Shown here in pieces: positions 1 to 64,000 of a stretch of DNA of 64,000 nt (within the stretch, counting starts at the first letter, position 1; every line of letters begins with the position of its first letter). The position numbers were made by a program, and so were the translations under genes. The notes below the pieces were generated by a model. The model was not told where the DNA came from. It worked only from the letters and a program-made list of their open reading frames with translations, and did no database searches. The stretch is from Enterobacter dykesii (GTDB taxonomy: Bacteria > Pseudomonadota > Gammaproteobacteria > Enterobacterales > Enterobacteriaceae): positions 2,170,001 through 2,234,000 of the forward strand of contig NZ_CP126604.1 of the NCBI RefSeq assembly GCF_008364625.2, in the 5' to 3' direction.

Positions 1-1463
1 GTGGTGCCGCCCTTACCGTCGGGCAGGTCGTACAGCAGCGGCTGGGAAGGCAGGTCAAAGTCCCACAGGTCGTGATGGGTCGTCTGGAAATGCCAGCGCA
101 CCTGACCGGTGGTCGCGTCCACGGCGACGATGGAGGAGCTGTACTTATCGTCCAGCGCGGTACGCTCACCCGCCCAGAAGTCCGGGGTGGCGTTGCCGGT
201 TGGCAGGTAGATCAGGTTCAGCTTAGCGTCGTAAGACATCGCGGACCAGACGTTCGGCGTGCCGCGGGTGTAGGTCTGGCCTTCCGGCGGCAGGCCGGTC
301 AGGTTCGGATTACCCGGATCCCACGCCCACGCCAGCTTACCGGTGTGAACGTCGTAGGCGCGCACTACGCCCGGCGGTTCGCCGGTGGAGTAGTTATCCG
401 CGACGCGACCGCCGACGACAACCACATTCCCGGCAACCAGCGGCGTGGAGGTCTGCTGATAATACCCGGGCTTGATCTCGCCCATGCCGACGCTCAGATC
501 CACCGTGCCATGGTCGCCGAAGTCTTCGCAGACCTTGCCGGTATCCGCGTTGATGGCAATCAGGCGGGCGTCGGTGGTCGGCAGGAACAGGCGGCGAGGG
601 CATGCCGCAGTCGGTGTTTCTGCCTGTGACGTTGTCACGCTGGAATGGTCTTCAAAATAGCCCAGACCGCGGCAGCGCTGCCAGTTAGGTGCCGTGGCTT
701 TGGAATCGTAGCGCCATTTTTCCTTGCCGGAATCCACGTCCAGCGCCAGCACTTTACTGTATGGAGTACAGACGTACAGCGTGTCGCCAATCTGCAATGG
801 CGTGTTCTGATCTTCCGCGCCGGAGCCGTTGCTCTGCGGAATATCGCCGGTGTGCGCAACCCAGGCGACCTTCAGATCGCTGACGTTTTGCTTGTTAATC
901 TGGTCCAGCGCGGCGAAACGGTCGCCGTGGGTGGTATTGCCCCAGTGCGCCCAGTTCTTTTGCTGCTCGCCGGGGGCGACGGGTTTCACCGGAACGGGCT
1001 CGTTCGCTGCCACGAGGGTCTGCGGCTTAAACATCCAGCCCAGGCTGACCAGCATCGCTACCGCGAGCACGGCCGCGACGCCAAAAGCGGGAGCCTTGTT
1101 CGCGGCGCTGTGGTTTGCCGCGCGCAGGAAAGGCCAGACGATGGCGCAGAGGAAGGCCAGTACGGCAAAGGTAAACAGGCGGGAGAAGAGCGGCCAGAAA
1201 TCCCAGCCCGCATCGCCTACCGCCCAGAACAGCGAGGCAATAAACGCGATGCCGTAAAGCACGATCCCGCTGCTACGGTTGAGGAAAATCAGGATCGCGG
1301 CAATCACCATCACCACGCCCATTATCAGGAAGTATCCACTTCCGCCTACGGTGACGAGCTTAAAGCCCAGCCCGCCGACTGCCAGACCGATGAGCAACAT
1401 CAGTCCGGCAAGAAGCCACTGCAGGATACGCGGTATCCCACGTGGCGCGCTGCCAAATGCCAT
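1..1463 (-). CDS. Membrane-bound PQQ-dependent dehydrogenase (glucose/quinate/shikimate family), N-terminal part
   Basis: The reading frame starts with ATG at 1463 and is still open at the left edge, so about 487 residues are visible and the C-terminal part is missing. Residues 1-125 hold four or five hydrophobic segments. A periplasmic beta-propeller domain follows, with family motifs such as WAHWGNTTHGDRFAALDQIN and a PQQ-type propeller blade around VRAYDVHTGKLAWAWDPGNP. The family oxidises a sugar or cyclic polyol in the periplasm and passes electrons to ubiquinone. The visible sequence differs clearly from E. coli Gcd as I remember it (GRVADN and GEPPG region), so this is probably a paralogue; quinate or shikimate is as likely a substrate as glucose. 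A LysR regulator of PcaQ type lies just upstream in the same direction. Confidence 0.85.
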   Translation of the reverse strand, partial: MAFGSAPRGIPRILQWLLAGLMLLIGLAVGGLGFKLVTVGGSGYFLIMGVVMVIAAILIFLNRSSGIVLYGIAFIASLFWAVGDAGWDFWPLFSRLFTFAVLAFLCAIVWPFLRAANHSAANKAPAFGVAAVLAVAMLVSLGWMFKPQTLVAANEPVPVKPVAPGEQQKNWAHWGNTTHGDRFAALDQINKQNVSDLKVAWVAHTGDIPQSNGSGAEDQNTPLQIGDTLYVCTPYSKVLALDVDSGKEKWRYDSKATAPNWQRCRGLGYFEDHSSVTTSQAETPTAACPRRLFLPTTDARLIAINADTGKVCEDFGDHGTVDLSVGMGEIKPGYYQQTSTPLVAGNVVVVGGRVADNYSTGEPPGVVRAYDVHTGKLAWAWDPGNPNLTGLPPEGQTYTRGTPNVWSAMSYDAKLNLIYLPTGNATPDFWAGERTALDDKYSSSIVAVDATTGQVRWHFQTTHHDLWDFDLPSQPLLYDLPDGKGGT

Positions 1464-1674
1464 TTCTGTCTCCTTAAGATCCCCCCGTCGCGCTGGGTGT
1501 GTACCAGTTGGGTAATAAATGCGGAGGGAAGAATGATTAATACGGTTGAATTCGGGGTTGTAAAATTATTTACGAACCATTTGGTGAATTCGTCGCTATG
1601 ATAAAACTGTTAAAATGTTTTGCGCAATTGTTAATGAATGATTTCGCATTAATTGATTAGGGCGCAGGACAATG

Positions 1675-1710
1675 CCCTCGCCCCGCTGGGGAGAGGGTTA
1701 GGGCGAGGGG
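1675..1710. repeat. Short intergenic GC-rich inverted repeat (CCCTC/GAGGG type)
   Basis: Perfect arms CCCTCGCCC (1675-1683) and GGGCGAGGG (1701-1709) flank an inner GGGGAGAGGGTTA core. A second copy of the same family lies at 21672-21705, so this is a dispersed element rather than a gene-specific terminator. It sits just beyond the stop codon of the LysR gene, which reads toward it, and could stabilise or end that transcript. Confidence 0.7.
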
Positions 1711-1719
1711 AGAAAAGTG

Positions 1720-2643
1720 TCAGACCGGCATTGATTTACGGATAGCGCTCAGCAGCGTCTGCGCGCCCGTTGAAAGCGGCGTGTCTACGCGGGTCAAAAT
1801 GCCGATAGGTTCACCGGGGCCAGGGGAGGTAATCGGCAGGGCGATCAGCGTTCCCTGGCGTAAATCATCTTTTACCGCGCCGGAGGGAACGAACCAGACG
1901 TAGTCATAATCCAGCGTAAGCTGGCGCGAAAGCGAGGCCGACAGCGTTTCGATACATCCTGACGGCAGCGTACATCCCTGCATTTGCAGCAAGGTTTCGG
2001 CGGTCTGGCGGGGAACGGTCCCTTTCGGGCAAACCACTACTGGCCACTCCATCACGCGGCTTAAGGTGACAGTGTCCTGCAGCAGGGGGTGATCGGGACG
2101 AACCACCAGCTTCAGGGACTCCAGGAACAGCAGTTCATAGTTGAGGCCTCCCATCAGCTCAGGGTCGGACATGCGACCGATACCGAGATCCAGTTCGCCT
2201 GATTTCAGCCCCGCGAGCAGCATGGTGTTATTCATGGTGGCGACCTGAATCGTGGTATGCCGCTGCTGCTTGTGGAACTGGCCGATAACGGGCGGAAGGA
2301 TGCCCAGCGCCGCGGTAGGCAAAGCACCCACGCGCACCACCTCACTGGATTGCTCTTCTTTTCGGTGCAGGGACTGGCCTGCGGTATTGAGCGCATCCAG
2401 CACTTTAACGGCGTGCGTGAGGAACTGTTCACCCACGATGGTAAGCTGCGCCCCCAGCCGGCCGCGGTCAAAAAGACGGGCACCGGTCAGCTGTTCCAGC
2501 TCGTTGAGAGTTTTTGAGAGCGCAGGCTGGCTCAGGTTGAGAGTTTCAGCCGCACGCCCCAGCGTTCCCTGTTGAGCGACGGCCACAAATGTATGCAAAT
2601 GGCGCAAGCGTATGCGCTGACTGAACAGACCATTTTTTTCCAT
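1720..2643 (-). CDS. LysR-family regulator, PcaQ-like
   Basis: 307 residues, the usual LysR length. An N-terminal winged helix-turn-helix (about residues 13-70) contains the typical TLGRAAETLNLSQPALSKTL recognition segment, followed by a periplasmic-binding-protein-like effector domain. The opening RIRLRHLHTFVAVAQQGTLG matches the PcaQ/GbpR branch, whose characterised members respond to protocatechuate-pathway intermediates or sugars. No pca genes are visible. The only nearby candidate target is the PQQ dehydrogenase 257 bases downstream on the same strand, which makes a quinate/shikimate response possible, but this is inference. The subfamily is a moderate-confidence call; the LysR assignment is firm. 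Confidence 0.85.
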   Translation of the reverse strand: MEKNGLFSQRIRLRHLHTFVAVAQQGTLGRAAETLNLSQPALSKTLNELEQLTGARLFDRGRLGAQLTIVGEQFLTHAVKVLDALNTAGQSLHRKEEQSSEVVRVGALPTAALGILPPVIGQFHKQQRHTTIQVATMNNTMLLAGLKSGELDLGIGRMSDPELMGGLNYELLFLESLKLVVRPDHPLLQDTVTLSRVMEWPVVVCPKGTVPRQTAETLLQMQGCTLPSGCIETLSASLSRQLTLDYDYVWFVPSGAVKDDLRQGTLIALPITSPGPGEPIGILTRVDTPLSTGAQTLLSAIRKSMPV

Positions 2644-2824
2644 AGGCGATGTTAAAAACAGAGCGATGCGGGTGACAAGTTAAGTTGTTTAATTTTGATA
2701 ACCTGATAGCAAAATATTTTTAACATTTGATCTGTTTGAGTTACAACATGTTTTTTGGCAGGGGAATAAAAGCGAACATCCTTGTTCATTTATTGCTCAT
2801 TGCGGAGGGGTATCGTTTACCGGT

Positions 2825-3709
2825 TTAGATCACGCCGTCACCGCCATCGGAACACCACACCTGGCCGGACGTAAATGAACATTCATCCGAGGCCAGCGTG
2901 ACGTACAGCGGGGCAATCTCGACGGGCTGGCCCGGACGTCCCAGCGGGGTGTCGCCCCCGAACTCCTTCACTTTTTCCATCGGCTGTCCGCCGCTGGATT
3001 GCAGAACCGTCCAGTAAGGGCCAGGAGCAACTGCGTTGACGCGAATGCCTTTCGGACCCAGCTGTTTGGCTAAGGATTTGGTAAACACCGCCAGACAGGC
3101 TTTCGTCTGGGCGTAGTCCAGCAAAACGGGGCTGGGCTTCACCGCCTGAACGGAGGAGGTATTAATGATAACGGACGACGCTTTCAGGTGGCGCAGCGCC
3201 GCTTTGGTGATCCAGAACGGCGCGTAAACGTTGGTTTTAAACGTTGCGTCAAAATCTTCCGTGGTCAGTTCCTCAAGCGATTCACGGAACTGCTGACGGC
3301 CGGCGTTGTTGACCAGAATGTCCAGCCCGCCCAGCTTCGAGACGGCTTCTTCAACCAGATTTTTGCAGAACGTTTCGTCCCGGACGTCCCCTGGCAGCGC
3401 GACGGCCTTGCGGCCTTCCGCTTCGATCAGGTCGATGACCTCAGCGGCGTCTTTTTCCTCTTCGGGCAGGTAGTTAATGGCAACGTCAGCGCCTTCACGC
3501 GCATAGGCGATAGCGACCGCGCGCCCAATACCGGAGTCTCCGCCGGTAATCAGCGCTTTTTTGCCGGCAAGGCGGCCATGCCCTTTATAGCTTTGTTCCC
3601 CGTGGTCGGGTACGGGCTGCATTTCAGATGCCAGTCCCGGCGGCGTTTGCGGCTGTTCCGGGAACGGGGGCTGCGGGTAAGCGTTCGTACGTTGTTTAGT
3701 ATCACTCAT
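2825..3709 (-). CDS. SDR-family oxidoreductase, YghA-like
   Basis: 294 residues, the same length as E. coli YghA. It has a proline-rich N-terminal extension (residues 1-45), the nucleotide-binding TGGDSGIG motif at 55-62, an NNAG motif, and the catalytic Ser (NTSSVQ) and Tyr-x3-Lys (YAQTK). The extended N-terminus plus the GG-D-SGIG motif is typical of the stress-linked glucose/ribitol-dehydrogenase-like group (YghA, Bacillus YdaD/YhdF). NAD(P)H-dependent oxidation or reduction of a small carbonyl is expected; the substrate is unknown. It sits at one end of a stress gene island, next to ydeI on the same strand. Confidence 0.9.
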   Translation of the reverse strand: MSDTKQRTNAYPQPPFPEQPQTPPGLASEMQPVPDHGEQSYKGHGRLAGKKALITGGDSGIGRAVAIAYAREGADVAINYLPEEEKDAAEVIDLIEAEGRKAVALPGDVRDETFCKNLVEEAVSKLGGLDILVNNAGRQQFRESLEELTTEDFDATFKTNVYAPFWITKAALRHLKASSVIINTSSVQAVKPSPVLLDYAQTKACLAVFTKSLAKQLGPKGIRVNAVAPGPYWTVLQSSGGQPMEKVKEFGGDTPLGRPGQPVEIAPLYVTLASDECSFTSGQVWCSDGGDGVI

Positions 3710-3773
3710 AGCTGACTCCTTAAGCCAAGGGGTGAGATTTGATGGATAACTGCAGCGTTAACGCTTCGCTGAA

Positions 3774-4163
3774 TTATTTCTGCAAACGATCAACACGGAC
3801 GACGGCAGGAGATGATTTTTTATCAAGCGAACCGTTGATACTGATCATCTGGTCGGGTTTTACCGTTCTGCCGTCGAAAACTGCCTGGGGAATAATAACG
3901 TCGATTTTTCCGGTTTTATCCTGAAATACAAACTTATCGCCGTTACCGTCAATAAGATTACCGCGTAATGAAATTGTCGCACCATCGTGCAATTCTTTTG
4001 CCTGTTTGATGGTCATAATACGCGCGTCGTCTGTTCCGCGATATCCGCTATCAAGCGCGTGGGGAGGCGGTGGCGCTTCACCTTTTTGTAAACCCCCGTT
4101 ATTATCTGCCCATGCGGACGGAACCAGAAATATCAATAAGGCGGAAATAAGTGATAATTTCAT
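3774..4163 (-). CDS. ydeI: YdeI, periplasmic BOF/OB-fold stress-tolerance protein
   Basis: 129 residues with a clear signal peptide (cleavage after SAWA, about residue 19). A mature BOF domain (bacterial OB-fold, DUF388/YgiW family) follows, including the GYRGTDDA segment and the [13 protein letters not shown] strand region. Length and sequence closely match E. coli YdeI as recalled, which contributes to peroxide and antimicrobial-peptide tolerance in Salmonella and E. coli. In E. coli ydeI neighbours ydeJ; here ydeJ lies about 1.1 kb away on the other strand, which supports orthology. Probably periplasmic. Confidence 0.9.
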
Positions 4164-4295
4164 CCGATATCCTTCATTTTGCGTGTCTTGACTTATTAAG
4201 TATTGTTGCTATTCCTTTATGTGGCAAATGTGATAAGTCCTAAAAACATTCGCGTTAGAAATCAAAATTATCTGGAAATAAGCGAAACGGTGACG

Positions 4296-4805
4296 ATGGC
4301 CATGAAGCGTGAAAATGAAAAGTTACCCGGGATAGATGAGAGTTACCGTTTGCTGACGTTTGAATACGCGTTTCGTCAGGTGGGTTTTATTGTTCTGCTG
4401 GGTATTATCGTCGCGGCGATTGCCGGTCTGTTTTCCAGCGGAATGGTCAGCGACACGGTCAAAACGAATTCCGCTAAATCACTCACCATAGACTATGAAC
4501 GCTTTGGACGACGGGAGACAGAGACGCGGATGGCGCTCGCGTTTCCGGTGCAGACCGAGGGGAAGTATGTCCTTAGCATGACCAGCGAGAGCAGCGATGC
4601 GTATGAGCCCGGCAGCGTCTGGCCGCAGCCGGACAGCATGTTCAGCCGTGGGAAGACCCTCTTTTTTGTCTATAACAACCTGAAAAAAACAGACAGCTTC
4701 TCCGTGTTACTGTTCACGACACCTTCCAGAGCCGGTAAATGGAACACCGTCATCCGCGTCAACAGCGAGCCGGAGATTAACATCTGGCAATTCATTTACC
4801 CCTAG
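4296..4805 (+). CDS. Uncharacterised single-pass membrane protein
   Basis: I do not recognise this gene. From the ATG at 4296 it gives 169 residues: a short charged N-terminus, one hydrophobic helix (about residues 27-48, VGFIVLLGIIVAAIAGLFSS), and a 120-residue exposed domain that looks beta-rich and has no cysteines. The frame is open upstream to 4203, but the longer version would add an unlikely N-terminus. Its TAG stop (4803-4805) overlaps the TAGGAGG ribosome site of the following DUF421 gene, so the two are likely translationally coupled. It is probably an inner-membrane partner of that protein; no function is assigned. Confidence 0.75.
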   Translation: MAMKRENEKLPGIDESYRLLTFEYAFRQVGFIVLLGIIVAAIAGLFSSGMVSDTVKTNSAKSLTIDYERFGRRETETRMALAFPVQTEGKYVLSMTSESSDAYEPGSVWPQPDSMFSRGKTLFFVYNNLKKTDSFSVLLFTTPSRAGKWNTVIRVNSEPEINIWQFIYP

Positions 4806-4814
4806 GAGGCTGAT

Positions 4815-5261
4815 ATGGATATGGTCTTTCGCGCGCTGGCTATTTATCTGTTCCTCGTGGTGGTATTTAAAGTGGCCGGGCGTCGCGCGCTGCTGCAGAT
4901 GACCAGCTTCGATCTCATCCTGCTCCTGATAATTAGTGAAGCCACGCAGCAGGCGCTTCTTGGACAGGATTTTTCCGTTACCGGCGCGATGATTACTATT
5001 ACTACGTTGGTGGTGGTGGATATAATATTCGGCTTGATGAAAAAATATTTTTCCCCTGTGGAGAATATTCTGGATGGTACGCCGGTGATTCTGGTCGAGA
5101 ATGGAGTGCCGTTAGCCGATAAGCTGAAAAAAGTCGACGTATCCTGTGATGATATTCTGGTGTCAGCGCGTCAAAATAATGGGCTTACAGAAATGAGTGA
5201 GATTAAATATGCCATACTTGAGCGCAATGGACATATTTCAATCATTCCTTTCGAGAAATAA
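4815..5261 (+). CDS. Short YetF/DUF421-family membrane protein
   Basis: 148 residues. Two or three N-terminal transmembrane helices contain the VVFKVAGRRALLQMTSFDLI signature of the DUF421/YetF family. The C-terminal cytoplasmic DUF421 domain follows (VILVENGVPLADKLKKV, then SEIKYAILERNG-ISIIP). Members such as YetF of Bacillus and YcaP of E. coli are about 230 residues, so this is a reduced form keeping a single C-terminal domain. The family function is poorly defined (envelope or stress roles). A strong GGAGG ribosome site overlaps the upstream stop codon, and the gene is 11 bases from ydeJ, so it sits inside an operon. Confidence 0.85.
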   Translation: MDMVFRALAIYLFLVVVFKVAGRRALLQMTSFDLILLLIISEATQQALLGQDFSVTGAMITITTLVVVDIIFGLMKKYFSPVENILDGTPVILVENGVPLADKLKKVDVSCDDILVSARQNNGLTEMSEIKYAILERNGHISIIPFEK

Positions 5262-5272
5262 GAGGCGGTAAG

Positions 5273-5791
5273 ATGAGCAATCTTTTTCACGACAGTAATA
5301 ATACCGTGGGTGAACTGACAAAAAAGCTGGCGAGCAAATTAACCGATCTCGGGCTTCGCTTAACCACCGCGGAATCCTGCACGGGCGGCAAGCTCTCGGT
5401 AGCGCTTTGCGCAGAGGAAAACACCGCCGAATTTTATGATGTCGGCCTGGTCGTGTTCAGCGATGAAGCCAAAGCGCGGATCCTCGGCGTGCGTCCTGAG
5501 ACGCTTGAGCGGTTTACGGCCGTGAGCGAGCAGACGGTAACCGAAATGGCCGCCAGTATCCGCGACATCGCCCAGGCCGATATCAGCATCGCCATCAGCG
5601 GCTACGCGGGCCCGGAAGGGGGCGACGACGGCACGGCGGCGGGGACGGTCTGCTTCGCGTGGAATATACGCGGCGAGACGAAGACCCGCACCGTGCTTTT
5701 CTCCGGTGACTGTCAGGACGTGGTCGAAAAAGCGGTGCATTACTCGCTGGCTGAACTGGTAACAACGTTGTCGGACGGGAATAACGGATAA
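5273..5791 (+). CDS. ydeJ: CinA/PncC-like nicotinamide-nucleotide amidase family protein (YdeJ)
   Basis: 172 residues, equal to E. coli YdeJ and to the stand-alone CinA C-terminal (PncC) domain. The hallmark TTAESCTGG motif is near residue 34, with a conserved SGYAGPEGGDDGTAAGTV segment later. PncC-type enzymes deamidate nicotinamide mononucleotide to nicotinate mononucleotide in NAD recycling. YdeJ is reported to differ from PncC in activity, so the catalytic assignment is tentative. It is the third gene of a tight plus-strand operon and close to ydeI, as in E. coli. Confidence 0.85.
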   Translation: MSNLFHDSNNTVGELTKKLASKLTDLGLRLTTAESCTGGKLSVALCAEENTAEFYDVGLVVFSDEAKARILGVRPETLERFTAVSEQTVTEMAASIRDIAQADISIAISGYAGPEGGDDGTAAGTVCFAWNIRGETKTRTVLFSGDCQDVVEKAVHYSLAELVTTLSDGNNG

Positions 5792-5808
5792 ACTCACGTG
5801 GAGGTTCT

Positions 5809-6795
5809 ATGGCTGTCATAGTGATTACCGGCGGGACGGCGGGCGTGGGAAAAGCCACGGCGCTGCACTTTGCAAAGGCGGGTTACGACGTGGGGCTCAT
5901 CGCCCGCGATGAAGCCAGCCTGCACTCGACCCAGGAGGAGCTACGGCGCTTTGGCGTTAATGCCCACGCCGTGCAGGCGGACGTCGCCGACAGCCAGGCG
6001 GTGGTGGATGCCGCTAACGAAATTGAGTATCGCCTCGGCGCGATTGATGTCTGGGTGAACAACGCCATGGGGGCCGTTCTGGCGCCGTTTCGCACCCTTA
6101 CGCCGGACGAGTTTCGGCGCGTGACTGAGGTGACGTACCTCGGCTACGTAAACGGCACTCGCGCCGCGCTTGAGCTTATGGTTCCGCGCGACAGGGGCGT
6201 GATTATCCAGGTGGGGTCCGCGCTGGCCTACCGTTCTATTCCGCTGCAGTCAGCCTACTGCGGGGCAAAAGCGGCGATCCGCGGGTTCACCGATGCGGTG
6301 CGTACCGAGCTGATGCATGAGAACAGCCGGGTTCAGCTTTCGATGGTCCAGATGCCGGGGCTCAATACCCCGCAGTTCGAATGGGCGAGGAACAAGTTCG
6401 CCTGGGCGATGCGTCCGGTGCCGCCGGTCTTTGAGCCTGAGGTGGCCGCCAGCGCCATCTTCAGAGTGGCGCAAAAGCCGGTGCGCGAGCTGTGGGTTGG
6501 CAGCAGTACCATCCAGTCCATCGTCGGGCAATTTTTCTTCCCCGGTTTTCTTGACCGGCTGATGGTGAAAAAGGCCTGGGAAGGCCAGATGACCGACGAC
6601 CTCAACGCGCCGGATCGCCGGGACTATCTCGACCAGCCGGTTAACGATCTGCATAAAATCCATGGCCGCTTTACTGATGAGGCGAAAACCCGCGCGCCGT
6701 CCGTCACCTCCGGCATGCCGGGTAAGGTAGCGCTGGGCGCCCTCGCGGTGGCGGGGGTAGTGCTGACGCGTCTGATAACCCGCCGGAAACCGTAA
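5809..6795 (+). CDS. SDR-family oxidoreductase with C-terminal extension
   Basis: 328 residues. Cofactor motif TGGTAGVGKA (about residues 8-17), NNAMG in place of NNAG, catalytic Ser (VGSALAYRS) and Tyr-x3-Lys (YCGAK). The Rossmann domain ends near residue 230. A longer tail follows, with a final hydrophobic stretch (VALGALAVAGVVLTRLI) that may anchor the protein to the membrane. A GGAGG site stands 7 bases before the ATG, and the gene is 17 bases after ydeJ, so it is the fourth gene of the operon. Its stop codon abuts that of the convergent GH13 gene with no spacer. Substrate unknown. Confidence 0.88.
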   Translation: MAVIVITGGTAGVGKATALHFAKAGYDVGLIARDEASLHSTQEELRRFGVNAHAVQADVADSQAVVDAANEIEYRLGAIDVWVNNAMGAVLAPFRTLTPDEFRRVTEVTYLGYVNGTRAALELMVPRDRGVIIQVGSALAYRSIPLQSAYCGAKAAIRGFTDAVRTELMHENSRVQLSMVQMPGLNTPQFEWARNKFAWAMRPVPPVFEPEVAASAIFRVAQKPVRELWVGSSTIQSIVGQFFFPGFLDRLMVKKAWEGQMTDDLNAPDRRDYLDQPVNDLHKIHGRFTDEAKTRAPSVTSGMPGKVALGALAVAGVVLTRLITRRKP

Positions 6796-8421
6796 TCAGC
6801 GCAGCGCGCTACGGTGCGTCCAGAACCAGCGGTAGCCGTAGCCGCCAAGACTGAGCTGAACGGTTTTACCGCAAATCAGCGCATCATCGTAGCGCTTGTC
6901 CGCGAGACAGGCGGTCCAGGTGGCGTTGCGGATCCCCTTTGCGGTGAACTGCACCGGCTCGTCGCTGAAGTTAACGAAGGTCAGGATGCTGCGCTCGTCG
7001 GTTTCGTAATAGAGCCCCAGCACCGCGTCATCATCGATTGCGATAAGCCGAAAGGGCGCAACGGCAATTTCGGGGAACTCCGAGCGGGTAGTGGCAATAT
7101 CGATGATCCGGTGCAGGAGCGAGTTGCGGTGAAGCAGCGAATCGGCGACGTTGACTTTGTGATAGCGGTAAGGGCCGCGGTCGATAATCGGCGCGATAAA
7201 TTTTTCAGGGGCTGCCGCAGAGAAACCTCCTCCCTGTGACCCCGCCCACTGCATCGGGGTACGGACGGCGTAGCGCTCCTCCAGATCCAGGTCGTCCCCC
7301 ATGCCTATCTCGTCGCCGTAGCGCATCACCGGGACACCCGGCAGGGAAAACAGCACCGCGTGGCAGAACGCCAGCCGCTTCCGATCGCCGTTGAGCATCG
7401 GCGCCAGGCGGCGGCGGATCCCGCGCTGATAGACGTTCATCTCTTTGTCAGGGGCGAAGGTATCGAGGACAAACTGTTTGTCTTTCTGACTGATGCCTTC
7501 CAGATCCAGCTCGTCGTGATTGCGCAGCCAGTTGGCAAAACAGCAGGAGTCAGGCGGGACGATCATCTTCTTCACCGCATTGCGCAGCGGGCGGGCGCTT
7601 TTGCGGGCCAGGCTGACGTAGAAATACTTGTTGAGCCAGAAGTTGAGCACCAGATTAAGGCGGTCGTTATTACCGAAGTAGTCCTGATAGGCCTCCACCT
7701 CAACGTCGACCTCACCCAGCAGGATCGCGTCCGGATTGCGCTGTTCGATAAGACGCCGCATATGCTCGAGGATCCACAGCCCTTTTTTTTCGTCACCGTT
7801 GCCTGCCTGCGTGGTGAGATGGGAGGCAGCATCGAGGCGAAATCCCGATACGCCCAGCTTGAGCCAGAAGAGGATGATGTTTTCAATCTCTTTAAGCACC
7901 GCGGGCGAGGTGAGGTTCAGATCCGGCTCGTGGCGATAAAACATGTGCCGGTAGTATTGTCCCGCCTCGTCGTCCCAACTCCAGATGCTCTTTTCCACGC
8001 CGGGAAACATGGGGGGCGTATCGTCCTCGTCGCTATCCGACCAGAGATAGTAATCACGATAGGGTGACGCCGGATTGCGGCGGGCCTGCTGGAACCAGGG
8101 ATGCGCGTCCGACGTGTGCTGGATCAGCAGCTCGATAATGACCTGCATGCCCAGCTCGCGGGCCTGTTCGATAAAGGCGATGATATCGGCCAGCTTTCCG
8201 AAGCGGGGGTCCACCTGGAGGTGGTCGCTGACGTCATAGCCTTCATCGAGAAAAGGCGTGAGGTAAAACGGGGTGATCCAGATGACCGTCGCCCCCATGC
8301 GGCGAATATAGCGTAGCTTAGACGCTATCCCGGCGATGTCCCCACAGCCATCGCCGTTCAAATCATAAAATAGCGCGGTATCAATCTGATAAATGATGGC
8401 TCGTGTATGCCAGTCCGTCAT
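6796..8421 (-). CDS. GH13 alpha-amylase-family enzyme, trehalose-synthase-like
   Basis: 541 residues with a complete GH13 (beta/alpha)8 barrel and C-terminal beta domain. Expected catalytic residues are present: nucleophile Asp197 (GFRLDAASHL), acid/base Glu237 (LLGEVDVE) and transition-state Asp303 (RNHDELD). The opening WHTRAIIYQIDTALFYDLNG resembles TreS (maltose to trehalose isomerisation), but the usual fused maltokinase is absent. Region I reads ELLIQHTSD instead of the usual DLVxNHTSD, so specificity may differ. The ribosome site TGAGGA overlaps the stop codon of the upstream oxidase subunit II gene (8-base gap), implying translational coupling with the oxidase. Cytoplasmic, since no signal peptide is present. 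Confidence 0.88.
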   Translation of the reverse strand: MTDWHTRAIIYQIDTALFYDLNGDGCGDIAGIASKLRYIRRMGATVIWITPFYLTPFLDEGYDVSDHLQVDPRFGKLADIIAFIEQARELGMQVIIELLIQHTSDAHPWFQQARRNPASPYRDYYLWSDSDEDDTPPMFPGVEKSIWSWDDEAGQYYRHMFYRHEPDLNLTSPAVLKEIENIILFWLKLGVSGFRLDAASHLTTQAGNGDEKKGLWILEHMRRLIEQRNPDAILLGEVDVEVEAYQDYFGNNDRLNLVLNFWLNKYFYVSLARKSARPLRNAVKKMIVPPDSCCFANWLRNHDELDLEGISQKDKQFVLDTFAPDKEMNVYQRGIRRRLAPMLNGDRKRLAFCHAVLFSLPGVPVMRYGDEIGMGDDLDLEERYAVRTPMQWAGSQGGGFSAAAPEKFIAPIIDRGPYRYHKVNVADSLLHRNSLLHRIIDIATTRSEFPEIAVAPFRLIAIDDDAVLGLYYETDERSILTFVNFSDEPVQFTAKGIRNATWTACLADKRYDDALICGKTVQLSLGGYGYRWFWTHRSALR

Positions 8422-8429
8422 AGCGTTCC

Positions 8430-9440
8430 TCAGTGATAGCCTTCAGTATCCGACACTTTGCCGCGGAAGACGTAGTAGCTCCAGGCGGTGTACACCAGGA
8501 TCACCGGAATAATCAGCAACGTGCCTACCAGCATAAACAGCTGGCTGGCGGGTGGGGCCGCGGCTTCCCACAGGGTGATGCGCGGCGGAATAATGTTTGG
8601 CCAGAGGCTGATACCCAGGCCGCTAAACCCGAGGAAGATCAGCCCCAGCGTCAGCAGGAAGGGGCGCGCGTGGCTGGCCGGGTTGCGGGTCAGGCGCCAG
8701 ATCAGCACGCTGAACAGCCCGACCAGCAGCGGAACCGGCAGGAACCAGAAGAAGTTGGGCAGGGTAAACCAGCGCTCGGCCACGTACTGCCAGCCGAGCG
8801 GCGTCCAGATGCTCACCACAGCGATGACGACCATCAGTGCCAGCAGCACGTGGCGGGTCAGCTCGCGCATGCGGGCCTGCAGCGCGCCTTCGCTTTTCAT
8901 GATGAGCCAGGTGGTGCCCAGCAGCGTGTAGGCGACGACCAGACCGATGCCGCAGAAGAGGTTGAAGGGGGTGAGCCAGTCTAGCGCAGAGCCGACAAAA
9001 CGTCGGCCTTCGACGTCAAAGCCGTTGATCACGGCCCCTACCACCACGCCCTGGCTAAAGGTGGCAAGCAGGGAGCCGCCGGCAAAGGAGTAGTCCCAGA
9101 ACTTGCGGTGCGAGGGCGTGGCTTTGAAGCGGAACTCAAAGGCGACGCCGCGAAAGATGAGGCCGATCAGCATCGCGGTGAGGGGTATCGTCAGCGCATC
9201 AATAATCACCGCATAGGCCAGCGGAAACGCGCCGAACAGGCCCGCGCCACCGAGCACCAGCCAGGTCTCGTTGCCGTCCCAGACCGGCGCCACGCTGTTG
9301 ACCATCACGTCGCGCTCTTTCGCGTCGCCCACGAAGTTAAACAGCAGGCCAATCCCCAGATCGAAGCCGTCCATAATGATGTACATCAGCGTGGCAAACA
9401 CGATGATGGCAAACCAAATCACTGAGATATCGACGCCCAT
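8430..9440 (-). CDS. Cytochrome bd-type (CIO) ubiquinol oxidase subunit II
   Basis: 336 residues with eight to nine hydrophobic helices. The family N-terminus is present (IVFATLMYIIMDGFDLGIG), as is the conserved NSVAPVWDGNETWLVLGG segment. It pairs with the subunit I gene: TGATG overlap at 9440, so the stop of subunit I and this start share a base. E. coli CydB is longer (about 379 residues); a 336-residue subunit II is typical of the cyanide-insensitive oxidase (CioB) type. Function: quinol oxidation and oxygen reduction to water without proton pumping, in the inner membrane. No CydX-like small gene is seen downstream; the GH13 gene follows instead. Confidence 0.92.
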   Translation of the reverse strand: MGVDISVIWFAIIVFATLMYIIMDGFDLGIGLLFNFVGDAKERDVMVNSVAPVWDGNETWLVLGGAGLFGAFPLAYAVIIDALTIPLTAMLIGLIFRGVAFEFRFKATPSHRKFWDYSFAGGSLLATFSQGVVVGAVINGFDVEGRRFVGSALDWLTPFNLFCGIGLVVAYTLLGTTWLIMKSEGALQARMRELTRHVLLALMVVIAVVSIWTPLGWQYVAERWFTLPNFFWFLPVPLLVGLFSVLIWRLTRNPASHARPFLLTLGLIFLGFSGLGISLWPNIIPPRITLWEAAAPPASQLFMLVGTLLIIPVILVYTAWSYYVFRGKVSDTEGYH

Positions 9441-10843
9441 CAGATTCTCTCCTCTTCCGGAACAGACTCCGCGGCAGACAGCGGACGAGCGGGCGTGCCC
9501 GAGGTGTTTGACGTCAGCGTATCGACGGGCTGCGGACCTTTCTTAATCAGCCGGATAAGATAAACATAGCCCACGCCAAACACGGATGAGTAGACAACGA
9601 AGAACGCCAGCAGGCTGATGCTCATCTGCAGGGTGCTGTGCAGCGATACCGCGTCGATGGTGCGCAGATAGCCGTAGACCACCCACGGCTGACGGCCCAC
9701 CTCGGTGGTCACCCAGCCGGCGAGCAGCGCCAGCAGCCCGGCAGGCCCCATGCAGAGGGCAAACCAATGGAACGGACGCGAGTAGTAAAGTCGATGACGA
9801 TAGCGCAGCCAGACGCTAATCAGCCCGAGGGTAATCATCAGCAGCCCCATCCCGACCATGACGCGGAACGACCAGAAAACGATGGTCGAGTTTGGCCGAT
9901 CTTCTTTCGGAAAATCCTTCAGCGCCGGGACCTGCTTATCCAGACTGTGGGTCAGGATAAGGCTGCCGAGCGCGGGGATCTCCAGACCGTATTTGGTGCG
10001 CTCTTCGTCCATATCCGGCAGGCCAAACAGCAGCAGCGGAGTGGCCTCGCCCGGCGGATTTTCCCAGTGCCCCTCAATGGCGGCAATTTTGGCCGGCTGA
10101 TGCTCAAGCGTGTTCAGGCCGTGCATATCGCCCACGACCGCCTGGATAGGGGCGACCAGCAGCGCCATCCACATCGCCATGGAAAACATGGTGCGGACGG
10201 CGGGGGTATCGTTACCGCGCAGCAGGTGCCATGCGCCCGACGCGCCGACAAACAGCGCGCTGCTCAGAAACGCGGCGATAGCCATGTGAATAAGGCGGTA
10301 AGGGAAGGAGGGATTAAAGACGATCGCCAGCCAGTCCTGCGGGATAACCTGTCCGTTCTCAATAGTGAAGCCCTGCGGCGTATGCATCCAGCTGTTGGAG
10401 GCGAGGATCCAGAAGGTCGACATCAGCGTGCCGAGCGCCACCATGCAGGTTGAAAAGAAGTGCAGGCCCGGGCCGACCTTATTCCAGCCGAACATCATGA
10501 CGCCAAGGAAACCGGCCTCGAGGAAGAAGGCGGTTAACACTTCATAGGTCAGAAGGGGGCCGGTAATACTGCCCGCGAACTGTGAGAATCCGCTCCAGTT
10601 GGTGCCAAACTGGTACGCCATGACCAGGCCGGAAACGACGCCCATCCCGAAGTTAACGGCAAATATCTTGAGCCAGAAATGGTACAACGATCGCCAGACG
10701 TCGTTTTTGGTGCGCAGCCACATGCCCTCCAGCACCACCAGATAGCTGGCGAGGCCGATGGTGATCGCAGGAAAAAGGATATGAAACGAGACGGTAAAAG
10801 CGAACTGAATTCTGGCCAGATGGAACGCGTCGAGTTCGAACAT
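9440..10843 (-). CDS. Cytochrome bd-type (CIO) ubiquinol oxidase subunit I
   Basis: 467 residues against about 522 for E. coli CydA. The difference lies in the Q-loop, which here is short and lacks the C-terminal insertion, marking the S-type cyanide-insensitive (CioA-like) subfamily. His21 in the SFHILFPAITIG segment corresponds to the haem ligand His19 of CydA, and a second ligand histidine appears in PYRLIHMAIAAF. The GRQPWVVYGYLRT motif near residue 390 is typical of the family. A 68-base gap with a strong hairpin separates it from katN. Placement in a peroxide-stress gene series suggests it is an alternative oxidase used under stress or in stationary phase rather than the housekeeping CydAB. 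Confidence 0.92.
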   Translation of the reverse strand: MFELDAFHLARIQFAFTVSFHILFPAITIGLASYLVVLEGMWLRTKNDVWRSLYHFWLKIFAVNFGMGVVSGLVMAYQFGTNWSGFSQFAGSITGPLLTYEVLTAFFLEAGFLGVMMFGWNKVGPGLHFFSTCMVALGTLMSTFWILASNSWMHTPQGFTIENGQVIPQDWLAIVFNPSFPYRLIHMAIAAFLSSALFVGASGAWHLLRGNDTPAVRTMFSMAMWMALLVAPIQAVVGDMHGLNTLEHQPAKIAAIEGHWENPPGEATPLLLFGLPDMDEERTKYGLEIPALGSLILTHSLDKQVPALKDFPKEDRPNSTIVFWSFRVMVGMGLLMITLGLISVWLRYRHRLYYSRPFHWFALCMGPAGLLALLAGWVTTEVGRQPWVVYGYLRTIDAVSLHSTLQMSISLLAFFVVYSSVFGVGYVYLIRLIKKGPQPVDTLTSNTSGTPARPLSAAESVPEEERI

Positions 10844-10876
10844 GGTCCGTACCTCTGAAACGATGGGGCACGAGAA

Positions 10877-10905
10877 TTGCCGGGCAGTTTATGGCTGCCC
10901 GGCAA
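10877..10905 (-). terminator. Perfect 11-bp inverted repeat between katN and the oxidase genes
   Basis: Arms TTGCCGGGCAG (10877-10887) and CTGCCCGGCAA (10895-10905) with a 7-base loop. On the minus strand the stem is followed by only a weak T tract (AATTCT), so it may be a leaky terminator or an mRNA-stabilising hairpin that lowers oxidase expression relative to katN. Confidence 0.6.
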
Positions 10906-10911
10906 AACCGA

Positions 10912-11784
10912 TTACGGTTTAGTCTTACCGGCACCCAGCTCGGCACCGGTCAGCGGGTCAGAATGTGGATCGGACTTCGTGCGGGCAGACATCGCCTTGA
11001 CCAGGGTTGCCTGTTCGGTCGTGAGCGTGACGCTTGCGCTGCCATCGCCGCCGTCAACCGCAGGCTGGGGGGACTCAACGTAATCGAAATGTTTATCGCT
11101 GTTCCAGCTTCCGCGAACCTCTCCACCTTCAGACATATTGTAGTACTTGTTGGTGAATTCCTCGATTGGCGGCAGTTTTCCCGGTGGGAAATTATTACGG
11201 ATCGACTGCAGCGCCTTCTCAAAGGAGAGCTGATGCGCCGCCTCGCGCGTCATCAGAAACGCCAGCGCATCTTTTACGCCGGGATCGTCGGTCACGTTGA
11301 TCAGCCGTTCATAGATGATTTTCGCTCGTGCCTCAGCTGCCACGTTTGAGCGCAGGTCCGCCGTAGGCTCGCCGATGGTATCGACGTAGGCTGCCGTCCA
11401 GGGCACGCCCGCCGAGTTAGTGAGCGGGGTGCCGCCACCGTAGAGCAGGGAGGTGATGTGGCTGTCATTGCCGTTTTCGGTCATGGACCGATACAGCTCA
11501 GCCTCGTTTTCCACCCCTTCCGCCAGCGCGCCTTTGGCGCCTTTATTCAGCATGCCGACCAGAGTACCGATGATTTCGAGGTGGCTTAGCTCCTCGGTCG
11601 CGATATCCATCAGCATATCTTTACGGCCCGGATCGTCATCGCTTAATCCTTGCGTAAAGTAGCGGCAGGCGGCAGCAAGTTCGCCCTGTGGCCCACCGAA
11701 CTGTTCCAGTAAAAGATTGGCGAGGCCTGGGTTCGGTTCGGCAACGCGAACCGTGTATTGCAGCTGTTTGACGTGTCGGAACAT
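10912..11784 (-). CDS. katN: Manganese-containing catalase KatN
   Basis: 290 residues, a ferritin-like four-helix bundle of the non-haem catalase family. Candidate dimanganese ligands are visible: Glu35 (GPQGELAA), Glu65 and His68 (ATEELSHLE), a Glu in NVAAEARAKIIYE, and a His in TREAAHQLSFEKAL. It decomposes hydrogen peroxide to water and oxygen in the cytoplasm. In Salmonella katN is the last gene of the RpoS-dependent yciGFE-katN operon; here it follows yciE by 15 bases in the same order. E. coli K-12 lacks it. A GGGAGA ribosome site precedes the ATG. Confidence 0.95.
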   Translation of the reverse strand: MFRHVKQLQYTVRVAEPNPGLANLLLEQFGGPQGELAAACRYFTQGLSDDDPGRKDMLMDIATEELSHLEIIGTLVGMLNKGAKGALAEGVENEAELYRSMTENGNDSHITSLLYGGGTPLTNSAGVPWTAAYVDTIGEPTADLRSNVAAEARAKIIYERLINVTDDPGVKDALAFLMTREAAHQLSFEKALQSIRNNFPPGKLPPIEEFTNKYYNMSEGGEVRGSWNSDKHFDYVESPQPAVDGGDGSASVTLTTEQATLVKAMSARTKSDPHSDPLTGAELGAGKTKP

Positions 11785-11799
11785 GGCGATTCTCCCGGG

Positions 11800-12309
11800 T
11801 TATTTTTTCGCTTCGACGCCCGATGCGTCAGAACGCAGCAGGAACTGTTCCGTGGTCTGCGGAATATGACGAATCAGCCAGTCGGCCATTTCGCGTTCCT
11901 CAGCCAGAATCGTCTCAATCGCAGGTATCGAGGCGGTGTCGCCCGCTTTTTTGGCCGCCGCCAGCAGGGAGGTATAACAGGCTATTTCAAACTGTTCGAA
12001 AACATAACCGCTGATCGAGCCCTTCACGATCTCATCAGACGGGAACATGCCGCCGATGGACTGCCCGAGCGCCGCCATTTTGCTCATCGAATCTTTTAAA
12101 ACCGAACGAGAAATATCATTACGGTCGAGGATTTCTTCCAGCAATGTAATTTGCCGTTTTGTCTCATTAATATGCTGCTCAATTCTGGCGCGAACATCAG
12201 GATAATTATCGATACGGCTGGCCATGGATTCCAGCATAGATTCGGCTTGCTTTTCCATCGCATGGGCATCGCGTAGCCAGTCATGGTAGTGTTCTACGTG
12301 ATTCATCAT
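11800..12309 (-). CDS. yciE: YciE, ferritin-like DUF892 stress protein
   Basis: 169 residues from the first of two adjacent ATG codons at 12309 (12306 is equally possible; GAGG lies just upstream). The frame continues upstream to 12399, but that extension is not part of the family. Nearly the whole sequence matches E. coli YciE as recalled, including HYHDWLRDAHAMEKQAESML and YVFEQFEIACYTSLLAAAKK. DUF892 proteins are four-helix bundles related to ferritin and rubrerythrin; a metal-binding or oxygen-stress role is inferred and the reaction is unknown. Second-last gene of the yciGFE-katN series. Confidence 0.95.
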   Translation of the reverse strand: MMNHVEHYHDWLRDAHAMEKQAESMLESMASRIDNYPDVRARIEQHINETKRQITLLEEILDRNDISRSVLKDSMSKMAALGQSIGGMFPSDEIVKGSISGYVFEQFEIACYTSLLAAAKKAGDTASIPAIETILAEEREMADWLIRHIPQTTEQFLLRSDASGVEAKK

Positions 12310-12331
12310 TGTATCCTCATTAGGGGTTCGC

Positions 12332-12535
12332 TTATTTGGTCTCACTTTCAGCAGCCTGATCGGCACGCGCGGCACTGTAGCCAGATAAATGGCCGACAAT
12401 ATTGGCGTAAATACTGATGATAATGACCCATAGCACGCTATTCTTCCACCATATTACAGAGGGGATAGCGAGAATGAACCATATTATGGCTGCCGCTAAA
12501 TGGCACCGTTTAATAGTCCTGGGACTGATGCTCAT
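12332..12535 (-). CDS. Small membrane protein inserted between yciF and yciE
   Basis: 67 residues: a basic N-terminus, two closely spaced hydrophobic segments (AAAIIWFILAIPSVIWW and VLWVIIISIYANIVGHLSGY), and an acidic tail (ARADQAAESETK). It fits neatly between yciF (21-base gap) and yciE (22-base gap) on the same strand, so it is probably co-transcribed. E. coli has no gene here. The IYANIVGHLSGYSAARAD tail resembles small membrane proteins of unknown function that I have seen in other bacteria. The ribosome site (GGTTAAATAAA before ATG) is weak. Likely real, function unknown. Confidence 0.7.
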   Translation of the reverse strand: MSISPRTIKRCHLAAAIIWFILAIPSVIWWKNSVLWVIIISIYANIVGHLSGYSAARADQAAESETK

Positions 12536-12556
12536 TTTATTTAACCTTTTATTGCG

Positions 12557-13051
12557 TCATTTCTGCGCTTTTTGGTTAATATTTCCTACGGCCAGATCGG
12601 TGAGTTTAAGGTCGGTCTCTTTTTCTTCTTCCAGCGTTTCGGCAAGAAGCTTAACGGCTTTTTTATAGCCCAGTTGTTCTGCTAATGTGGCAAGGGTACC
12701 GTAGCTGGCAATTTCGTAATGTTCGACTTTTTGCGCGGCGGCAATAAGTGCGGCATCACGTACTTCATTTTTTTCCGTGCTTTCGATGACTTCGTTGGCT
12801 TCTTCAATTAAGCCTTCCATCGCCACGCATTTCATGCGCTTAAGCTTGATACCGTCTTCCTGCTCGACGATTTGGTCGATACGTTCGATCTGACCCTGCG
12901 TCTCTTCCAGGTGCGCGGTAAAAGCGGCGCTCAGCTTCTCGCTGGACGCGGCGCGGGCAAGCTTGCTTAACGCTCGGGTAAGCTGCTTTTCTGCGCTGTA
13001 GGTATCCGACAGAAGATGAATAAAGACATCCTCGACGCTTTTCATATTCAT
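12557..13051 (-). CDS. yciF: YciF, ferritin-like DUF892 stress protein
   Basis: 164 residues, closely matching E. coli YciF (166). Recognisable segments are EDVFIHLLSDTYSAEKQLTR, RMKCVAMEGLIEEANEVI and EHYEIASYGTLATLAEQLGY. The E. coli structure is a dimeric four-helix bundle with a possible dimetal site; the His and Glu residues of EHYEIA and ETLEEEKETD fit that. A role in stress protection is inferred from the RpoS-controlled operon. It is paralogous to YciE next door. Confidence 0.95.
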   Translation of the reverse strand: MNMKSVEDVFIHLLSDTYSAEKQLTRALSKLARAASSEKLSAAFTAHLEETQGQIERIDQIVEQEDGIKLKRMKCVAMEGLIEEANEVIESTEKNEVRDAALIAAAQKVEHYEIASYGTLATLAEQLGYKKAVKLLAETLEEEKETDLKLTDLAVGNINQKAQK

Positions 13052-13145
13052 AATAATTACGCTCCGGTAAAATAAAGAAAGGGTACTGCGAGCTTTTCAG
13101 CCCGCAGCATGCTCTCTGGTATTATTAAAAGAGTATTAAATAAGA

Positions 13146-13331
13146 TCAGGAGTTATCAGATTTACGGCCTCCGCCGTGACTGTTCTGTCCCCCTTTCTTA
13201 CCCGCTTCAGATGCGCGTTGCGGATCGTTTTTAAAGTTCCCACCGCTATGCTGGCCACCTTTACGTCCAGCTTCTGATGCTTTTTCACGGTCTTCAGCGA
13301 AATTACCGGAACCACCACGATGCTCTGCCAT
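13146..13331 (-). CDS. yciG: YciG, KGG-repeat stress protein
   Basis: 61 residues from the ATG at 13331, which has an AGAGG ribosome site 7 bases upstream; the in-frame ATG at 13349 lacks one. The protein is a low-complexity, Gly- and charge-rich chain of KGG motifs (ASEAGRKGGQHSGGNF, then a second ASEAGKKGGQNS repeat), as in E. coli YciG and the ConA/GsiB-like stress proteins. Such proteins are thought to be intrinsically disordered and linked to desiccation or stationary-phase stress; in E. coli YciG affects motility. First gene of the yciGFE-katN operon. Confidence 0.93.
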   Translation of the reverse strand: MAEHRGGSGNFAEDREKASEAGRKGGQHSGGNFKNDPQRASEAGKKGGQNSHGGGRKSDNS

Positions 13332-13368
13332 ATTAAACCTCTTAGTCATATATTGGTTATGTCAGTAC

Positions 13369-13405
13369 GATACGAAAAATATTCCGTATCACTCGTCGTT
13401 CGAGT
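13369..13405 (-). promoter_or_regulatory. Two tandem hairpins in the predicted yciG leader
   Basis: Inverted repeats GATACG...CGTATC (13369-13374 and 13385-13390, 10-base AT loop) and ACTCG...CGAGT (13391-13395 and 13401-13405, 5-base loop) lie side by side between the predicted promoter and yciG. They could shape the leader RNA or bind a regulator. Confidence 0.4.
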
Positions 13406-13409
13406 AATA

Positions 13410-13437
13410 ACTCTAGTCGGTGTTCGGCATCCGTCAA
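13410..13437 (-). promoter_or_regulatory. Candidate yciG operon promoter (sigma-70/sigma-S type)
   Basis: On the minus strand, TTGACG (13437-13432), a 16-base spacer, then TAGAGT (13415-13410) preceded by C at the -13 position, as sigma-S promoters prefer (CTAGAGT against CTATACT). RpoS control of yciGFE-katN is established in Salmonella and E. coli; the exact promoter here is inferred from sequence. Confidence 0.45.
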
Positions 13438-13859
13438 ATGCGTTTTGCTATTTGCGGTTGCGTTATTTTTAAATATTTGTAAATTTGCGCTTCGCTTAAA
13501 ATGGAAATATGGATAGACAGGAAGGACTTGTAAACAACTATTCAGATTAATCCTAACTTCAGGCTAAAAATTTGAAAGGTGAGGATAAAAATAATGGCGT
13601 ACTCGAATTGGTTAATTTGCATTCAGGAGAGAACCAAAAAATACTCCTTTATAGCTAGAAAGCGGAACCCTAAATAATTATAAGGAAAATCCTGGATAAA
13701 AGCGTTGAGCATAAAGGGCGGTTCCGTTCGGCGCTGTTCAGGGACCCGTAGCGCACGGTTTGACCACTGTCGTCTTAAGATCACAAATCAGAAATCTTTC
13801 CCCCCGGAAGGAACGGGTTTCTCTACACTCCAGGTAATATTCACTGGAGGCATGACATC
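13438..13859. other. AT-rich intergenic region between yciG and ydcJ
   Basis: About 420 bases, clearly richer in A and T than the flanking genes. It holds the upstream side of the yciG promoter, one possible 27-codon ORF (13594-13677) and the ydcJ leader. E. coli has the LysR gene ydcI beside ydcJ; no trace of it is seen here, which fits a junction between the stress island and the ydc block. Confidence 0.6.
13594..13677 (+). CDS. Possible 27-residue small protein
   Basis: ATG at 13594 with a GGTGAGGA element about 9 bases upstream, then 27 codons (MAYSNWLICIQERTKKYSFI and a basic end) and TAA. It is very basic and unlike anything I recognise. The good ribosome site is the only positive evidence, and chance occurrence in AT-rich DNA is quite possible. 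Confidence 0.25.
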   Translation: MAYSNWLICIQERTKKYSFIARKRNPK

Positions 13860-15203
13860 ATGGCGAACACCATCACGGCTGATGACATTCGGGAACACTT
13901 TTCGCAGGCTATGTCGGCGATGTACCAGCAGGAAGTTCCGCAGTACGGCACCTTGCTCGAACTGGTTGCGGACGTAAACCTGGCGGTTCTGGAAAATAAT
14001 CCACTATTACATGAACAACTGGCTAACGCCGATGAGCTTGCGCGCCTGAACGTGGAGCGTCACGGGGCGATCCGCGTCGGCACGGCACAGGAACTTTCAA
14101 CCCTGCGCCGTATGTTTGCCATTATGGGCATGTACCCGGTCAGCTATTACGATCTCTCTCAGGCGGGGGTGCCCGTCCACTCAACGGCGTTTCGTCCGAT
14201 AGAAGACGCAGCGCTGTGCCGGAATCCGTTTCGTATCTTTACCTCGCTGCTGCGTCTTGAGCTGATTGAAAACGTCGCGCTGCGCGAACGTGCCGCGGAG
14301 ATTCTCTCTCACCGGAACATCTTCACCCCCCGCTGTCTGGAACTGCTCGACCTCCACGAGTCGGAAGGGCACTTTACTGATGCACAGGCCCACGAGTTTG
14401 TGCAGGAAGCGGTGGAAACCTTCCGCTGGCACCGCCATGCGACGGTCGATCGGGAGACCTATCTGGCTCTGAGCAACGAGCATCGCCTGATTGCCGACGT
14501 GGTCTGCTTCCCGGGCTGCCATATTAACCACCTCACGCCGCGCACGCTGGATATTGACCGGGTGCAGGAGCTGATGCCGAAGTACGGTATTGAGCCAAAA
14601 ATACTGATTGAAGGCCCGCCGCGTCGCGAGGTGCCCGTATTACTGCGTCAAACCAGCTTCAAGGCGCTGGAAGAGCCGGTGCTGTTTGCCGGGGAACATA
14701 AAGGAACCCACACCGCGCGCTTCGGTGAGATTGAGCAGCGCGGCGTGGCGCTGACGCAAAAAGGCCGGGAACTGTACGATAGCCTCCTCGCCCAGGCCGG
14801 TACCGGCAAAGATAACCTGACGCATCAGCTGCATCTGCGGGAGATCTTTAGCGCCTTCCCGGACAGCGAAATGCTCATGCGCCGTCAGGAGCTGGCTTAT
14901 TTCCGCTACCGCCTGACGCCAGCCGGGGAAGCGCATCGGCATGCGTTTCGTCCGGGCGACGATCCTCAGCCGCTGATCGAGCGCGGATGGGTGGTTGCCC
15001 AGCCGATCACCTACGAAGATTTTCTCCCGGTCAGCGCTGCGGGGATTTTCCAGTCCAATCTCGGGAACGAAACCCAGGCCCGCAGCCACGGTAACGCCAG
15101 CCGCGATGCGTTTGAAGACGCGCTGGGCTGCCCGGTGTATGACGAGTTTACGCTCTACCAGGAGGCTGAAACGCGCAGCAAACAGCGTTGCGGTTTGCTC
15201 TGA
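13860..15203 (+). CDS. ydcJ: YdcJ, DUF1338 2-oxoadipate dioxygenase/decarboxylase (HglS-like)
   Basis: 447 residues, the same length as E. coli YdcJ and near-identical over long stretches as recalled. DUF1338 proteins such as Pseudomonas HglS are Fe(II)-dependent enzymes of the vicinal-oxygen-chelate fold that convert 2-oxoadipate to D-2-hydroxyglutarate in lysine breakdown. Candidate metal ligands are His68 (VERHGAIRVGT), a His in CFPGCHINHLTPRTLDID, and a Glu in ARFGEIEQRGVALT. A CTGGAGG ribosome site precedes the ATG. The physiological substrate in enterobacteria is not settled. In E. coli opgD follows directly; here an esterase and a LysR group intervene. Confidence 0.93.
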   Translation: MANTITADDIREHFSQAMSAMYQQEVPQYGTLLELVADVNLAVLENNPLLHEQLANADELARLNVERHGAIRVGTAQELSTLRRMFAIMGMYPVSYYDLSQAGVPVHSTAFRPIEDAALCRNPFRIFTSLLRLELIENVALRERAAEILSHRNIFTPRCLELLDLHESEGHFTDAQAHEFVQEAVETFRWHRHATVDRETYLALSNEHRLIADVVCFPGCHINHLTPRTLDIDRVQELMPKYGIEPKILIEGPPRREVPVLLRQTSFKALEEPVLFAGEHKGTHTARFGEIEQRGVALTQKGRELYDSLLAQAGTGKDNLTHQLHLREIFSAFPDSEMLMRRQELAYFRYRLTPAGEAHRHAFRPGDDPQPLIERGWVVAQPITYEDFLPVSAAGIFQSNLGNETQARSHGNASRDAFEDALGCPVYDEFTLYQEAETRSKQRCGLL

Positions 15204-15246
15204 AATCGTTACTCTGCTGGGGTGTGATGGAAAAATTAAGGTCGTT

Positions 15247-16752
15247 ATGCAAAATCCTTCCGCCCCTGTGGTTGAAACGCGCCAGGGCGCACTGTCTGGT
15301 TTAACCGATGAAAATGTCCACGTCTGGTGCGGTATTCCCTACGCCGCACCGCCCGTGGGGGAGTGGCGCTGGCGCTCGCCCCGGCCGCCTGAACCCTGGG
15401 ATGGCCTGCGTGAGGCCAAGGCCTTCTCCGCCTCAAGCTGGCAAAGCAGCGAGTATTGCCAGGAGCTGGGCGGGGGCGATCCGGGCCAGTTTTCCGAAGA
15501 CTGCCTCTACCTTAACGTCTGGTCTCCCGCAGAGCGGGCCGAGCCGCTCCCGGTTATGGTCTGGCTGCACGGAGGCGGGTTTACGATTGGTGCCGGGGGC
15601 CTGCCGCCGTATAACGGCAAAGCGCTGGCCACGCGCGGCGTGGTTGTGGTCACGATTAACTACCGTCTCGGCCATCTCGGCTTTTTCGCCCATCCCGCGC
15701 TGGAAGGCGAGGAAGGGCGCGTGGTGCATAATTTTGCCCTGCTGGATCAGATCGCCGCGCTCGAATGGGTGCGGGAGAATATCGCCGGGTTTGGCGGGGA
15801 TCCCGCTAATGTGACCCTGTTTGGCGAATCCGCTGGCGCGCGCAGCGTGCTTTCTCTGCTGGCCTCGCCGCTGGCAGCAGGATTATTCCACAAGGCGATT
15901 GTGCAAAGCGGATACACTCTGCCGGACACGCCGCGCGAGCAGGCGCTGCAAAAAGGGGAAGCGCTGGCCGCCCATTTCGGGCTGGAAAATGCGACCGCCG
16001 GGCAGCTGCGCGCCATTCCGCCCGAGGCGTTTTGGCCGCTCACCGCGCCGCTGAACGTCGCCCCGGCGCCTATCGCTGGAGACTGTGTTCTGCCGGAAGC
16101 CATGTTGGACGTCTTTTTCGCCGCCCGTCAGCATCCGGTGCCGGTGATGATTGGCTCTAACAGCGATGAAGCCAGCGTGATGGCGGTGTTTGGCATCGAT
16201 CTCGCCGGACAAATTCAGAAGCTTCGCCGGGAGCGCCGCTTCGGGCTGGGGCTGATTAAGCTGCTCTATCCGGGTGTGAAGGGCGATGAAGAGCTGGGCA
16301 GACAGGTGTGCCGCGACATGGCGTTCACCACGATGGGCTATGTGGTGATGCAGGCCCAGCAGCGCGTCGGTGGACTGTGCTGGCGTTACTGGTTTGACTA
16401 TGTCGCGGAAGCGGAACATGCCACCTATATTAACGGCGCGTGGCACGGCAATGAAGTGCCTTACGTCTTTGATACGCTCGGCCAGGTGGAGCCTTCACGC
16501 CAGTATGTCAATGAGCGGGATCTGCAGTTTGCTGCCCAGGTGGCCGATTACTGGGTGAGTTTTGCGCGTGACGCGGGTCGTCGCGACATCCTGCCCGGGC
16601 CGACGCACTGGCCCGCGTGCCGTAAAGGGCGGGACGTTCTGTTACGCATTGGCGTGAATAAACATGCAGTTTTCAGGCTTGAAAACCGCTTTATGCGCGC
16701 CCGCATGAGCCTCTTCAAGCGGGTGATGAAGCACCACGTCAGCCTCGATTAA
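15247..16752 (+). CDS. Type-B carboxylesterase (PnbA-like)
   Basis: 501 residues from the ATG at 15247 (AAGG 5 bases upstream). The frame extends back to 14995 inside ydcJ, but that part is out-of-frame ydcJ sequence, so the longer start is rejected. An alpha/beta hydrolase of the esterase/lipase B family: EDCLYLNVW signature, oxyanion-hole HGGGF, nucleophile Ser195 in GESAG, and the catalytic His region NGAWHGNEVPYVFD. No signal peptide, so cytoplasmic. It hydrolyses esters; the substrate is unknown. It lies 43 bases after ydcJ and may be co-transcribed; its 3' end overlaps the convergent LysR gene by 14 bases. Confidence 0.9.
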   Translation: MQNPSAPVVETRQGALSGLTDENVHVWCGIPYAAPPVGEWRWRSPRPPEPWDGLREAKAFSASSWQSSEYCQELGGGDPGQFSEDCLYLNVWSPAERAEPLPVMVWLHGGGFTIGAGGLPPYNGKALATRGVVVVTINYRLGHLGFFAHPALEGEEGRVVHNFALLDQIAALEWVRENIAGFGGDPANVTLFGESAGARSVLSLLASPLAAGLFHKAIVQSGYTLPDTPREQALQKGEALAAHFGLENATAGQLRAIPPEAFWPLTAPLNVAPAPIAGDCVLPEAMLDVFFAARQHPVPVMIGSNSDEASVMAVFGIDLAGQIQKLRRERRFGLGLIKLLYPGVKGDEELGRQVCRDMAFTTMGYVVMQAQQRVGGLCWRYWFDYVAEAEHATYINGAWHGNEVPYVFDTLGQVEPSRQYVNERDLQFAAQVADYWVSFARDAGRRDILPGPTHWPACRKGRDVLLRIGVNKHAVFRLENRFMRARMSLFKRVMKHHVSLD

Positions 16753-17581
16753 GCAAACAGGCGCGAAACGCCGCGAGACCATTTTCCTCGCCTGGCGTTT
16801 CGCGCAGCACCAGCCGGTAGCTTGCGCCGGTTTTTATGCTTGCCTCATAGGGCCGTACCAGCCTTCCAGCGTGAACATCTTCTGCCACCAGCGTTTCGTC
16901 GGCGATTGCGACGCCGAGCCCCTGAATGGCGGCCGTAATGGCGAGATCCATCGTGTCGAAGTGTTGATTTTTGTGCATGGCAAAGCCTGGACCTTCCTGT
17001 TTCGCCAGCCACAGCGACCAGTCCGTCTTATCCCTTGTGGGATGCAGAAACGTCAGCGAGCTCAGCGCTGCCCCCGCACGCACTGGGCTTATCACCGGGG
17101 TGAGCGCCTCTTCGAACAGCAGATCGCCTGCGCTCATGTGCGTGCCGAATACAATGGCCGCGTCGTAAGATTCGGTTTTGAAATTGACGTTGTGATCGGT
17201 GGTGGTGGTCAGCGCAATTTGCAGATCCGGATGCTCGCGCTCCACCTCCAGCAGGCGCGGCACCAGCCAGCGCATGGCGCAGGTGGGCGCCTTCAGCCGG
17301 ATCACCGTGTGCTGGCTGCGGGCCTGGTCGGCCACGGACAGCAGCTGCTCGAAAGCGGACTGCAGCTCCGGAAGCAGGGCGCTACCCTGCGGTGAGAGGC
17401 GCAGCCCGCGCGCGTGGCGTTCAAAAAGCGGAAAGCCAAACCACGCCTCAAGAGAGGCAATCTTACGGCTCACGGCCCCCTGCGTCAGACACAGTTCCGC
17501 CGCGGCATGGGTAAGATTGAGGTGACGCGCGGTGACTAAAAATGCGTCGATGGCATTAAGGGGGAGCGAACGGCGTGACAT
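16739..17581 (-). CDS. LysR-family regulator, GcvA-like
   Basis: 280 residues from the ATG at 17581, which has GAGG 8 bases upstream; a GTG three codons earlier is less likely. N-terminal helix-turn-helix with NLTHAAAELCLTQGAVSRKI, and an effector domain of the GcvA/AmpR branch (MRWLVPRL, LTTTTDHNVNFKTE). It is divergent from the aminotransferase gene 115 bases away, the usual LysR arrangement, so it probably controls the aminotransferase and binding-protein pair. Effector unknown, perhaps an amino acid or keto acid. Confidence 0.87.
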   Translation of the reverse strand: MSRRSLPLNAIDAFLVTARHLNLTHAAAELCLTQGAVSRKIASLEAWFGFPLFERHARGLRLSPQGSALLPELQSAFEQLLSVADQARSQHTVIRLKAPTCAMRWLVPRLLEVEREHPDLQIALTTTTDHNVNFKTESYDAAIVFGTHMSAGDLLFEEALTPVISPVRAGAALSSLTFLHPTRDKTDWSLWLAKQEGPGFAMHKNQHFDTMDLAITAAIQGLGVAIADETLVAEDVHAGRLVRPYEASIKTGASYRLVLRETPGEENGLAAFRACLLNRG

Positions 17582-17696
17582 AGAAAACACCTCAGCTATG
17601 CATTTTTCTCATGGCTATTATGACAACAATTCGATTGTCCCGACAGCACAGATGTTGTTTGAATAGTTATGCAATGTCCATGAGAAGGGAAAGAGG

Positions 17697-18866
17697 ATGA
17701 CTTTACGAACGCCTGTGCAAACGCGCTCCAAACTGCCGGATGTGGGAACCACCATTTTTACCGTTATCGGCCAGCTCTCGGCGCAGCATAACGCGATTAA
17801 CCTTTCTCAGGGCGCACCGAATTTTTCCTGCGACCCGAAGCTGATTGCGGGCGTCACCCGCGCAATGGAGGCGGGGCACAACCAGTACGCGTCGATGACC
17901 GGCCTGCAGCCGCTCAGGGAACGTATTGCCGATAAAATTGCTACGCTCTACGGCACGCAGTATGACCCTGCCAGCGAGGTGCTGGTGACCGCCAGCGCCA
18001 GCGAAGGGCTCTATTCGGCGATTAGCGGGCTGGTACATCCGGGCGATGAGGTGATCTACTTTGAGCCGTCCTTTGACAGCTACGCGCCGATTGTCCGTCT
18101 GCAGGGGGCAACCCCGATTGCCATCAAGCTCACCGTGCCGGATTTTACCGTCAACTGGGATGAGGTTCGCGCCGCGATCACCCCGCGCACGCGCATGATC
18201 ATCATCAATACGCCGCACAACCCGAGCGGTCAGGTCTTCTCCGCCAGTGACCTGCAGCAGCTGGCGGCGCTGACGCGCAATACCGACATCATTATTTTGT
18301 CTGACGAAGTGTACGAACACGTCGTTTTTGACGGCGAGCCGCACCACGGGATGGCCACGCACCCGCAGCTGGCGGAGCGCAGCGTGATTATTTCCTCTTT
18401 CGGAAAAACCTATCACGTCACCGGATGGCGCGTGGGTTACTGTGTTGCACCTGCGGTACTGATGGACGAGATTTGTAAAGTGCATCAATTTTTAATGTTT
18501 TCTGCCGATACGCCAATGCAGCACGCGTTTGCTGAGCATATGGTCGACCCGCAAACCTGGCTATCGCTCTCTGCGTTTTACCAGCGCAAGCGCGATCTGC
18601 TGCACAGCCTGCTGGCCGATTCACCGTTTACGCTGCTGCCGAGCGCCGGATCTTTCTTCATGCTGGCGGACTACAGCCAGTTCAGCGACGAGCGCGACAG
18701 CGAGCTGGTGAAACGGCTGATCGTTGAGTACGGCGTTGCCACCATTCCGCTGTCGGCGTTTTATACGGACGGTACGGATAATAAATTGATTCGTCTCTCT
18801 TTTGCGAAAGATGAGGCGACGTTACGGGCAGGTGCCCAGGCCCTGTGTCGGGTTAAACCACGCTGA
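17697..18866 (+). CDS. PLP-dependent class I aminotransferase, YbdL (methionine aminotransferase)-like
   Basis: 389 residues. The PLP lysine is Lys237 in SSFGKTYHVTGWRVGYC. Other class I motifs are present (NTPHNPSGQVF, SDEVYEHVVFD, and the FAKDEATLRAGAQAL ending). It is similar in length and pattern to E. coli YbdL (386 residues), which transaminates methionine and aromatic amino acids with 2-oxo acids, but it differs enough to be a paralogue. It starts 115 bases from the divergent LysR gene and ends 10 bases before the binding-protein gene, so the two probably form an operon for use or salvage of an amino acid such as methionine. Confidence 0.88.
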   Translation: MTLRTPVQTRSKLPDVGTTIFTVIGQLSAQHNAINLSQGAPNFSCDPKLIAGVTRAMEAGHNQYASMTGLQPLRERIADKIATLYGTQYDPASEVLVTASASEGLYSAISGLVHPGDEVIYFEPSFDSYAPIVRLQGATPIAIKLTVPDFTVNWDEVRAAITPRTRMIIINTPHNPSGQVFSASDLQQLAALTRNTDIIILSDEVYEHVVFDGEPHHGMATHPQLAERSVIISSFGKTYHVTGWRVGYCVAPAVLMDEICKVHQFLMFSADTPMQHAFAEHMVDPQTWLSLSAFYQRKRDLLHSLLADSPFTLLPSAGSFFMLADYSQFSDERDSELVKRLIVEYGVATIPLSAFYTDGTDNKLIRLSFAKDEATLRAGAQALCRVKPR

Positions 18867-18876
18867 GGAGTATGAG

Positions 18877-19650
18877 ATGAAATTACGCGCGTTAGTTGTC
18901 GGCATGGGATTGCTGTGTACTTTTTCTTCCTTCGCGGCCACCGAGCTGCGTTACGGTCTGGAAGCGGAATACCCGCCGTTTGAGAGCCGCAATGCGGCGG
19001 GCGAACTGGAAGGGTTTGACGTTGAGCTGGGGAATGCCATCTGCAAAGCGGCAGCGCTGAAGTGCAGCTGGGTTGAAACCTCCTTTGATGCGCTGATCCC
19101 GGGGCTGGTGGCGAAGAAATTTGATGCCATCAACTCGGCGATGAACATCACCGAGCAGCGCCGCAAGAGCATTGATTTTACCCAGCCGATCTACCGTATT
19201 CCGTCGCAGCTGGTCGGCAAGGCCGGCACGGCGGTTGAGGCAACGCCAGAAGGGCTGAAGGGCAAAACCATCGGCGTACTGCAGGGATCCATTCAGGAAA
19301 CCTATGCCAAAGAGCACTGGGAAAAGCAGGGTGTCACCGTGGTGTCTTATAAAGATCAGAATATGGCCTGGGGCGATCTGCTGAATGGCCGTATCGACGC
19401 CTCGCTGGTCATGTCCGCGGCCGGGCAGGCAGGTTTCCTCAGCAAGCCGCAGGGGAAAGGGTTTGGCTTCATCGGCAAACCGGTGTCTGACGACACTATC
19501 CTCGGCAGTGGGATCGGTTTTGGGTTGCGTAAAGGTGACGAGGCCACCAAAAAGCAGCTTGATGCCGCGATTGATAAAGTACGTGCCGACGGCACGATCG
19601 CTAAACTCGCTGATAAGTACTTCCCGGGTATCGATGTCAGCGTAAAATAA
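18877..19650 (+). CDS. Amino-acid ABC transporter periplasmic binding protein (ArgT/HisJ-like)
   Basis: 257 residues from the ATG at 18877 (GAGGAG upstream). Signal peptide with cleavage after FSSFAA (about residue 21). Bacterial extracellular solute-binding family 3: the start is TELRYGLEAEYPPFESRNAA, with the signature GFDVELGNAICKAA and a SAMNITEQRR segment typical of Lys/Arg/Orn/His binding proteins. No permease or ATPase genes follow, so it must work with components encoded elsewhere. Second gene of the aminotransferase operon; a strong terminator follows. Confidence 0.9.
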   Translation: MKLRALVVGMGLLCTFSSFAATELRYGLEAEYPPFESRNAAGELEGFDVELGNAICKAAALKCSWVETSFDALIPGLVAKKFDAINSAMNITEQRRKSIDFTQPIYRIPSQLVGKAGTAVEATPEGLKGKTIGVLQGSIQETYAKEHWEKQGVTVVSYKDQNMAWGDLLNGRIDASLVMSAAGQAGFLSKPQGKGFGFIGKPVSDDTILGSGIGFGLRKGDEATKKQLDAAIDKVRADGTIAKLADKYFPGIDVSVK

Positions 19651-19661
19651 CCGCCTCATTA

Positions 19662-19696
19662 GCCCCGTCAGCTGATGTCCTGACGGGGCATTTTTA
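19662..19696 (+). terminator. Rho-independent terminator after the binding-protein gene
   Basis: Perfect 10-bp stem GCCCCGTCAG (19662-19671) / CTGACGGGGC (19680-19689), 8-base loop, followed by ATTTTTAA. Confidence 0.9.
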
Positions 19697-19697
19697 A

Positions 19698-19820
19698 TAC
19701 ACTTCATCCTTCAAGCTGCCTCTGCGTTGGCTACGTCTGTTCACCCCAGTCACTTACTTAAGTAAGCTCCTGGAGATTCTCAGACTTGCCGCCTTGATCC
19801 AGCATGAATGATTTTGTGTA
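19698..19820. repeat. ERIC (intergenic repeat unit)
   Basis: About 123 bases containing both conserved ERIC cores: TTCACCCCAGTCACTTACTT and AAGTAAGCTCCTGGAGATTC, which correspond to the standard ERIC2 and ERIC1R primer sites. The outer ends form an imperfect palindrome (TACACttcatcCTTCAAGCTG against the complement of CAGCATGAATGATTTTGTGTA). The length fits the 127-bp consensus. It fills most of the 356-base gap between the binding-protein gene and opgD. Confidence 0.92.
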
Positions 19821-20006
19821 TTTACTGTTTTTTACACCACTTTCGGGCCGTTCTGGTCGACAGAAAATATTTCTCACTTTGTTCATATAATCACCGGCCA
19901 ACAATTGGATTCTTAACCATTTTTGTTTAGGCTGTGCGTTCTTTCTTGCCGTCATTTCGCCGAGCGCGAAACACATTCACACGACCATAAGGACGTTTTT
20001 CCAGGC

Positions 20007-21662
20007 ATGAATCGCAGACGTTTTCTAAAAGGCTCGCTGGCAGTGGCAGCCCTGAGCGGCACATCTGGCCTTGCTTCCCTGTTTTCCAAAGCGGCATACG
20101 CTGCCGACTCTGACATTGCTGACGGCCAGAGCCGTCGTTTCGACTTCTCCGTACTGCAATCCATGGCGCATGACCTGGCGAAAACCCCGTGGGGTGGCGC
20201 GCCGCGTCCGCTGCCGGACACGCTGGCAACCATGACGCCGCAGGCGTATAACGCCATCCGCTACGATGAAAAACAGTCACTGTGGAACAACATTGAAGGG
20301 CGTCAGCTGGACGTGCAGTTCTTCCATATGGGGATGGGGTTCCGCCGCCGCGTGCGGATGTTCTCGCTGGACCAGTCGACCTCTATGGCGCGCGAGATCC
20401 ACTTCCGTCCGGAGCTGTTCAGCTACGGTGAAACGGGTGTGGATACCAAACAGCTGGAAGGGCAAAGCGATCTCGGGTTTGCGGGATTCCGCGCCTTTAA
20501 GGCCCCTGAACTGGCGCGTCGCGATATCGTCTCTTTCCTGGGCGCGAGCTATTTCCGCGCGGTGGATGACACCTACCAGTACGGCCTGTCTGCCCGCGGT
20601 CTGGCGGTAGATACCTTTACCGATACGCCGGAAGAGTTTCCCGATTTCACGTCATTCTGGTTTGAAACCGTCAAGCCCGGCGACACGACTTTTACCGTCT
20701 ATACCCTGCTGGACAGCCCGAGCATCACGGGTGCCTATAAATTCGTGATCCACTGCGAGAAGAGCCAGGTGATTATGGAGGTGGAAAACCATCTCTACGC
20801 GCGAAAGGACATCAAGCAGCTCGGCATCGCGCCGATGACCAGCATGTTCAGCTGCGGTAATAACGAACGCCGCATGTGTGACACCATTCACCCGCAAATT
20901 CATGACTCCGACCGCCTGGCAATGTGGCGCGGCAACGGGGAGTGGATCTGTCGTCCGCTGAACAACCCGCAGAAGCTGCAGTTCAACGCCTATATGGACA
21001 AAAACCCGAAAGGGTTCGGCCTGCTGCAGCTCGACCGCGATTTCTCGCACTATCAGGACGTGATGGGCTGGTATAACAAACGCCCGAGCCTGTGGGTGGA
21101 ACCGCGTAACAACTGGGGGAAAGGCGCGGTTGGCCTGATGGAGATCCCGACCACCGGCGAAACGCTGGATAACGTGGTCTGCTTCTGGCAGCCGGAAAAA
21201 GCGGTGAAAGCGGGCGACGAGCTGGACTTCAAATATCGCCTCTACTGGAGCGCCATGCCGCCGGTGCGTTCTCCGCTGGCCAACGTCTTCGCCACCCGTA
21301 CCGGCATGGGCGGCTTCCCGGAAGGCTGGGCACCGGGCGAAAATTACCCGAAAGTGTGGGCACGTCGCTTTGCCATCGACTTCGTCGGCGGCGACCTGAA
21401 GGCCGCTGCGCCAAAAGGCATCGAGCCGGTGATTACGCTCTCCAGCGGTGAAGCGAAGCAGGTTGAGATCCTCTACGTTGAGCCGTTTGACGGCTATCGC
21501 ATCCTGTTTGACTGGTATCCGACGTCGGATTCAACGGAGCCGGTGGATATGCGCCTGTTCCTGCGCTGTCAGGGCGACGCCATCAGTGAAACCTGGCTGT
21601 ACCAGTATTTCCCACCGGCGCCGGATAAACGTAACTACGTTGACGACCGGATAATGCGTTAA
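20007..21662 (+). CDS. opgD: Glucan biosynthesis protein D (OpgD/MdoD)
   Basis: 551 residues from the ATG at 20007, the same length as E. coli OpgD; an upstream in-frame start at 19923 would bury the signal sequence and is rejected. A twin-arginine signal ([20 protein letters not shown]) sends it folded to the periplasm, with cleavage after KAAYAA. The rest is the MdoG/OpgG family beta-sandwich ([37 protein letters not shown]). OpgD acts on osmoregulated periplasmic glucan backbones and controls their structure. In E. coli ydcJ lies just upstream; here other genes and an ERIC element intervene. Confidence 0.96.
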
Positions 21663-21671
21663 CGATCGATT

Positions 21672-21705
21672 CCCTCTCCCTTCGGGAGAGGGTTAGAGTG
21701 AGGGG
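21672..21705. repeat. Second copy of the CCCTC/GAGGG intergenic repeat
   Basis: CCCTCTCCC-TTC-GGGAGAGGG (21672-21692) followed by TTAGAGTGAGGGG, the same layout as the element at 1675-1710. It directly follows opgD, occupies the place of ydcH in E. coli, and ends just before the rimL ATG. The hairpin may also end opgD transcription. Confidence 0.7.
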
Positions 21706-21707
21706 CA

Positions 21708-22256
21708 ATGACCGCAGCAAAATCTGAAATAATCCCGATATCTGACGCTCTCGAGCTTCGCGCCGTCGAAGAGCGCTACGCCGCCGATCTGCATAATCTG
21801 GTCGTCAAAAATAAAACCTTTTTGCAAACCGCCTTTGACTGGGCGCAGCACGTCGGCAGCGAGGAGGATACCCGCCGCAACGTGCAGAGCAATCAGATGC
21901 TGCATCAGCGCGGCTACGCCAAAATGTTTTTGATCTTCAAGAGTGATGAACTGGTTGGCGTGCTGTCGTTCAACACGATTGAGCCTGCTAACAAAGCCGG
22001 GTACATCGGCTACTGGCTGGATGAATCCAACCAGGGGCAGGGCATTCTCTCCCGGTCACTGCAGGCGTTTATGCGCTACTACGCTGAGCGCGGGGAGATC
22101 CGCCGTTTTGTGATCAAGTGTCGGGTGGCGAATCAGCACAGCAACAGCGTTGCCGTGCGTAACGGTTTTACGCTGGAAGGGTGCCTTCGGGAAGCGGAAT
22201 ACCTGAATGGCCGCTTTGATGATGTGAATATTTACGGCAGGATCTATACCCTATAA
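21708..22256 (+). CDS. rimL: RimL, ribosomal protein L7/L12 N-terminal serine acetyltransferase
   Basis: 182 residues of the GNAT RimJ/RimL family (E. coli RimL has 179). Conserved segments include [20 protein letters not shown], the acetyl-CoA loop [20 protein letters not shown], and [18 protein letters not shown]. It acetylates the N-terminal Ser of L12 to give L7. Its position after opgD and before convergent ydcK matches E. coli. Its stop codon lies within the 3' end of ydcK (6-base overlap). The ATG is only 3 bases after the repeat element, and no classic ribosome site is seen. Confidence 0.93.
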
Positions 22257-23231
22257 CGCGCCCAGCAGCGGGGTGCGGGTGATGCGCTGGTCGCCGTTAA
22301 TCACCTTTTCGCCGCGCAGGTGAATGCTCTCCCCGGCAAACGCTTCAATGACCGCATCGTCGGTGATTTCAACCCGATGTTCGATCAGCACGTCCCCGCT
22401 GATCCGCGCGCGTCCCTGAATCACCACTTTATCGTCCAGCATGATCGGCCCGCCGCGTAGCCATGCCTGACCGCCAATCAGGACGTGGTGCTTGATGACG
22501 CAGTTTCCCTCCACCACGGCATTCTCCGCAATCTGAGAGCTGTAGCGCACCGTCGGAATAGCATCGTCGTCATAACCGGCAATCACGCGGGCGTTGCCAT
22601 AGACCTTTGCGCAGTCGCACACCCAGACGTTATTTAAGTCGTTACCTTCGAGGATTGCGTTGTCGAATATTTCGGCGCGGTGCTCAACAAAGGCAAAATT
22701 CACCATCGCCTCGCCGTAGATTTGCGCCTGATGCACAATGCGCGACTGGCTCACCGTCGCCTTATCGTAGATTTGCAGGATCTGGTCATGGTCCGGCGTC
22801 AGCCCTTTGGCGGCAATGATAACGCTGTTGTGCAGAATGCGGGCATCGCCGTAGAGATGGCATTCGCCCCGCACGCAGGAGTGCTGAATGGTGACGTTGT
22901 CACTTATGCGCGCTCCGTGGCTGACCTCTGCCGCGTCCAGCCAGCAGCTGCCGCTGATATGCGCGTCGTGGCTAACGATGCACGGCAGTGTAAGCCGCGC
23001 GTTGCCGGACACGGTTGCACCGGCGAACACCACGCTGTTTTCGTCGTAGATCCAACAGTCGCCGTCCTGCGCGAGGGCGCGCTCATCGTCAACCCAGCCG
23101 CCTTTCGTGCCGACCGTCACGTCGTTAAAATCCGCCGTTGCGATAATCTGTCGCAGCGTGACGGAGTGGGTAGTGTCGCCGTTTTTCCACTGCCAGAGGC
23201 GGGTTTCGTCGCTAAGGCGATATTTATTCAT
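22251..23231 (-). CDS. ydcK: YdcK, left-handed beta-helix (hexapeptide) protein
   Basis: 326 residues from the ATG at 23231, the same as E. coli YdcK; the upstream frame to 23336 is rejected because it covers the tehB promoter region. After a short N-terminal domain (residues 1-60) the protein is a long run of imperfect hexapeptide repeats ([41 protein letters not shown]). These predict a left-handed beta-helix like acyl- or nucleotidyl-transferase tails. No catalytic domain is evident. Function unknown. Confidence 0.93.
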
Positions 23232-23316
23232 CTTTAGGTCTCTGATAAGCGTCTTAACTAAACGTAGCAAATTTTTCGGTTTTCGAACGGTTGGCAACCA
23301 GACGGTAAACGCCTTA

Positions 23317-23339
23317 AAATGGCATTCAGAATGCACTTT
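23317..23339. promoter_or_regulatory. Candidate NsrR-type operator upstream of tehB
   Basis: Palindrome centred at 23328: GCATT-CAG-AATGC, within AAATGGCATTCAGAATGCACTTT. Each half resembles the NsrR consensus half AAGATGCATTT. TehB was listed among NsrR-regulated genes in comparative studies, as I recall. It lies 28 bases before the tehB start. Confidence 0.4.
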
Positions 23340-23366
23340 CAGATTATGCAGGCTCAGGAAAAAATA

Positions 23367-23960
23367 ATGACCGTCGACGAGAATTACTTCACAGAGAAAT
23401 ATGGCTTAACCCGCACCCATTCAGAGGTGCTTTTCAGTGCGGCAAAGATTAAACCGGGTAAAACGCTGGATCTGGGCTGCGGCAATGGCCGCAACAGCCT
23501 TTATCTGGCGTCCAACGGTTACGAGGTGACCGCGTGGGATAAGAACCCGATGAGCATCGAGAATATCGAGCGCATCAAGGTGGAAGAAGGGATCGATAAC
23601 CTCCACACGTCGATCAAAGATCTCAACAACCTGAGTTTTGACGGCGAGTACGATTTCATTCTCTCCACCGTGGTGCTGATGTTCCTGGAGTCAAAAACCA
23701 TCCCGGGACTTATCGCCAACATGCAGCGCTGCACCAAACCCGGCGGCTACAACCTGATTGTTGCCGCGATGGACACGGCGGATTACCCGTGCACCGTCGG
23801 CTTCCCGTTTGCGTTCAGGAGCGGCGAGCTGAGCAACTACTACGAAGGCTGGGAGTTGCTCAAATACAACGAAGACGTTGGCGAACTGCACCGCACCGAT
23901 GAAAACGGCAACCGCATCAAGCTGCGCTTTGCCACGATGCTGGCGCGCAAGCCCGCTTAG
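23367..23960 (+). CDS. tehB: TehB, tellurite-resistance S-adenosylmethionine methyltransferase
   Basis: 197 residues from the ATG at 23367 (AGGAAA upstream), identical in length to E. coli TehB. Class I methyltransferase fold with the SAM motif [20 protein letters not shown] (about residues 29-48). Conserved [12 protein letters not shown] and [16 protein letters not shown] segments follow. It detoxifies tellurite and related oxyanions by SAM-dependent methylation. In E. coli it is the second gene of tehAB; here no tehA is present and tehB is divergent from ydcK. Its stop codon overlaps that of the convergent peptidase gene, inside a small GCCCGC-TTA-GCGGGC hairpin. Confidence 0.95.
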
Positions 23961-25186
23961 CGGGCGGCCAGCAGGCAGATCTGCAGGGCCGTGTTGTAAG
24001 ACGCCTCGAACGACGACAGCGGCAGGAATTCAAACTTCGAGTGGAAATTATGCGCGCCGGTGAAGAAGTTCGGCGTGAGTAACCCTTTTGCCGAGAGCGC
24101 CGCGCCGTCGGTACCGCCGCGCATGGGCGTCGGCTTCGGCGTGATGCCGAGCGATTCCATCGCCTCAAACATCAGATCGATGGTGCGCCGGTCCTCACCA
24201 ATCGCATTGCTGATATTGCTGTAGGTATCTTCAATGCGATAGTCCACCCTGGCCGTTGGATGTTGGGCGGCAATCCGCGCGGCAACGTCGGCAATCTGCT
24301 GCTTGCGGGCGGCAAAGCTGTTCTTGTCAAAGTCGCGGATATTGGCCTTAAGAATGGCCTCGTTCTGTCCGGCCTGAATGCCGTTAAACCAGATGTAGCC
24401 TTCACGCCCCTCGGTGCACTCTGGCGTTTGCAGACGGTCAAAATGGCTGATGTAATCAGTCGCCATCAGCAGGGGATTCACCAGCACGCCTTTGGCGGAC
24501 ATCGGGTGCGCCGTTACGCCGGTAAAGCGGATTTCAGCGGCTGCCGCATTAAAGTTCTCGTAGACAATTTCCCCCAGCTCGCAGCAGTCGATAGTCCAGG
24601 CGAAGTCGACGTCAAAGCGCTTAAGGTCCAGCGCTTTTGCACCGTTCAGGCCGATCTCTTCGTCAGGCACAAACGCCACGACGATATCTCCGTGCTGATG
24701 TTCCGCGGTCAGGTTTTCCAGCACCGTCATGACCACCGTGACCGCCGATTTATTATCCGCGCCCAATACGCTGGTTCCGTCGCTGAAAATAATCTCCTCA
24801 TTCGGATACGCCAGAATTTCAGGATGCTCGTTAACCCGCAGCCAGATGTCTTTCTCTTTATTCAGACAGAGATCTTCGCCGGTAAAGGTTAATATTTGTG
24901 GATGAATATCCGGTGATAATCCCACGTCCACGGTATCAATATGGGTAATAAAGCCGATGCGCGGCGCACCGGGCACGTTGCCTTTTTTTACCGCCGTTAC
25001 CGTGGCGAATTCATCAATAACAATGTCGTCTAAACCCAGCTGCGCCAGCTCCTGCGCCAGTTCCCGCGCCATGTCGTGCTGGCCCGGCGTTGAGGGCAGG
25101 GTTTTGACTTTAGGATCGCTCTGGCTGGTGATCGCGAGATAGCGGAAAAAACGGTGCGTTAATTGTCTGGAAAGCGGCGAGCCCAT
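23957..25186 (-). CDS. Peptidase T-like M20 metallopeptidase
   Basis: 409 residues, the length of PepT (408), but clearly divergent from E. coli PepT, so probably a paralogue. Zinc and catalytic motifs are complete: HID in [21 protein letters not shown], the Glu pair in [12 protein letters not shown], Asp in TIDCCELGE, and the final His in [13 protein letters not shown]. It should release N-terminal residues from tripeptides in the cytoplasm. It is divergent from a DppA-like peptide-binding protein 111 bases away, which suggests a joint role in using short peptides. Confidence 0.9.
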
Positions 25187-25297
25187 AGTGATTTATTCCT
25201 TATTTATTTTTCAGGTGTTTGCCACATCACTTTAATGTTATTTATGAAATGGCAAAAGAATTAATTAGCCGTCGAATTAAAAAGACAGGAATAAATG

Positions 25298-26893
25298 ATG
25301 AAAAGCAAACTCACAACTTTAACGCTGGCGCTTGCTGCACTCACGGTCAGTTCCACCGTTGCCGCGAAAACGCTGGTGTATTGCTCCGAAGGATCGCCGG
25401 AAAACTTTAATCCTCAGCTATACACCTCGGGAACCAGCGTGGACGCCAGCGCCGTGCCGGTCTATAACCGGTTGGTCGATTTCAAACCCGGCACCACGGA
25501 GCTGGTGCCGAGCCTGGCGGAGCGCTGGGAGGTGAGCGACGACGGCAAGGTTTACACCTTCCATCTGCGTAAGGGCGTTAAATTCCAGAGTAATAAATCC
25601 TTCACGCCGACCCGCGACTTTAACGCCGACGACGTGATTTTCTCGTTTATGCGTCAGAAAGACGTGAATCATCCGTATCACAACGTCTCTAACGGCAGCT
25701 ACTCCAACTTCGAAAGTCTGGAATTTGGCAGCCTGATAACCGGCATTGATAAAGTTGATGACCACACCGTGCGCTTTACCCTGGCGCACCCGGAAGCGCC
25801 GTTTGTCGCCGATCTGGCATGGTATTTTGCCTCGATCCTGTCCGCGGAATATGCCGACGCGATGCTCAAAGCGGGTACGCCGGAGAAGGTGGATATGGAG
25901 CCCATAGGCACCGGCCCGTTTAAGCTGGCCCAGTATCAGAAGGATTCGCGGATCCTGTTCACGGCGTTTGCCGACTACTGGCAGGGGAAATCGAAGCTGG
26001 ATCGGCTGGTGTTTAGCATCACGCCGGATGCCTCCGTGCGTTTTGCCAAAATTGAGAAGAACGAGTGTCAGGTGATGCCGTTCCCGAACCCGGCGGACCT
26101 GCCGCGCATGAAGGCGAACAAAGACATCAACCTGATGAGCAAAGCCGGTCTGAATACCGGTTTTCTGGCGTTCAATACCCAAAAACCGCCGCTGGATAAC
26201 GTAAAAGTCCGTCAGGCGCTGGCGATGGCCATCAATAAACCGGCCATTATTGATGCGGTGTTCCACGGCACCGGTACCGCTGCAAAAAACCTGCTGCCGC
26301 CGGGGGTCTGGAGCGCAGACAGTGAGCTCAAGGATTACGGTTACGATCCTGAAAAGGCGAAAGCGCTGCTGAAAGAGGCCGGTTTTGCCAGCGGCGTGAG
26401 CATCGATTTATGGGCGATGCCGGTCCAGCGTCCCTATAATCCGAATGCTAAACGCATGGCGGAGATGATTCAGGCCGACTGGGCGAAAATCGGCGTACAG
26501 GCCAAAATCGTCACCTACGAGTGGGGCGAATACCTTAAGCGCGTGAAGGGCGGGGAACATCAGGCCGCGCTGATGGGCTGGACGACCGCAACGGGCGATC
26601 CCGACAACTTCTTTGGTCCGCTATTTACCTGCACCTCGGCAAACGGTGGCTCAAATTCGGCGAAATGGTGCTATAAGCCCTTCGATAATATTATCGCGGA
26701 AGCAAAATCAACGACCGATCGCGATAAACGCGCGGCGCTGTATAAAGAGGCTCAGCAAATGATGCATGACCAGATGCCGGCGGTGATGATTGCGCATTCA
26801 ACCATTTTCGAGCCGGTGCGCAAGGAGGTGACGGGCTATGAAATTGACCCGTTTGGCAAACATCTGTTCTGGCAACTGGATATAAATCAGTAA
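25298..26893 (+). CDS. DppA-like periplasmic peptide-binding protein
   Basis: 531 residues from the second of two adjacent ATGs (AGGA 7 bases upstream; the ATG at 25295 is possible). Signal peptide with cleavage after STVAA (about residue 22). Family 5 solute-binding protein: KTLVYCSEGSPENFNPQLYT opening, IGTGPFKLAQYQKDSRI, and VRQALAMAINKPAIID. It is very similar in layout to E. coli DppA (535 residues), the dipeptide and haem binding protein, but no dppBCDF genes follow, so it is a stand-alone paralogue that presumably feeds another permease. A terminator follows. Confidence 0.92.
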   Translation: MKSKLTTLTLALAALTVSSTVAAKTLVYCSEGSPENFNPQLYTSGTSVDASAVPVYNRLVDFKPGTTELVPSLAERWEVSDDGKVYTFHLRKGVKFQSNKSFTPTRDFNADDVIFSFMRQKDVNHPYHNVSNGSYSNFESLEFGSLITGIDKVDDHTVRFTLAHPEAPFVADLAWYFASILSAEYADAMLKAGTPEKVDMEPIGTGPFKLAQYQKDSRILFTAFADYWQGKSKLDRLVFSITPDASVRFAKIEKNECQVMPFPNPADLPRMKANKDINLMSKAGLNTGFLAFNTQKPPLDNVKVRQALAMAINKPAIIDAVFHGTGTAAKNLLPPGVWSADSELKDYGYDPEKAKALLKEAGFASGVSIDLWAMPVQRPYNPNAKRMAEMIQADWAKIGVQAKIVTYEWGEYLKRVKGGEHQAALMGWTTATGDPDNFFGPLFTCTSANGGSNSAKWCYKPFDNIIAEAKSTTDRDKRAALYKEAQQMMHDQMPAVMIAHSTIFEPVRKEVTGYEIDPFGKHLFWQLDINQ

Positions 26894-26900
26894 TTTTTCA

Positions 26901-26930
26901 CTGCCCGGCACGCCTCCGGGCAGTCTTTTC
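26901..26930 (+). terminator. Rho-independent terminator after the DppA-like gene
   Basis: Stem CTGCCCGG (26901-26908) / CCGGGCAG (26916-26923) followed by TCTTTTC. Confidence 0.85.
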
Positions 26931-27028
26931 GCAATTTGTGCTCTCCGCATCATTTTTTGTCACAACAAACCCATCGGTCTTTTGCTATAACTTCAAATGC
27001 ATACTTGCAGATAACACGGAAAACTATC

Positions 27029-27703
27029 ATGCGTACTCAAACTTTTTTTAAAGTTGCAGTGCTTACTGGTCTGTTGGCGTTGGCGGGCTGTTCTTCAAAA
27101 GTCGCGGCTCCCGAACAATATTCTGGCTTTTTAAAAGACTATTCCGGCTTGCAGCAGACGACGTCTGCGACGGGAAAACCAACGCTGCGTTGGGTTGATC
27201 CTTCTTATAACGAAGCTAATTACGACAGTATTCTCTGGACGCCGATTACTTATTATCCTGCGCCTAAACCGACCACTCAAATTGGTCAGAAAACGCTTGA
27301 TGAGCTGTTGAATTACACCAATAACAAAATGAAAACCGCTATTGGTACCCGTAAGCCAGTGGTGACCACGCCGGGTAAACACAGCCTGATTTTCCGCGGT
27401 GCAATTACCGGGGTGAGTTCGCAGAAAGAAGGTCTGCAGTTCTATGAAGTGGTGCCGGTCGCGCTGGTGGTAGCAGGTACGCAAATGGCAACCGGACATC
27501 GCACCATGGATACCCATCTTTACTTTGAAGGTGAGCTGATTGATGCGGCAACCAATAAGTCCGTAATGAAGGTGGTTCGTAAAGGCGAAGGTAAAGAGCT
27601 GGCAAACGAAAATACGCCGATGGGCTTTGCGACGCTGAAACAGGTAGTTGATGACATGGCGACGGACGCCACCATGTTTGATGTGAAAAAGACCGCCAAA
27701 TAA
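27029..27703 (+). CDS. ydcL: YdcL, DUF3313 lipoprotein
   Basis: 224 residues from the ATG at 27029. A signal peptide ends in the lipobox LALAGC (Cys22), so the protein is lipid-anchored, likely in the outer membrane since Ser-Ser follow the Cys. The DUF3313 domain contains the conserved VVPVALVVAGTQMATGHRTM and FEGELIDAATNKSV segments, matching E. coli YdcL as recalled. The upstream frame to 26936 would place extra residues before the signal peptide and is rejected. Function unknown. Confidence 0.94.
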   Translation: MRTQTFFKVAVLTGLLALAGCSSKVAAPEQYSGFLKDYSGLQQTTSATGKPTLRWVDPSYNEANYDSILWTPITYYPAPKPTTQIGQKTLDELLNYTNNKMKTAIGTRKPVVTTPGKHSLIFRGAITGVSSQKEGLQFYEVVPVALVVAGTQMATGHRTMDTHLYFEGELIDAATNKSVMKVVRKGEGKELANENTPMGFATLKQVVDDMATDATMFDVKKTAK

Positions 27704-27711
27704 AATAAAAC

Positions 27712-27735
27712 GGCCTGCGTAATGCAGGCCTTTTT
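27712..27735 (+). terminator. Rho-independent terminator after ydcL
   Basis: Stem GGCCTGC (27712-27718) / GCAGGCC (27724-27730), loop GTAAT, then TTTTT. An upstream AAATAAAA tract may allow weak function for the convergent transporter gene too. Confidence 0.9.
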
Positions 27736-27737
27736 AT

Positions 27738-28634
27738 TTACGCCATTCGTAAGCGTCTGAACCAGGTTTCTGGTTTGGTAAACATCACCATATTTCCCCC
27801 CAGAATCAGCACTAATCCCACGATACCGTTGATATGCCAGACGTAGCCTTCGTACACCGTGGAGATGGACAGCGCCACCAGCGGGAAGAGCAGCGTACTG
27901 TAGGCCGCTTTGCCGGGACCGATACGTCCCACCAGCGTGAAGTAGGCGCCAAAGGCAATCACCGAACCAAACACGGCCAGATAGAGCAGCGCGCCAATGT
28001 AGCTGATGGTCCACTCTGGCGCGAAGCTGTCGCCTCTGAGCAGGGCAATGCAACCCATTACCAGCGTGCCGTAGAGCATCGCCCAGGCGTTGGTGGTCAT
28101 GGTTTCCAAGCCTCTGCGCTGGTGACGCATGCTGATCATATTGCCCAGCGAGAAGCCGTAGGTGCCGAGCGCGGAAAGACCAATCCCGGTCAGGAGCGAC
28201 GCGCTCCAGCCGCTGGCCAGCAGATCGTCCCAGAAGAGGGTGACGATCCCAGACAGGCCCAGTGCCGCCGCCGTCCAGAAACGCGCGGGCGGGCGCTGCC
28301 CGAAGAAGATAAAGCTGTTAATAGCGTTATAGAGCACGGCCATGGAGAAGATCACCGACTCCAGCCCGGTATTGATATGTGCCGCTGCCGTATAAAAACA
28401 CCAGAAGTTAAAGCAGAAAACGCAGCATCCCTGGAGCATACAAAAGAGGTGATCCCGCAGCGCCAGCGTGCGCAGGCGGCGCAGGGCGAGTAACACCACC
28501 ATCATCGTGAGGCTGGCGACGGCGAAACGCCAGAATATAGAGACGGGCGCCGCCACGGGGCCCTGCTGCAGGAAAATCGCAATCCAGGTGGTTCCCCAGA
28601 TGACCACCACCAGTCCGTATAATAATGCGTTCAT
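27738..28634 (-). CDS. EamA/DMT-family metabolite exporter
   Basis: 298 residues with ten hydrophobic helices in two EamA repeats. The DMT signature GLVVVIWGTTWIAIFLQQGP opens the protein, and the second repeat starts near residue 150. This family exports amino acids, nucleosides or other metabolites from the cytoplasm by a drug/metabolite-transporter mechanism. It is divergent from an AraC regulator (167-base gap), which probably controls it. Substrate not predictable from sequence. Confidence 0.88.
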   Translation of the reverse strand: MNALLYGLVVVIWGTTWIAIFLQQGPVAAPVSIFWRFAVASLTMMVVLLALRRLRTLALRDHLFCMLQGCCVFCFNFWCFYTAAAHINTGLESVIFSMAVLYNAINSFIFFGQRPPARFWTAAALGLSGIVTLFWDDLLASGWSASLLTGIGLSALGTYGFSLGNMISMRHQRRGLETMTTNAWAMLYGTLVMGCIALLRGDSFAPEWTISYIGALLYLAVFGSVIAFGAYFTLVGRIGPGKAAYSTLLFPLVALSISTVYEGYVWHINGIVGLVLILGGNMVMFTKPETWFRRLRMA

Positions 28635-28801
28635 ATTTTTCTCTTCTCAAACCACGGAAGCCCGCAGTATGCCGCTGAGATCGGTCAGGGGCTTTCACCG
28701 GCTTGCGGTCGACTTGCAAAATCTTGCGCTTTTTTCTTCCCCGGGGGCTGGCAACGGGAGACAACTCTTCTTAGACTGATATTCCAGTCAATCACGCGCT
28801 T

Positions 28802-29680
28802 ATGGTCATGTCTCACGCTTACGATACCTTTGAAACGCTTTGCCAACAGAATGCGGTCCTGCGGGAAACCGTCTCGCTGAATTCGGGCATTCAGCTGGCT
28901 GCGTGGTACAACAAGCACGATACGATAACGGTAAAAAGTAACCACCATACCCTGAGCCTGTACGTGGCGGACGGCTACGAAAGCTACCAAAAAACGCCGG
29001 GCGGCTGGAAGAACGGCGGGGGACCGGACCGCTTCTGTTTGATGCCAAAAGAGAGCGAATCGACGTGGGATATCCGCGATGACCTGTCGTTTGTGCATCT
29101 CTACTGCACCGACGAACACCTGCGCGACGTGGGGGAAAAGATCTGGGACAAGCGCCCGCTTTCGCTGACGCTCGACGAGCACATTTTTGGTAGCGATCCG
29201 AAGATCACCGCGCTGTATCGCCAGTTTTTGCTCGGCTGCGACTGGCAGCAGCACGCCAACCAGCTCACTCTGAGCACGGCCTCTACGCTGCTCCTGACCC
29301 ATCTGCTGCAAAACTACTCTAACGTTCAGTGGAAGCTGCCGGTCGTCACCGGCGGGCTATCGCCATTCGTGCTGCGCAACGTGCTGGCCTTTATTGAAGA
29401 GAACCTCGGGCAACCCCTGACGCTGGCTGAACTGGCGGCGCAGGCCGCCCTCAGCGAATACCATTTTGCCCGCATGTTCCGCCAGTCGACGGGGCTGGCG
29501 CCGCATCAGTACGTGATGCAGAGGCGAATGGAAAAAGCGAAGGCGCTGGTGCAGAACACGGCGACGCCGCTAACGGACATCGCCCTTGCCTGTGGGTTTA
29601 ACTCCGCCAGCCACTTCAGCAACCGCTTTCGCAGCGCGACGGGCATGACGCCTTCGCAGCTACGCGCGGCGAGTGCGTGA
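28802..29680 (+). CDS. AraC-family transcriptional regulator
   Basis: 292 residues (ATG at 28808 is an alternative start; neither has a clear ribosome site). An N-terminal ligand-sensing domain (about 1-180, with many aromatic residues) is followed by a C-terminal AraC DNA-binding domain of two helix-turn-helix motifs: TLAELAAQAALSEYHFARMF, then IALACGFNSASHFSNRFRSA. Divergent from the EamA exporter, its likely target. Its 3' end overlaps convergent ydcO by 21 bases. Confidence 0.88.
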   Translation: MVMSHAYDTFETLCQQNAVLRETVSLNSGIQLAAWYNKHDTITVKSNHHTLSLYVADGYESYQKTPGGWKNGGGPDRFCLMPKESESTWDIRDDLSFVHLYCTDEHLRDVGEKIWDKRPLSLTLDEHIFGSDPKITALYRQFLLGCDWQQHANQLTLSTASTLLLTHLLQNYSNVQWKLPVVTGGLSPFVLRNVLAFIEENLGQPLTLAELAAQAALSEYHFARMFRQSTGLAPHQYVMQRRMEKAKALVQNTATPLTDIALACGFNSASHFSNRFRSATGMTPSQLRAASA

Positions 29681-30826
29681 AAACAGGGCGTAGCACATCC
29701 CGCCCAGCACCAGCCCCCAGAATGCCGAACCGATGCCGAGGATTGTGACGCCGCTCGCGGTCATCAGAAACGTGACGATGGCCGCGTCGCGCTCCGCCTC
29801 GTGATTCAGCGCCTGATATAAACTCCCGCTAATGGTGCCCAGCAGCGCCAGACCGGCGAGCGTCTGGATCCAGCTGAGCGGCAGAGCGGCCATCAGCCCG
29901 GTAATCGAGCCGCCGAAAATCCCCGCAAGCAGATAAAAACCTCCCGCTGCGACGGCCGCCAGCCAGCGTTTATCGGCGTCCGGGTGTGCATCCGGGCTTT
30001 GGCAAATGGCGGCGGTAATGGCCGCGATGCAGATAGAAAAGACGCCAAACGGAGAAAACAGCAGCGCCAGTCCGCCCGTCACGACGATAAGCGGCGAGAC
30101 CGCCAGCGGGTAACCGGAGGCTTTCATCGTGGCGAACCCCGGCGCGTTCTGCGAGGCCATGGTCACCAGGAAGAAGGGCACGCCAATACTCACCAGGCTG
30201 GTGAAGGTGAACGTGGGCGCAATAAACTCGGGCATCGCAAGGGAGAGCGTGAGCTTATCCGTGACAACGTCACCTCCCGCCCACGCCACCATACCGCCGA
30301 CCAGCAGCGTGACCACGATGGCATAGCGCGGCGCCAGCGCTTTTGCCATCAGCCACGCCGCAATCATGCTGCCGCACAGCAGAAAGTGACCCTCCAGGTG
30401 CGCAAACGCGTGAAGGCCAAACTGCAGCAACACGCCTGCCAGCATGGCGGCAGCAAGCGAATGGGGGATCAGCCTCATCAGACGGGCGAAGAGCCCGGTG
30501 ATGCCGCAAAGTAAAATGAGCCCGTTAGCAAAGATGAACACGCCGATCGTTTCCGGCAGCGTCACGCCGTGCAGGCTGGTAGCGAGCAGCGCCGCGCCGG
30601 GCGTCGACCAGGCGGTCAGCACCGGCGCTTTGTACCACCAGGAAAGCGCCAGCGTGCTGACGCCCATCCCAATCCCCAGCGCGGTCATCCAGCCTGCGAT
30701 CTGCTGTGCGCTGGCACCAGCCGCCGCGGCGGCCTGCCAGATGATGGCGGCCGAGCTGGCGTAACCGACCAGCACGGCGACAAATCCAGCCAGTGCGACT
30801 GGAACAAGGTGAGAGGAAGGGCGCAT
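29660..30826 (-). CDS. ydcO: YdcO, BenE-family benzoate/H+ symporter-like protein
   Basis: 388 residues from the ATG at 30826 (E. coli YdcO 391); the open frame to 30907 would run through the operator region and is rejected. Eleven to twelve transmembrane helices. The BenE signature regions are present: GYASSAAIIWQAA, YKAPVLTAWSTPGAALL, VTMASQNAPGFATMKASGYP. The family takes up benzoate or related aromatic acids with protons, but the YdcO substrate is not established. Divergent from the regulator gene ydcN, with two shared palindromes between them. Confidence 0.93.
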   Translation of the reverse strand: MRPSSHLVPVALAGFVAVLVGYASSAAIIWQAAAAAGASAQQIAGWMTALGIGMGVSTLALSWWYKAPVLTAWSTPGAALLATSLHGVTLPETIGVFIFANGLILLCGITGLFARLMRLIPHSLAAAMLAGVLLQFGLHAFAHLEGHFLLCGSMIAAWLMAKALAPRYAIVVTLLVGGMVAWAGGDVVTDKLTLSLAMPEFIAPTFTFTSLVSIGVPFFLVTMASQNAPGFATMKASGYPLAVSPLIVVTGGLALLFSPFGVFSICIAAITAAICQSPDAHPDADKRWLAAVAAGGFYLLAGIFGGSITGLMAALPLSWIQTLAGLALLGTISGSLYQALNHEAERDAAIVTFLMTASGVTILGIGSAFWGLVLGGMCYALFSRTRRA

Positions 30827-30840
30827 GAAAACTCCGTTGT

Positions 30841-30884
30841 GCGTTATAACGTCCGACATAAGGTAACACTGTGCGCTATAGCGT
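30841..30884. promoter_or_regulatory. Paired palindromic operators between ydcO and ydcN
   Basis: Two near-identical 12-base palindromes, GCGTTATAACGT (30841-30852) and GCGCTATAGCGT (30873-30884), are centred exactly 32 bases apart (three helical turns) in the divergent promoter region. The shared pattern is GCGYTATARCGT. They are probably the binding sites of the XRE-cupin regulator YdcN. The left site is 15 bases from the ydcO start and the right site precedes a TATGCT element (30893-30898) for ydcN. Confidence 0.65.
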
Positions 30885-30918
30885 ACAAGTGGTATGCTGA
30901 TCGCCATCAGGAGGGACC

Positions 30919-31446
30919 ATGGACATCACACTACACCTTGCAACAACGCTGAAAACGCTGCGCCAGACGCGCGGCTGGAGTTTGTCGAAGCTCGCGGACG
31001 AGACCGGCGTGTCAAAAGCGATGCTGGGGCAAATCGAGCGCAATGAATCCAGCCCGACGGTGTCGACGCTGTGGAAAATCGCCACCGGGCTGAACGTGCC
31101 GTTTTCCGCGTTCATCACGCCAGAGGCGGAACGACAGGCGGTGTTTGACCCGCAGCAGCAGGCGATGGTGGTCAAACCGCTTTTTCCGTGGGACGAGACG
31201 CTCGGGTTTGATTACTTCTCCATCACGCTGGCACCCGGCGCGCTGAGTGAATCCACGCCGCATGAGGCGGGGGTGATTGAACATGTGGTGGTGGTCAGCG
31301 GCGAGCTGGAGATGAAGCTCGAGGGCAAATGGCAGACGATATCTGCCGATTCGGGCGTCCGTTTCGCCGGCGATAAACCGCACGCCTACCGCAACAGCAG
31401 CGACCGGACGGTGCATTTTCACTCCCTGATTCATTATCCCCGCTGA
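30919..31446 (+). CDS. ydcN: YdcN, XRE-family regulator with C-terminal cupin domain
   Basis: 175 residues (E. coli YdcN 178). N-terminal XRE helix-turn-helix (about residues 8-62; TRGWSLSKLADETGVSKAML, QIERNESSPTVSTLWKIATG). The C-terminal cupin barrel (about 95-170) has ESTPHEAGVIEHVVVVSGEL and a final HFHSLIHYP, and probably senses a small ligand. GGAGG lies upstream of the ATG. Expected to control ydcO and itself through the palindromes between the genes. Confidence 0.93.
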   Translation: MDITLHLATTLKTLRQTRGWSLSKLADETGVSKAMLGQIERNESSPTVSTLWKIATGLNVPFSAFITPEAERQAVFDPQQQAMVVKPLFPWDETLGFDYFSITLAPGALSESTPHEAGVIEHVVVVSGELEMKLEGKWQTISADSGVRFAGDKPHAYRNSSDRTVHFHSLIHYPR

Positions 31447-31526
31447 CGCTACGCAAAACTGTTTCGCTGACGCATACTTCTGACTACAATAGCCGCCATT
31501 TTGACCATAACGGATAACGACGAAGT

Positions 31527-33491
31527 ATGCGCCTGCAATCCCATCATCTTGAACTTTTAAGCCCGGCCCGCGACGCCGCCATTGCCCGTGAAGCGATCCT
31601 TCATGGCGCAGACGCCGTCTACATTGGCGGCCCTGGCTTCGGTGCCCGCCATAACGCCAGCAACAGCCTGAGCGATATTGCTGAACTGGTGCCGTTCGCC
31701 CACCGTTTCGGGGCGAAAGTGTTCGTGACCCTGAACACCATTCTTCATGATGATGAGCTGGAGCCTGCGCAACGTCTGATTACCGATCTCTACCAGGCCG
31801 GCGTTGATGCCCTGATCGTTCAGGACATGGGCGTGCTTGAGCTGGATATTCCGCCCATTGAACTGCATGCCAGTACCCAGTGCGATATCCGTACGGTCGA
31901 GAAGGCGAAATTTCTCTCCGACGTCGGCTTTTCGCAGATCGTTCTGGCACGCGAGCTGAACCTGAATCAGATCCGCGACATTCACCAGGCGACAGACGCG
32001 ACGATTGAATTCTTTATCCACGGCGCGCTGTGCGTGGCTTATTCCGGTCAGTGCAATATTTCCCACGCGCAGACGGGCCGCAGCGCCAACCGCGGCGACT
32101 GTTCTCAGGCCTGCCGTCTGCCGTATACCCTGAAAGACGATCAGGGCCGCGTCGTGGCGTTCGAAAAACACCTGCTTTCTATGAAGGACAACGATCAGAC
32201 GGCCAACCTGGGTGCGCTGATCGACGCGGGCGTGCGTTCCTTCAAGATTGAAGGGCGCTACAAAGATATGAGCTACGTGAAGAACATCACGGCGCACTAT
32301 CGCCAAATGCTGGACGCCATTATCGAAGATCGCGGCGACCTGGCGCGCGCGTCGGCCGGGCGCACCGAGCATTTCTTTATTCCGTCGACGGACAAAACGT
32401 TCCACCGCGGCAGCACGGACTATTTTGTGAATGCCCGTAAAGGGGATATCGGCGCGTTCGACTCACCGAAGTTTATCGGTTTACCGGTGGGTGAAGTGCT
32501 GAAAGTGGCGAAAGATCACCTTGATGTCGAAGTGACGGAACCGCTGGCGAACGGCGATGGCCTTAACGTGATGATAAAGCGTGAGGTCGTAGGCTTCCGT
32601 GCCAATACGGTCGAGAAAACCGGCGAGAACCGCTACCGCGTCTGGCCGAATGAAATGCCGGCCGATCTTTATAAGGCGAGGCCGAACGCGGCGCTTAACC
32701 GTAACCTCGATCATAACTGGCAGCAGGCGCTGCTGAAAACCTCCAGCGAACGCCGTATCGCCGTGGATATTGAGCTGGGCGGCTGGGAAGAGCAGCTAAT
32801 TCTGACCATGACCTGTGAAGACGGCATTAGCGTGACGCATACGCTCGATGGTCATTTCGAGGTGGCAAACAACGCGGAAAAAGCGCTTAACAGCCTGAAG
32901 GATGGCGTGGCGAAGCTGGGCCAGACGATTTATTACGCGCGCGCGATCGACGTGAATCTGCCGGACGCGCTGTTCGTGCCGAACAGCCTGCTTAACCAGT
33001 TCCGTCGCGAAACGGCAGAGATGCTGGATGCCGCGCGCCTGGCACAGTATCCACGCGGTAGTCGTAAAGCGGAAACCGTCCCTGCGCCAGTCTACCCGGA
33101 CACCCATTTATCCTTCCTCGCTAACGTCTACAACCATAAAGCGCGTGAATTCTATCATCGCCATGGCGTGCAGCTGATCGACGCGGCCTATGAAGCGCAT
33201 GAAGAGAAGGGCGATGTTCCGGTGATGATCACCAAGCACTGCCTGCGCTTTGCCTTTAACCTGTGTCCTAAGCAGGCGAAAGGGAATATTAAGAGCTGGA
33301 AGGCCACCCCTATGCAGCTCGTAAACGGTGACGAAGTGCTAACCCTTAAATTCGACTGTCGTCCCTGCGAAATGCACGTGATTGGCAAGATGAAAAACCA
33401 CATCTTCAAAATGCCGCAGCCTGGCAGCATTGTGGCGTCCGTCAGTCCGGACGATCTGATGAAAACGCTGCCGAAACGCAAGGGCAGCTAA
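31527..33491 (+). CDS. rlhA: RlhA, 23S rRNA C2501 hydroxylation factor (peptidase U32 family)
   Basis: 654 residues, essentially the length of E. coli RlhA/YdcP (653). The N-terminal U32 domain (about 1-330) has ELLSPARDAAIAREAILHGA and the four-cysteine family signature region (CNISHAQTGRSANRGDCSQA-CRLPY), thought to bind an iron-sulfur cluster. A DUF3656 domain follows, and a further Cys-containing segment (FDCRPCEMHVIGKMKNH) is near the end. RlhA is needed for 5-hydroxycytidine at position 2501 of 23S rRNA, using prephenate-derived chemistry. It follows ydcN as in E. coli. Confidence 0.95.
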   Translation: MRLQSHHLELLSPARDAAIAREAILHGADAVYIGGPGFGARHNASNSLSDIAELVPFAHRFGAKVFVTLNTILHDDELEPAQRLITDLYQAGVDALIVQDMGVLELDIPPIELHASTQCDIRTVEKAKFLSDVGFSQIVLARELNLNQIRDIHQATDATIEFFIHGALCVAYSGQCNISHAQTGRSANRGDCSQACRLPYTLKDDQGRVVAFEKHLLSMKDNDQTANLGALIDAGVRSFKIEGRYKDMSYVKNITAHYRQMLDAIIEDRGDLARASAGRTEHFFIPSTDKTFHRGSTDYFVNARKGDIGAFDSPKFIGLPVGEVLKVAKDHLDVEVTEPLANGDGLNVMIKREVVGFRANTVEKTGENRYRVWPNEMPADLYKARPNAALNRNLDHNWQQALLKTSSERRIAVDIELGGWEEQLILTMTCEDGISVTHTLDGHFEVANNAEKALNSLKDGVAKLGQTIYYARAIDVNLPDALFVPNSLLNQFRRETAEMLDAARLAQYPRGSRKAETVPAPVYPDTHLSFLANVYNHKAREFYHRHGVQLIDAAYEAHEEKGDVPVMITKHCLRFAFNLCPKQAKGNIKSWKATPMQLVNGDEVLTLKFDCRPCEMHVIGKMKNHIFKMPQPGSIVASVSPDDLMKTLPKRKGS

Positions 33492-33722
33492 CTACCGAAC
33501 GTGCGTGTCCGGTTTGCGCGATTTCTGCCACAGGTGGTGTTCGCGCAAACCCTCCGCCGACTCTTCCGCAGCGCTTCGCAACTCATCGCTGTCGGCTTCA
33601 TGACGAAGCTGATGCGCCACATTCTTGACCCATAAATATTCGTGTCCTTTGTGCCCGGCCATAAGCTGGCCGGAAAACAGCGCACAGATAAGCATGACGA
33701 AAGATAACCCTTTTTTAATCAT
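33492..33722 (-). CDS. yncJ: YncJ, small periplasmic protein
   Basis: 76 residues from the ATG at 33722, the same as E. coli YncJ; an earlier in-frame start at 33743 is not needed. Signal peptide with cleavage after GQLMA (about residue 21). The mature protein is short and charged (GHKGHEYLWVKNVAHQLRHE, EESAEGLREHHLWQKSRK), and its several His residues might bind metal. The stop codon directly abuts rlhA, which converges on it. Function unknown; Cpx-type envelope-stress control has been proposed for E. coli yncJ, as I recall. Confidence 0.92.
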   Translation of the reverse strand: MIKKGLSFVMLICALFSGQLMAGHKGHEYLWVKNVAHQLRHEADSDELRSAAEESAEGLREHHLWQKSRKPDTHVR

Positions 33723-33966
33723 GGATTCACCGCTTAAAAACAATGCGGGATAATCATGTCGATTATTTTTAAGGGTTATTATTCAAAAATTAAAATTAGC
33801 GAAAAGAAAATGTCAAATATTGTGGATTCGGAATTACGGTTAAGACATTTCCTAAAAGTCATCTGAAATTTTGTAAAGCTCCATTTCTGGACCACAATTG
33901 GATATTTGCATTAAGGATAAATCTTATATAATAGTTATCTCGGGCTAAGGAACAGGTCATTCATAA

Positions 33967-34329
33967 ATGAAAAAAATAATAGCGCTTGCGCTTCTGGCGG
34001 TGGCTGTTGGAGCTGTTGTTGGGATTCGTCATGCAGGTAATGAAGAACCAGAATATATTCAGTCTGCAGAAATTCGCGTGGGTTCCTATTTAACCAGCGA
34101 TTATGGTGGCGTTGCCTGCTCCAGCAAAAAAATAAACGATCGGCGCTGGGAATTAGATTGTACTCATCAGGCAAGAGGAAAAACATTCCAGTTCGCGGTG
34201 TATCCCTCTGAAAAAGCACCTTATGGTGTCGCTCGCTCCTTTTATCTTGAAGCCCTTAATGACGACGCAAAACAGAGCGCTGAGCAGGGGCTTATGCGTT
34301 ATTTGCAGATCAATACCCATGCAGGTTAA
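33967..34329 (+). CDS. Uncharacterised small exported or membrane-anchored protein
   Basis: 120 residues, not recognised. A hydrophobic N-terminus (KKIIALALLAVAVGAVVGI) acts as a signal peptide or anchor. The rest is a small soluble domain with two cysteines 14 residues apart (GGVACSSKK and ELDCTHQ) that could form a disulfide in the periplasm. Codon use and base composition are more AT-rich than the neighbours and the upstream 240 bases are strongly AT-rich, suggesting acquired DNA. Only a weak ribosome site is seen (AGGAACAGG, distant). A strong terminator lies about 115 bases downstream. Confidence 0.65.
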   Translation: MKKIIALALLAVAVGAVVGIRHAGNEEPEYIQSAEIRVGSYLTSDYGGVACSSKKINDRRWELDCTHQARGKTFQFAVYPSEKAPYGVARSFYLEALNDDAKQSAEQGLMRYLQINTHAG

Positions 34330-34364
34330 TAAGACTGTTTAACCTTCGTTAAGACAACGGGTGT

Positions 34365-34473
34365 TAGGTTGTAGGAGATCCGCAGCCCGGCCATGGAGTG
34401 TCGGGACGTAGAGACCAAAACACAAATCTATCCATGCAAGCATTTACCGCCAGTTAATGGCGGTTTTTTTTTT
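34365..34473 (+). ncRNA. Candidate small RNA or structured 3' UTR ending in a strong terminator
   Basis: The 156-base gap after the 120-residue protein ends in a textbook terminator: ACCGCC (34446-34451), loop, GGCGGT (34459-34464) and about ten T. Upstream is a further short stem CCCGG...TCGGG and a mostly unpaired A-rich stretch (GAGACCAAAACACAAATC), the layout of an Hfq-type sRNA. No promoter is clear, and the start given is only approximate. It may equally be the 3' end of the upstream mRNA. Confidence 0.4.
34446..34473 (+). terminator. Strong Rho-independent terminator
   Basis: Stem ACCGCC / GGCGGT with 7-base loop and a run of about ten T. It is only a few bases before the 3' end of the convergent ftrA gene. 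Confidence 0.92.
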
Positions 34474-34485
34474 GCACTTATGCCG

Positions 34486-35472
34486 CTATCGGGCAGTGTC
34501 AGAACGAGAAAATTGTTTGCGATACTGAGCCGGGGAAAGCGCGAACTGCTGGCGAAAATGATGACGTAACGTTGATGCCTGCCCAAACCCGGTCTGCTCA
34601 GCGATGCTGTCGATGCTTAACCGGCTGCTTTCCAGATAATCTTTTGCTCTCAGCAGGCGCTCATTGATTAACCAGCGTGCGGGCGTCGTTCCCGTTGCCG
34701 CCTCGAAGCGACGAAGGAAGGTGCGCTGGCTCATTCCGACCCGACGCGCCAGGGAGTCGACGCTGTGCGACTCGATAAGATGCGTGTGCAGAAAATCAAA
34801 TAGCTGGCCGAGACGCTGGCTCTCCCGCAGCTGCGCCACAGGGCGGCTCAGCTGCTGTGGCTGTGAACCATCACGGTGTGGAGGAATGACCAGCCGACGC
34901 GCCACGCTGTTGGCGGTTTCCATGCCATAATCCCGCCGCACAACGTGCAGACAGAGATCGATTCCCGCCGCGCTGCCAGCGGACGTCAGAATATCGCCTT
35001 CGTCCTGGTAGAGCACATCTTCAACCACGTCGATGTCAGGGTAACGGGCTTTAAGCGCGTCAATGTAGCGCCAGTGCGTCGTGGCTTTGCGGCCGTTCAG
35101 CAGCCCCGTAGCGGCCAGCGCAAACACCCCCGAACAGATGGACAGCAGCTGGCATCCTCGTGCGCTGGCCTGGCGTAATGCCTCGCTGAGCGCGTCCGGA
35201 ACCGGCGAGTCAAGCCCACGCCAGCCGGGAACCACAATCAGATCCGCAGACGCAAGCAGGCTTAAATCACCATCGGTAACGATGCGGATCCCGCCAGTTG
35301 CCCGAAGTTCACCGCTGTCCACGCTCGCCACCGCAAAACGATACCATTCGTCGCCCAGCTCGGGACGCGGCAGGCCGAAGATCTCCACCGCTACGCCAAA
35401 CTCAAAGGTACACAGACCGTCATACGCCAGCACGACCACCTGCGGGCGGGCAATTTGTCTTAAGTTTGTCAT
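34486..35472 (-). CDS. ftrA: FtrA, GlxA-family transcriptional regulator (DJ-1/PfpI plus AraC domains)
   Basis: 328 residues from the ATG at 35472; in-frame starts at 35493 and 35505 are possible and none has a good ribosome site. The N-terminal DJ-1/PfpI-like domain (residues 8-170) has VVVLAYDGLCTFEFGVAVEI and the nucleophile-elbow-like LLSICSGVFALAATG. The C-terminal AraC domain has VDSLARRVGMSQRTFLRRFE and SIAEQTGFGQASTLRHHFRQ. This is the layout of FtrA/GlxA regulators. Divergent from a rhodanese gene, probably its target. Confidence 0.88.
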   Translation of the reverse strand: MTNLRQIARPQVVVLAYDGLCTFEFGVAVEIFGLPRPELGDEWYRFAVASVDSGELRATGGIRIVTDGDLSLLASADLIVVPGWRGLDSPVPDALSEALRQASARGCQLLSICSGVFALAATGLLNGRKATTHWRYIDALKARYPDIDVVEDVLYQDEGDILTSAGSAAGIDLCLHVVRRDYGMETANSVARRLVIPPHRDGSQPQQLSRPVAQLRESQRLGQLFDFLHTHLIESHSVDSLARRVGMSQRTFLRRFEAATGTTPARWLINERLLRAKDYLESSRLSIDSIAEQTGFGQASTLRHHFRQQFALSPAQYRKQFSRSDTAR

Positions 35473-35566
35473 CTTTTTGCTGTTTTCTGGCATAAGCGAA
35501 CGCATTCACGGGCTGAATTTGTGGATAGAGTAGTGTTAACACAAACGCCAAAGATGAGGAAGGATC

Positions 35567-35980
35567 ATGAGCTATGTTACTGAATTTCCGGCTGCCGAGC
35601 CGCAGGAAGCCGTTACCCATTTTCTGCGCCGCCTGAGCGTTGAAACCGACTGTGCGGATGTGCATCACGCCATCGCCAATAATGAGCAGGATTTTGTTTT
35701 GCTGCACGTGGTGGGGAGTCCGGAGCAGTTTGCCCGCCGTCACGTGCCGGGCGCATTGCACCTGCCGCGGAGTCAGATGACTGCCGGGCGCATGGCCGAA
35801 TGGCCTGAAGGCACGCTGTTCGTCGTTTACTGCGCAGGTCCGCACTGTAACGGCGCGGACAGAGCCGCGCTGAAGCTGGCGCGCCTCGGGCTGCCGGTCA
35901 AAATTATGCTCGGGGGGATCGCCGGATGGGAAGATGAAAAGTTCGCCTTTGCCAGCAGCGAAACCGCCGTCGCGCTGTGA
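35567..35980 (+). CDS. Rhodanese-like sulfurtransferase domain protein
   Basis: 137 residues forming a single rhodanese domain: ...FARRHVPGALHLPRSQMT, then an active-site loop VVYCAGPHCNGADRAALKLA in which the first Cys is the likely persulfide carrier and a second Cys follows. The usual six-residue loop CxxGxR is altered here, with C-A-G-P-H-C. It probably transfers sulfur or handles thiols or cyanide in the cytoplasm. It starts 94 bases from ftrA on the opposite strand (AAGGATC before ATG), a pairing seen in other Enterobacter as I recall. Confidence 0.87.
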   Translation: MSYVTEFPAAEPQEAVTHFLRRLSVETDCADVHHAIANNEQDFVLLHVVGSPEQFARRHVPGALHLPRSQMTAGRMAEWPEGTLFVVYCAGPHCNGADRAALKLARLGLPVKIMLGGIAGWEDEKFAFASSETAVAL

Positions 35981-36050
35981 AGATGAATTTTTTTCAACAC
36001 CCGTGAAATTTTCTCGTTTGCCGGAACAGGACAGGTATGACATCTTTTTT

Positions 36051-36074
36051 GGACATTTAGACATCCAGAAGTCT
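36051..36074. promoter_or_regulatory. Three tandem MET boxes (MetJ operator)
   Basis: Consecutive 8-base units GGACATTT, AGACATCC, AGAAGTCT match the MetJ consensus AGACGTCT at 5, 6 and 7 of 8 positions. Tandem MET boxes are the established MetJ-SAM binding arrangement. They lie 63 bases before the MetE-like start codon. Confidence 0.75.
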
Positions 36075-36136
36075 AAAACTTCAAATGATGAATTATCACT
36101 GCGGGCAATTATCGCCGGCAGACTGAGGAGATTTCC

Positions 36137-37240
36137 ATGCAACGACACCACGCCCCGTACCGCGCCGACGTAGTCGGCAGTTTTTTACGCCCGGATGCCA
36201 TCAAGCAGGCTCGCCTGAAGTTCGCCAGCGGCGAGATTGACGCCGGACAGCTTCGCGCGGTGGAAGACGATGCCATTCGCCACGTCGTTGAGCAGCAGTG
36301 TGCGTGCGGCCTGCATGTGGTCACCGACGGTGAATTTCGCCGTGCCTGGTGGCACTTCGACTTCTTCGACGGTCTTCAGGGCGTTGAGCGTTACGATTCA
36401 CAGCAGGGGATCCAGTTCAACGGGGTACAAACCAAAGCCCACGGCGTGCGCGTCACCGGAAAGCTGGGCTTTGGCGACCATCCGATGCTCGAGGATTTCC
36501 GCTACCTGAAAAGCATCAGCGGCAATGCTCAGCCGAAGATGACCATTCCCAGCCCGAGCGTGCTCCATTTCCGCGGCGGGCGTAAAGACATTGATGCGAC
36601 CGTCTATCCGGACCTGAACGTCTATTTTGACGATCTGGCGACCACCTGGCGCGACGCCATCCGCGCATTTTACGACGCGGGCTGCCGCTACCTGCAGCTG
36701 GACGACACCGTCTGGGCCTATCTTTGTTCGGACGACCAGCGCCGTCAGATCCGCGAGCGGGGCGATGATGCCGATGAGCTGGCACGCATCTATGCCCGCG
36801 TCCTGAACAAGGCGCTGGAAGGCAAGCCGGACGATCTGACCATCGGGCTGCACGTCTGTCGCGGTAACTTCCGTTCAACCTGGATTTCCGAAGGTGGCTA
36901 TGAGCCGGTGGCGGAAGTGCTGTTCGGAACGGTCAACGTTGACGCATTCTTCCTTGAATACGACAACGACCGCAGCGGGGATTTCGCGCCATTGCGCTTC
37001 ATTCGCCCGGGCAAACAGCAGGTGGTGCTGGGTCTGATCACCACGAAAAACGGCGAGCTGGAGAACCCGGAGGGGATTAAAGCCCGTCTGGAAGAGGCGG
37101 CAAAATACGTGGCAAAAGAGCAAATTTGCCTCAGCCCGCAGTGCGGCTTTGCCTCTACCGAAGAGGGCAACAGCCTGAGTGAATCCCAGCAGTGGGATAA
37201 AGTCCGTCTGGTCACGCAGATCGCCAGCGAAGTCTGGTAA
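36137..37240 (+). CDS. MetE C-terminal-like (cobalamin-independent methionine synthase II) protein
   Basis: 367 residues, about half the length of MetE, so it consists only of the C-terminal catalytic barrel type seen in YxjG/YxjH and core methionine synthases. Zinc-ligand motifs are visible: His and Cys in IGLHVCRGNF and the distal Cys in LSPQCGFAST. DGEFRRAWWHFDFFDG and QLDDTVWAYL form substrate-site segments. It is expected to make methionine from homocysteine with an unidentified methyl donor. MET boxes upstream support a role in methionine metabolism. A GAGGAG ribosome site precedes the ATG. Downstream lies the urt operon, with its own promoter. Confidence 0.88.
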   Translation: MQRHHAPYRADVVGSFLRPDAIKQARLKFASGEIDAGQLRAVEDDAIRHVVEQQCACGLHVVTDGEFRRAWWHFDFFDGLQGVERYDSQQGIQFNGVQTKAHGVRVTGKLGFGDHPMLEDFRYLKSISGNAQPKMTIPSPSVLHFRGGRKDIDATVYPDLNVYFDDLATTWRDAIRAFYDAGCRYLQLDDTVWAYLCSDDQRRQIRERGDDADELARIYARVLNKALEGKPDDLTIGLHVCRGNFRSTWISEGGYEPVAEVLFGTVNVDAFFLEYDNDRSGDFAPLRFIRPGKQQVVLGLITTKNGELENPEGIKARLEEAAKYVAKEQICLSPQCGFASTEEGNSLSESQQWDKVRLVTQIASEVW

Positions 37241-37248
37241 GCCTCTTC

Positions 37249-37281
37249 CACAGCGCTGCATTATAAAAGTGCAGCGCTGTG
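37249..37281. promoter_or_regulatory. Perfect 12-bp inverted repeat upstream of urtA (terminator or NtrC-like enhancer site)
   Basis: Arms CACAGCGCTGCA (37249-37260) and TGCAGCGCTGTG (37270-37281), 9-base centre TTATAAAAG. It lacks a T tract, so it is a poor terminator for the MetE-like gene. On the minus strand the core reads TGCACTTTTATAATGCA, which has the TGCAC...TGCA ends and 17-base span of NtrC sites. It lies about 100 bases before the predicted urt start site, a typical enhancer distance. Confidence 0.5.
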
Positions 37282-37344
37282 CCATTCTGAGTCGTTCTCT
37301 TTACATCCCGCGTTCCCCCACCTGAAATAGCGCTTCCTCCATTC

Positions 37345-37360
37345 TGGCATCCTTTTTGCT
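37345..37360 (+). promoter_or_regulatory. Sigma-54 (-24/-12) promoter for urtABCDE
   Basis: TGGCATCCTTTTTGCT matches TGGCAYRNNNNTTGCW except at one position, with correct GG-GC spacing. It lies 80 bases before the urtA start. Nitrogen-scavenging operons are commonly sigma-54 and NtrC dependent, which fits urea uptake. Confidence 0.7.
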
Positions 37361-37439
37361 CCTGCTTCGCTGACACATTTTTTTCCGCGTCCACGCCGTA
37401 ACGGACGTTTTGACAGCGTTCTTTTTCAGGAGTGAAAAT

Positions 37440-38711
37440 ATGCAGCGTCGTACCTTATTAAAAGCCTTTGCGTTATCCGCGTCAGTCGTGGCGATGGGAA
37501 TGAGTTTTGGCGTGCAGGCGGCCGATACCATCAAAGTGGGGATCATGCATTCTCTTTCCGGCACCATGGCCATCTCCGAAACGCCGCTGAAAGACGTCGC
37601 GCTGATGACCATCGACGAGATCAACGCGAAAGGCGGCGTGCTGGGTAAAAAACTGGAGCCGGTGGTGGTGGATCCCGCCTCAAACTGGCCGCTGTTTGCC
37701 GAAAAGGCGCGCCAGCTGTTAAGTCAGGATAAAGTGGCGGTGGTATTCGGCTGCTGGACGTCGGTATCGCGCAAATCCGTGCTGCCGGTCTTTGAGGAGC
37801 TGAACGGCCTGTTGTTCTACCCGGTGCAGTATGAAGGCGAAGAGATGTCGCCAAACGTCTTCTATACCGGCGCGGCGCCGAATCAGCAGGCCATCCCGGC
37901 GGTGGAATACCTGATGAGCGAAGACGGCGGCGCGGCGAAGCGCTTCTTCCTGCTGGGCACGGACTATGTTTACCCGCGCACCACCAACAAGATCCTGCGC
38001 GCTTTCCTGCATTCGAAAGGGGTGGAGGATAAGGACATCGAGGAAGTTTATACCCCGTTCGGTCATAGCGACTACCAGACCATCGTCGCCAACATCAAAA
38101 AATTCTCTGCGGGCGGCAAAACCGCCGTGGTGTCGACCATCAACGGTGACTCCAACGTACCGTTTTACAAAGAGCTGGCTAACCAGGGCCTGAAGGCGAC
38201 CGACGTGCCGGTGGTGGCGTTCTCCGTGGGCGAAGAAGAGCTGCGCGGGATCGACACCAAACCGCTGGTGGGTAACCTGGCCGCGTGGAACTACTTTGAG
38301 TCCGTCGATAATCCGACTAACCAGGCATTCGTGGCGGATTACAAAGCCTATGCGAAGGCGCACAAGCTGCCGAACGCCGACACCGTGGTGACCAACGACC
38401 CGATGGAAGCGACTTACGTGGGGATCCATATGTGGGCGCAGGCAGTGGAAAAAGCGGGCACGACCGACGTGGATAAAGTGCGTGCGGCGATGGCCGGCCA
38501 GTCCTTTAAGGCGCCGTCAGGCTTCACGCTCACCATGGATGCCACCAACCACCATCTGCATAAGCCGGTCATGATCGGTGAAATCGAAGGCAACGGTCAG
38601 TTCAACGTGGTGTGGCAGACGGAACAGCCGGTACGCGCCCAGCCGTGGAGCCCGTTCATCGCTGGAAACGATAAAAAGCCCGACCAGCCGATGAAAACCG
38701 TCAGCAACTAA
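37440..38711 (+). CDS. urtA: UrtA, urea ABC transporter periplasmic binding protein
   Basis: 423 residues from the ATG at 37440 (TTTCAGGAG upstream). A Tat-like leader MQRRTLLKAFALSASVV ends with cleavage after FGVQA. The mature protein is a family 1 (Leu/Ile/Val-type) binding protein with urea-type features: TIKVGIMHSLSGTMAISETP start, VVFGCWTSVSRKSVLPVFEE, and LFYPVQYEGEEMSPNVFYTG, close to FmdD/UrtA. It captures urea or short amides in the periplasm. First gene of urtABCDE. Confidence 0.95.
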   Translation: MQRRTLLKAFALSASVVAMGMSFGVQAADTIKVGIMHSLSGTMAISETPLKDVALMTIDEINAKGGVLGKKLEPVVVDPASNWPLFAEKARQLLSQDKVAVVFGCWTSVSRKSVLPVFEELNGLLFYPVQYEGEEMSPNVFYTGAAPNQQAIPAVEYLMSEDGGAAKRFFLLGTDYVYPRTTNKILRAFLHSKGVEDKDIEEVYTPFGHSDYQTIVANIKKFSAGGKTAVVSTINGDSNVPFYKELANQGLKATDVPVVAFSVGEEELRGIDTKPLVGNLAAWNYFESVDNPTNQAFVADYKAYAKAHKLPNADTVVTNDPMEATYVGIHMWAQAVEKAGTTDVDKVRAAMAGQSFKAPSGFTLTMDATNHHLHKPVMIGEIEGNGQFNVVWQTEQPVRAQPWSPFIAGNDKKPDQPMKTVSN

Positions 38712-38733
38712 GCCATCATCAGGGAGAAACGTC

Positions 38734-40308
38734 ATGAACGCCATGCGCATGTTCATCGCTCTTGTATGGCTTTCCGGACTGCTGCCAGGGATGGCGCAGG
38801 CATCGGATGCCGATCGTTTTGTTGCCGCCAGCCGCAGCCAGCAGGCGGAGTTGCTGACGCAGTGGGCCGAAGCGCCGGACGCCGCGAGGCTGCCGCTGCT
38901 GCAGGCACTGCAAAAAGAAAATCTCTATACCGACGGCCAAAAGCACGCCTTTGCGCAGCGCAACGGTCAAATGGTCTCGCTCGGTGACGCTAAGTCGACC
39001 GAAGGGGCAGCCAAAGCCGTTCGTCTGACCAACCGGATTCGGGTTCTGGCCGCCACGGCCATCGCTACACATCAGCTGGTGAGTGACAGTGTCACCGAAA
39101 GGCGAACGTCAGCCCGTCAGCTTCAGCGGGATGCCCAGCCCGGAATGCTCGCTTTTCTGGAAAAGCGGATAAACGATGAAACGGACGCGGTGGCACGTCA
39201 GGCGCTTTTACTGGCGGTGGCGAATCTCCAGCTCTCCAGCCCGCAGGCAGAGGTGCGCCGCAAGGCCGTCGAATTATTAGGGCAGTCCGACGATCCGGAC
39301 GTGGAGTCCAGACTTACCCCGTTTACCCAGGCACAGACTGAGCCGGATGCCGGGGTTCGCGCCGCCGCGCAGGAGAGTCTGAGCCAGATCCAGCATCGAC
39401 TGATGTGGGGCGATCTGCTGGGCCAGGCGTTTATGGGGCTGTCCCTCGGGTCGGTACTTCTGCTGGCCGCGCTGGGGCTGGCTATCACCTATGGCCTGCT
39501 GGGCGTCATCAATATGGCGCACGGCGAGATGCTGATGCTGGGGGCGTATGCCACCTGGATGGTGCAGCAGGCGATGGCCGGGCTTGCACCCCAGTGGCTG
39601 GCGCTCTATCCCTTTATCGCCTTGCCGGTCGCGTTCTGCCTGACGGCGGGCATTGGAATGGTGCTGGAGCGCACCGTGATCCGCCATCTGTACGGTCGTC
39701 CGCTGGAAACGCTGCTGGCAACGTGGGGCATCAGCCTGATGCTCATCCAGCTGGTGCGCATGACCTTTGGCGCCCAGAACCTGGAGGTCGCCAACCCGGC
39801 ATGGCTCTCCGGCGGGGTGCAGGTTTTTGCCAACCTGACGCTGCCGTGGAACCGCATCGTGGTGCTGGGCTTCGTGCTGCTGGTGCTGTTCTTTACCTGG
39901 CTCATTCTGAATAAAACCCGTTTGGGTCTAAACGTGCGCGCGGTGACGCAGAACCGCAGCATGGCCGCCTGCTGCGGGGTACCGACAGGCCGCGTCGATA
40001 TGCTGGCATTTGGGCTTGGTTCAGGGATTGCCGGGTTAGGCGGCGTGGCGCTATCCCAGCTCGGTAACGTCGGCCCGGAGCTGGGACAGGGCTACATCAT
40101 TGACTCCTTCCTCGTGGTGGTGCTTGGAGGCGTAGGCCAGCTGGCAGGCAGCGTGGCCGCGGCGTTTGGTCTGGGCATTTTCAATAAAATTCTGGAACCG
40201 CAGATGGGTGCGGTGCTGGGCAAGATCGTGATTCTGGTGGCGATCGTGCTATTTATTCAAAAACGCCCTCAGGGGCTGTTTGCGCTGAAAGGGAGGGTGA
40301 TTGACTGA
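38734..40308 (+). CDS. urtB: UrtB, urea ABC transporter permease
   Basis: 524 residues. A signal-like N-terminus (cleavage after MAQA) leads into a long periplasmic region (about residues 25-225), a UrtB hallmark that includes the pair LTNRIRVLAATAI and RLMWGDLLGQAFMGL. A LivH-type permease of eight or so helices follows, with NMAHGEMLMLGAYATW and the GLGSGIAGLGGVALSQLGNV ATPase-contact region. It pairs with UrtC to form the membrane channel for urea. GGGAG precedes the ATG; the stop overlaps the urtC start (TGATG). Confidence 0.95.
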   Translation: MNAMRMFIALVWLSGLLPGMAQASDADRFVAASRSQQAELLTQWAEAPDAARLPLLQALQKENLYTDGQKHAFAQRNGQMVSLGDAKSTEGAAKAVRLTNRIRVLAATAIATHQLVSDSVTERRTSARQLQRDAQPGMLAFLEKRINDETDAVARQALLLAVANLQLSSPQAEVRRKAVELLGQSDDPDVESRLTPFTQAQTEPDAGVRAAAQESLSQIQHRLMWGDLLGQAFMGLSLGSVLLLAALGLAITYGLLGVINMAHGEMLMLGAYATWMVQQAMAGLAPQWLALYPFIALPVAFCLTAGIGMVLERTVIRHLYGRPLETLLATWGISLMLIQLVRMTFGAQNLEVANPAWLSGGVQVFANLTLPWNRIVVLGFVLLVLFFTWLILNKTRLGLNVRAVTQNRSMAACCGVPTGRVDMLAFGLGSGIAGLGGVALSQLGNVGPELGQGYIIDSFLVVVLGGVGQLAGSVAAAFGLGIFNKILEPQMGAVLGKIVILVAIVLFIQKRPQGLFALKGRVID

Positions 40309-41381
40309 TGAGCCAGCCGCTGACCTTAACGCTGGCGCGCAAAGCGCCGCGCACAACGCAGATTGCAGGCAGCCTGCTGGTGGTGTGTCTGCTGATATTA
40401 CCGTTTTTCGCCTTACTGCCTGCGACGCATCCGCTGGCGCTGTCGACCTGGATGCTGACGCTGACTGGCAAGATCCTCTGCTATGCCATCGTTGCGGTGG
40501 CGCTGGATCTGGTATGGGGCTACGCCGGGATGCTCTCTCTCGGGCACGGCATCTTCTTCGCCCTGGGCGGCTACGCGATGGGGATGTACCTGATGCGTCA
40601 GGCCGCGGGTGACGGTCTTCCCGCGTTTATGTCGTTTCTCTCCTGGAGCGAACTGCCGTGGTTCTGGTTGGGCACCCAGCATTTTGCCTGGGCGCTGGTA
40701 TTGATTGTGATGGTGCCGGGCCTGCTGGCGCTGGTGTTCGGCTGGTTCGCCTTCCGCTCAAAGATCAAAGGGGTCTACTTCTCGATTATGACCCAGGCGC
40801 TGACCTATGCCGGGATGCTGCTGTTCTTTCGCAACGAAACCGGTTTTGGGGGCAACAACGGCTTTACCGGCTTCACCACGCTGCTCGGGTTTTCGGTAAC
40901 GGAAACGACCACCCGCATCGCGCTGTTTCTGGCGACCGTGCTGTTGCTGATTTTGGCGTTGGGCACCGGATTTGCCCTGGCGAAGAGCAAGTTTGGCCGC
41001 ATCCTGACCGCCGTTCGCGACGCCGAAAACCGCCTGACGTTTTGCGGCTACGATCCGCGCGGGTTCAAGCTGCTGGTATGGACGCTCTCCGCCGTGCTGT
41101 GCGGCCTGGCGGGGGCGCTGTACGTCCCGCAGGTGGGCATTATTAACCCCGGTGAAATGTCGCCGACCAACTCAATAGAAGCGGCAATCTGGGTGGCGCT
41201 GGGCGGGCGCGGCACGCTGGTCGGGCCGGTGATTGGCGCGGCGCTGGTGAACGGGGCGAAGAGCTTCTTCACCGTCGCGATGCCGGAATACTGGCAGCTG
41301 TTCCTGGGGCTGATTTTCATCGCCGTCACGCTGTTTTTACCGCGCGGCGTCTACGGTCTGTTTCGAAAGGGAGAGAAATAA
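40308..41381 (+). CDS. urtC: UrtC, urea ABC transporter permease
   Basis: 357 residues, a LivM-type permease with about nine helices. Conserved segments are DLVWGYAGMLSLGHGIFFAL, the family loop LAKSKFGRILTAVRDAENRL and LGGRGTLVGPVIGAALVNG. Works with UrtB in the inner membrane. Starts one base inside the urtB stop codon and ends by overlapping urtD (TAATG), so translation is coupled along the operon. Confidence 0.95.
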   Translation: MSQPLTLTLARKAPRTTQIAGSLLVVCLLILPFFALLPATHPLALSTWMLTLTGKILCYAIVAVALDLVWGYAGMLSLGHGIFFALGGYAMGMYLMRQAAGDGLPAFMSFLSWSELPWFWLGTQHFAWALVLIVMVPGLLALVFGWFAFRSKIKGVYFSIMTQALTYAGMLLFFRNETGFGGNNGFTGFTTLLGFSVTETTTRIALFLATVLLLILALGTGFALAKSKFGRILTAVRDAENRLTFCGYDPRGFKLLVWTLSAVLCGLAGALYVPQVGIINPGEMSPTNSIEAAIWVALGGRGTLVGPVIGAALVNGAKSFFTVAMPEYWQLFLGLIFIAVTLFLPRGVYGLFRKGEK

Positions 41382-42178
41382 TGCAGCCAGCCGAAGGGTT
41401 ATTCACCCGCCAGTTGCCGGGCGATCGTTACCGTGAACAGACCGACCCGGTTCTTCAGCTTGAGGCCATTAACGTCAATTTTGACGGGTTTCAGGCCCTG
41501 ACCGATCTCTCGCTGAATATCGGCGTGGGCGAGCTGCGCTGCGTGATTGGCCCCAACGGCGCCGGTAAAACCACGCTGATGGACGTTATTACAGGCAAAA
41601 CGCGGCCAAAGAGCGGCAGGGCGATTTACGATCAGTCTATCGACCTGACCGCGCTGGAGCCTGCGGCCATTGCCCGCCAGGGGATCGGGCGTAAATTCCA
41701 GAAGCCCACGGTCTTTGAAGCGCTGACCGTGTGGGAAAATCTCGAAATCGCAATGAAAACCGATAAATCCGTCTGGGCGAGCCTGCGGGCGAAACTCAAC
41801 GGCGAGCAGCGCGACCGCATTGATGAGATGCTGGTTTTGCTGCGCCTCAGCAGCGAGCGCGACCGCCGCGCCGGGCTGCTTTCTCACGGGCAAAAACAGT
41901 TTCTGGAAATCGGTATGCTGCTGGTGCAGGACCCGCATCTGCTGCTGTTGGATGAACCGGCCGCTGGGATGACCGACGCGGAAACGGAATACACCGCCGA
42001 GCTGTTCAAAACGCTGGCGGGTAAGCACTCCCTGATGGTGGTGGAGCACGATATGGGCTTTGTTGAGACTATCGCCGACCACGTCACGGTGCTGCATCAG
42101 GGACGCGTGCTGGCGGAAGGTTCGCTTCGCGAGGTGCAGGCCAACGAGCAGGTGATTGAGGTCTATCTCGGGCGCTGA
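41381..42178 (+). CDS. urtD: UrtD, urea ABC transporter ATPase
   Basis: 265 residues of the LivG type: Walker A GPNGAGKTTLMD (about residue 56), the Q-loop region, a variant signature LLSHGQKQFLEIGMLL in which SHGQK replaces LSGGQ (as is usual in UrtD), Walker B LLLLDEPAAGMTDAE, and switch His in VEHDMGFVE. It hydrolyses ATP in the cytoplasm to drive urea uptake with UrtE. Six bases separate it from urtE. Confidence 0.95.
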   Translation: MQPAEGLFTRQLPGDRYREQTDPVLQLEAINVNFDGFQALTDLSLNIGVGELRCVIGPNGAGKTTLMDVITGKTRPKSGRAIYDQSIDLTALEPAAIARQGIGRKFQKPTVFEALTVWENLEIAMKTDKSVWASLRAKLNGEQRDRIDEMLVLLRLSSERDRRAGLLSHGQKQFLEIGMLLVQDPHLLLLDEPAAGMTDAETEYTAELFKTLAGKHSLMVVEHDMGFVETIADHVTVLHQGRVLAEGSLREVQANEQVIEVYLGR

Positions 42179-42184
42179 GGAGCG

Positions 42185-42886
42185 ATGATGTTACAGGTTA
42201 ACGAACTGAATCAGTATTACGGCGGCAGCCATATCCTGCGCGGCGTGAGTTTTGAGGCCGTCACCGGAGAGGTCACCTGCCTGCTGGGGCGCAACGGCGT
42301 CGGGAAAACCACGCTGCTGAAGTGTCTGATGGGGCTGATCCCGGCTAAAACCGGGGAGGTCATCTGGCAGGGTAAAAAGATCACCCACAGCAGGCCGCAC
42401 CAGCGGGTGCAGTCTGGCGTAGCGTACGTCCCGCAGGGCCGCGAGATTTTCCCGCGCCTGACCGTGGAAGAGAACCTTCTGCTCGGGCTGTCGCGTTTTT
42501 CCGCCCGCGAGGCGAAGCAGGTTCCGGATGAGATCTGGCAGCTGTTTCCGGTGCTCAAAGAGATGAAGCATCGCCGCGGGGGCGATCTCTCCGGTGGACA
42601 GCAGCAGCAGCTGGCGATTGGTCGCGCGCTGGCGAGCCGTCCGCAGCTGTTGATTCTGGATGAGCCGACGGAAGGCATACAGCCGTCCGTCATTAAAGAG
42701 ATCGGCCATGTGATCCGCACTCTGGCGAACAGAGGCGACATGGCGATCCTGCTGGTGGAGCAGTTTTACGATTTTGCCGCCGAGCTGGCCGACAGCTATC
42801 TGCTGATGTCGCGCGGCTCCATCATTCAGCGCGGGCGGGGTGAAAACATGGAGCAGGAGGGCGTACGCGGCCTGGTTGCGATCTGA
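42185..42886 (+). CDS. urtE: UrtE, urea ABC transporter ATPase
   Basis: 233 residues of the LivF type: Walker A GRNGVGKTTLLK, full signature LSGGQQQQLAIGRAL, Walker B LLILDEPTEGIQPSV, and the urea-type ending VRGLVAI. GAGGAGCG lies directly before the ATG pair at 42185/42188. Second ATPase of the transporter and last gene of the operon; no urease genes follow in this window. Its TGA stop overlaps the start of the Zur box that serves zinT. Confidence 0.95.
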   Translation: MMLQVNELNQYYGGSHILRGVSFEAVTGEVTCLLGRNGVGKTTLLKCLMGLIPAKTGEVIWQGKKITHSRPHQRVQSGVAYVPQGREIFPRLTVEENLLLGLSRFSAREAKQVPDEIWQLFPVLKEMKHRRGGDLSGGQQQQLAIGRALASRPQLLILDEPTEGIQPSVIKEIGHVIRTLANRGDMAILLVEQFYDFAAELADSYLLMSRGSIIQRGRGENMEQEGVRGLVAI

Positions 42887-42906
42887 AATGTTATAATATA
42901 ACATCC
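42885..42906. promoter_or_regulatory. Zur box upstream of zinT
   Basis: GAAATGTTATAATATAACATCC is nearly identical to the enterobacterial Zur consensus (GAAATGTTATAWTATAACATTTC). The core ATGTTATAATATAACAT is a perfect palindrome. It is 33 bases before the zinT start and overlaps the urtE stop codon, so zinc represses zinT right at the end of the urt operon. Confidence 0.9.
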
Positions 42907-42938
42907 TCATTCTTATAAAACGGAATGAGGGCGTTACT

Positions 42939-43580
42939 TTGGCTGCACATATTGGGAAATTTGCCATGACTCTGGGGGCGCTGCTGGTCAGCGGCCAGCT
43001 GTTTGCACACTCGCACGGCCACCAGATGACCGAAGCGGAACAGAAAGCGGCGAACGGCGTGTTTGAGGATAAAGACGTCAAGGACAGGCAGCTGTCTGAC
43101 TGGGACGGAACCTGGCAGTCGGTCTATCCGTTCCTGTTGGATGGCTCGCTGGATCCGGTCTTTAAGCAGAAGGCCCAGAAGGATAAAAGTAAATCCTTTG
43201 ACGAGGTGAAAGCGTACTACCGCACGGGTTATGCGACGGACGTGGATGCCATCGGCATCGAAAATAACGTGATGGAATTTCATAAAGGCAAAACGGTTAG
43301 CCGCTGTCAGTATGATTACAGCGGTTATAAAATACTGACCTACGCATCGGGCAAAAAAGGCGTTCGCTATCTGTTTGAATGTAAGGATGCCGGCAGCAAG
43401 GCGCCGAAGTTTGTTCAGTTCAGCGACCACACCATCGCCCCGAAGGCCTCTTCGCACTTCCACATTTTTATGGGCAACACCTCCCACGAGGCGCTGCTGA
43501 AAGAGATGGATAACTGGCCGACCTATTATCCAAATGAGATGTACAAAGAGCAGGTGGTAGAGGAAATGCTGCACCACTGA
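42939..43580 (+). CDS. zinT: ZinT, periplasmic zinc-binding protein
   Basis: 213 residues from a TTG start at 42939 with GAGGG 7 bases upstream; the first ATG (42966) would remove the basic part of the signal peptide. Signal cleavage follows SGQLFA, leaving a His-rich end (HSHGHQ). The lipocalin-like YodA/ZinT domain contains [40 protein letters not shown] and [10 protein letters not shown], with zinc-site histidines. ZinT passes zinc to ZnuA for uptake under zinc starvation and also buffers cadmium. Zur box upstream. Confidence 0.95.
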
Positions 43581-43589
43581 TGCTTTATT

Positions 43590-43617
43590 GCCGGGTGGCG
43601 GCTACGCCTCACCCGGC
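43590..43617. repeat. REP (repetitive extragenic palindrome)
   Basis: GCCGGGTG (43590-43597) and CACCCGGC (43610-43617) flank a GCGGCTACGCCT loop, and CT follows as in the REP tail GGCCTAC. It lies between zinT and convergent ydeE, the usual REP location, and may protect both mRNA ends. Confidence 0.8.
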
Positions 43618-43626
43618 CTGGAAGCG

Positions 43627-44820
43627 CTACGCCACCTTCGGTGACTCGCACCACGCCTTCACGCTCATCCCACGCAAAATCATCAGCCACGCAATGACGA
43701 TGGCGACCATCATGATGACAAATAACGACCAGTGCGGCAGGTTGGTCAGAATAATACCGGTGATCATCGGGTTTGCCGCCGCGCCGAGCCAGCCCAGCGC
43801 CTGAGCGGAGAAATAGCTCGCCTTCATCCCCGGCGGGGCAATGTTGTCGATCAACATGTATTCGCCCGGTGCATAGATAATCTCACCCAGGGTAAAGATG
43901 GCGGCAGCGATGCCCCAGTAAACCAGGTTTTCCCCGGAGAGCATAAAGCCACCCAGTCCCACGATAAAAAACAGGGTGGCGAGGGTCATCAGCGGGCGAA
44001 TATTGCTGGCAGAGATCTTGCGGCCCAGCGCATATTGCAGCGTCACCACCACGGCGGCGTTGACGGGCAATACTACGGCGACCACCTTTTCGGCGAAATT
44101 ACTGTCTGCATGCGCGGCCAGAACGTATTGCGAAATGCAGGTCGCGAACGATCCGCCGACGTATGACGCGAGCAGGCCAGAGAGCGTATACCAGAACAGC
44201 GCGCGGTCTTTCAGCAGCACCGACGGCTGCCAGGGCATCTTCTCCTCGGCGGTATCCAGCGCAACGCTTTTCTGCACGAAGAAATGGATGAATCCGAGCG
44301 GCAGCGCGGCGCAGAAGGCCGCCAGCCAGAACGGCAGTTGCAGGCTGTACATCACCAGCAGGGTGCCAATCGGCGGCCCGATCGTCCAGCCAATGTTCAG
44401 GAAGCTGTAGTTAAGCGAGAAGACGCGCGCTTTCTGGCTTGCGGTAAGCACGTCGGAGAACCAGGCCTTCAGCACCGTCGAAAAGACGGAATAGGCGCAG
44501 TTGATCAGCGCAAAGAACAGCACCACCAGCGTGACGTTATCCACCAGCGGGATCGCGACAAAACCGGCGATAAAGGCCACGATCGCGATCAGCATGTAGC
44601 GCTTTTTATCAAACTTATCGGCAAGAATGCCAAATCCCAGGCTGAACACCACGCCGATAGTCAGCGCAATCGTCAGGGCATAACCAATATTCTCGACGCT
44701 CATGCTGTAGACGCGCGTGAGATAAATGGTCATGAACGGCAGCGTTGCCCCCCGACCGATGGTTAATAACAATGACGACGCCAGCAGCGCTGCGGTTGAG
44801 CGCCTGAGAGATGGTTTCAT
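43627..44820 (-). CDS. ydeE: YdeE, MFS efflux transporter
   Basis: 397 residues from the ATG at 44820 (E. coli YdeE 395; a start five codons upstream is unlikely). Twelve transmembrane helices. MFS motif A variant GILADKFDKKRYM after helix 2; conserved LTIGRGATLPFMTIYLTRVY start and FTLGEIIYAPGEYMLIDNIA near the end. E. coli YdeE overexpression exports small peptides and arabinose, as I recall. Divergent from eamA, as in E. coli. Confidence 0.94.
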   Translation of the reverse strand: MKPSLRRSTAALLASSLLLTIGRGATLPFMTIYLTRVYSMSVENIGYALTIALTIGVVFSLGFGILADKFDKKRYMLIAIVAFIAGFVAIPLVDNVTLVVLFFALINCAYSVFSTVLKAWFSDVLTASQKARVFSLNYSFLNIGWTIGPPIGTLLVMYSLQLPFWLAAFCAALPLGFIHFFVQKSVALDTAEEKMPWQPSVLLKDRALFWYTLSGLLASYVGGSFATCISQYVLAAHADSNFAEKVVAVVLPVNAAVVVTLQYALGRKISASNIRPLMTLATLFFIVGLGGFMLSGENLVYWGIAAAIFTLGEIIYAPGEYMLIDNIAPPGMKASYFSAQALGWLGAAANPMITGIILTNLPHWSLFVIMMVAIVIAWLMILRGMSVKAWCESPKVA

Positions 44821-45013
44821 ATTCCTGCCCGACAATTGCTTATGCTTTTTATGTTGTGTCCTAAAAGGAGTATCACGACATAAGGGGCTTGTATAGCGCC
44901 CAATTTATCCGTAAGTGCTTCGCCTGACTGCCAGAATTAATGATCTTCTCGCCGCGCGCTTTTTTCTGTTACCTTGAAGTGTTAACAAATAATTAATAAT
45001 TCAGGGGCAGGGT

Positions 45014-45919
45014 ATGACGCGTAAAGACGGGCTGCTGGCGTTGCTGGTGGTCGTAGTATGGGGACTCAATTTTGTGGTCATCAAGCTGGGGTTGCACAAC
45101 ATGCCGCCGCTGATGCTGGCCGGTTTGCGTTTTTTGCTGGTCGCCTTCCCGGCGCTCTTTTTCGTCGCCCGTCCGAAGATCCCGCTAAAGCTGCTGCTGG
45201 GCTATGGCCTGACCATCAGCTTTGGCCAGTTCGCCTTTCTCTTTTGCGCCATCAAGTTCGGGATGCCGGCCGGTCTTGCCTCGCTGGTGCTGCAGGCGCA
45301 GGCGTTCTTTACCATTATTCTCGGCGCCTTCGTGTTTGGCGAACGATTACAGGGCAAACAGCTGGCGGGCATTACGCTGGCGGTGTTTGGCGTTCTGGTG
45401 CTCATTGAAGCCAGCCTGAATGGTCAGCATGTGGCACTGCTCGGCTTTATGCTGACGCTGGCGGCGGGACTGAGCTGGGCCTGCGGGAATATCTTCAACA
45501 AGCTGATTATGCAGCACGAGGCGCGCCCGCAGGTGATGTCTCTGGTGGTCTGGAGCGCGCTGATCCCGATAATCCCATTTATGGTGGCGTCGTTTATTCT
45601 TGATGGTCCAGATGTGATGCTGAACAGCCTGGTTGAGATCGACCTGACCACGATCCTTTCTCTTGTCTATCTGGCCTTTGTCGCTACCATTGTGGGCTAC
45701 GGGATTTGGGGATCGCTGCTGGGGCGTTATGAAACCTGGCGCGTGGCGCCGTTATCCCTGCTCGTGCCGGTGGTGGGGCTTGCCAGTGCGGCACTCTTGC
45801 TGGATGAAACGCTGAGCGCGCTGCAGCTGTTTGGCGCCGTGCTGATCATGGCCGGGCTGTACATTAACGTGTTTGGTCTGCGGGTTCGTCGGGCGACGCG
45901 GGTAAGCGAAAAGGCATAA
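45014..45919 (+). CDS. eamA: EamA, O-acetylserine/cysteine exporter
   Basis: 301 residues (E. coli EamA 299), ten transmembrane helices in two EamA repeats. It is near-identical to the E. coli protein through VVVVWGLNFVVIKLGLHNMP, ASLVLQAQAFFTIILGAFVF and RYETWRVAPLSLLVPVVGLA. It exports cysteine-pathway metabolites (O-acetylserine, cysteine) across the inner membrane. A GGGGCAGGG ribosome site precedes the ATG. The 3' end lies against the convergent mar operon terminator. Confidence 0.95.
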   Translation: MTRKDGLLALLVVVVWGLNFVVIKLGLHNMPPLMLAGLRFLLVAFPALFFVARPKIPLKLLLGYGLTISFGQFAFLFCAIKFGMPAGLASLVLQAQAFFTIILGAFVFGERLQGKQLAGITLAVFGVLVLIEASLNGQHVALLGFMLTLAAGLSWACGNIFNKLIMQHEARPQVMSLVVWSALIPIIPFMVASFILDGPDVMLNSLVEIDLTTILSLVYLAFVATIVGYGIWGSLLGRYETWRVAPLSLLVPVVGLASAALLLDETLSALQLFGAVLIMAGLYINVFGLRVRRATRVSEKA

Positions 45920-45941
45920 AAAAGCCCCGCGTCTGCGGGGC
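45918..45941 (-). terminator. Terminator of the marRAB operon
   Basis: Stem GCCCCGC (45924-45930) / GCGGGGC (45935-45941) with loop GTCT. On the minus strand it is followed by six T, fitting marB, which ends 10 bases upstream. On the plus strand no T tract follows, but the hairpin also covers the eamA stop region. Confidence 0.9.
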
Positions 45942-45950
45942 AAAAACGAA

Positions 45951-46169
45951 TCAGAGGCCGTGCTGATTATAATAAGGCACGCCTAATTCGTCGGATTTGT
46001 CGCTACCAGCACCCATATGGTTGAAATCATAAGGCGACTGGTCATGTGCTGACGGCAAAATCATCGTATCAGGATTATTTTGCTGCGTTGCACGAGGGGT
46101 TTGCTCCGCGAAGGTCTGGCTGGAGAAGAGCACCAGCAAGGCGAGGGCGGCGGAGGCGGTAACTTTCAT
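45951..46169 (-). CDS. marB: MarB, periplasmic protein of the mar operon
   Basis: 72 residues (similar to E. coli MarB). Signal peptide with cleavage after SQTFA (about residue 21). The mature part is short and polar (EQTPRATQQNNPDTMILPSA, GAGSDKSDELGVPYYNQHGL). MarB lowers marRAB expression indirectly from the periplasm; the mechanism is unknown. Third gene of marRAB, 32 bases after marA. Confidence 0.95.
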   Translation of the reverse strand: MKVTASAALALLVLFSSQTFAEQTPRATQQNNPDTMILPSAHDQSPYDFNHMGAGSDKSDELGVPYYNQHGL

Positions 46170-46201
46170 GATTTCCTCGGTTACGTCTTTACAGGCGATG
46201 A

Positions 46202-46588
46202 TTAACTACAGTGTTTTAACGGATACAGGTATCGGGATTCGCCCGGCACGCTGGTGATTCGGTACTTATGAGGCGGCACGTCAAAATAGTTCTTGAAGGT
46301 ACGCGTCAGGGTTTGTTGCGATTCAAATCCGTAACGCTCCGCCAGATAAAGGATCGGCTCATTGCTTTCTTTCAGTTTCTGGGCAATTTCCGTCAGCTTG
46401 CGGCTGCGAATGTATTGACCTAATGAATGACCGGTCTCTTTTTTGAACATCCGTTGCAGGTGCCATTTGGAGTAACCTGAACGCTCTGACACTTTTTCAA
46501 GGGAGAGCGGCGATTCCAGGTTATCTTCGATCCAGTCCAAAATGCTATGAATGGTGATAGCGTCAGTATTGCGTCTGGACATCGTCAT
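46202..46588 (-). CDS. marA: MarA, AraC/XylS-family activator of multidrug resistance
   Basis: 128 residues, almost identical to E. coli MarA. The two helix-turn-helix units are [20 protein letters not shown] and [20 protein letters not shown], with no ligand domain. It binds marbox sequences and activates acrAB, tolC, micF, sodA and other genes. ATG at 46588 (MTMSRR); a second ATG two codons on is possible. 14 bases after marR. Confidence 0.97.
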
Positions 46589-46602
46589 ACCTCTTTTTCT
46601 GT

Positions 46603-47037
46603 TTACGGCAGGATTTTCTTCAGCAAAAGCTCAAGGGTTGCCACTTCATCTGCCGTTAAGTTTTTTGTTAGTTCCTGATGCAGTGTTTGTCCTACTAATT
46701 GATGACATTGCTCGCACATGTCAGCGCCATCGCTGGTCAGCTTCACCAGTACGCCGCGTTTGTCATTCGGGTTAGGGCTTCGTTCTATCCATCCTTTGCA
46801 GACGAGACGATCGAGCATGCGGGTTAACGCACCCAGATCGACAGAGAGCACCTTTTTCAGCTCAACCGGCGTGATACACACTTCGCAGCGAATGGAACAC
46901 AGCACTTTGAACTGTGTTGCGGTGATATCCAGCGGTGACAGGTAGTCGTTGAGCAGGCGATCTTTTTTCTGATTGACCATATGAATAAGACGACCCAGCG
47001 GAACAACGTCGTTAAAGATATCACTGGTGCTTTTCAC
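46603..47037 (-). CDS. marR: MarR, repressor of the mar operon
   Basis: 144 residues from a GTG start at 47037, as in E. coli MarR. Winged-helix dimer with [20 protein letters not shown] as recognition helix region and the wing [20 protein letters not shown]. Cys in SIRCEVC and ADMCEQC correspond to the copper- and oxidation-sensitive cysteines. It represses marRAB by binding two sites in marO, and salicylate and other phenols release it. Confidence 0.97.
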
Positions 47038-47040
47038 AAT

Positions 47041-47100
47041 GGTTGCCCTGGCAAGTAGTTAGTCACGGCAGATATTATTGCTCAGGCAAGTATAAGTCAA
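47041..47100 (-). promoter_or_regulatory. mar promoter with two MarR operators (marO)
   Basis: On the minus strand TTGACT (47100-47095), a 17-base spacer and TAATAT (47077-47072) form the promoter. MarR site I (TATACTTGCCTGAGCAATAAT, 47094-47074) overlaps the spacer and -10. Site II (CTACTTGCCAGGGCAACC, 47058-47041) lies just before the marR GTG. Both share the TTGCCnnnGCAA core of E. coli marO. Confidence 0.93.
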
Positions 47101-47115
47101 CTGAATGAGTCAGCC

Positions 47116-47135
47116 GATGCCACGAATTGCTAAAA
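47116..47135 (-). promoter_or_regulatory. marbox (MarA/SoxS/Rob site)
   Basis: Minus strand TTTTAGCAATTCGTGGCATC differs only slightly from the E. coli mar marbox (ATTTAGCAAAACGTGGCATC), and is placed 15 bases upstream of the -35 element for autoactivation. Confidence 0.9.
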
Positions 47136-47292
47136 CGTTTCATGAACTTTTTTTGAGGTCTTTCAAATCATATAGATAACTGTCAGTTATCATTCCGGGA
47201 GGGAAATAATCCTTACATTGTGACCATGGCTGAATGTCACACTTTCACCCTATAATTGCTGGGTTAAATATGGATAAGGACGACAACGCACT

Positions 47293-47958
47293 ATGTTGGA
47301 TTTAATAAAAGCAATCAGCCTTGGGCTGGTGGTCTTGCTGCCGTTGGCAAACCCGTTAACGACGGTGGCGCTGTTCCTCGGGCTGGCAGGGAATATGAAC
47401 AGCGCCGAGCGCAACCATCAGTCGATGATGGCCTCCGTGTATGTGTTTGCCATCATGATGGTGGCTTACTACGCCGGACAGGTGGTGATGAACACCTTCG
47501 GGATCTCCATTCCCGGCCTGCGTATCGCCGGGGGGCTGATTGTGGCCTTTATTGGTTTCCGCATGCTGTTCCCGGCGCAAAAAGCGCATGAGTCGCCGGA
47601 GGCCACGCACAAGTCCGAAGAGCTGGAAACCGAACCGAGTGCGAATATCGCCTTTGTGCCGATTGCCATGCCGAGCACGGCGGGGCCGGGTACCATCGCG
47701 ATGATCATCAGCTCCGCCTCAACGGTGCGGGACAGCGCGACCTTCCCGGACTGGGTGCTGACGGTTGCGCCGCCGCTCATTTTTGCGATTATCGGGGTTA
47801 TCGTGTGGGCGTCGCTGCGCAGCTCCGGCGCCATCATGCGCTGGGTAGGCAAGGGCGGTATCGAGGCGATTTCCCGTCTGATGGGCTTCTTACTGGTCTG
47901 TATGGGCGTGCAGTTTATTATTAACGGCGTGCTGGAAATTATTAAGACCTACCATTAA
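47293..47958 (+). CDS. marC: MarC-family inner-membrane protein
   Basis: 221 residues (E. coli MarC 221), six transmembrane helices in the UPF0056/MarC fold: [60 protein letters not shown]. Despite the name, MarC does not itself give multidrug resistance, and its function is unknown. Divergent from marRAB, with a TATAAT (47251-47256) as candidate -10 element. A hairpin follows the stop. Confidence 0.96.
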
Positions 47959-47966
47959 GTCATTAC

Positions 47967-47987
47967 CGGGTGGCGTTGCGCCACCCG
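47967..47987. terminator. Hairpin between marC and sotB (REP-like)
   Basis: Perfect 9-bp stem CGGGTGGCG / CGCCACCCG with loop TTG. It resembles half of the REP at 43590 and lies between two convergent genes. No T tract, so mRNA-end protection is more likely than intrinsic termination. Confidence 0.6.
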
Positions 47988-48000
47988 TCACAAATAACCC

Positions 48001-49197
48001 TCACCCGTGCTGACCCTGTTCCTCCAGCGCCACCGGCCATTTACGGAAGATGAGCACCGACCAGACCAGCGCCACCAGCGCCGGAATGGCGCCGAGATAG
48101 CCAATCGCCGACATCGATACGTGCAGTATTACCTGATTTCCCACCAGCGCGCCCGCGCCAATCCCCAGATTGAAAATCCCTGAGAACAGCGACATGGCGA
48201 CGTCCGTTGCATCCGGTGCCAGGGCCAAAACTTTCACCTGCATACCCAGACCAATAATCATAATCGCCACGCCCCAGAACAGGCTGAGGATCGCCAGATG
48301 GCTTTCGCTGCCTGCGGCAGGCATCAGCAGCAGCAGGCAGGCCAGCAGCAGACCGATAGCGCTGCTCACCAGCGTCGAGGCGTGCCGGTTACCCAGCTTA
48401 CCGAACAGCACGCTGCCAATAATGCCCGCTCCGCCGAGGATCAACAGTAAGACGGTGGCAAAGTTGGCGCTAAAGCCCGCTACCACCTGCACAAACGGTT
48501 CGATGTAGCTATAGGCCGTGTAATGGGCCGTCACCACGATCGCAGTCAGCAGGTAGATACTCAGCAGCGCCGGGCGACGCATCAGCAGCGGCAGGCTTTT
48601 CAGCGAGCCGGAATGTTCGCTCGGCAGCGCGGGCAGCAGCTTAATCAGGCACACCAGCGTAACCAGCGCGCCCATGCCGATGGCGAAGAAGGTCGTGCGC
48701 CAGCCGAAGTATTGCCCCACGATGCGGCCAATCGGCAGACCCAGCACCATCGCCAGCGCGGTACCGGTAGCAATCAGGCTCAGCGCCTGTGCGCGTTTCC
48801 CCGCCGGTGCGAGTCGAATAGCCAGCGATGCGGTGATCGACCAGAACACCGCATGGGCAAAGGCAATGCCGATGCGGCTAATAACCAGCACCGTAAAATT
48901 CCACGCCATAAACGACAGGACATGGCTGGCGATGAACAGCACAAACAGACCGATCAGCAGCCTGCGCCGCTCCATCTGGCTGGTCAAAAGCATAAACGGC
49001 AGGGACATCAGCGCCACTACCCAGGCGTAGATGGTCAACATAATGCCCACCTGAGCCGTTTCCATCTGGAAACTTTCAGCGATGTCAGACAACAGCCCAA
49101 CCGGAACAAATTCTGTGGTGTTAAAAATAAACGCGGCAATGGCCAGCGTGACCACGCGTAGCCACGCAACCCTGCGGGAAACTGTGTTCGTTGTCAT
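48001..49197 (-). CDS. sotB: SotB, sugar efflux transporter
   Basis: 398 residues (E. coli SotB/YdeA 396), twelve helices of the MFS DHA1 group. It opens [26 protein letters not shown] as in E. coli (shown in two parts), with [20 protein letters not shown] and [20 protein letters not shown]. It exports arabinose, lactose and IPTG-like sugars. The position after marC is the same as in E. coli. Confidence 0.95.
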
Positions 49198-49374
49198 AGG
49201 GATGTCGGAGATTCGTTGCTGAAAAGAAGAGGAGACGATCTTAAAACGTTGAACGGCGAAAACTCAACCATTATGTGACGCAGATCTCAATATTTACCTT
49301 ATGAAAGCGGTAGCCGGGAACGCCGTTTTCATTGAATATAAAAGAACAACACAATAAAAACAGGCGGTAAGACA

Positions 49375-50163
49375 ATGCAGGAGATTGATTTTTATCTGGT
49401 AGATGCGTTCAGCGATACCTCGTTTGGCGGAAATCCGGCCGCCGTTTGCCCGCTTAAGGAATGGTTACCCGATGAGACCTTACTGAAAATGGCGCAGCAG
49501 CATAATCAGTCGGAAACGGCTTTTTTCGTCTGCAGTAAAGGGGGCATTGAGCTACGCTGGTTTACCACGCTTACCGAAGTCAATCTCTGCGGCCACGCTA
49601 CGCTGGCGGCCGCGCACGTGCTGTTTACCGAGCTGGATTACCCGGATTCGCGGATCCACTTTGATACCGCCTCTGGCCGCCTGACGGTCAGCCGGGAGGG
49701 GGAGTGGATGACGCTGGACTTCCCGGCATGTCCAACCCATGAAGAGACCCCCCCGCCGGAGATGCTCTCGGCGCTGGGTATCAGCCGCTACGTTGAAGCC
49801 CGTAAAGGGCGCGCCTGGCTGATCGTTCTGGACAATCGCCAGCAGGTTGAAGCGCTTGAGCCGCGCTTCTCGGCGATGACGCCAGGCGAGCATAAGGTGA
49901 GCGTTACGGCGCGCGGAGAGGGGGAATATGATTTTGTCAGCCGCTTTTTCTCACCGGGCGTTTCCGTCCCGGAAGACCCGGTCACCGGCTCCGCACATAC
50001 CATGCTGATCCCGTACTGGAGCGAAAAGCTGGGCAAAAACACAATGTTTGCCCGTCAGGTTTCCGCGCGCGGCGGCGATGTACGCTGTGAGCTGAAAGGT
50101 TCGCGCGTGCTGATGAGCGGGCAGGCCGCGCTTTATCTGAAAGGCACAGTTTTTCTGCGCTAA
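49375..50163 (+). CDS. PhzF-family isomerase/epimerase-like protein (first copy)
   Basis: 262 residues, a diaminopimelate-epimerase-like fold. Motifs shared with PhzF/YddE: DAFSDTSFGGNPAAVCPL, the catalytic-Glu region QQHNQSETAFFV, TEVNLCGHATLAAAHVLF, DFVSRFFSPGVSVPEDPVTG SAHT region and RGGDVRCELKG. Family members isomerise small acids by general acid-base chemistry; most non-phenazine members have unknown substrates. GGCGG lies before the ATG. It is the first of two tandem paralogues, 27 bases apart. Confidence 0.9.
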   Translation: MQEIDFYLVDAFSDTSFGGNPAAVCPLKEWLPDETLLKMAQQHNQSETAFFVCSKGGIELRWFTTLTEVNLCGHATLAAAHVLFTELDYPDSRIHFDTASGRLTVSREGEWMTLDFPACPTHEETPPPEMLSALGISRYVEARKGRAWLIVLDNRQQVEALEPRFSAMTPGEHKVSVTARGEGEYDFVSRFFSPGVSVPEDPVTGSAHTMLIPYWSEKLGKNTMFARQVSARGGDVRCELKGSRVLMSGQAALYLKGTVFLR

Positions 50164-50190
50164 AAACCCATAACAAGAGAGGAAGAGACA

Positions 50191-50982
50191 ATGCAGGAAA
50201 TTGATTTTTATCTGGTGGATGCCTTCAGCGATAAAACCTTTGGCGGCAACGCCGCAGCGGTATGTCCTCTGGAAGAGTGGCTGCCGGACGAAACGCTGCT
50301 CAAAATGGCGCAGCAGCATAACCAGTCTGAGACCGCCTTTTTCGTGCGCACCGACGGCGGGTTTGAGCTGCGCTGGTTCACCACGCTGGATGAAATTAAC
50401 CTGTGCGGTCACGCCACGCTTGCCGCATCGCACGTCATTTTCGAATACCTTGATTATCCGCATACCGAAATCACCTTCACCACCCGCTTCGTGGGCGAGC
50501 TGACCGTCAAGCGCAGCGGCGACTGGCTGACGCTGAACTTCCCGGCGTGGTCAACGGAGGTTGTCGAGAACCCACCTGCGCTGCTGTTTAGCGCGCTGGG
50601 CATCACGGAGGCAAAAGAGGTGCGCGTCGGACGCGATTACATGGTGGTGCTGGAGAGTCAGCAGCAGGTTGAAGCGTTAACGCCGGATATTGGGGCCATG
50701 CTTCCGCTGGATAAAATGGTCTGCGTGACGGCGCCGGGAGAAGAATATGACTTCGTCAGCCGCTTCTTCTGCCCGGGCGAAGGGGTGCCGGAAGATCCGG
50801 TCACCGGATCCGCCCACAGCATGCTGATCCCTTACTGGAGCGAAAAGCTGGGCAAAACGTCACTCATTGCCCGCCAGGTGTCATACCGTGGCGGGGATTT
50901 GCGCTGCGAGCTGAAGGGCGACCGAGTGCTGATTGGCGGCCAGGCTACGCTGTACCTGAAAGGGCGAATCTTCCTGCGCTAG
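50191..50982 (+). CDS. PhzF-family isomerase/epimerase-like protein (second copy)
   Basis: 263 residues, clearly a duplicate of the preceding gene. The first 50 residues are almost the same (QEIDFYLVDAFSDKTFGGN, LPDETLLKMAQQHNQSETAF) and so are the last 60, while the middle (about residues 90-180) has diverged. The catalytic Glu region and VPEDPVTGSAHSMLIPYW are intact, so both copies look active. GAGAGGAAG precedes the ATG, and the short gap suggests one operon. Substrate unknown; no phenazine genes are near. Confidence 0.9.
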   Translation: MQEIDFYLVDAFSDKTFGGNAAAVCPLEEWLPDETLLKMAQQHNQSETAFFVRTDGGFELRWFTTLDEINLCGHATLAASHVIFEYLDYPHTEITFTTRFVGELTVKRSGDWLTLNFPAWSTEVVENPPALLFSALGITEAKEVRVGRDYMVVLESQQQVEALTPDIGAMLPLDKMVCVTAPGEEYDFVSRFFCPGEGVPEDPVTGSAHSMLIPYWSEKLGKTSLIARQVSYRGGDLRCELKGDRVLIGGQATLYLKGRIFLR

Positions 50983-51066
50983 GTGAGTGACGCGCTATAA
51001 GTTAATACTATGAACCACCCCGGCAGGCCTGAGCTATGTTGATATAAAAACAGCAAGGAGCCTGCC

Positions 51067-51549
51067 ATGTATTCCATTACCTCTGAATCTGCACGTCATC
51101 CGGACATTCTCACGCTGATCGCGGCGCTTGACCGCTACCAGAGCGAACTCTATCCCGCCGAAAGCAATCATCTTCTCGACCTGTCCGCGCTGCCGGAAGC
51201 CTCGCTGATCCTGATGGTCATTCGTGACCAGCAGCTGCACGCCGTAGGCTGCGGGGCCATCGTGCTCAACGGCGACGGAACGGGGGAGATGAAGCGGGTC
51301 TATATCGATCCGGCCCATCGCGGGCAGCATCTGGGTGAAACGCTGCTGGCCGCCCTGGAAGATGAGGCCCTGAGCCGTCATTGCCACACGGTAAGGCTGG
51401 AGACGGGCATCAAACAGCGCGCCGCGGTTCGCCTGTACGAGCAGTGCGGATATGATTTGCGGCCGGCGTTTGCCCCGTACGCTGACGATCCGCTCAGCCT
51501 GTTTATGGAGAAGGCGCTGGTTGAAGACGTTCGTTTAGCAGCGCTATAA
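51067..51549 (+). CDS. GNAT-family acetyltransferase
   Basis: 160 residues, a single GNAT domain. The acetyl-CoA loop is [20 protein letters not shown] (R-G-Q-H-L-G in place of R-G-x-G-x-G). The [20 protein letters not shown] ending resembles small-molecule acetyltransferases of the YhbS/ElaA type. AAGGAG precedes the ATG. Its last 47 bases overlap the convergent LysR gene. Substrate unknown. Confidence 0.87.
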
Positions 51550-52381
51550 ACGCTTCCAGCTGGCGGGTCATCGCCCCGCGCCGCCACACCAGCCAGGTTG
51601 TAAGCCAGCGCCAGTTTTCCGCCAGCGGCCAGGCTTCAACCTGATGATGTCCCGGCATACTCTCCAGCATCGAGCGCGGCATCAGCGCGATGCCCGCGCC
51701 CGCAATGACGCAGGCGAGCATGCCGTGGTAGGACTCCATCTCATGAATGCGGCCGGGGGTCGCTCTGTCCGCATGAAACCAGCTTTCCAGATGTCGACGG
51801 TACGAGCAGTTCGCGCGAAATGCGTAAACGTCGCTACCGCTAACCTGCGTAGCGCGGGCGACCTCCGCGTGCCCGGCAGGCGTGACCAGCATCATCTCTT
51901 CCCGGTAGACCGGCATGCCCTCCAGCTCCGGGTGCGACAGCGGCCCGTCGACAAAGGCGGCGCTTAAGGTTCCCTCCAGTACGCCATCAATCATCGTCCC
52001 GGAAGGCCCGGTAGAAAGGGCAAACTGAATGCGCGGATAGCGCTGGTTAAACTGCGCCAGCGTTTCGGGAATGCGCACCGCGGCGGTGCTTTCCAGCGCG
52101 CCGAGGGCAAATAACCCCTGCGGCTCATCACCCGCGACGACCATGCGCGCTTCATCCACCAGGGCGAGGATCTGCCTGCTGTAGCGCAGGAAGTTATGCC
52201 CGGCTGGAGATAAGCGCAAACGCTGATTCTCACGAATAAACAGCTCAACGCCAAGATCGGCTTCCAGCTGGCGGATGCGGGTCGTCAGGTTGGACGGCAC
52301 GCGATGCACCTTCTGCGCCGCCTGGGTGATGCTGCCCGTCAGCGCGACGGCGTTAAACATTTCAAGCTGGGTTAAGTCCAT
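51503..52381 (-). CDS. ptrR: PtrR/YneJ, LysR-family regulator of sad
   Basis: 292 residues, closely matching E. coli YneJ (PtrR) as recalled. The HTH segment is [20 protein letters not shown], followed by [20 protein letters not shown] and an effector domain with [18 protein letters not shown]. In E. coli PtrR controls sad and is linked to putrescine and 4-aminobutyrate use under nitrogen limitation. Divergent from sad with a 98-base gap, the standard arrangement. Confidence 0.94.
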
Positions 52382-52479
52382 AGCATTCTCGTTTCGTGAA
52401 TAAGGTGGTTAGTATTATTCATTTTTAAGAAATAGCAGAGTGAGCCACAATGAATCAACCGAAATGCGTGGAGAACATC

Positions 52480-53868
52480 ATGAAATATTCATCTGCTACA
52501 CATGCCCTGTCCGTTAACCCGGCAACGGGGGAAACTCTCGGCGCCGTTGCCTGGGCGACGCCGGAAGAGGTTGAACGCGCGATTGCTCAGTCTGACGCGG
52601 GGTATCGCCAGTGGCGACGTGAAAGCGTGGCCCACCGGGCGCAGAAGCTGCGGGATCTCGGGGCAGCGCTGCGAAACCGCGCAGAAGAGATGGCGCAGAC
52701 CATCTCCCGTGAAATGGGGAAACCCATCCTGCAGGCGCGGGCGGAAGTGGCAAAATCCGCCGGTCTGTGCGACTGGTATGCCGAGCACGGTCCGGCGATG
52801 CTGCGTGCGGAGCCTACGCTTGTGGAAAACCACAACGCGGTCATTGAATACCGTCCGCTGGGGCCGATTCTCGCGGTGATGCCCTGGAACTTTCCGCTCT
52901 GGCAGGTGCTGCGCGGCGCGGTACCGATTCTGCTGGCAGGTAACAGCTGTCTGCTTAAGCATGCGCCAAACGTGCTCGGCTCTGCGGAGCTGATTGCGCA
53001 GATCTTTGCGGATGCCGGTTTCCCTGAAGGCGTATTCGGCTGGGTGAACGCCACTAATGACGGCGTAAGCCAGGCGATTAACGATCGCCGTATTGCGGCG
53101 GTGACCGTCACCGGCAGCGTGCGTGCCGGTGCGGCCATTGGCGCGCAGGCAGGAGCCGCGCTGAAAAAATGCGTGCTTGAGCTGGGTGGCTCCGACCCGT
53201 TCATCGTCCTAAACGATGCCGACCTGGATCTTGCCGTGAAGGCGGCGGTGGCGGGGCGCTACCAGAATACCGGGCAGGTGTGCGCGGCAGCCAAACGCTT
53301 CATTGTGGAAGAGGGTATTGCGGATACCTTTACCCGCCGCTTCGTCGACGCCGTCGCCGCGTTAAAGATGGGCGCGCCGGAAGCAGAAGAGAACTACCTG
53401 GGCCCGATGGCGCGTTATGACCTGCGCGATGAACTGCATCAGCAGGTGCAGGCCACCCTGGCCGAAGGGGCAACGCTGCTGCTGGGCGGAGAGAAAATCA
53501 GCGGAGAGGGCAATTACTACGCGCCAACCGTGCTGACCAACGTTACCCCGTCGATGACGGCGTTCCGCCAGGAACTGTTTGGTCCGGTCGCGGCCGTTAC
53601 GGTAGCAACAGACGCGGAGCACGCCCTGACGCTTGCCAACGACAGCGACTTTGGCCTGTCCGCTACCGTCTTTACCGCTGACGCAGCGCTTGCGGATAAA
53701 TTCTCCCGCGAACTGGAATGCGGCGGCGTGTTTATCAACGGCTTTAGCGCCAGCGACGCGCGCGTAGCCTTCGGCGGCGTAAAGAAAAGCGGCTTTGGAC
53801 GCGAGCTTTCCCGCTTTGGTTTGCACGAGTTCTGTAACGTGCAGACGGTGTGGAAGGATCGCGTGTAG
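52480..53868 (+). CDS. sad: Sad, NAD-dependent succinate semialdehyde dehydrogenase
   Basis: 462 residues from the ATG at 52480 (GGAG 6 bases upstream), exactly the E. coli Sad length; the earlier ATG at 52450 is rejected. Aldehyde dehydrogenase fold with NAD-site TVTGSVRAGAAIG, catalytic Glu in LELGGSDPF and catalytic Cys in NTGQVCAAAKRF. It oxidises succinate semialdehyde to succinate in 4-aminobutyrate and putrescine breakdown. Next to ptrR; in E. coli glsB follows directly, but here a chemoreceptor gene intervenes. Confidence 0.95.
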   Translation: MKYSSATHALSVNPATGETLGAVAWATPEEVERAIAQSDAGYRQWRRESVAHRAQKLRDLGAALRNRAEEMAQTISREMGKPILQARAEVAKSAGLCDWYAEHGPAMLRAEPTLVENHNAVIEYRPLGPILAVMPWNFPLWQVLRGAVPILLAGNSCLLKHAPNVLGSAELIAQIFADAGFPEGVFGWVNATNDGVSQAINDRRIAAVTVTGSVRAGAAIGAQAGAALKKCVLELGGSDPFIVLNDADLDLAVKAAVAGRYQNTGQVCAAAKRFIVEEGIADTFTRRFVDAVAALKMGAPEAEENYLGPMARYDLRDELHQQVQATLAEGATLLLGGEKISGEGNYYAPTVLTNVTPSMTAFRQELFGPVAAVTVATDAEHALTLANDSDFGLSATVFTADAALADKFSRELECGGVFINGFSASDARVAFGGVKKSGFGRELSRFGLHEFCNVQTVWKDRV

Positions 53869-53900
53869 TTTTTCACCCGGCGGCACCCGCCAGTAATTTC

Positions 53901-53919
53901 GGCCCTCATCACGAGGGCC
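53901..53919 (+). terminator. Hairpin after sad
   Basis: Stem GGCCCTC (53901-53907) / GAGGGCC (53913-53919) with loop ATCAC. The following GTTGTCATTT is only partly T-rich, so it is a weak intrinsic terminator. Confidence 0.55.
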
Positions 53920-54000
53920 GTTGTCATTTATCTGCAATGGTTCTGTCATTTTCATTTCGTAGACTCGCACGCGTCTAACGTCTTGTAAATGAAGATAATT

Positions 54001-55590
54001 ATGAACCTAACGCAAATTTTTCGCCGTATTGCGCAGCGTCTCACTCCTCGTCACTTTGGCCTGCTGACGGGTATCTTTTGCATTATTGGCCTTTTCTCCG
54101 CGCTGCAGCTCTCCTCCTCCTACCTGCTTAACGCCTCCCTGAACGACGCCCAGCGCAACGAGCAGCAAAACCTGCTGGCCTGGCAGCAGCAGAGCAAGCT
54201 GGATCTGGCTCGTGTTTCCCTGCTGGCGGCAAGCGATCTGCTTAACCGCTCCGGCGTCTGGTTTATGCAGGATAAAGAGACCGGATCCGACGGGAGCTGG
54301 CATAGCCTGATGGACGATGCGCAAAAGGCGCTGGCGGTTTCTCAGCAGGCGTGGAAGGCCTGGCTGGCGCTGAATCCGCCGAAAGACGACGCCCTGGTGA
54401 ACAGCTATCAGCTTTTTTACGGCGCGATCAACGAGCAGGCTGAAGCTCTGATTAAGACCAACACCATCGACGCATTTTTTGCCGTACCGGCTCAGGCGTT
54501 TCAGTCTGATTTTAACGACAACTATGCGCGCTATCAGCAGGCAAGCGAGAAGCAGGCCATGCAGGGGCGTCAGAGCCTAATGGCGCAGCTCTCCGGCCTG
54601 CAAACGTTGTTCCTGTTTGCACCGGTGCTGTTGCTCGCCATCGCGGTTGTCGTCTGGTTCGGCATGTCCAGATGGGTGATTACGCCGCTGCGTCGGTTGA
54701 TCGCGCATATTAACCGGCTGGCGGCAGGGGATCTCTCCGGCACGCCGCCGAACGTCATGCGCTTCAACCGGGAAATAGGGGAGCTTAGCGACAGTATTGC
54801 GACGATGCAGCACGGTCTGCAGCAGCTGGTGACGCAGGTCAGCCATGCCACCGCCACGATGGTGGAGAACATTGACACCCTTGCGCAGGGTAACCAGAAG
54901 CTGTATCAGCAGTCAGCGCGCCAGGCGAAAGAGCTTGAGGATGTGACGGCGCATATTGCGGCGCTGGAAAGCCATGTGGAAGGGAATACCGGCTATGCAA
55001 GGCTCGCCAGCTCGCGGGCTGATGAAGCGCGTCAGGCCGCCGTGGGGGGCGACAAGATGATGTCTACCGTGAATGCGTCCATGCAGGCAATCGTCGACCG
55101 ATCTTCTGAGATGCGCGGGATCGTGGCGATGATCGACAGCGTGGCGTTTCAGACCAACATCCTGGCGCTGAACGCGGCCATCGAGGCGGCTCATGCCGGA
55201 AACCAGGGGCGCGGCTTTGCCGTCGTCGCCCGGGAGGTCGGTCTTTTGGCCAGAAAGAGCAGCCACTCGACGCAGACCATTCAGGATCTGATCAACCGCT
55301 CGCTGCAGGGCATTGAAGACGGTTCCCGCGCCGTTAACCTGATGGAAGAAAATTTGCAGCAGGTCACCGGTCTGGTGGGCAATTTAAGCAGTTTGCTTAA
55401 TGAGATCTCAACCGCCACGCTCAGCCAGGGAGACAGTATTCACCAGATGACGCGCCAGCTTCAGGCGCTGAATCAGGTCTCCCGTCAGACGGACCTGCTG
55501 GTCTCAGACGCCTCGGATGCCTCAGAGCGGCTGCAAAAGCAATCCGATCTTTTATTGCAGGCCGTTTCGCGTTTTCGTCTTAGCGCCTGA
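54001..55590 (+). CDS. Methyl-accepting chemotaxis protein
   Basis: 529 residues from the ATG at 54001 (GAAG 6 bases upstream; 53989 is a weaker start). Layout: TM1 (about 19-40), a periplasmic four-helix TarH-type sensor (to about 200), TM2 (about 203-225), HAMP (RWVITPLRRLIAHINRLAAG), then a signalling domain with the hairpin tip VAFQTNILALNAAIEAAHAG NQGRGFAVV. The C-terminus (LLLQAVSRFRLSA) lacks the NWETF-type CheR/CheB tether, so it is a minor receptor. The ligand is not predictable. It is inserted between sad and glsB, which adjoin in E. coli. Confidence 0.92.
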   Translation: MNLTQIFRRIAQRLTPRHFGLLTGIFCIIGLFSALQLSSSYLLNASLNDAQRNEQQNLLAWQQQSKLDLARVSLLAASDLLNRSGVWFMQDKETGSDGSWHSLMDDAQKALAVSQQAWKAWLALNPPKDDALVNSYQLFYGAINEQAEALIKTNTIDAFFAVPAQAFQSDFNDNYARYQQASEKQAMQGRQSLMAQLSGLQTLFLFAPVLLLAIAVVVWFGMSRWVITPLRRLIAHINRLAAGDLSGTPPNVMRFNREIGELSDSIATMQHGLQQLVTQVSHATATMVENIDTLAQGNQKLYQQSARQAKELEDVTAHIAALESHVEGNTGYARLASSRADEARQAAVGGDKMMSTVNASMQAIVDRSSEMRGIVAMIDSVAFQTNILALNAAIEAAHAGNQGRGFAVVAREVGLLARKSSHSTQTIQDLINRSLQGIEDGSRAVNLMEENLQQVTGLVGNLSSLLNEISTATLSQGDSIHQMTRQLQALNQVSRQTDLLVSDASDASERLQKQSDLLLQAVSRFRLSA

Positions 55591-55652
55591 CGCAATACAT
55601 AAGCCTCTGTTATACTCGCAGCCCGTTTTAGCCTGAGGGCAAGGAGCAAAGT

Positions 55653-56579
55653 GTGGCTGCGGTCATCCATAATGAGATGTTGGACGAGATTCTGGCGCAG
55701 GTTCGTCCGTTAATTGGAAAGGGGAAGGTTGCCGACTATATTCCGGCCCTTGCCTCGGTGAGCGGGAATAAGCTGGGGATTGCTATCTGTACCATCGACG
55801 GACAGCGATACCAGGCAGGCGATGCGACTGAGCGTTTTTCCATTCAGTCCATTTCGAAAGTGCTCAGTCTGGTTGCGGCGATGCGCCAGTATGAAGAAGA
55901 AGAGATTTGGCAGCGCGTGGGTAAAGATCCTTCCGGCCAGCCTTTTAACTCGCTGCTTCAGCTCGAGATTGAACAGGGTAAACCGCGAAATCCCTTTATC
56001 AATGCCGGAGCGCTGGTGGTCTGCGATATGCTGCAAAGCCGCCTCAGCGCACCGCGTCAGCGAATGCTGGAGATTGTTCGCCAGCTCTCGGGCGTTGACG
56101 ATATTGCTTATGATGCGGTGGTGGCACGCTCGGAGTTTGAACACTCCGCCCGTAACGCGGCTATCGCGTGGCTGATGAAATCCTTTGGTAATTTCCACAA
56201 CGACGTGGCGACCGTGCTGCAAAACTACTTCCATTACTGCGCCCTGAAAATGAGCTGCGTTGAGCTGGCCCAGACGTTCCTGTTCCTTGCGCACCAGGGG
56301 CACGCGCCGCATCTCGATCAGGAGGTGGTTTCTCCGCTTCAGGCCCGGCAGGTTAACGCGCTGATGGCCACCAGCGGGATGTATCAAAACGCCGGTGAGT
56401 TTGCCTGGCGCGTTGGACTTCCGGCTAAATCGGGCGTCGGCGGCGGAGTCGTGGCGATTGTACCGCATGAAATGGCGATAGCCGTCTGGAGCCCGGAACT
56501 GGATGAAACGGGAAATTCACTTGCCGGCGTGGCGGTTCTGGAGAAACTGACCCAGCGCCTGGGACGTTCCGTATACTGA
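55653..56579 (+). CDS. glsB: GlsB, glutaminase 2
   Basis: 308 residues from a GTG start with AAGGAGC upstream, the same length as E. coli GlsB (YneH). Serine-type glutaminase family with the SxxK pair in [20 protein letters not shown]. Conserved [35 protein letters not shown] and [20 protein letters not shown] follow. It hydrolyses glutamine to glutamate and ammonia in the cytoplasm and is the housekeeping partner of acid-induced GlsA. Its stop overlaps the next start (TGATG). Confidence 0.96.
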
Positions 56580-56935
56580 TGTCCGAACTGGATCCTCTCT
56601 TTTCCCGCCTGGCGCGATCGACATTTCGCTCGCGCTTTCGGTTAGGCGATAAGGAACGACAGTACTGCTGGGACAAAGGCCCCGAAACCATCGATCGGCA
56701 TGCAGCGGATTTTGTCGAAAAGCGCCTGGCGCCCGCGCACCCCGCAAACGACGGTAAACAGACGCCCATGCGCGGACATCCGGTGTTTATCGCCCAGCAT
56801 GCCACCGCCACCTGTTGTCGGGGCTGTCTGGCAAAGTGGCACAATATTCCACAGGGTGTAACGCTCACGGCGCCGCAACAAAATTATATCGTCAGCGTTA
56901 TCCACCACTGGCTGGTGCTGCAGATGAACGCCTAA
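56579..56935 (+). CDS. yneG: YneG, DUF4186 protein
   Basis: 118 residues (E. coli YneG about 119). The family shows LARSTFRSRFRLGDKERQYC, then a TPMRGHPVFIAQHATATCCR GCLAKWH region with closely spaced His and Cys that may bind a metal. Function unknown. Translationally coupled to glsB through the TGATG overlap, as in E. coli. Confidence 0.93.
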   Translation: MSELDPLFSRLARSTFRSRFRLGDKERQYCWDKGPETIDRHAADFVEKRLAPAHPANDGKQTPMRGHPVFIAQHATATCCRGCLAKWHNIPQGVTLTAPQQNYIVSVIHHWLVLQMNA

Positions 56936-57048
56936 ATTTGACGAGTTATGCTCCAGTGGTATTTGTGTTATAGATGCATCCCAAGTTAGTCCAGATCGTG
57001 CTGACGACCGCAATAATTGCCATAAGCTCTCATATGGAATGATATTTA

Positions 57049-58488
57049 ATGCGTTCTGCTCTTACCGCTATCAGGCCGTTCCAGGTTGACACGCCGCTGC
57101 GAAATGCAACGACGATCTTCATCCTCACCACCTTATTCTATTTTGTGGGCGCGGAATTACGGCTCATTGAGGCCCTGTCGCTGTTCTGGCCGCTGAATGG
57201 CGTCATGGCAGGGATCTTCGCCCGCTTTGTTTATCTGAATCGCCTGCATTACTATGCGGTATGTTATGTCGCGATGCTGTTGTACGACGCGGTAACGACC
57301 AACTGGGGGTTGGCCTCAGTGACGATCAACCTGTCTAACATGATCTTTATCGTCGTTGTCGCCGTGCTGGTTCAACGCGACAAGCGGCTGATGAAGAAAA
57401 CCCCCGATCCGCTTAACGCATTACGTCTGTTTAACTACTGTCTGATTGCCGCGCTGCTTTGTGCCTTGCTCGGCGCAGTGGGGTCGGTGGGGATTGATAG
57501 TCATACTTTCTGGCCGCTGTTTGCCGACTGGTTTAGCGAGCAGTTCTCAACCGGCGTGCTTGTTGTGCCCTGTATGCTCACGATAGGCATGCCCGTGCGC
57601 GAATTCAGGTTACGTCTGGAGCAGCTGCTGCCGGTAATTGCGTTGATCGTCTCGGTGGTCGCGTCGGTGGTGATTGGCGGCGCGGGGAGCCTCTCATTTC
57701 CTCTGCCTGCGCTTATCTGGTGTGCGGTTCGCTACTCATTGCCTGCGACCTGCCTGCTGACGTTTGTCACGGGCGCTACTGAAATCATTCTGGTCGCCAA
57801 CTCGATTATTAATATTGCCGTGGCGACGCCGTTTACGACGCCAATGATGTTTTCAGCCCGGCTGGGGATCGCCACGATGGCGATCTGTCCGGTGATGGTT
57901 TCCGTCAGCATGGCGGCGATTAATTCCCTGATCCGCCAGGTTTCGCTGAGGGCAGATTATGACTTCTTAACGCACGTCTACTCGCGTTCCGGGCTTTATG
58001 AGGCGTTAAAGCATGAAGAAAGCTACCGGCACACGCGTTTTTTGACCGTCATGCTGCTGGATATTGATTATTTCAAAAGCATTAATGATAACTACGGCCA
58101 CGAGTGCGGAGACCGCGTGCTGGCGTCGTTTGCCCGACAGGTGCAGCAGGTCGTCGGTGAAGACGGTATGGTGGCGCGCATGGGCGGGGAAGAGTTCGCC
58201 GTGGTGGTCAATTCAGGCGACGCGCAGCACGGTTTTGAACTGGCTGAACGTATCCGATCCACCGTGGCCAGCCATCCTTTTACATGGCGTAACCAGACGC
58301 TCTATCTGACGGTCAGCATTGGCCTCGGCAGCGGAAAGGCCGAGTCATGGCAGTTGACCGAGGTCTTCAACAAGCTCATGGCCGAAGCGGACGATCATCT
58401 CTATCGTTCAAAAAAAGCGGGTCGAAACCGTACCAGCGCCCGGGTGGCGGACGAGCACATTGCCGCGCCCTCCGGGAGTGAAACATAG
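57049..58488 (+). CDS. dgcF: DgcF/YneF, MASE1-type membrane diguanylate cyclase
   Basis: 479 residues. Residues 1-300 form seven to eight membrane helices of the MASE1 sensor type (WPLNGVMAGIFARFVYL). A C-terminal GGDEF domain follows, with active-site GGEEF (RMGGEEFAVVV) and DIDYFKSINDNYGHECGDRV. No RxxD inhibitory site precedes GGEEF, so product inhibition is unlikely. It makes cyclic di-GMP from GTP and promotes sessile growth. Position between yneG and uxaB matches E. coli, though another cyclase and an acetyltransferase intervene before uxaB. Confidence 0.93.
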   Translation: MRSALTAIRPFQVDTPLRNATTIFILTTLFYFVGAELRLIEALSLFWPLNGVMAGIFARFVYLNRLHYYAVCYVAMLLYDAVTTNWGLASVTINLSNMIFIVVVAVLVQRDKRLMKKTPDPLNALRLFNYCLIAALLCALLGAVGSVGIDSHTFWPLFADWFSEQFSTGVLVVPCMLTIGMPVREFRLRLEQLLPVIALIVSVVASVVIGGAGSLSFPLPALIWCAVRYSLPATCLLTFVTGATEIILVANSIINIAVATPFTTPMMFSARLGIATMAICPVMVSVSMAAINSLIRQVSLRADYDFLTHVYSRSGLYEALKHEESYRHTRFLTVMLLDIDYFKSINDNYGHECGDRVLASFARQVQQVVGEDGMVARMGGEEFAVVVNSGDAQHGFELAERIRSTVASHPFTWRNQTLYLTVSIGLGSGKAESWQLTEVFNKLMAEADDHLYRSKKAGRNRTSARVADEHIAAPSGSET

Positions 58489-58550
58489 CTGCGTTAATCG
58501 TCATAAGGCATTGACGTGAATAGTAAGCGGCTTAACAGGCTGTCAGATCG

Positions 58551-58578
58551 CTGACAATGTCTCTGTTTAAGCTACGCT
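58551..58578 (+). promoter_or_regulatory. Candidate sigma-S-type promoter for the GAF-GGDEF gene
   Basis: CTGACA (58551-58556), a 16-base spacer and TACGCT (58573-58578) within GCTACGCTTTT; CTACGCTT is close to the sigma-S -10 consensus CTAYACTT. It lies 30 bases before the start codon. Confidence 0.4.
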
Positions 58579-58607
58579 TTTAGTAACGCTTTACGTCAGG
58601 AGACATT

Positions 58608-59573
58608 ATGAAAGCACCTGCAACCCCTGAAAATGAAACGGACAGACTCAACTCGCTTAGAGAATCAGGTCTGCTTGAGATCGACAGTTCCCCGGCGTTT
58701 GACCGCTTAACGCGTCTGGCAAAACGCTTCTTCCAGGTGCCGCTGGCGATGGTCAATCTCATTGATGAGCATTCGCTGATCGTTAAGTCGGCCGACGGTC
58801 AGGCGCCCGGCAGCGTTCCGCGTAATATCTCATTTTGTGGTCATACGATCCTCACCGAAGCACCGCTGGTGGTGGGAGATATGCTTCAGGACGATCGTTT
58901 TGCGGATAACCCGCTGGTGGCCGGTGAGCCTCGCGTGCGGTTTTACGCGGGCTTCCCGCTGCGCCTGCGCGACGGTGCAAGCGTTGGCTCGCTGTGCCTG
59001 ATTGATTACGCTCCCCGCGAGTTTTCTGCCGCCGACCTCGCCGTGCTGGGAGACCTTGGCGCGCTGGCTGAGGATGAATTTGCTGCCATCAGCGCGGCGA
59101 CCACCGATGAATTGACCGGGTTATTCAACCGTCGGGGCTTTAATCAGCTCGTGCGGTTCACGCTTTCCGTTGCCCGGCGTCGCGCTGAGCCGCTCACGCT
59201 CGGCTGGCTGGATTTGGATCGCTTTAAGGAGATTAACGATCGTTACGGACACGAAGAAGGGGATAAGGCGCTGAAAGCGATGGCGCAACTGATGCGCGCC
59301 TCTTTCCGTGAAGCGGATCTGCTGGTACGTTTCGGCGGGGACGAGTTTGCCGTGCTGTTCGCGGATACGGATGAGCAGGGTGCCTGGATTGCCATGCAGT
59401 ATCTTGCCGAGCAGGTAGAAAATTATAACGCCCGCAGGCTACATCCCTGGTCGCTTCATTTCTCGTGGGGGCTCAGTGAATTCGATCATAATGGCAACGA
59501 CCTGCAGCAGTGGTTAAAAGATGCCGATGAAAAGATGTATGCCATGAAACAGCAGCGCCAGCGCGCCCGGTAA
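58608..59573 (+). CDS. GAF-GGDEF soluble diguanylate cyclase
   Basis: 321 residues. An N-terminal GAF domain (about 25-155; NISFCGHTILTEAPLVVGDM, YAGFPLRLRDGASVGSLCLI) is followed by a GGDEF domain with LDLDRFKEINDRYGHEEGDK and an intact FGGDEFAVLF active site. The READ motif five residues upstream is an RxxD inhibitory site, unlike DgcF next door. No membrane segments, so a cytoplasmic sensor-cyclase. CAGGAGA precedes the ATG. The signal bound by GAF is unknown. Confidence 0.92.
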   Translation: MKAPATPENETDRLNSLRESGLLEIDSSPAFDRLTRLAKRFFQVPLAMVNLIDEHSLIVKSADGQAPGSVPRNISFCGHTILTEAPLVVGDMLQDDRFADNPLVAGEPRVRFYAGFPLRLRDGASVGSLCLIDYAPREFSAADLAVLGDLGALAEDEFAAISAATTDELTGLFNRRGFNQLVRFTLSVARRRAEPLTLGWLDLDRFKEINDRYGHEEGDKALKAMAQLMRASFREADLLVRFGGDEFAVLFADTDEQGAWIAMQYLAEQVENYNARRLHPWSLHFSWGLSEFDHNGNDLQQWLKDADEKMYAMKQQRQRAR

Positions 59574-59655
59574 CATAACGAAAGCGTATGTTCGAACCGT
59601 TTGCGTTAAGAAGATGTTAAATGCACAGTGACGGTATTCAACGTAAGGAAAAACA

Positions 59656-60183
59656 ATGAATACCTCACTGCAAATCAAAAACCTCACCCGCGACGAAATT
59701 CTCACCCATCTTGATGCGCTGGCCGGGATCCTCGAAAACTGTGTGAACGGCGGGGCATCCGTCAGCTTTATGCTTCCCTTTAGTCTGGATAAGGCTCGTT
59801 CATTCTGGCTCGGCATTGCCGAAAGCGTCGCGCGAGGCGAGCGGCTGGTGCTGGCCAGTATCGACCCGCAGGACGGCGTCATCGGTACGGTGCAGCTGAT
59901 CGTCGACCAGCCGGAAAACCAGCCGCATCGCGCCGATGTGGCGAAGCTGCTGGTTCACGAGAAAGCGCGCCGGAAAGGTGCCGCGATGGCATTGATGGAA
60001 GCGCTTGAAGCGGAGGCGCGGGCCAGAGATATTTCGGTTCTGGTGCTCGATACCTCCACCGGCAGCGGCGCCGAGACGTTCTACCAGCGTGCCGGCTGGC
60101 AAAAGGTGGGGGAGATCCCGCGCTATGCCCTGATGCCGGACGGCGCCATGACGCCCACGTCCGTGTTCTATAAGTTCTTATGA
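59656..60183 (+). CDS. GNAT-family acetyltransferase
   Basis: 175 residues, a single GNAT domain with the acetyl-CoA loop VAKLLVHEKARRKGAAMALM (A-R-R-K-G-A in the usual R-x-x-G-x-G place). The YQRAGWQKVGEIPRYALMPD end is common to the PhinoT/bar-like and YncA-like group. TAAGGA lies before the ATG. Cytoplasmic; substrate unknown. It sits between the cyclase and uxaB. Confidence 0.87.
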   Translation: MNTSLQIKNLTRDEILTHLDALAGILENCVNGGASVSFMLPFSLDKARSFWLGIAESVARGERLVLASIDPQDGVIGTVQLIVDQPENQPHRADVAKLLVHEKARRKGAAMALMEALEAEARARDISVLVLDTSTGSGAETFYQRAGWQKVGEIPRYALMPDGAMTPTSVFYKFL

Positions 60184-60241
60184 TTATTTTGTACAACTAC
60201 ACCGTGGATTGATCAAAACAGGGTTTCTGGTCGTTAAGTTT

Positions 60242-60268
60242 TGATAAGTTATCGTACCAATCTTATCA
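60242..60268. promoter_or_regulatory. Inverted repeat upstream of uxaB, possible ExuR/UxuR-type operator
   Basis: TGATAAG (60242-60248) and CTTATCA (60262-60268) flank TTATCGTACCAAT. The inside contains a half of the hexuronate-regulator consensus (TACCAAT of AATTGGTATACCAATT). Suggestive only. Confidence 0.35.
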
Positions 60269-60301
60269 GGCTGTATGACTAATCATAAAAGGAACCCTCT
60301 T

Positions 60302-61753
60302 GTGAACACGCTCAACCGTCGTGAGTTTCCCGGTGCTCAATACCCGGAACGCATTATTCAGTTTGGTGAAGGCAACTTCCTGCGTGCGTTTGTCGACTGG
60401 CAAATTGACCTGCTAAATGAACATACCGATCTTAACGCCGGAGTGGTGATCGTTCGTCCTATTCAGAGCGACTTCCCGCCGTCGCTGAACACTCAGGATG
60501 GTCTCTATACCACAATCATTCGTGGCCTGAACGGGCAGGGTGAAGCGGTGAGTGAGAGCCGTCTTATCCGCTCGGTTAACCGGGAGATCGACGTCTACGG
60601 CCAGTATGATGCGTTCCTGAAACTGGCGCACAATCCAGACATGCGCTTTGTTTTCTCGAACACCACCGAAGCGGGTATCAGCCACCACGCGGGGGACAGA
60701 TTCGACGATGCCCCTGCGGTGAGCTACCCGGCGAAGCTAACTCGACTGCTGTTTGAGCGTTATATCCACTTCAACGGTGCAGCGGATAAAGGCTGGATCA
60801 TCATTCCGTGCGAGCTGATTGACTACAACGGTGACGCATTGCGCGAACTCGTCCTGCGCTATGCCCGGGAGTGGGCGCTGCCTGCCGCCTTTATCCAGTG
60901 GCTTAACGAGGCAAACAGCTTCTGCTCGACGCTGGTTGACCGTATCGTGACCGGTTACCCGCGCGACGAAGCGGCCACGCTGGAGGCTGAGCTGGGTTAT
61001 CACGATGGTTTCCTGGATACGGCTGAACATTTCTATCTGTTCGTTATCCAGGGGCCGGCATCCCTTGCGCAGGAACTTCGTCTGGATAAGTACCCGTTGA
61101 ATGTGCTGATTGTCGACGACATCAGGCCCTACAAAGAGCGCAAAGTCGCTATCCTGAACGGCGCGCATACGGCGCTGGTGCCGGTGGCATTCCAGGCTGG
61201 GTTAGAGACAGTAGGCGAGGCGATGAATGATGCAGAGATCTGCGCATTCGTCGAAAAAGCGATTTATCAGGAGATTATTCCTGTGCTCGATCTGCCGCGT
61301 GACGAGCTGGAATCTTTCGCCAGTGCGGTAACAGGGCGTTTTCGCAACCCTTACATCAGACACCAGCTGCTTTCCATTGCGCTCAACGGCATGACTAAAT
61401 ATCGCACCCGCATCCTGCCGCAGCTGCTGGCAGGGCAGAAGGCAAGCGGACAATTGCCTCCGCGTCTGACGTTCGCGCTGGCTGCATTGATAGCGTTTTA
61501 TCGCGCGGAGCGTAACGGGGAAAACTATCCTGTGCAGGATGATGCATTCTGGCTGGAACGTTATCAGCAGCTCTGGGCGCAGCACCGCGATCGGCAGTTG
61601 AGCACCCGTGAGCTGGTGCAGTCCGTACTGAGCGTGAGCGAGCACTGGGAACAGGATCTGACGCAAATCTCCGGTCTCGTCGACCAGGTGACCCTGGACC
61701 TGGATGCTATTCTGCTGAAGGGAATGCGCGCAGCGGTGAAACCTCTTTGCTAA
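60302..61753 (+). CDS. uxaB: UxaB, tagaturonate reductase (altronate oxidoreductase)
   Basis: 483 residues from a GTG start at 60302 (AAGGA 8 bases upstream), the E. coli UxaB length; the ATG at 60275 is less likely. Mannitol dehydrogenase family: [20 protein letters not shown] start, [20 protein letters not shown], and the catalytic Lys region [18 protein letters not shown]. It reduces D-tagaturonate to D-altronate with NADH in galacturonate breakdown. Terminator directly after. Confidence 0.96.
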
Positions 61754-61760
61754 TGACGTC

Positions 61761-61780
61761 ACCCGGCTTCGGCCGGGTTT
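61761..61780 (+). terminator. Terminator after uxaB
   Basis: Stem ACCCGGC (61761-61767) / GCCGGGT (61772-61778) with TTCG tetraloop and a short T run. Confidence 0.75.
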
Positions 61781-61953
61781 AACTACGACTTATGTTAGTT
61801 ACAACATACTATTGGGTCTTTTTTTAAAACAACATGCAGCACCGTGCGGTTATCGCCAGGCAGGTCATAGAATTCAATGTTTCGTTAACATGCTTGCAAC
61901 GGTGAGGGAGATCACGTTTAATAGCCACGCTCTTTTCCTTCCTGAAACTCACT

Positions 61954-62868
61954 ATGATTGTTCGTCCTAAACAGCACTGGCTACAACTGATTTTTGTCTG
62001 GCACGGTTCAGTACTTCCCAAAATCTACACCCGACTGCTGCTCAACTTCCTGCTTTCAATCGCCGTTATCCTGATGCTGCCGTGGTATACCTCGCTGGGC
62101 ATCAAATTTACCGTCGCGCCATTCAGCATTCTCGGCGTGGCGATCGCTATCTTTCTCGGTTTCAGAAACAACGCCTGCTATTCACGCTACGTTGAGGCTC
62201 GCCTGCTGTGGGGGCAGTTGATGATAGCGGCACGCTCGCTGTTTCGCGAGGTAAAAAACACCTTGCCTGACGATAAGCACCTGGGTGAATTTGTCCGCCT
62301 GCAGATAGCTTTTGCCAACTGCCTGCGCATGACCCTGCGCCGGGACCTGAACGCGGAACAGCTCTCTCGCTATCTTGCTCCGGATGATTTACGCCACGTG
62401 ATGAGCGCCAACTCGCCGGCGAACCGTATTTTACTGATCATGGGGGAGTGGCTGGCCGTGCGGCGGCGTAACGGGCAGCTTTCAGACATCCTGTTCCACA
62501 GCCTGAACAACCGTCTGAACGATATGTCCATCGTCCTCTCCGGCTGCGAGCGCATTGCGACTACGCCGGTGCCGTTTGCCTATACGCTGATTTTGCACCG
62601 CACGGTGTATCTGTTCTGCATCATGCTGCCGTTCGCGCTGGTTGTGGATCTGCACTACATGACGCCGTTTGTCTCGGCGCTGATCTCATATACCTTTATC
62701 TCGCTGGACACCCTGGCCGAAGAGCTGGAAGACCCGTTCGGCACAGAAGATAACGATCTGCCGCTGGACGCCATCTGCAACATGATGGAACGCGATCTGC
62801 TTCAGATGAACGATGAAGACAACATTCCTGAAAGGCTGATGCCGGATAAGTATTATCAGCTGACCTGA
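61954..62868 (+). CDS. yneE: YneE, bestrophin-family ion channel
   Basis: 304 residues, the E. coli YneE length and the family of the Klebsiella bestrophin whose pentameric structure is known. Four membrane helices, with the neck-like IAIFLGFRNNACYSRYVEAR region and the DPFGTEDNDLPLDAICNMME bestrophin signature near the C-terminus. It forms a homopentameric channel in the inner membrane, cation-selective in the Klebsiella protein. No good ribosome site precedes the ATG. Its last 13 bases overlap the convergent acetyltransferase gene. Confidence 0.94.
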   Translation: MIVRPKQHWLQLIFVWHGSVLPKIYTRLLLNFLLSIAVILMLPWYTSLGIKFTVAPFSILGVAIAIFLGFRNNACYSRYVEARLLWGQLMIAARSLFREVKNTLPDDKHLGEFVRLQIAFANCLRMTLRRDLNAEQLSRYLAPDDLRHVMSANSPANRILLIMGEWLAVRRRNGQLSDILFHSLNNRLNDMSIVLSGCERIATTPVPFAYTLILHRTVYLFCIMLPFALVVDLHYMTPFVSALISYTFISLDTLAEELEDPFGTEDNDLPLDAICNMMERDLLQMNDEDNIPERLMPDKYYQLT

Positions 62869-63404
62869 CGGGCGTTCCACTCGTCGCGGGTGATTTCCCA
62901 CAGCTCGGAATCCAGCATGCCGCTAACGTAGGCTTTCTTTTCCGTCCTGATAAGCCGCATGCCGCTACTGTCTGAAATACGCCGGGAGCGGCTGTTTGCG
63001 GCGGCCTTCGGGGCGCGTAAAACTGATTTGTTCAGCGTATTAAACCAGTAATCCGTCACAGCAATGCTGGCCTCACGCATGTATCCCTGGCCCTGAAACT
63101 CCGGCGCCAGCCAGAATCCACGGTTGTTATCTTCGACGTCATACAAACAGATAATACCCATCAACTCATCCGGCACCTCGCGACGACGGATGCTCCAGAA
63201 CCAGGCGATCCCTTTTGCCATATCCGGCAGCGCCACGTTGTTGACATAGTTTTCCGCGCCGTTGTCCGGGTAGGGCCAGGGCACGGAGGAGACCATATAG
63301 CGGACGATCTCCCAGCGCGGATAAAGCGTTTGAATCTGGGCCGCATCTTCGGCAACCAGCGGTTTTAGCAGCAAGCGTTCTGTCGTGAGCGTCGGTATCG
63401 TCAT
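62856..63404 (-). CDS. GNAT-family (RimJ/RimL-type) acetyltransferase
   Basis: 182 residues. It starts TIPTLTTERLLLKPLVAEDA, the RimJ/RimL-type opening, with acetyl-CoA loop RGFWLAPEFQGQGYMREASI. Near the end, KAAANSRSRRISDSSGMRLI replaces the usual N-x-x-S-x-R-V-x-x-K-x-G-F pattern. Probable N-terminal or small-molecule acetyltransferase in the cytoplasm. Divergent from another GNAT gene (116-base gap). Confidence 0.88.
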   Translation of the reverse strand: MTIPTLTTERLLLKPLVAEDAAQIQTLYPRWEIVRYMVSSVPWPYPDNGAENYVNNVALPDMAKGIAWFWSIRRREVPDELMGIICLYDVEDNNRGFWLAPEFQGQGYMREASIAVTDYWFNTLNKSVLRAPKAAANSRSRRISDSSGMRLIRTEKKAYVSGMLDSELWEITRDEWNARQVS

Positions 63405-63520
63405 CCGCGGATCTCCCTATTTAGGCGTTATGCTTTTGTTTGCGTTCTGGTATTTTCATCTTTACGGCACTCTATCCCAGGTGAACTCTTTTCCCATACT
63501 ACTAATAATGTGAGGAACAC

Positions 63521-63961
63521 ATGGCTGTCACGGTAAGATCTCTACGTGAAGACGATTATTCCCAATGGCGACTGCTGTGGGATGGCTATACCCATTTTTA
63601 TGATTGTTACCTCGAAGAAACCGTCACCGCATCGACATGGGAAAGGGCGCTCTCAGCGCATTCTCAGATGTTCTGCCGCGTGGTAGAGAAGGACCAACAG
63701 GTCATCGGTTTCGCGATGTGCATTCTGCACGAAGGAACCTGGTCAACGGCCCCCATATGCTATCTGGAAGATCTGTTTGTTGATGCCGACGAACGCGGGG
63801 CGGGAGCCGGTAAGGCGCTTATTGATGCTCTGATTGAGGAAGGCAAGCGCGAAGGGTGGTCAAAGCTGTACTGGGTCACGCGGGAGAATAACCCGGCGCG
63901 TAAGCTCTATGACAAATATGGTGAAGCTGACGATTACGTCCGCTATCGCCTCTCCCTTTAA
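63521..63961 (+). CDS. GNAT-family acetyltransferase
   Basis: 146 residues, complete, ending just before the window edge. GNAT layout with LEDLFVDADERGAGAGKALI, a classic R-G-x-G-x-G-type acetyl-CoA loop, and the ENNPARKLYDKYGEADDYVR end found in diamine and amino-acid acetyltransferases. GTGAGGA lies before the ATG. Substrate unknown. The last 39 bases of the window hold nothing recognisable. Confidence 0.9.
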   Translation: MAVTVRSLREDDYSQWRLLWDGYTHFYDCYLEETVTASTWERALSAHSQMFCRVVEKDQQVIGFAMCILHEGTWSTAPICYLEDLFVDADERGAGAGKALIDALIEEGKREGWSKLYWVTRENNPARKLYDKYGEADDYVRYRLSL

Positions 63962-64000
63962 GGCGACAACGCCTGTGTTTGTATCACACTGTATCAGCGT

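Follow-up and report, generated by a model that had tools for sequence, protein, structure and literature searches.

Results and Discussion

What a half-length homologue of the methionine synthase MetE does behind a row of MET boxes, and from which compound it would take a methyl group, is the question raised by a single gene in the stretch of chromosomal Enterobacter dykesii DNA analyzed here (64 kb in length and referred to as the window in the following). If the donor were not a folate, methionine would be made or recycled in a way that bypasses methyl-tetrahydrofolate (methyl-THF). Such a route would be relevant to models of antifolate action, to B12 dependence, and to the use of methyl compounds from plants or hosts.

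The window gene belongs to the metE2a group

36137..37240, + strand: metE2a-type gene, 367 aa, MetE C-terminal-domain protein (NF005085/PRK06520; identified by profile, Pfam, and phmmer)

The window protein scores 736.6 bits on NF005085 and, with the NCBIfam cut-off at 313, is a member of this family. Pfam assigned PF01717 at 52 bits and found no N-terminal MetE barrel (PF08267). In a phmmer search, residues 5-367 matched the Listeria structure 1ypx with 47% identity, which is the nearest solved structure. A predicted model superposes on 1ypx with a Z of 35.4, compared to about 26-30 for the catalytic halves of MetE; with a mean pLDDT of 78.6, obtained from a shallow alignment, it adds little beyond 1ypx itself. 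The absence of epoxyalkane:CoM transferase among the Foldseek/VIA matches listed excludes nothing. On PRK04326 and PRK00957, other models named methionine synthase, the protein stays far below the cut-off. Its closest named orthologues, which are 98% identical, are those of Enterobacter vonholyi, E. asburiae, and E. chuandaensis, and matches to NF005085 were also found in B. subtilis. We take YxjG and YxjH to be members of the 1ypx group of Bacillota (PRK06233/PRK06520), with which the window protein shares the fold and, as the 1ypx match indicates, similarity over nearly the full length.

The gene group was named metE2a by Augustus & Spicer in 2011 (PMC3228920), who tabulated it in 28 Enterobacteria with metboxes in 28 of 28, while their text attributes them to most genes. 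The arrangement of MetJ boxes before metE2a is already known from this publication. Published MetE2a and the window protein are both half-length MetE homologues encoded behind MET boxes; we found no difference between them, and the window gene looks like another copy. The role of the enzyme was left open in the available text of that study. Leyn et al. report a metE2 among the MetJ targets, the subgroup of which may differ from metE2a (PMC4239095). In the portion of the open-licence literature consulted, we recognized no biochemical or genetic test of an NF005085-family enzyme, and the available text of Price et al. (PMC7857596) makes no mention of Klebsiella, Enterobacter, YxjG, 1ypx, or PRK06520. 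What is added here are the lost folate residues, the genome profiles of a family without MetJ (f151), and the recurrence of strong MET boxes on the tree.

A strong and conserved MetJ operator precedes metE2a

36051..36074, + strand: MetJ operator of three tandem MET boxes (36051-36058, 36059-36066, and 36067-36074; matrix score and orthologue conservation)

The operator consists of three 8-mers in register, GGACATTT AGACATCC AGAAGTCT, and ends 62 bp before the start of metE2a. A consensus scan for two boxes of AGACGTCTAGACGTCT with at most three mismatches found the operator as the sole match in the 64 kb window, where 0.10 matches were expected and 8 of 100 shuffles contained at least one. 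Genome-wide, the same scan was indecisive, with 12 places compared to 20 for a reversed-pattern control, and we therefore relied on a matrix and on conservation. The matrix was derived from the operator regions of eight E. coli K-12 loci (metJ/B, metF, metA, metR/E, metK, metN, mmuP, and ybdH/L), whose own best three-box scores range from 16.4 to 24.1 bits. On this matrix, the three boxes of the window reach 24.2 bits, about the same as K-12 metJ/metB. The runners-up in the 64 kb are register shifts of the same operator (15.1 and 9.8 bits), followed by the best unrelated site with 9.5 bits. Three boxes is the right count, since the score drops when a fourth unit, AAAACTTC, is included. The background consisted of about 1.0 Mb of Enterobacteriaceae DNA from 80 related loci; its only position reaching 24.2 bits is the unmasked operator of an orthologue (L057), and just three positions reach 16.4 bits or more, two of them inside the L057 operator. 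In the genome of the window, the operator ranks alongside a site located between homologues of ybdH and mtnE (25.8 bits; the mtn gene names are putative) and those of metE/R (25.1 bits), metJ/B (24.1 bits), metF (22.5 bits), and metN (20.7 bits). A chance origin of the MET boxes was rejected by the 64 kb scan, the matrix scores, the conservation in orthologues, and the background.

Three tandem MET boxes in front of a MetE C-terminal-type gene had been noted in the preliminary description, and both the boxes and their coordinates proved to be exact. The operator-strength tandem boxes near the start codon and the MetJ gene in the genome mark metE2a as a predicted member of the MetJ regulon. Its repression by MetJ in response to S-adenosylmethionine, which had also been predicted, is well supported: the K. 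pneumoniae metE2a operator was strongly repressed by MetJ in a lacZ assay, with a repression ratio of 0.02 (PMC3228920). A simple scan of the + strand revealed no sigma-70-like promoter, and inspection of the operator region by eye revealed no MetR box. Outside the MET boxes, most positions of two blocks, TGACA (36038-36042) and AATTATCAC (36091-36099), are conserved in nearly all of the 80 orthologues; TGACA and AATTATCAC might be a promoter element or the site of a second regulator and are so far unexplained.

The operator reaches at least 16.4 bits, the score of the weakest training operator, in 75 of the 80 named Enterobacteriaceae orthologues (the five below are L088, L093, L100, L108, and L112) and in 26 of 30 further loci, the window's own among them. 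The mean match to the window across the named orthologues is 88% in the box columns compared to 63% in the flanks. In K. pneumoniae (L098), the operator reads GGACATAT AGCCATCC AGAAGTCT and is of the same kind. More distant copies within the bacterial family of the window genome (f1), with 67-78% identity, reach 16.4 bits in 19 of 22 cases, one at the rounded limit.

For counts across families, boxes of at least 16 bits were regarded as strong. Outside f1, MetJ-bearing families have such boxes in 7 of the 25 copies fetched (of 28); none were found in 22 f151 copies, 5 copies from other classes, or the 5 second copies fetched in f1. Of 46 carriers examined for MetJ, 24 have the gene; none of the 17 f151 genomes and none of the 5 from other classes does. 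On a tree of 73 rows, in which 6 of the 80 named loci stand beside the window and from which 14 loci were left out, 9 changes of the box label are required; well supported (starred) branches force at least 7 of them, gains and losses being indistinguishable. The group labelled as having boxes comprises every retained f1 copy of L204-L225, including L216 (13.6 bits) and L222 (10.0 bits), as well as L112 (13.0 bits) and L088 (15.0 bits), so that these four rows score below 16 bits. The f151 copies fall into two separate groups. That strong boxes turn up in clearly separate regions of the tree agrees with a role related to methionine for the entire NF005085 family.

The zinc site is retained and the folate-binding residues are replaced

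36851..36859, + strand: His239 and Cys241, zinc ligands (E. coli MetE H641 and C643; each 160/160)
36956..36958, + strand: Glu274, zinc ligand (MetE E665; 159/160, one Asp)
37142..37144, + strand: Cys336, zinc ligand (MetE C726; 160/160)
36347..36355, + strand: Trp71-Trp72-His73, family signature replacing MetE Asp489-Met490-Val491 (DMV; WWH in 120/160)

All residue counts refer to an alignment of 160 members of the NF005085 family. The set of zinc ligands reads HCEC in 159 members and HCDC in one, and the homocysteine triad (MetE S433, E484, and D599) is kept in 159 of the 160. The same zinc and homocysteine residues were used by Price et al. for core methionine synthases (PMC7857596). With H239, C241, E274, and C336 all present, the earlier view of a half-length MetE with intact zinc ligands is confirmed.

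The residues that serve folate binding in MetE have a different fate. In MetE, the two substrate sites are coupled through the DMV motif, and a tryptophan (residue 539 in T. maritima) stacks on the pterin (PMC539065). At the DMV position, 33 of the 160 family members carry an aromatic-aromatic-His triplet other than WWH and none carries DMV. The Trp561 position holds Trp in only 2 of 160 and mostly Phe in the family, as it does in the window protein. The E. coli positions D489-M490-V491 and W561 were assigned by means of the numbering offset and of the residues that occupy these sites; in the family, the glutamate-tail and Glu583 positions align too poorly for an assessment. The window protein thus shares the catalytic C-terminal barrel and the zinc site with canonical MetE (E. 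coli b3829) but has neither its N-terminal half nor its DMV motif or folate-stacking Trp, with PF08267 missing and WWH and Phe in place of the latter two.

Alternative routes to methionine in genomes carrying NF005085 members

Members of NF005085 were found in 54 of 297 genomes from an even draw across the order; other methionine routes were tested in these 54 and in five carriers from a class-wide draw, one of which (G335) lies below the family cut-off. Among Enterobacteriaceae, metE2a is not obligatory: it is carried by 59 of the 149 genomes sampled, and the copies of two of these carriers (G028 and G104) contain in-frame stops, which indicates that metE2a can be lost. At blastn sensitivity, a collection of 5,426 E. 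coli genomes yielded no metE2a match.

All 17 f1 carriers tested have both MetE and MTHFR, and 16 of them have MetH. Among the 17 f151 carriers, neither MetH nor MTHFR was found over the cut-off in any genome, no full MetE is present, and 16 have no MetE N-terminal domain; in G522, fragments matching this domain and a sub-cut-off piece of MTHFR are located on one contig. A PF02574 protein (MmuM/BHMT type) is present in four of the f151 carriers and absent from 13. In a search that covered full-length MetE, MetH, and PF02574 proteins, the NF005085 protein is the only homocysteine methyltransferase found in 12 of these 17 genomes, with G522 not counted among the 12; most f151 genomes are fragmented drafts. 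Genomes that carry NF005085 and in which neither MTHFR nor another homocysteine methyltransferase was found are a good place to address the question of the donor.

In a set of 41 f151 genomes, MTHFR over the cut-off is missing from 24 of 27 f151 carriers compared to 4 of 14 non-carriers (Fisher p 0.00017, kinship ignored). Counted by genus, the same association (5 or 6 of 7 compared to 3 of 7) is not significant (p 0.59 or 0.27). A genome of another family (f3; G657) is without MetE, MetH, and MTHFR and has a PF02574 enzyme, a pattern that corresponds to the one reported for Actinobacillus succinogenes by Augustus & Spicer (PMC3228920).

The genome of the window itself has at least five candidate routes, namely MetE, MetH, MesD-MesX, an MmuM-like enzyme, and MetE2a. 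MetE2a is therefore an accessory route in this genome. MesD-MesX is an oxygen-dependent, folate-independent methionine synthase pair (PMC7857596). In the window genome, a MesX gene (PF08908, 590.6 bits) adjoins a MesD-type gene (NF006589, 704.6 bits) at L241:9564-11614 (~C1:2117563-2119613), and on the basis of this adjacency we took NF006589 as the MesD model. The MesD-type protein resembles the window protein in being half-length, in keeping the zinc and homocysteine residues, and in the absence of DMV and Trp561. However, MesD is a separate family: the window protein scores 44.5 bits on NF006589 (cut-off 392) and MesX lies elsewhere, so it is not MesD.

Candidate methyl donors and alternative roles

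Overall, the window gene is in our view likely to be the Enterobacter metE2a, encoding a MetJ-repressed, zinc-dependent homocysteine S-methyltransferase with a non-folate donor. When S-adenosylmethionine is plentiful, MetJ would repress metE2a; when methionine is short, MetJ would leave the operator and the enzyme would be made. As in MetE, the thiol of homocysteine is predicted to be activated by zinc, bound here by His239, Cys241, Glu274, and Cys336, and the resulting thiolate would take the methyl group from the donor. We infer this route to methionine via MetE2a as a whole, with homocysteine as acceptor, methionine as product, and a donor other than folate. The donor may be a small methylated metabolite, our guess being a sulfonium compound or a methylated acid of plant type. 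A point against this reading comes from Phaeobacter inhibens and a core-MetE-like gene that possibly belongs to another family: the stimulation of growth by DMSP did not require this gene (PMC12366255), and methionine auxotrophy occurred in spite of it (PMC12478193).

A donor other than polyglutamyl-methyl-THF was also part of the preliminary description. Because the N-terminal half and the methylfolate-holding residues of MetE are missing, we think that 5-methyl-THF is probably not the donor, and together with the relatives without MTHFR this comparative evidence suggests a methyl donor different from methylfolate; this part of the earlier proposal stands as a prediction. The protein could instead be a redundant folate-dependent methionine synthase, which would bind 5-methyl-THF, perhaps in a short-chain form, without the N-terminal barrel and would back up MetE. 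The folate of MetE is held primarily by the hairpin of the C-terminal barrel (PMC539065), and folate use in Enterobacter retains some probability because MetE and MTHFR (MetF) accompany the gene in all 17 f1 carriers tested and 3 of the 27 f151 carriers do have MTHFR. However, the replacement of DMV and Trp561 across the family and the lack of MTHFR over the cut-off in 24 of 27 f151 carriers make a folate-dependent enzyme unlikely. A core methionine synthase dependent on methylcobalamin or a corrinoid protein, in the manner of MesA/MesB, would agree with the half-length architecture shared with these proteins and with the acceptance of methylcobalamin by characterized core synthases in vitro (PMC7857596, PMC7005905), but appears improbable given that a search directed at MetH found none over the cut-off in the 17 f151 carriers.

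The enzyme might also not be a methionine synthase at all and (de)methylate another thiol or detoxify a methylated compound, being part of the MetJ regulon by using or yielding sulfur. No role was assigned in the available text of the published study (PMC3228920), and a 70.6% identical copy on a Pantoea piersonii plasmid follows a gallate-type ring-cleavage run without a strong MET-box array. We nevertheless regard a different thiol as very unlikely in view of the homocysteine triad in 159 of 160 members and the recurrence of strong MET boxes on separate branches. In the same direction points yxjH of Lactobacillus paracasei, a putative relative annotated as B12-independent methionine synthase, which shares a transcript with luxS under the control of a methionine T-box (PMC6004538), where the window gene is predicted to be controlled by MetJ. 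A broader extension of the favoured reading, a non-folate methyl donor for MetE2a, can only be put forward tentatively: MetE2 may be a fifth widespread folate-independent methionine synthase family beside MesA-D, which would use a small donor from the environment, serve as the sole synthase in the f151 lineage after loss of MetE, MetH, and mostly MTHFR, and have been captured by MetJ more than once.

Genomic neighbourhoods, plasmids, and phages

35567..35980, + strand: rhodanese-domain gene, upstream neighbour of metE2a (PF00581)

Among the 80 named loci, 68 contain a homologue of the rhodanese gene, 66 one of ftrA, and 41 one of urtA. The distance of the rhodanese gene varies between loci, so there is no fixed operon with it, and it is probably not part of the metE2a unit. 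Of the 22 f1 loci with more divergent copies, most have the gene flanked by a brnQ-like gene on one side and a phoR-like or phosphate-binding-type gene on the other, names that were read from the starts of the sequences. Both f1 locations are uninformative, and no operon partner naming the donor was found.

Two shared carriers (neighbour clusters 2 and 4) were considered and rejected, as both clusters mix different subfamilies by sequence; this leaves only the aromatic-acid-type MFS gene of family f170, possibly the result of one inherited event. In all four f170 genomes (L181, L196, L197, and L198), a MetE2 homologue is immediately followed by an MFS gene of the aromatic-acid/H+ symporter type. 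The protein of L181, the only one scored, reaches 354.9 bits on TIGR00895, which is under the cut-off of 418.55. The available text of Augustus & Spicer describes no transporter adjoining MetE2 genes (PMC3228920), whereas the f170 homologue has one. In L198, a phosphotriesterase-family gene is present just upstream.

Homologues were also found in 91 plasmid records and sixteen phage records, and twelve plasmid neighbourhoods from the 91 records have no partner in common. The Pantoea piersonii copy (L248, plasmid NZ_CP115898.1) is located directly after a galB/aldolase/tautomerase/oxidoreductase run annotated for 4-oxalomesaconate (gallate-type) metabolism, with a subunit of an aromatic ring-hydroxylating dioxygenase nearby; its best MET-box array scores 9.7 bits. 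As hints to the donor, the f170 transporter and this gene run are weak, and chance could account for both; because of these two neighbourhoods, a methylated aromatic acid is one donor to try first. On a Klebsiella quasipneumoniae plasmid (L249, NZ_CP034130.1), a metE2-urtABCDE block is flanked by IS elements, with an IS5-family transposase gene just upstream of metE2, where no MET boxes were found. Three f151 loci (L176, L178, and L180) contain two or three tandem MetE2 copies and also hold a LysR-like regulator gene, as read from the sequence.
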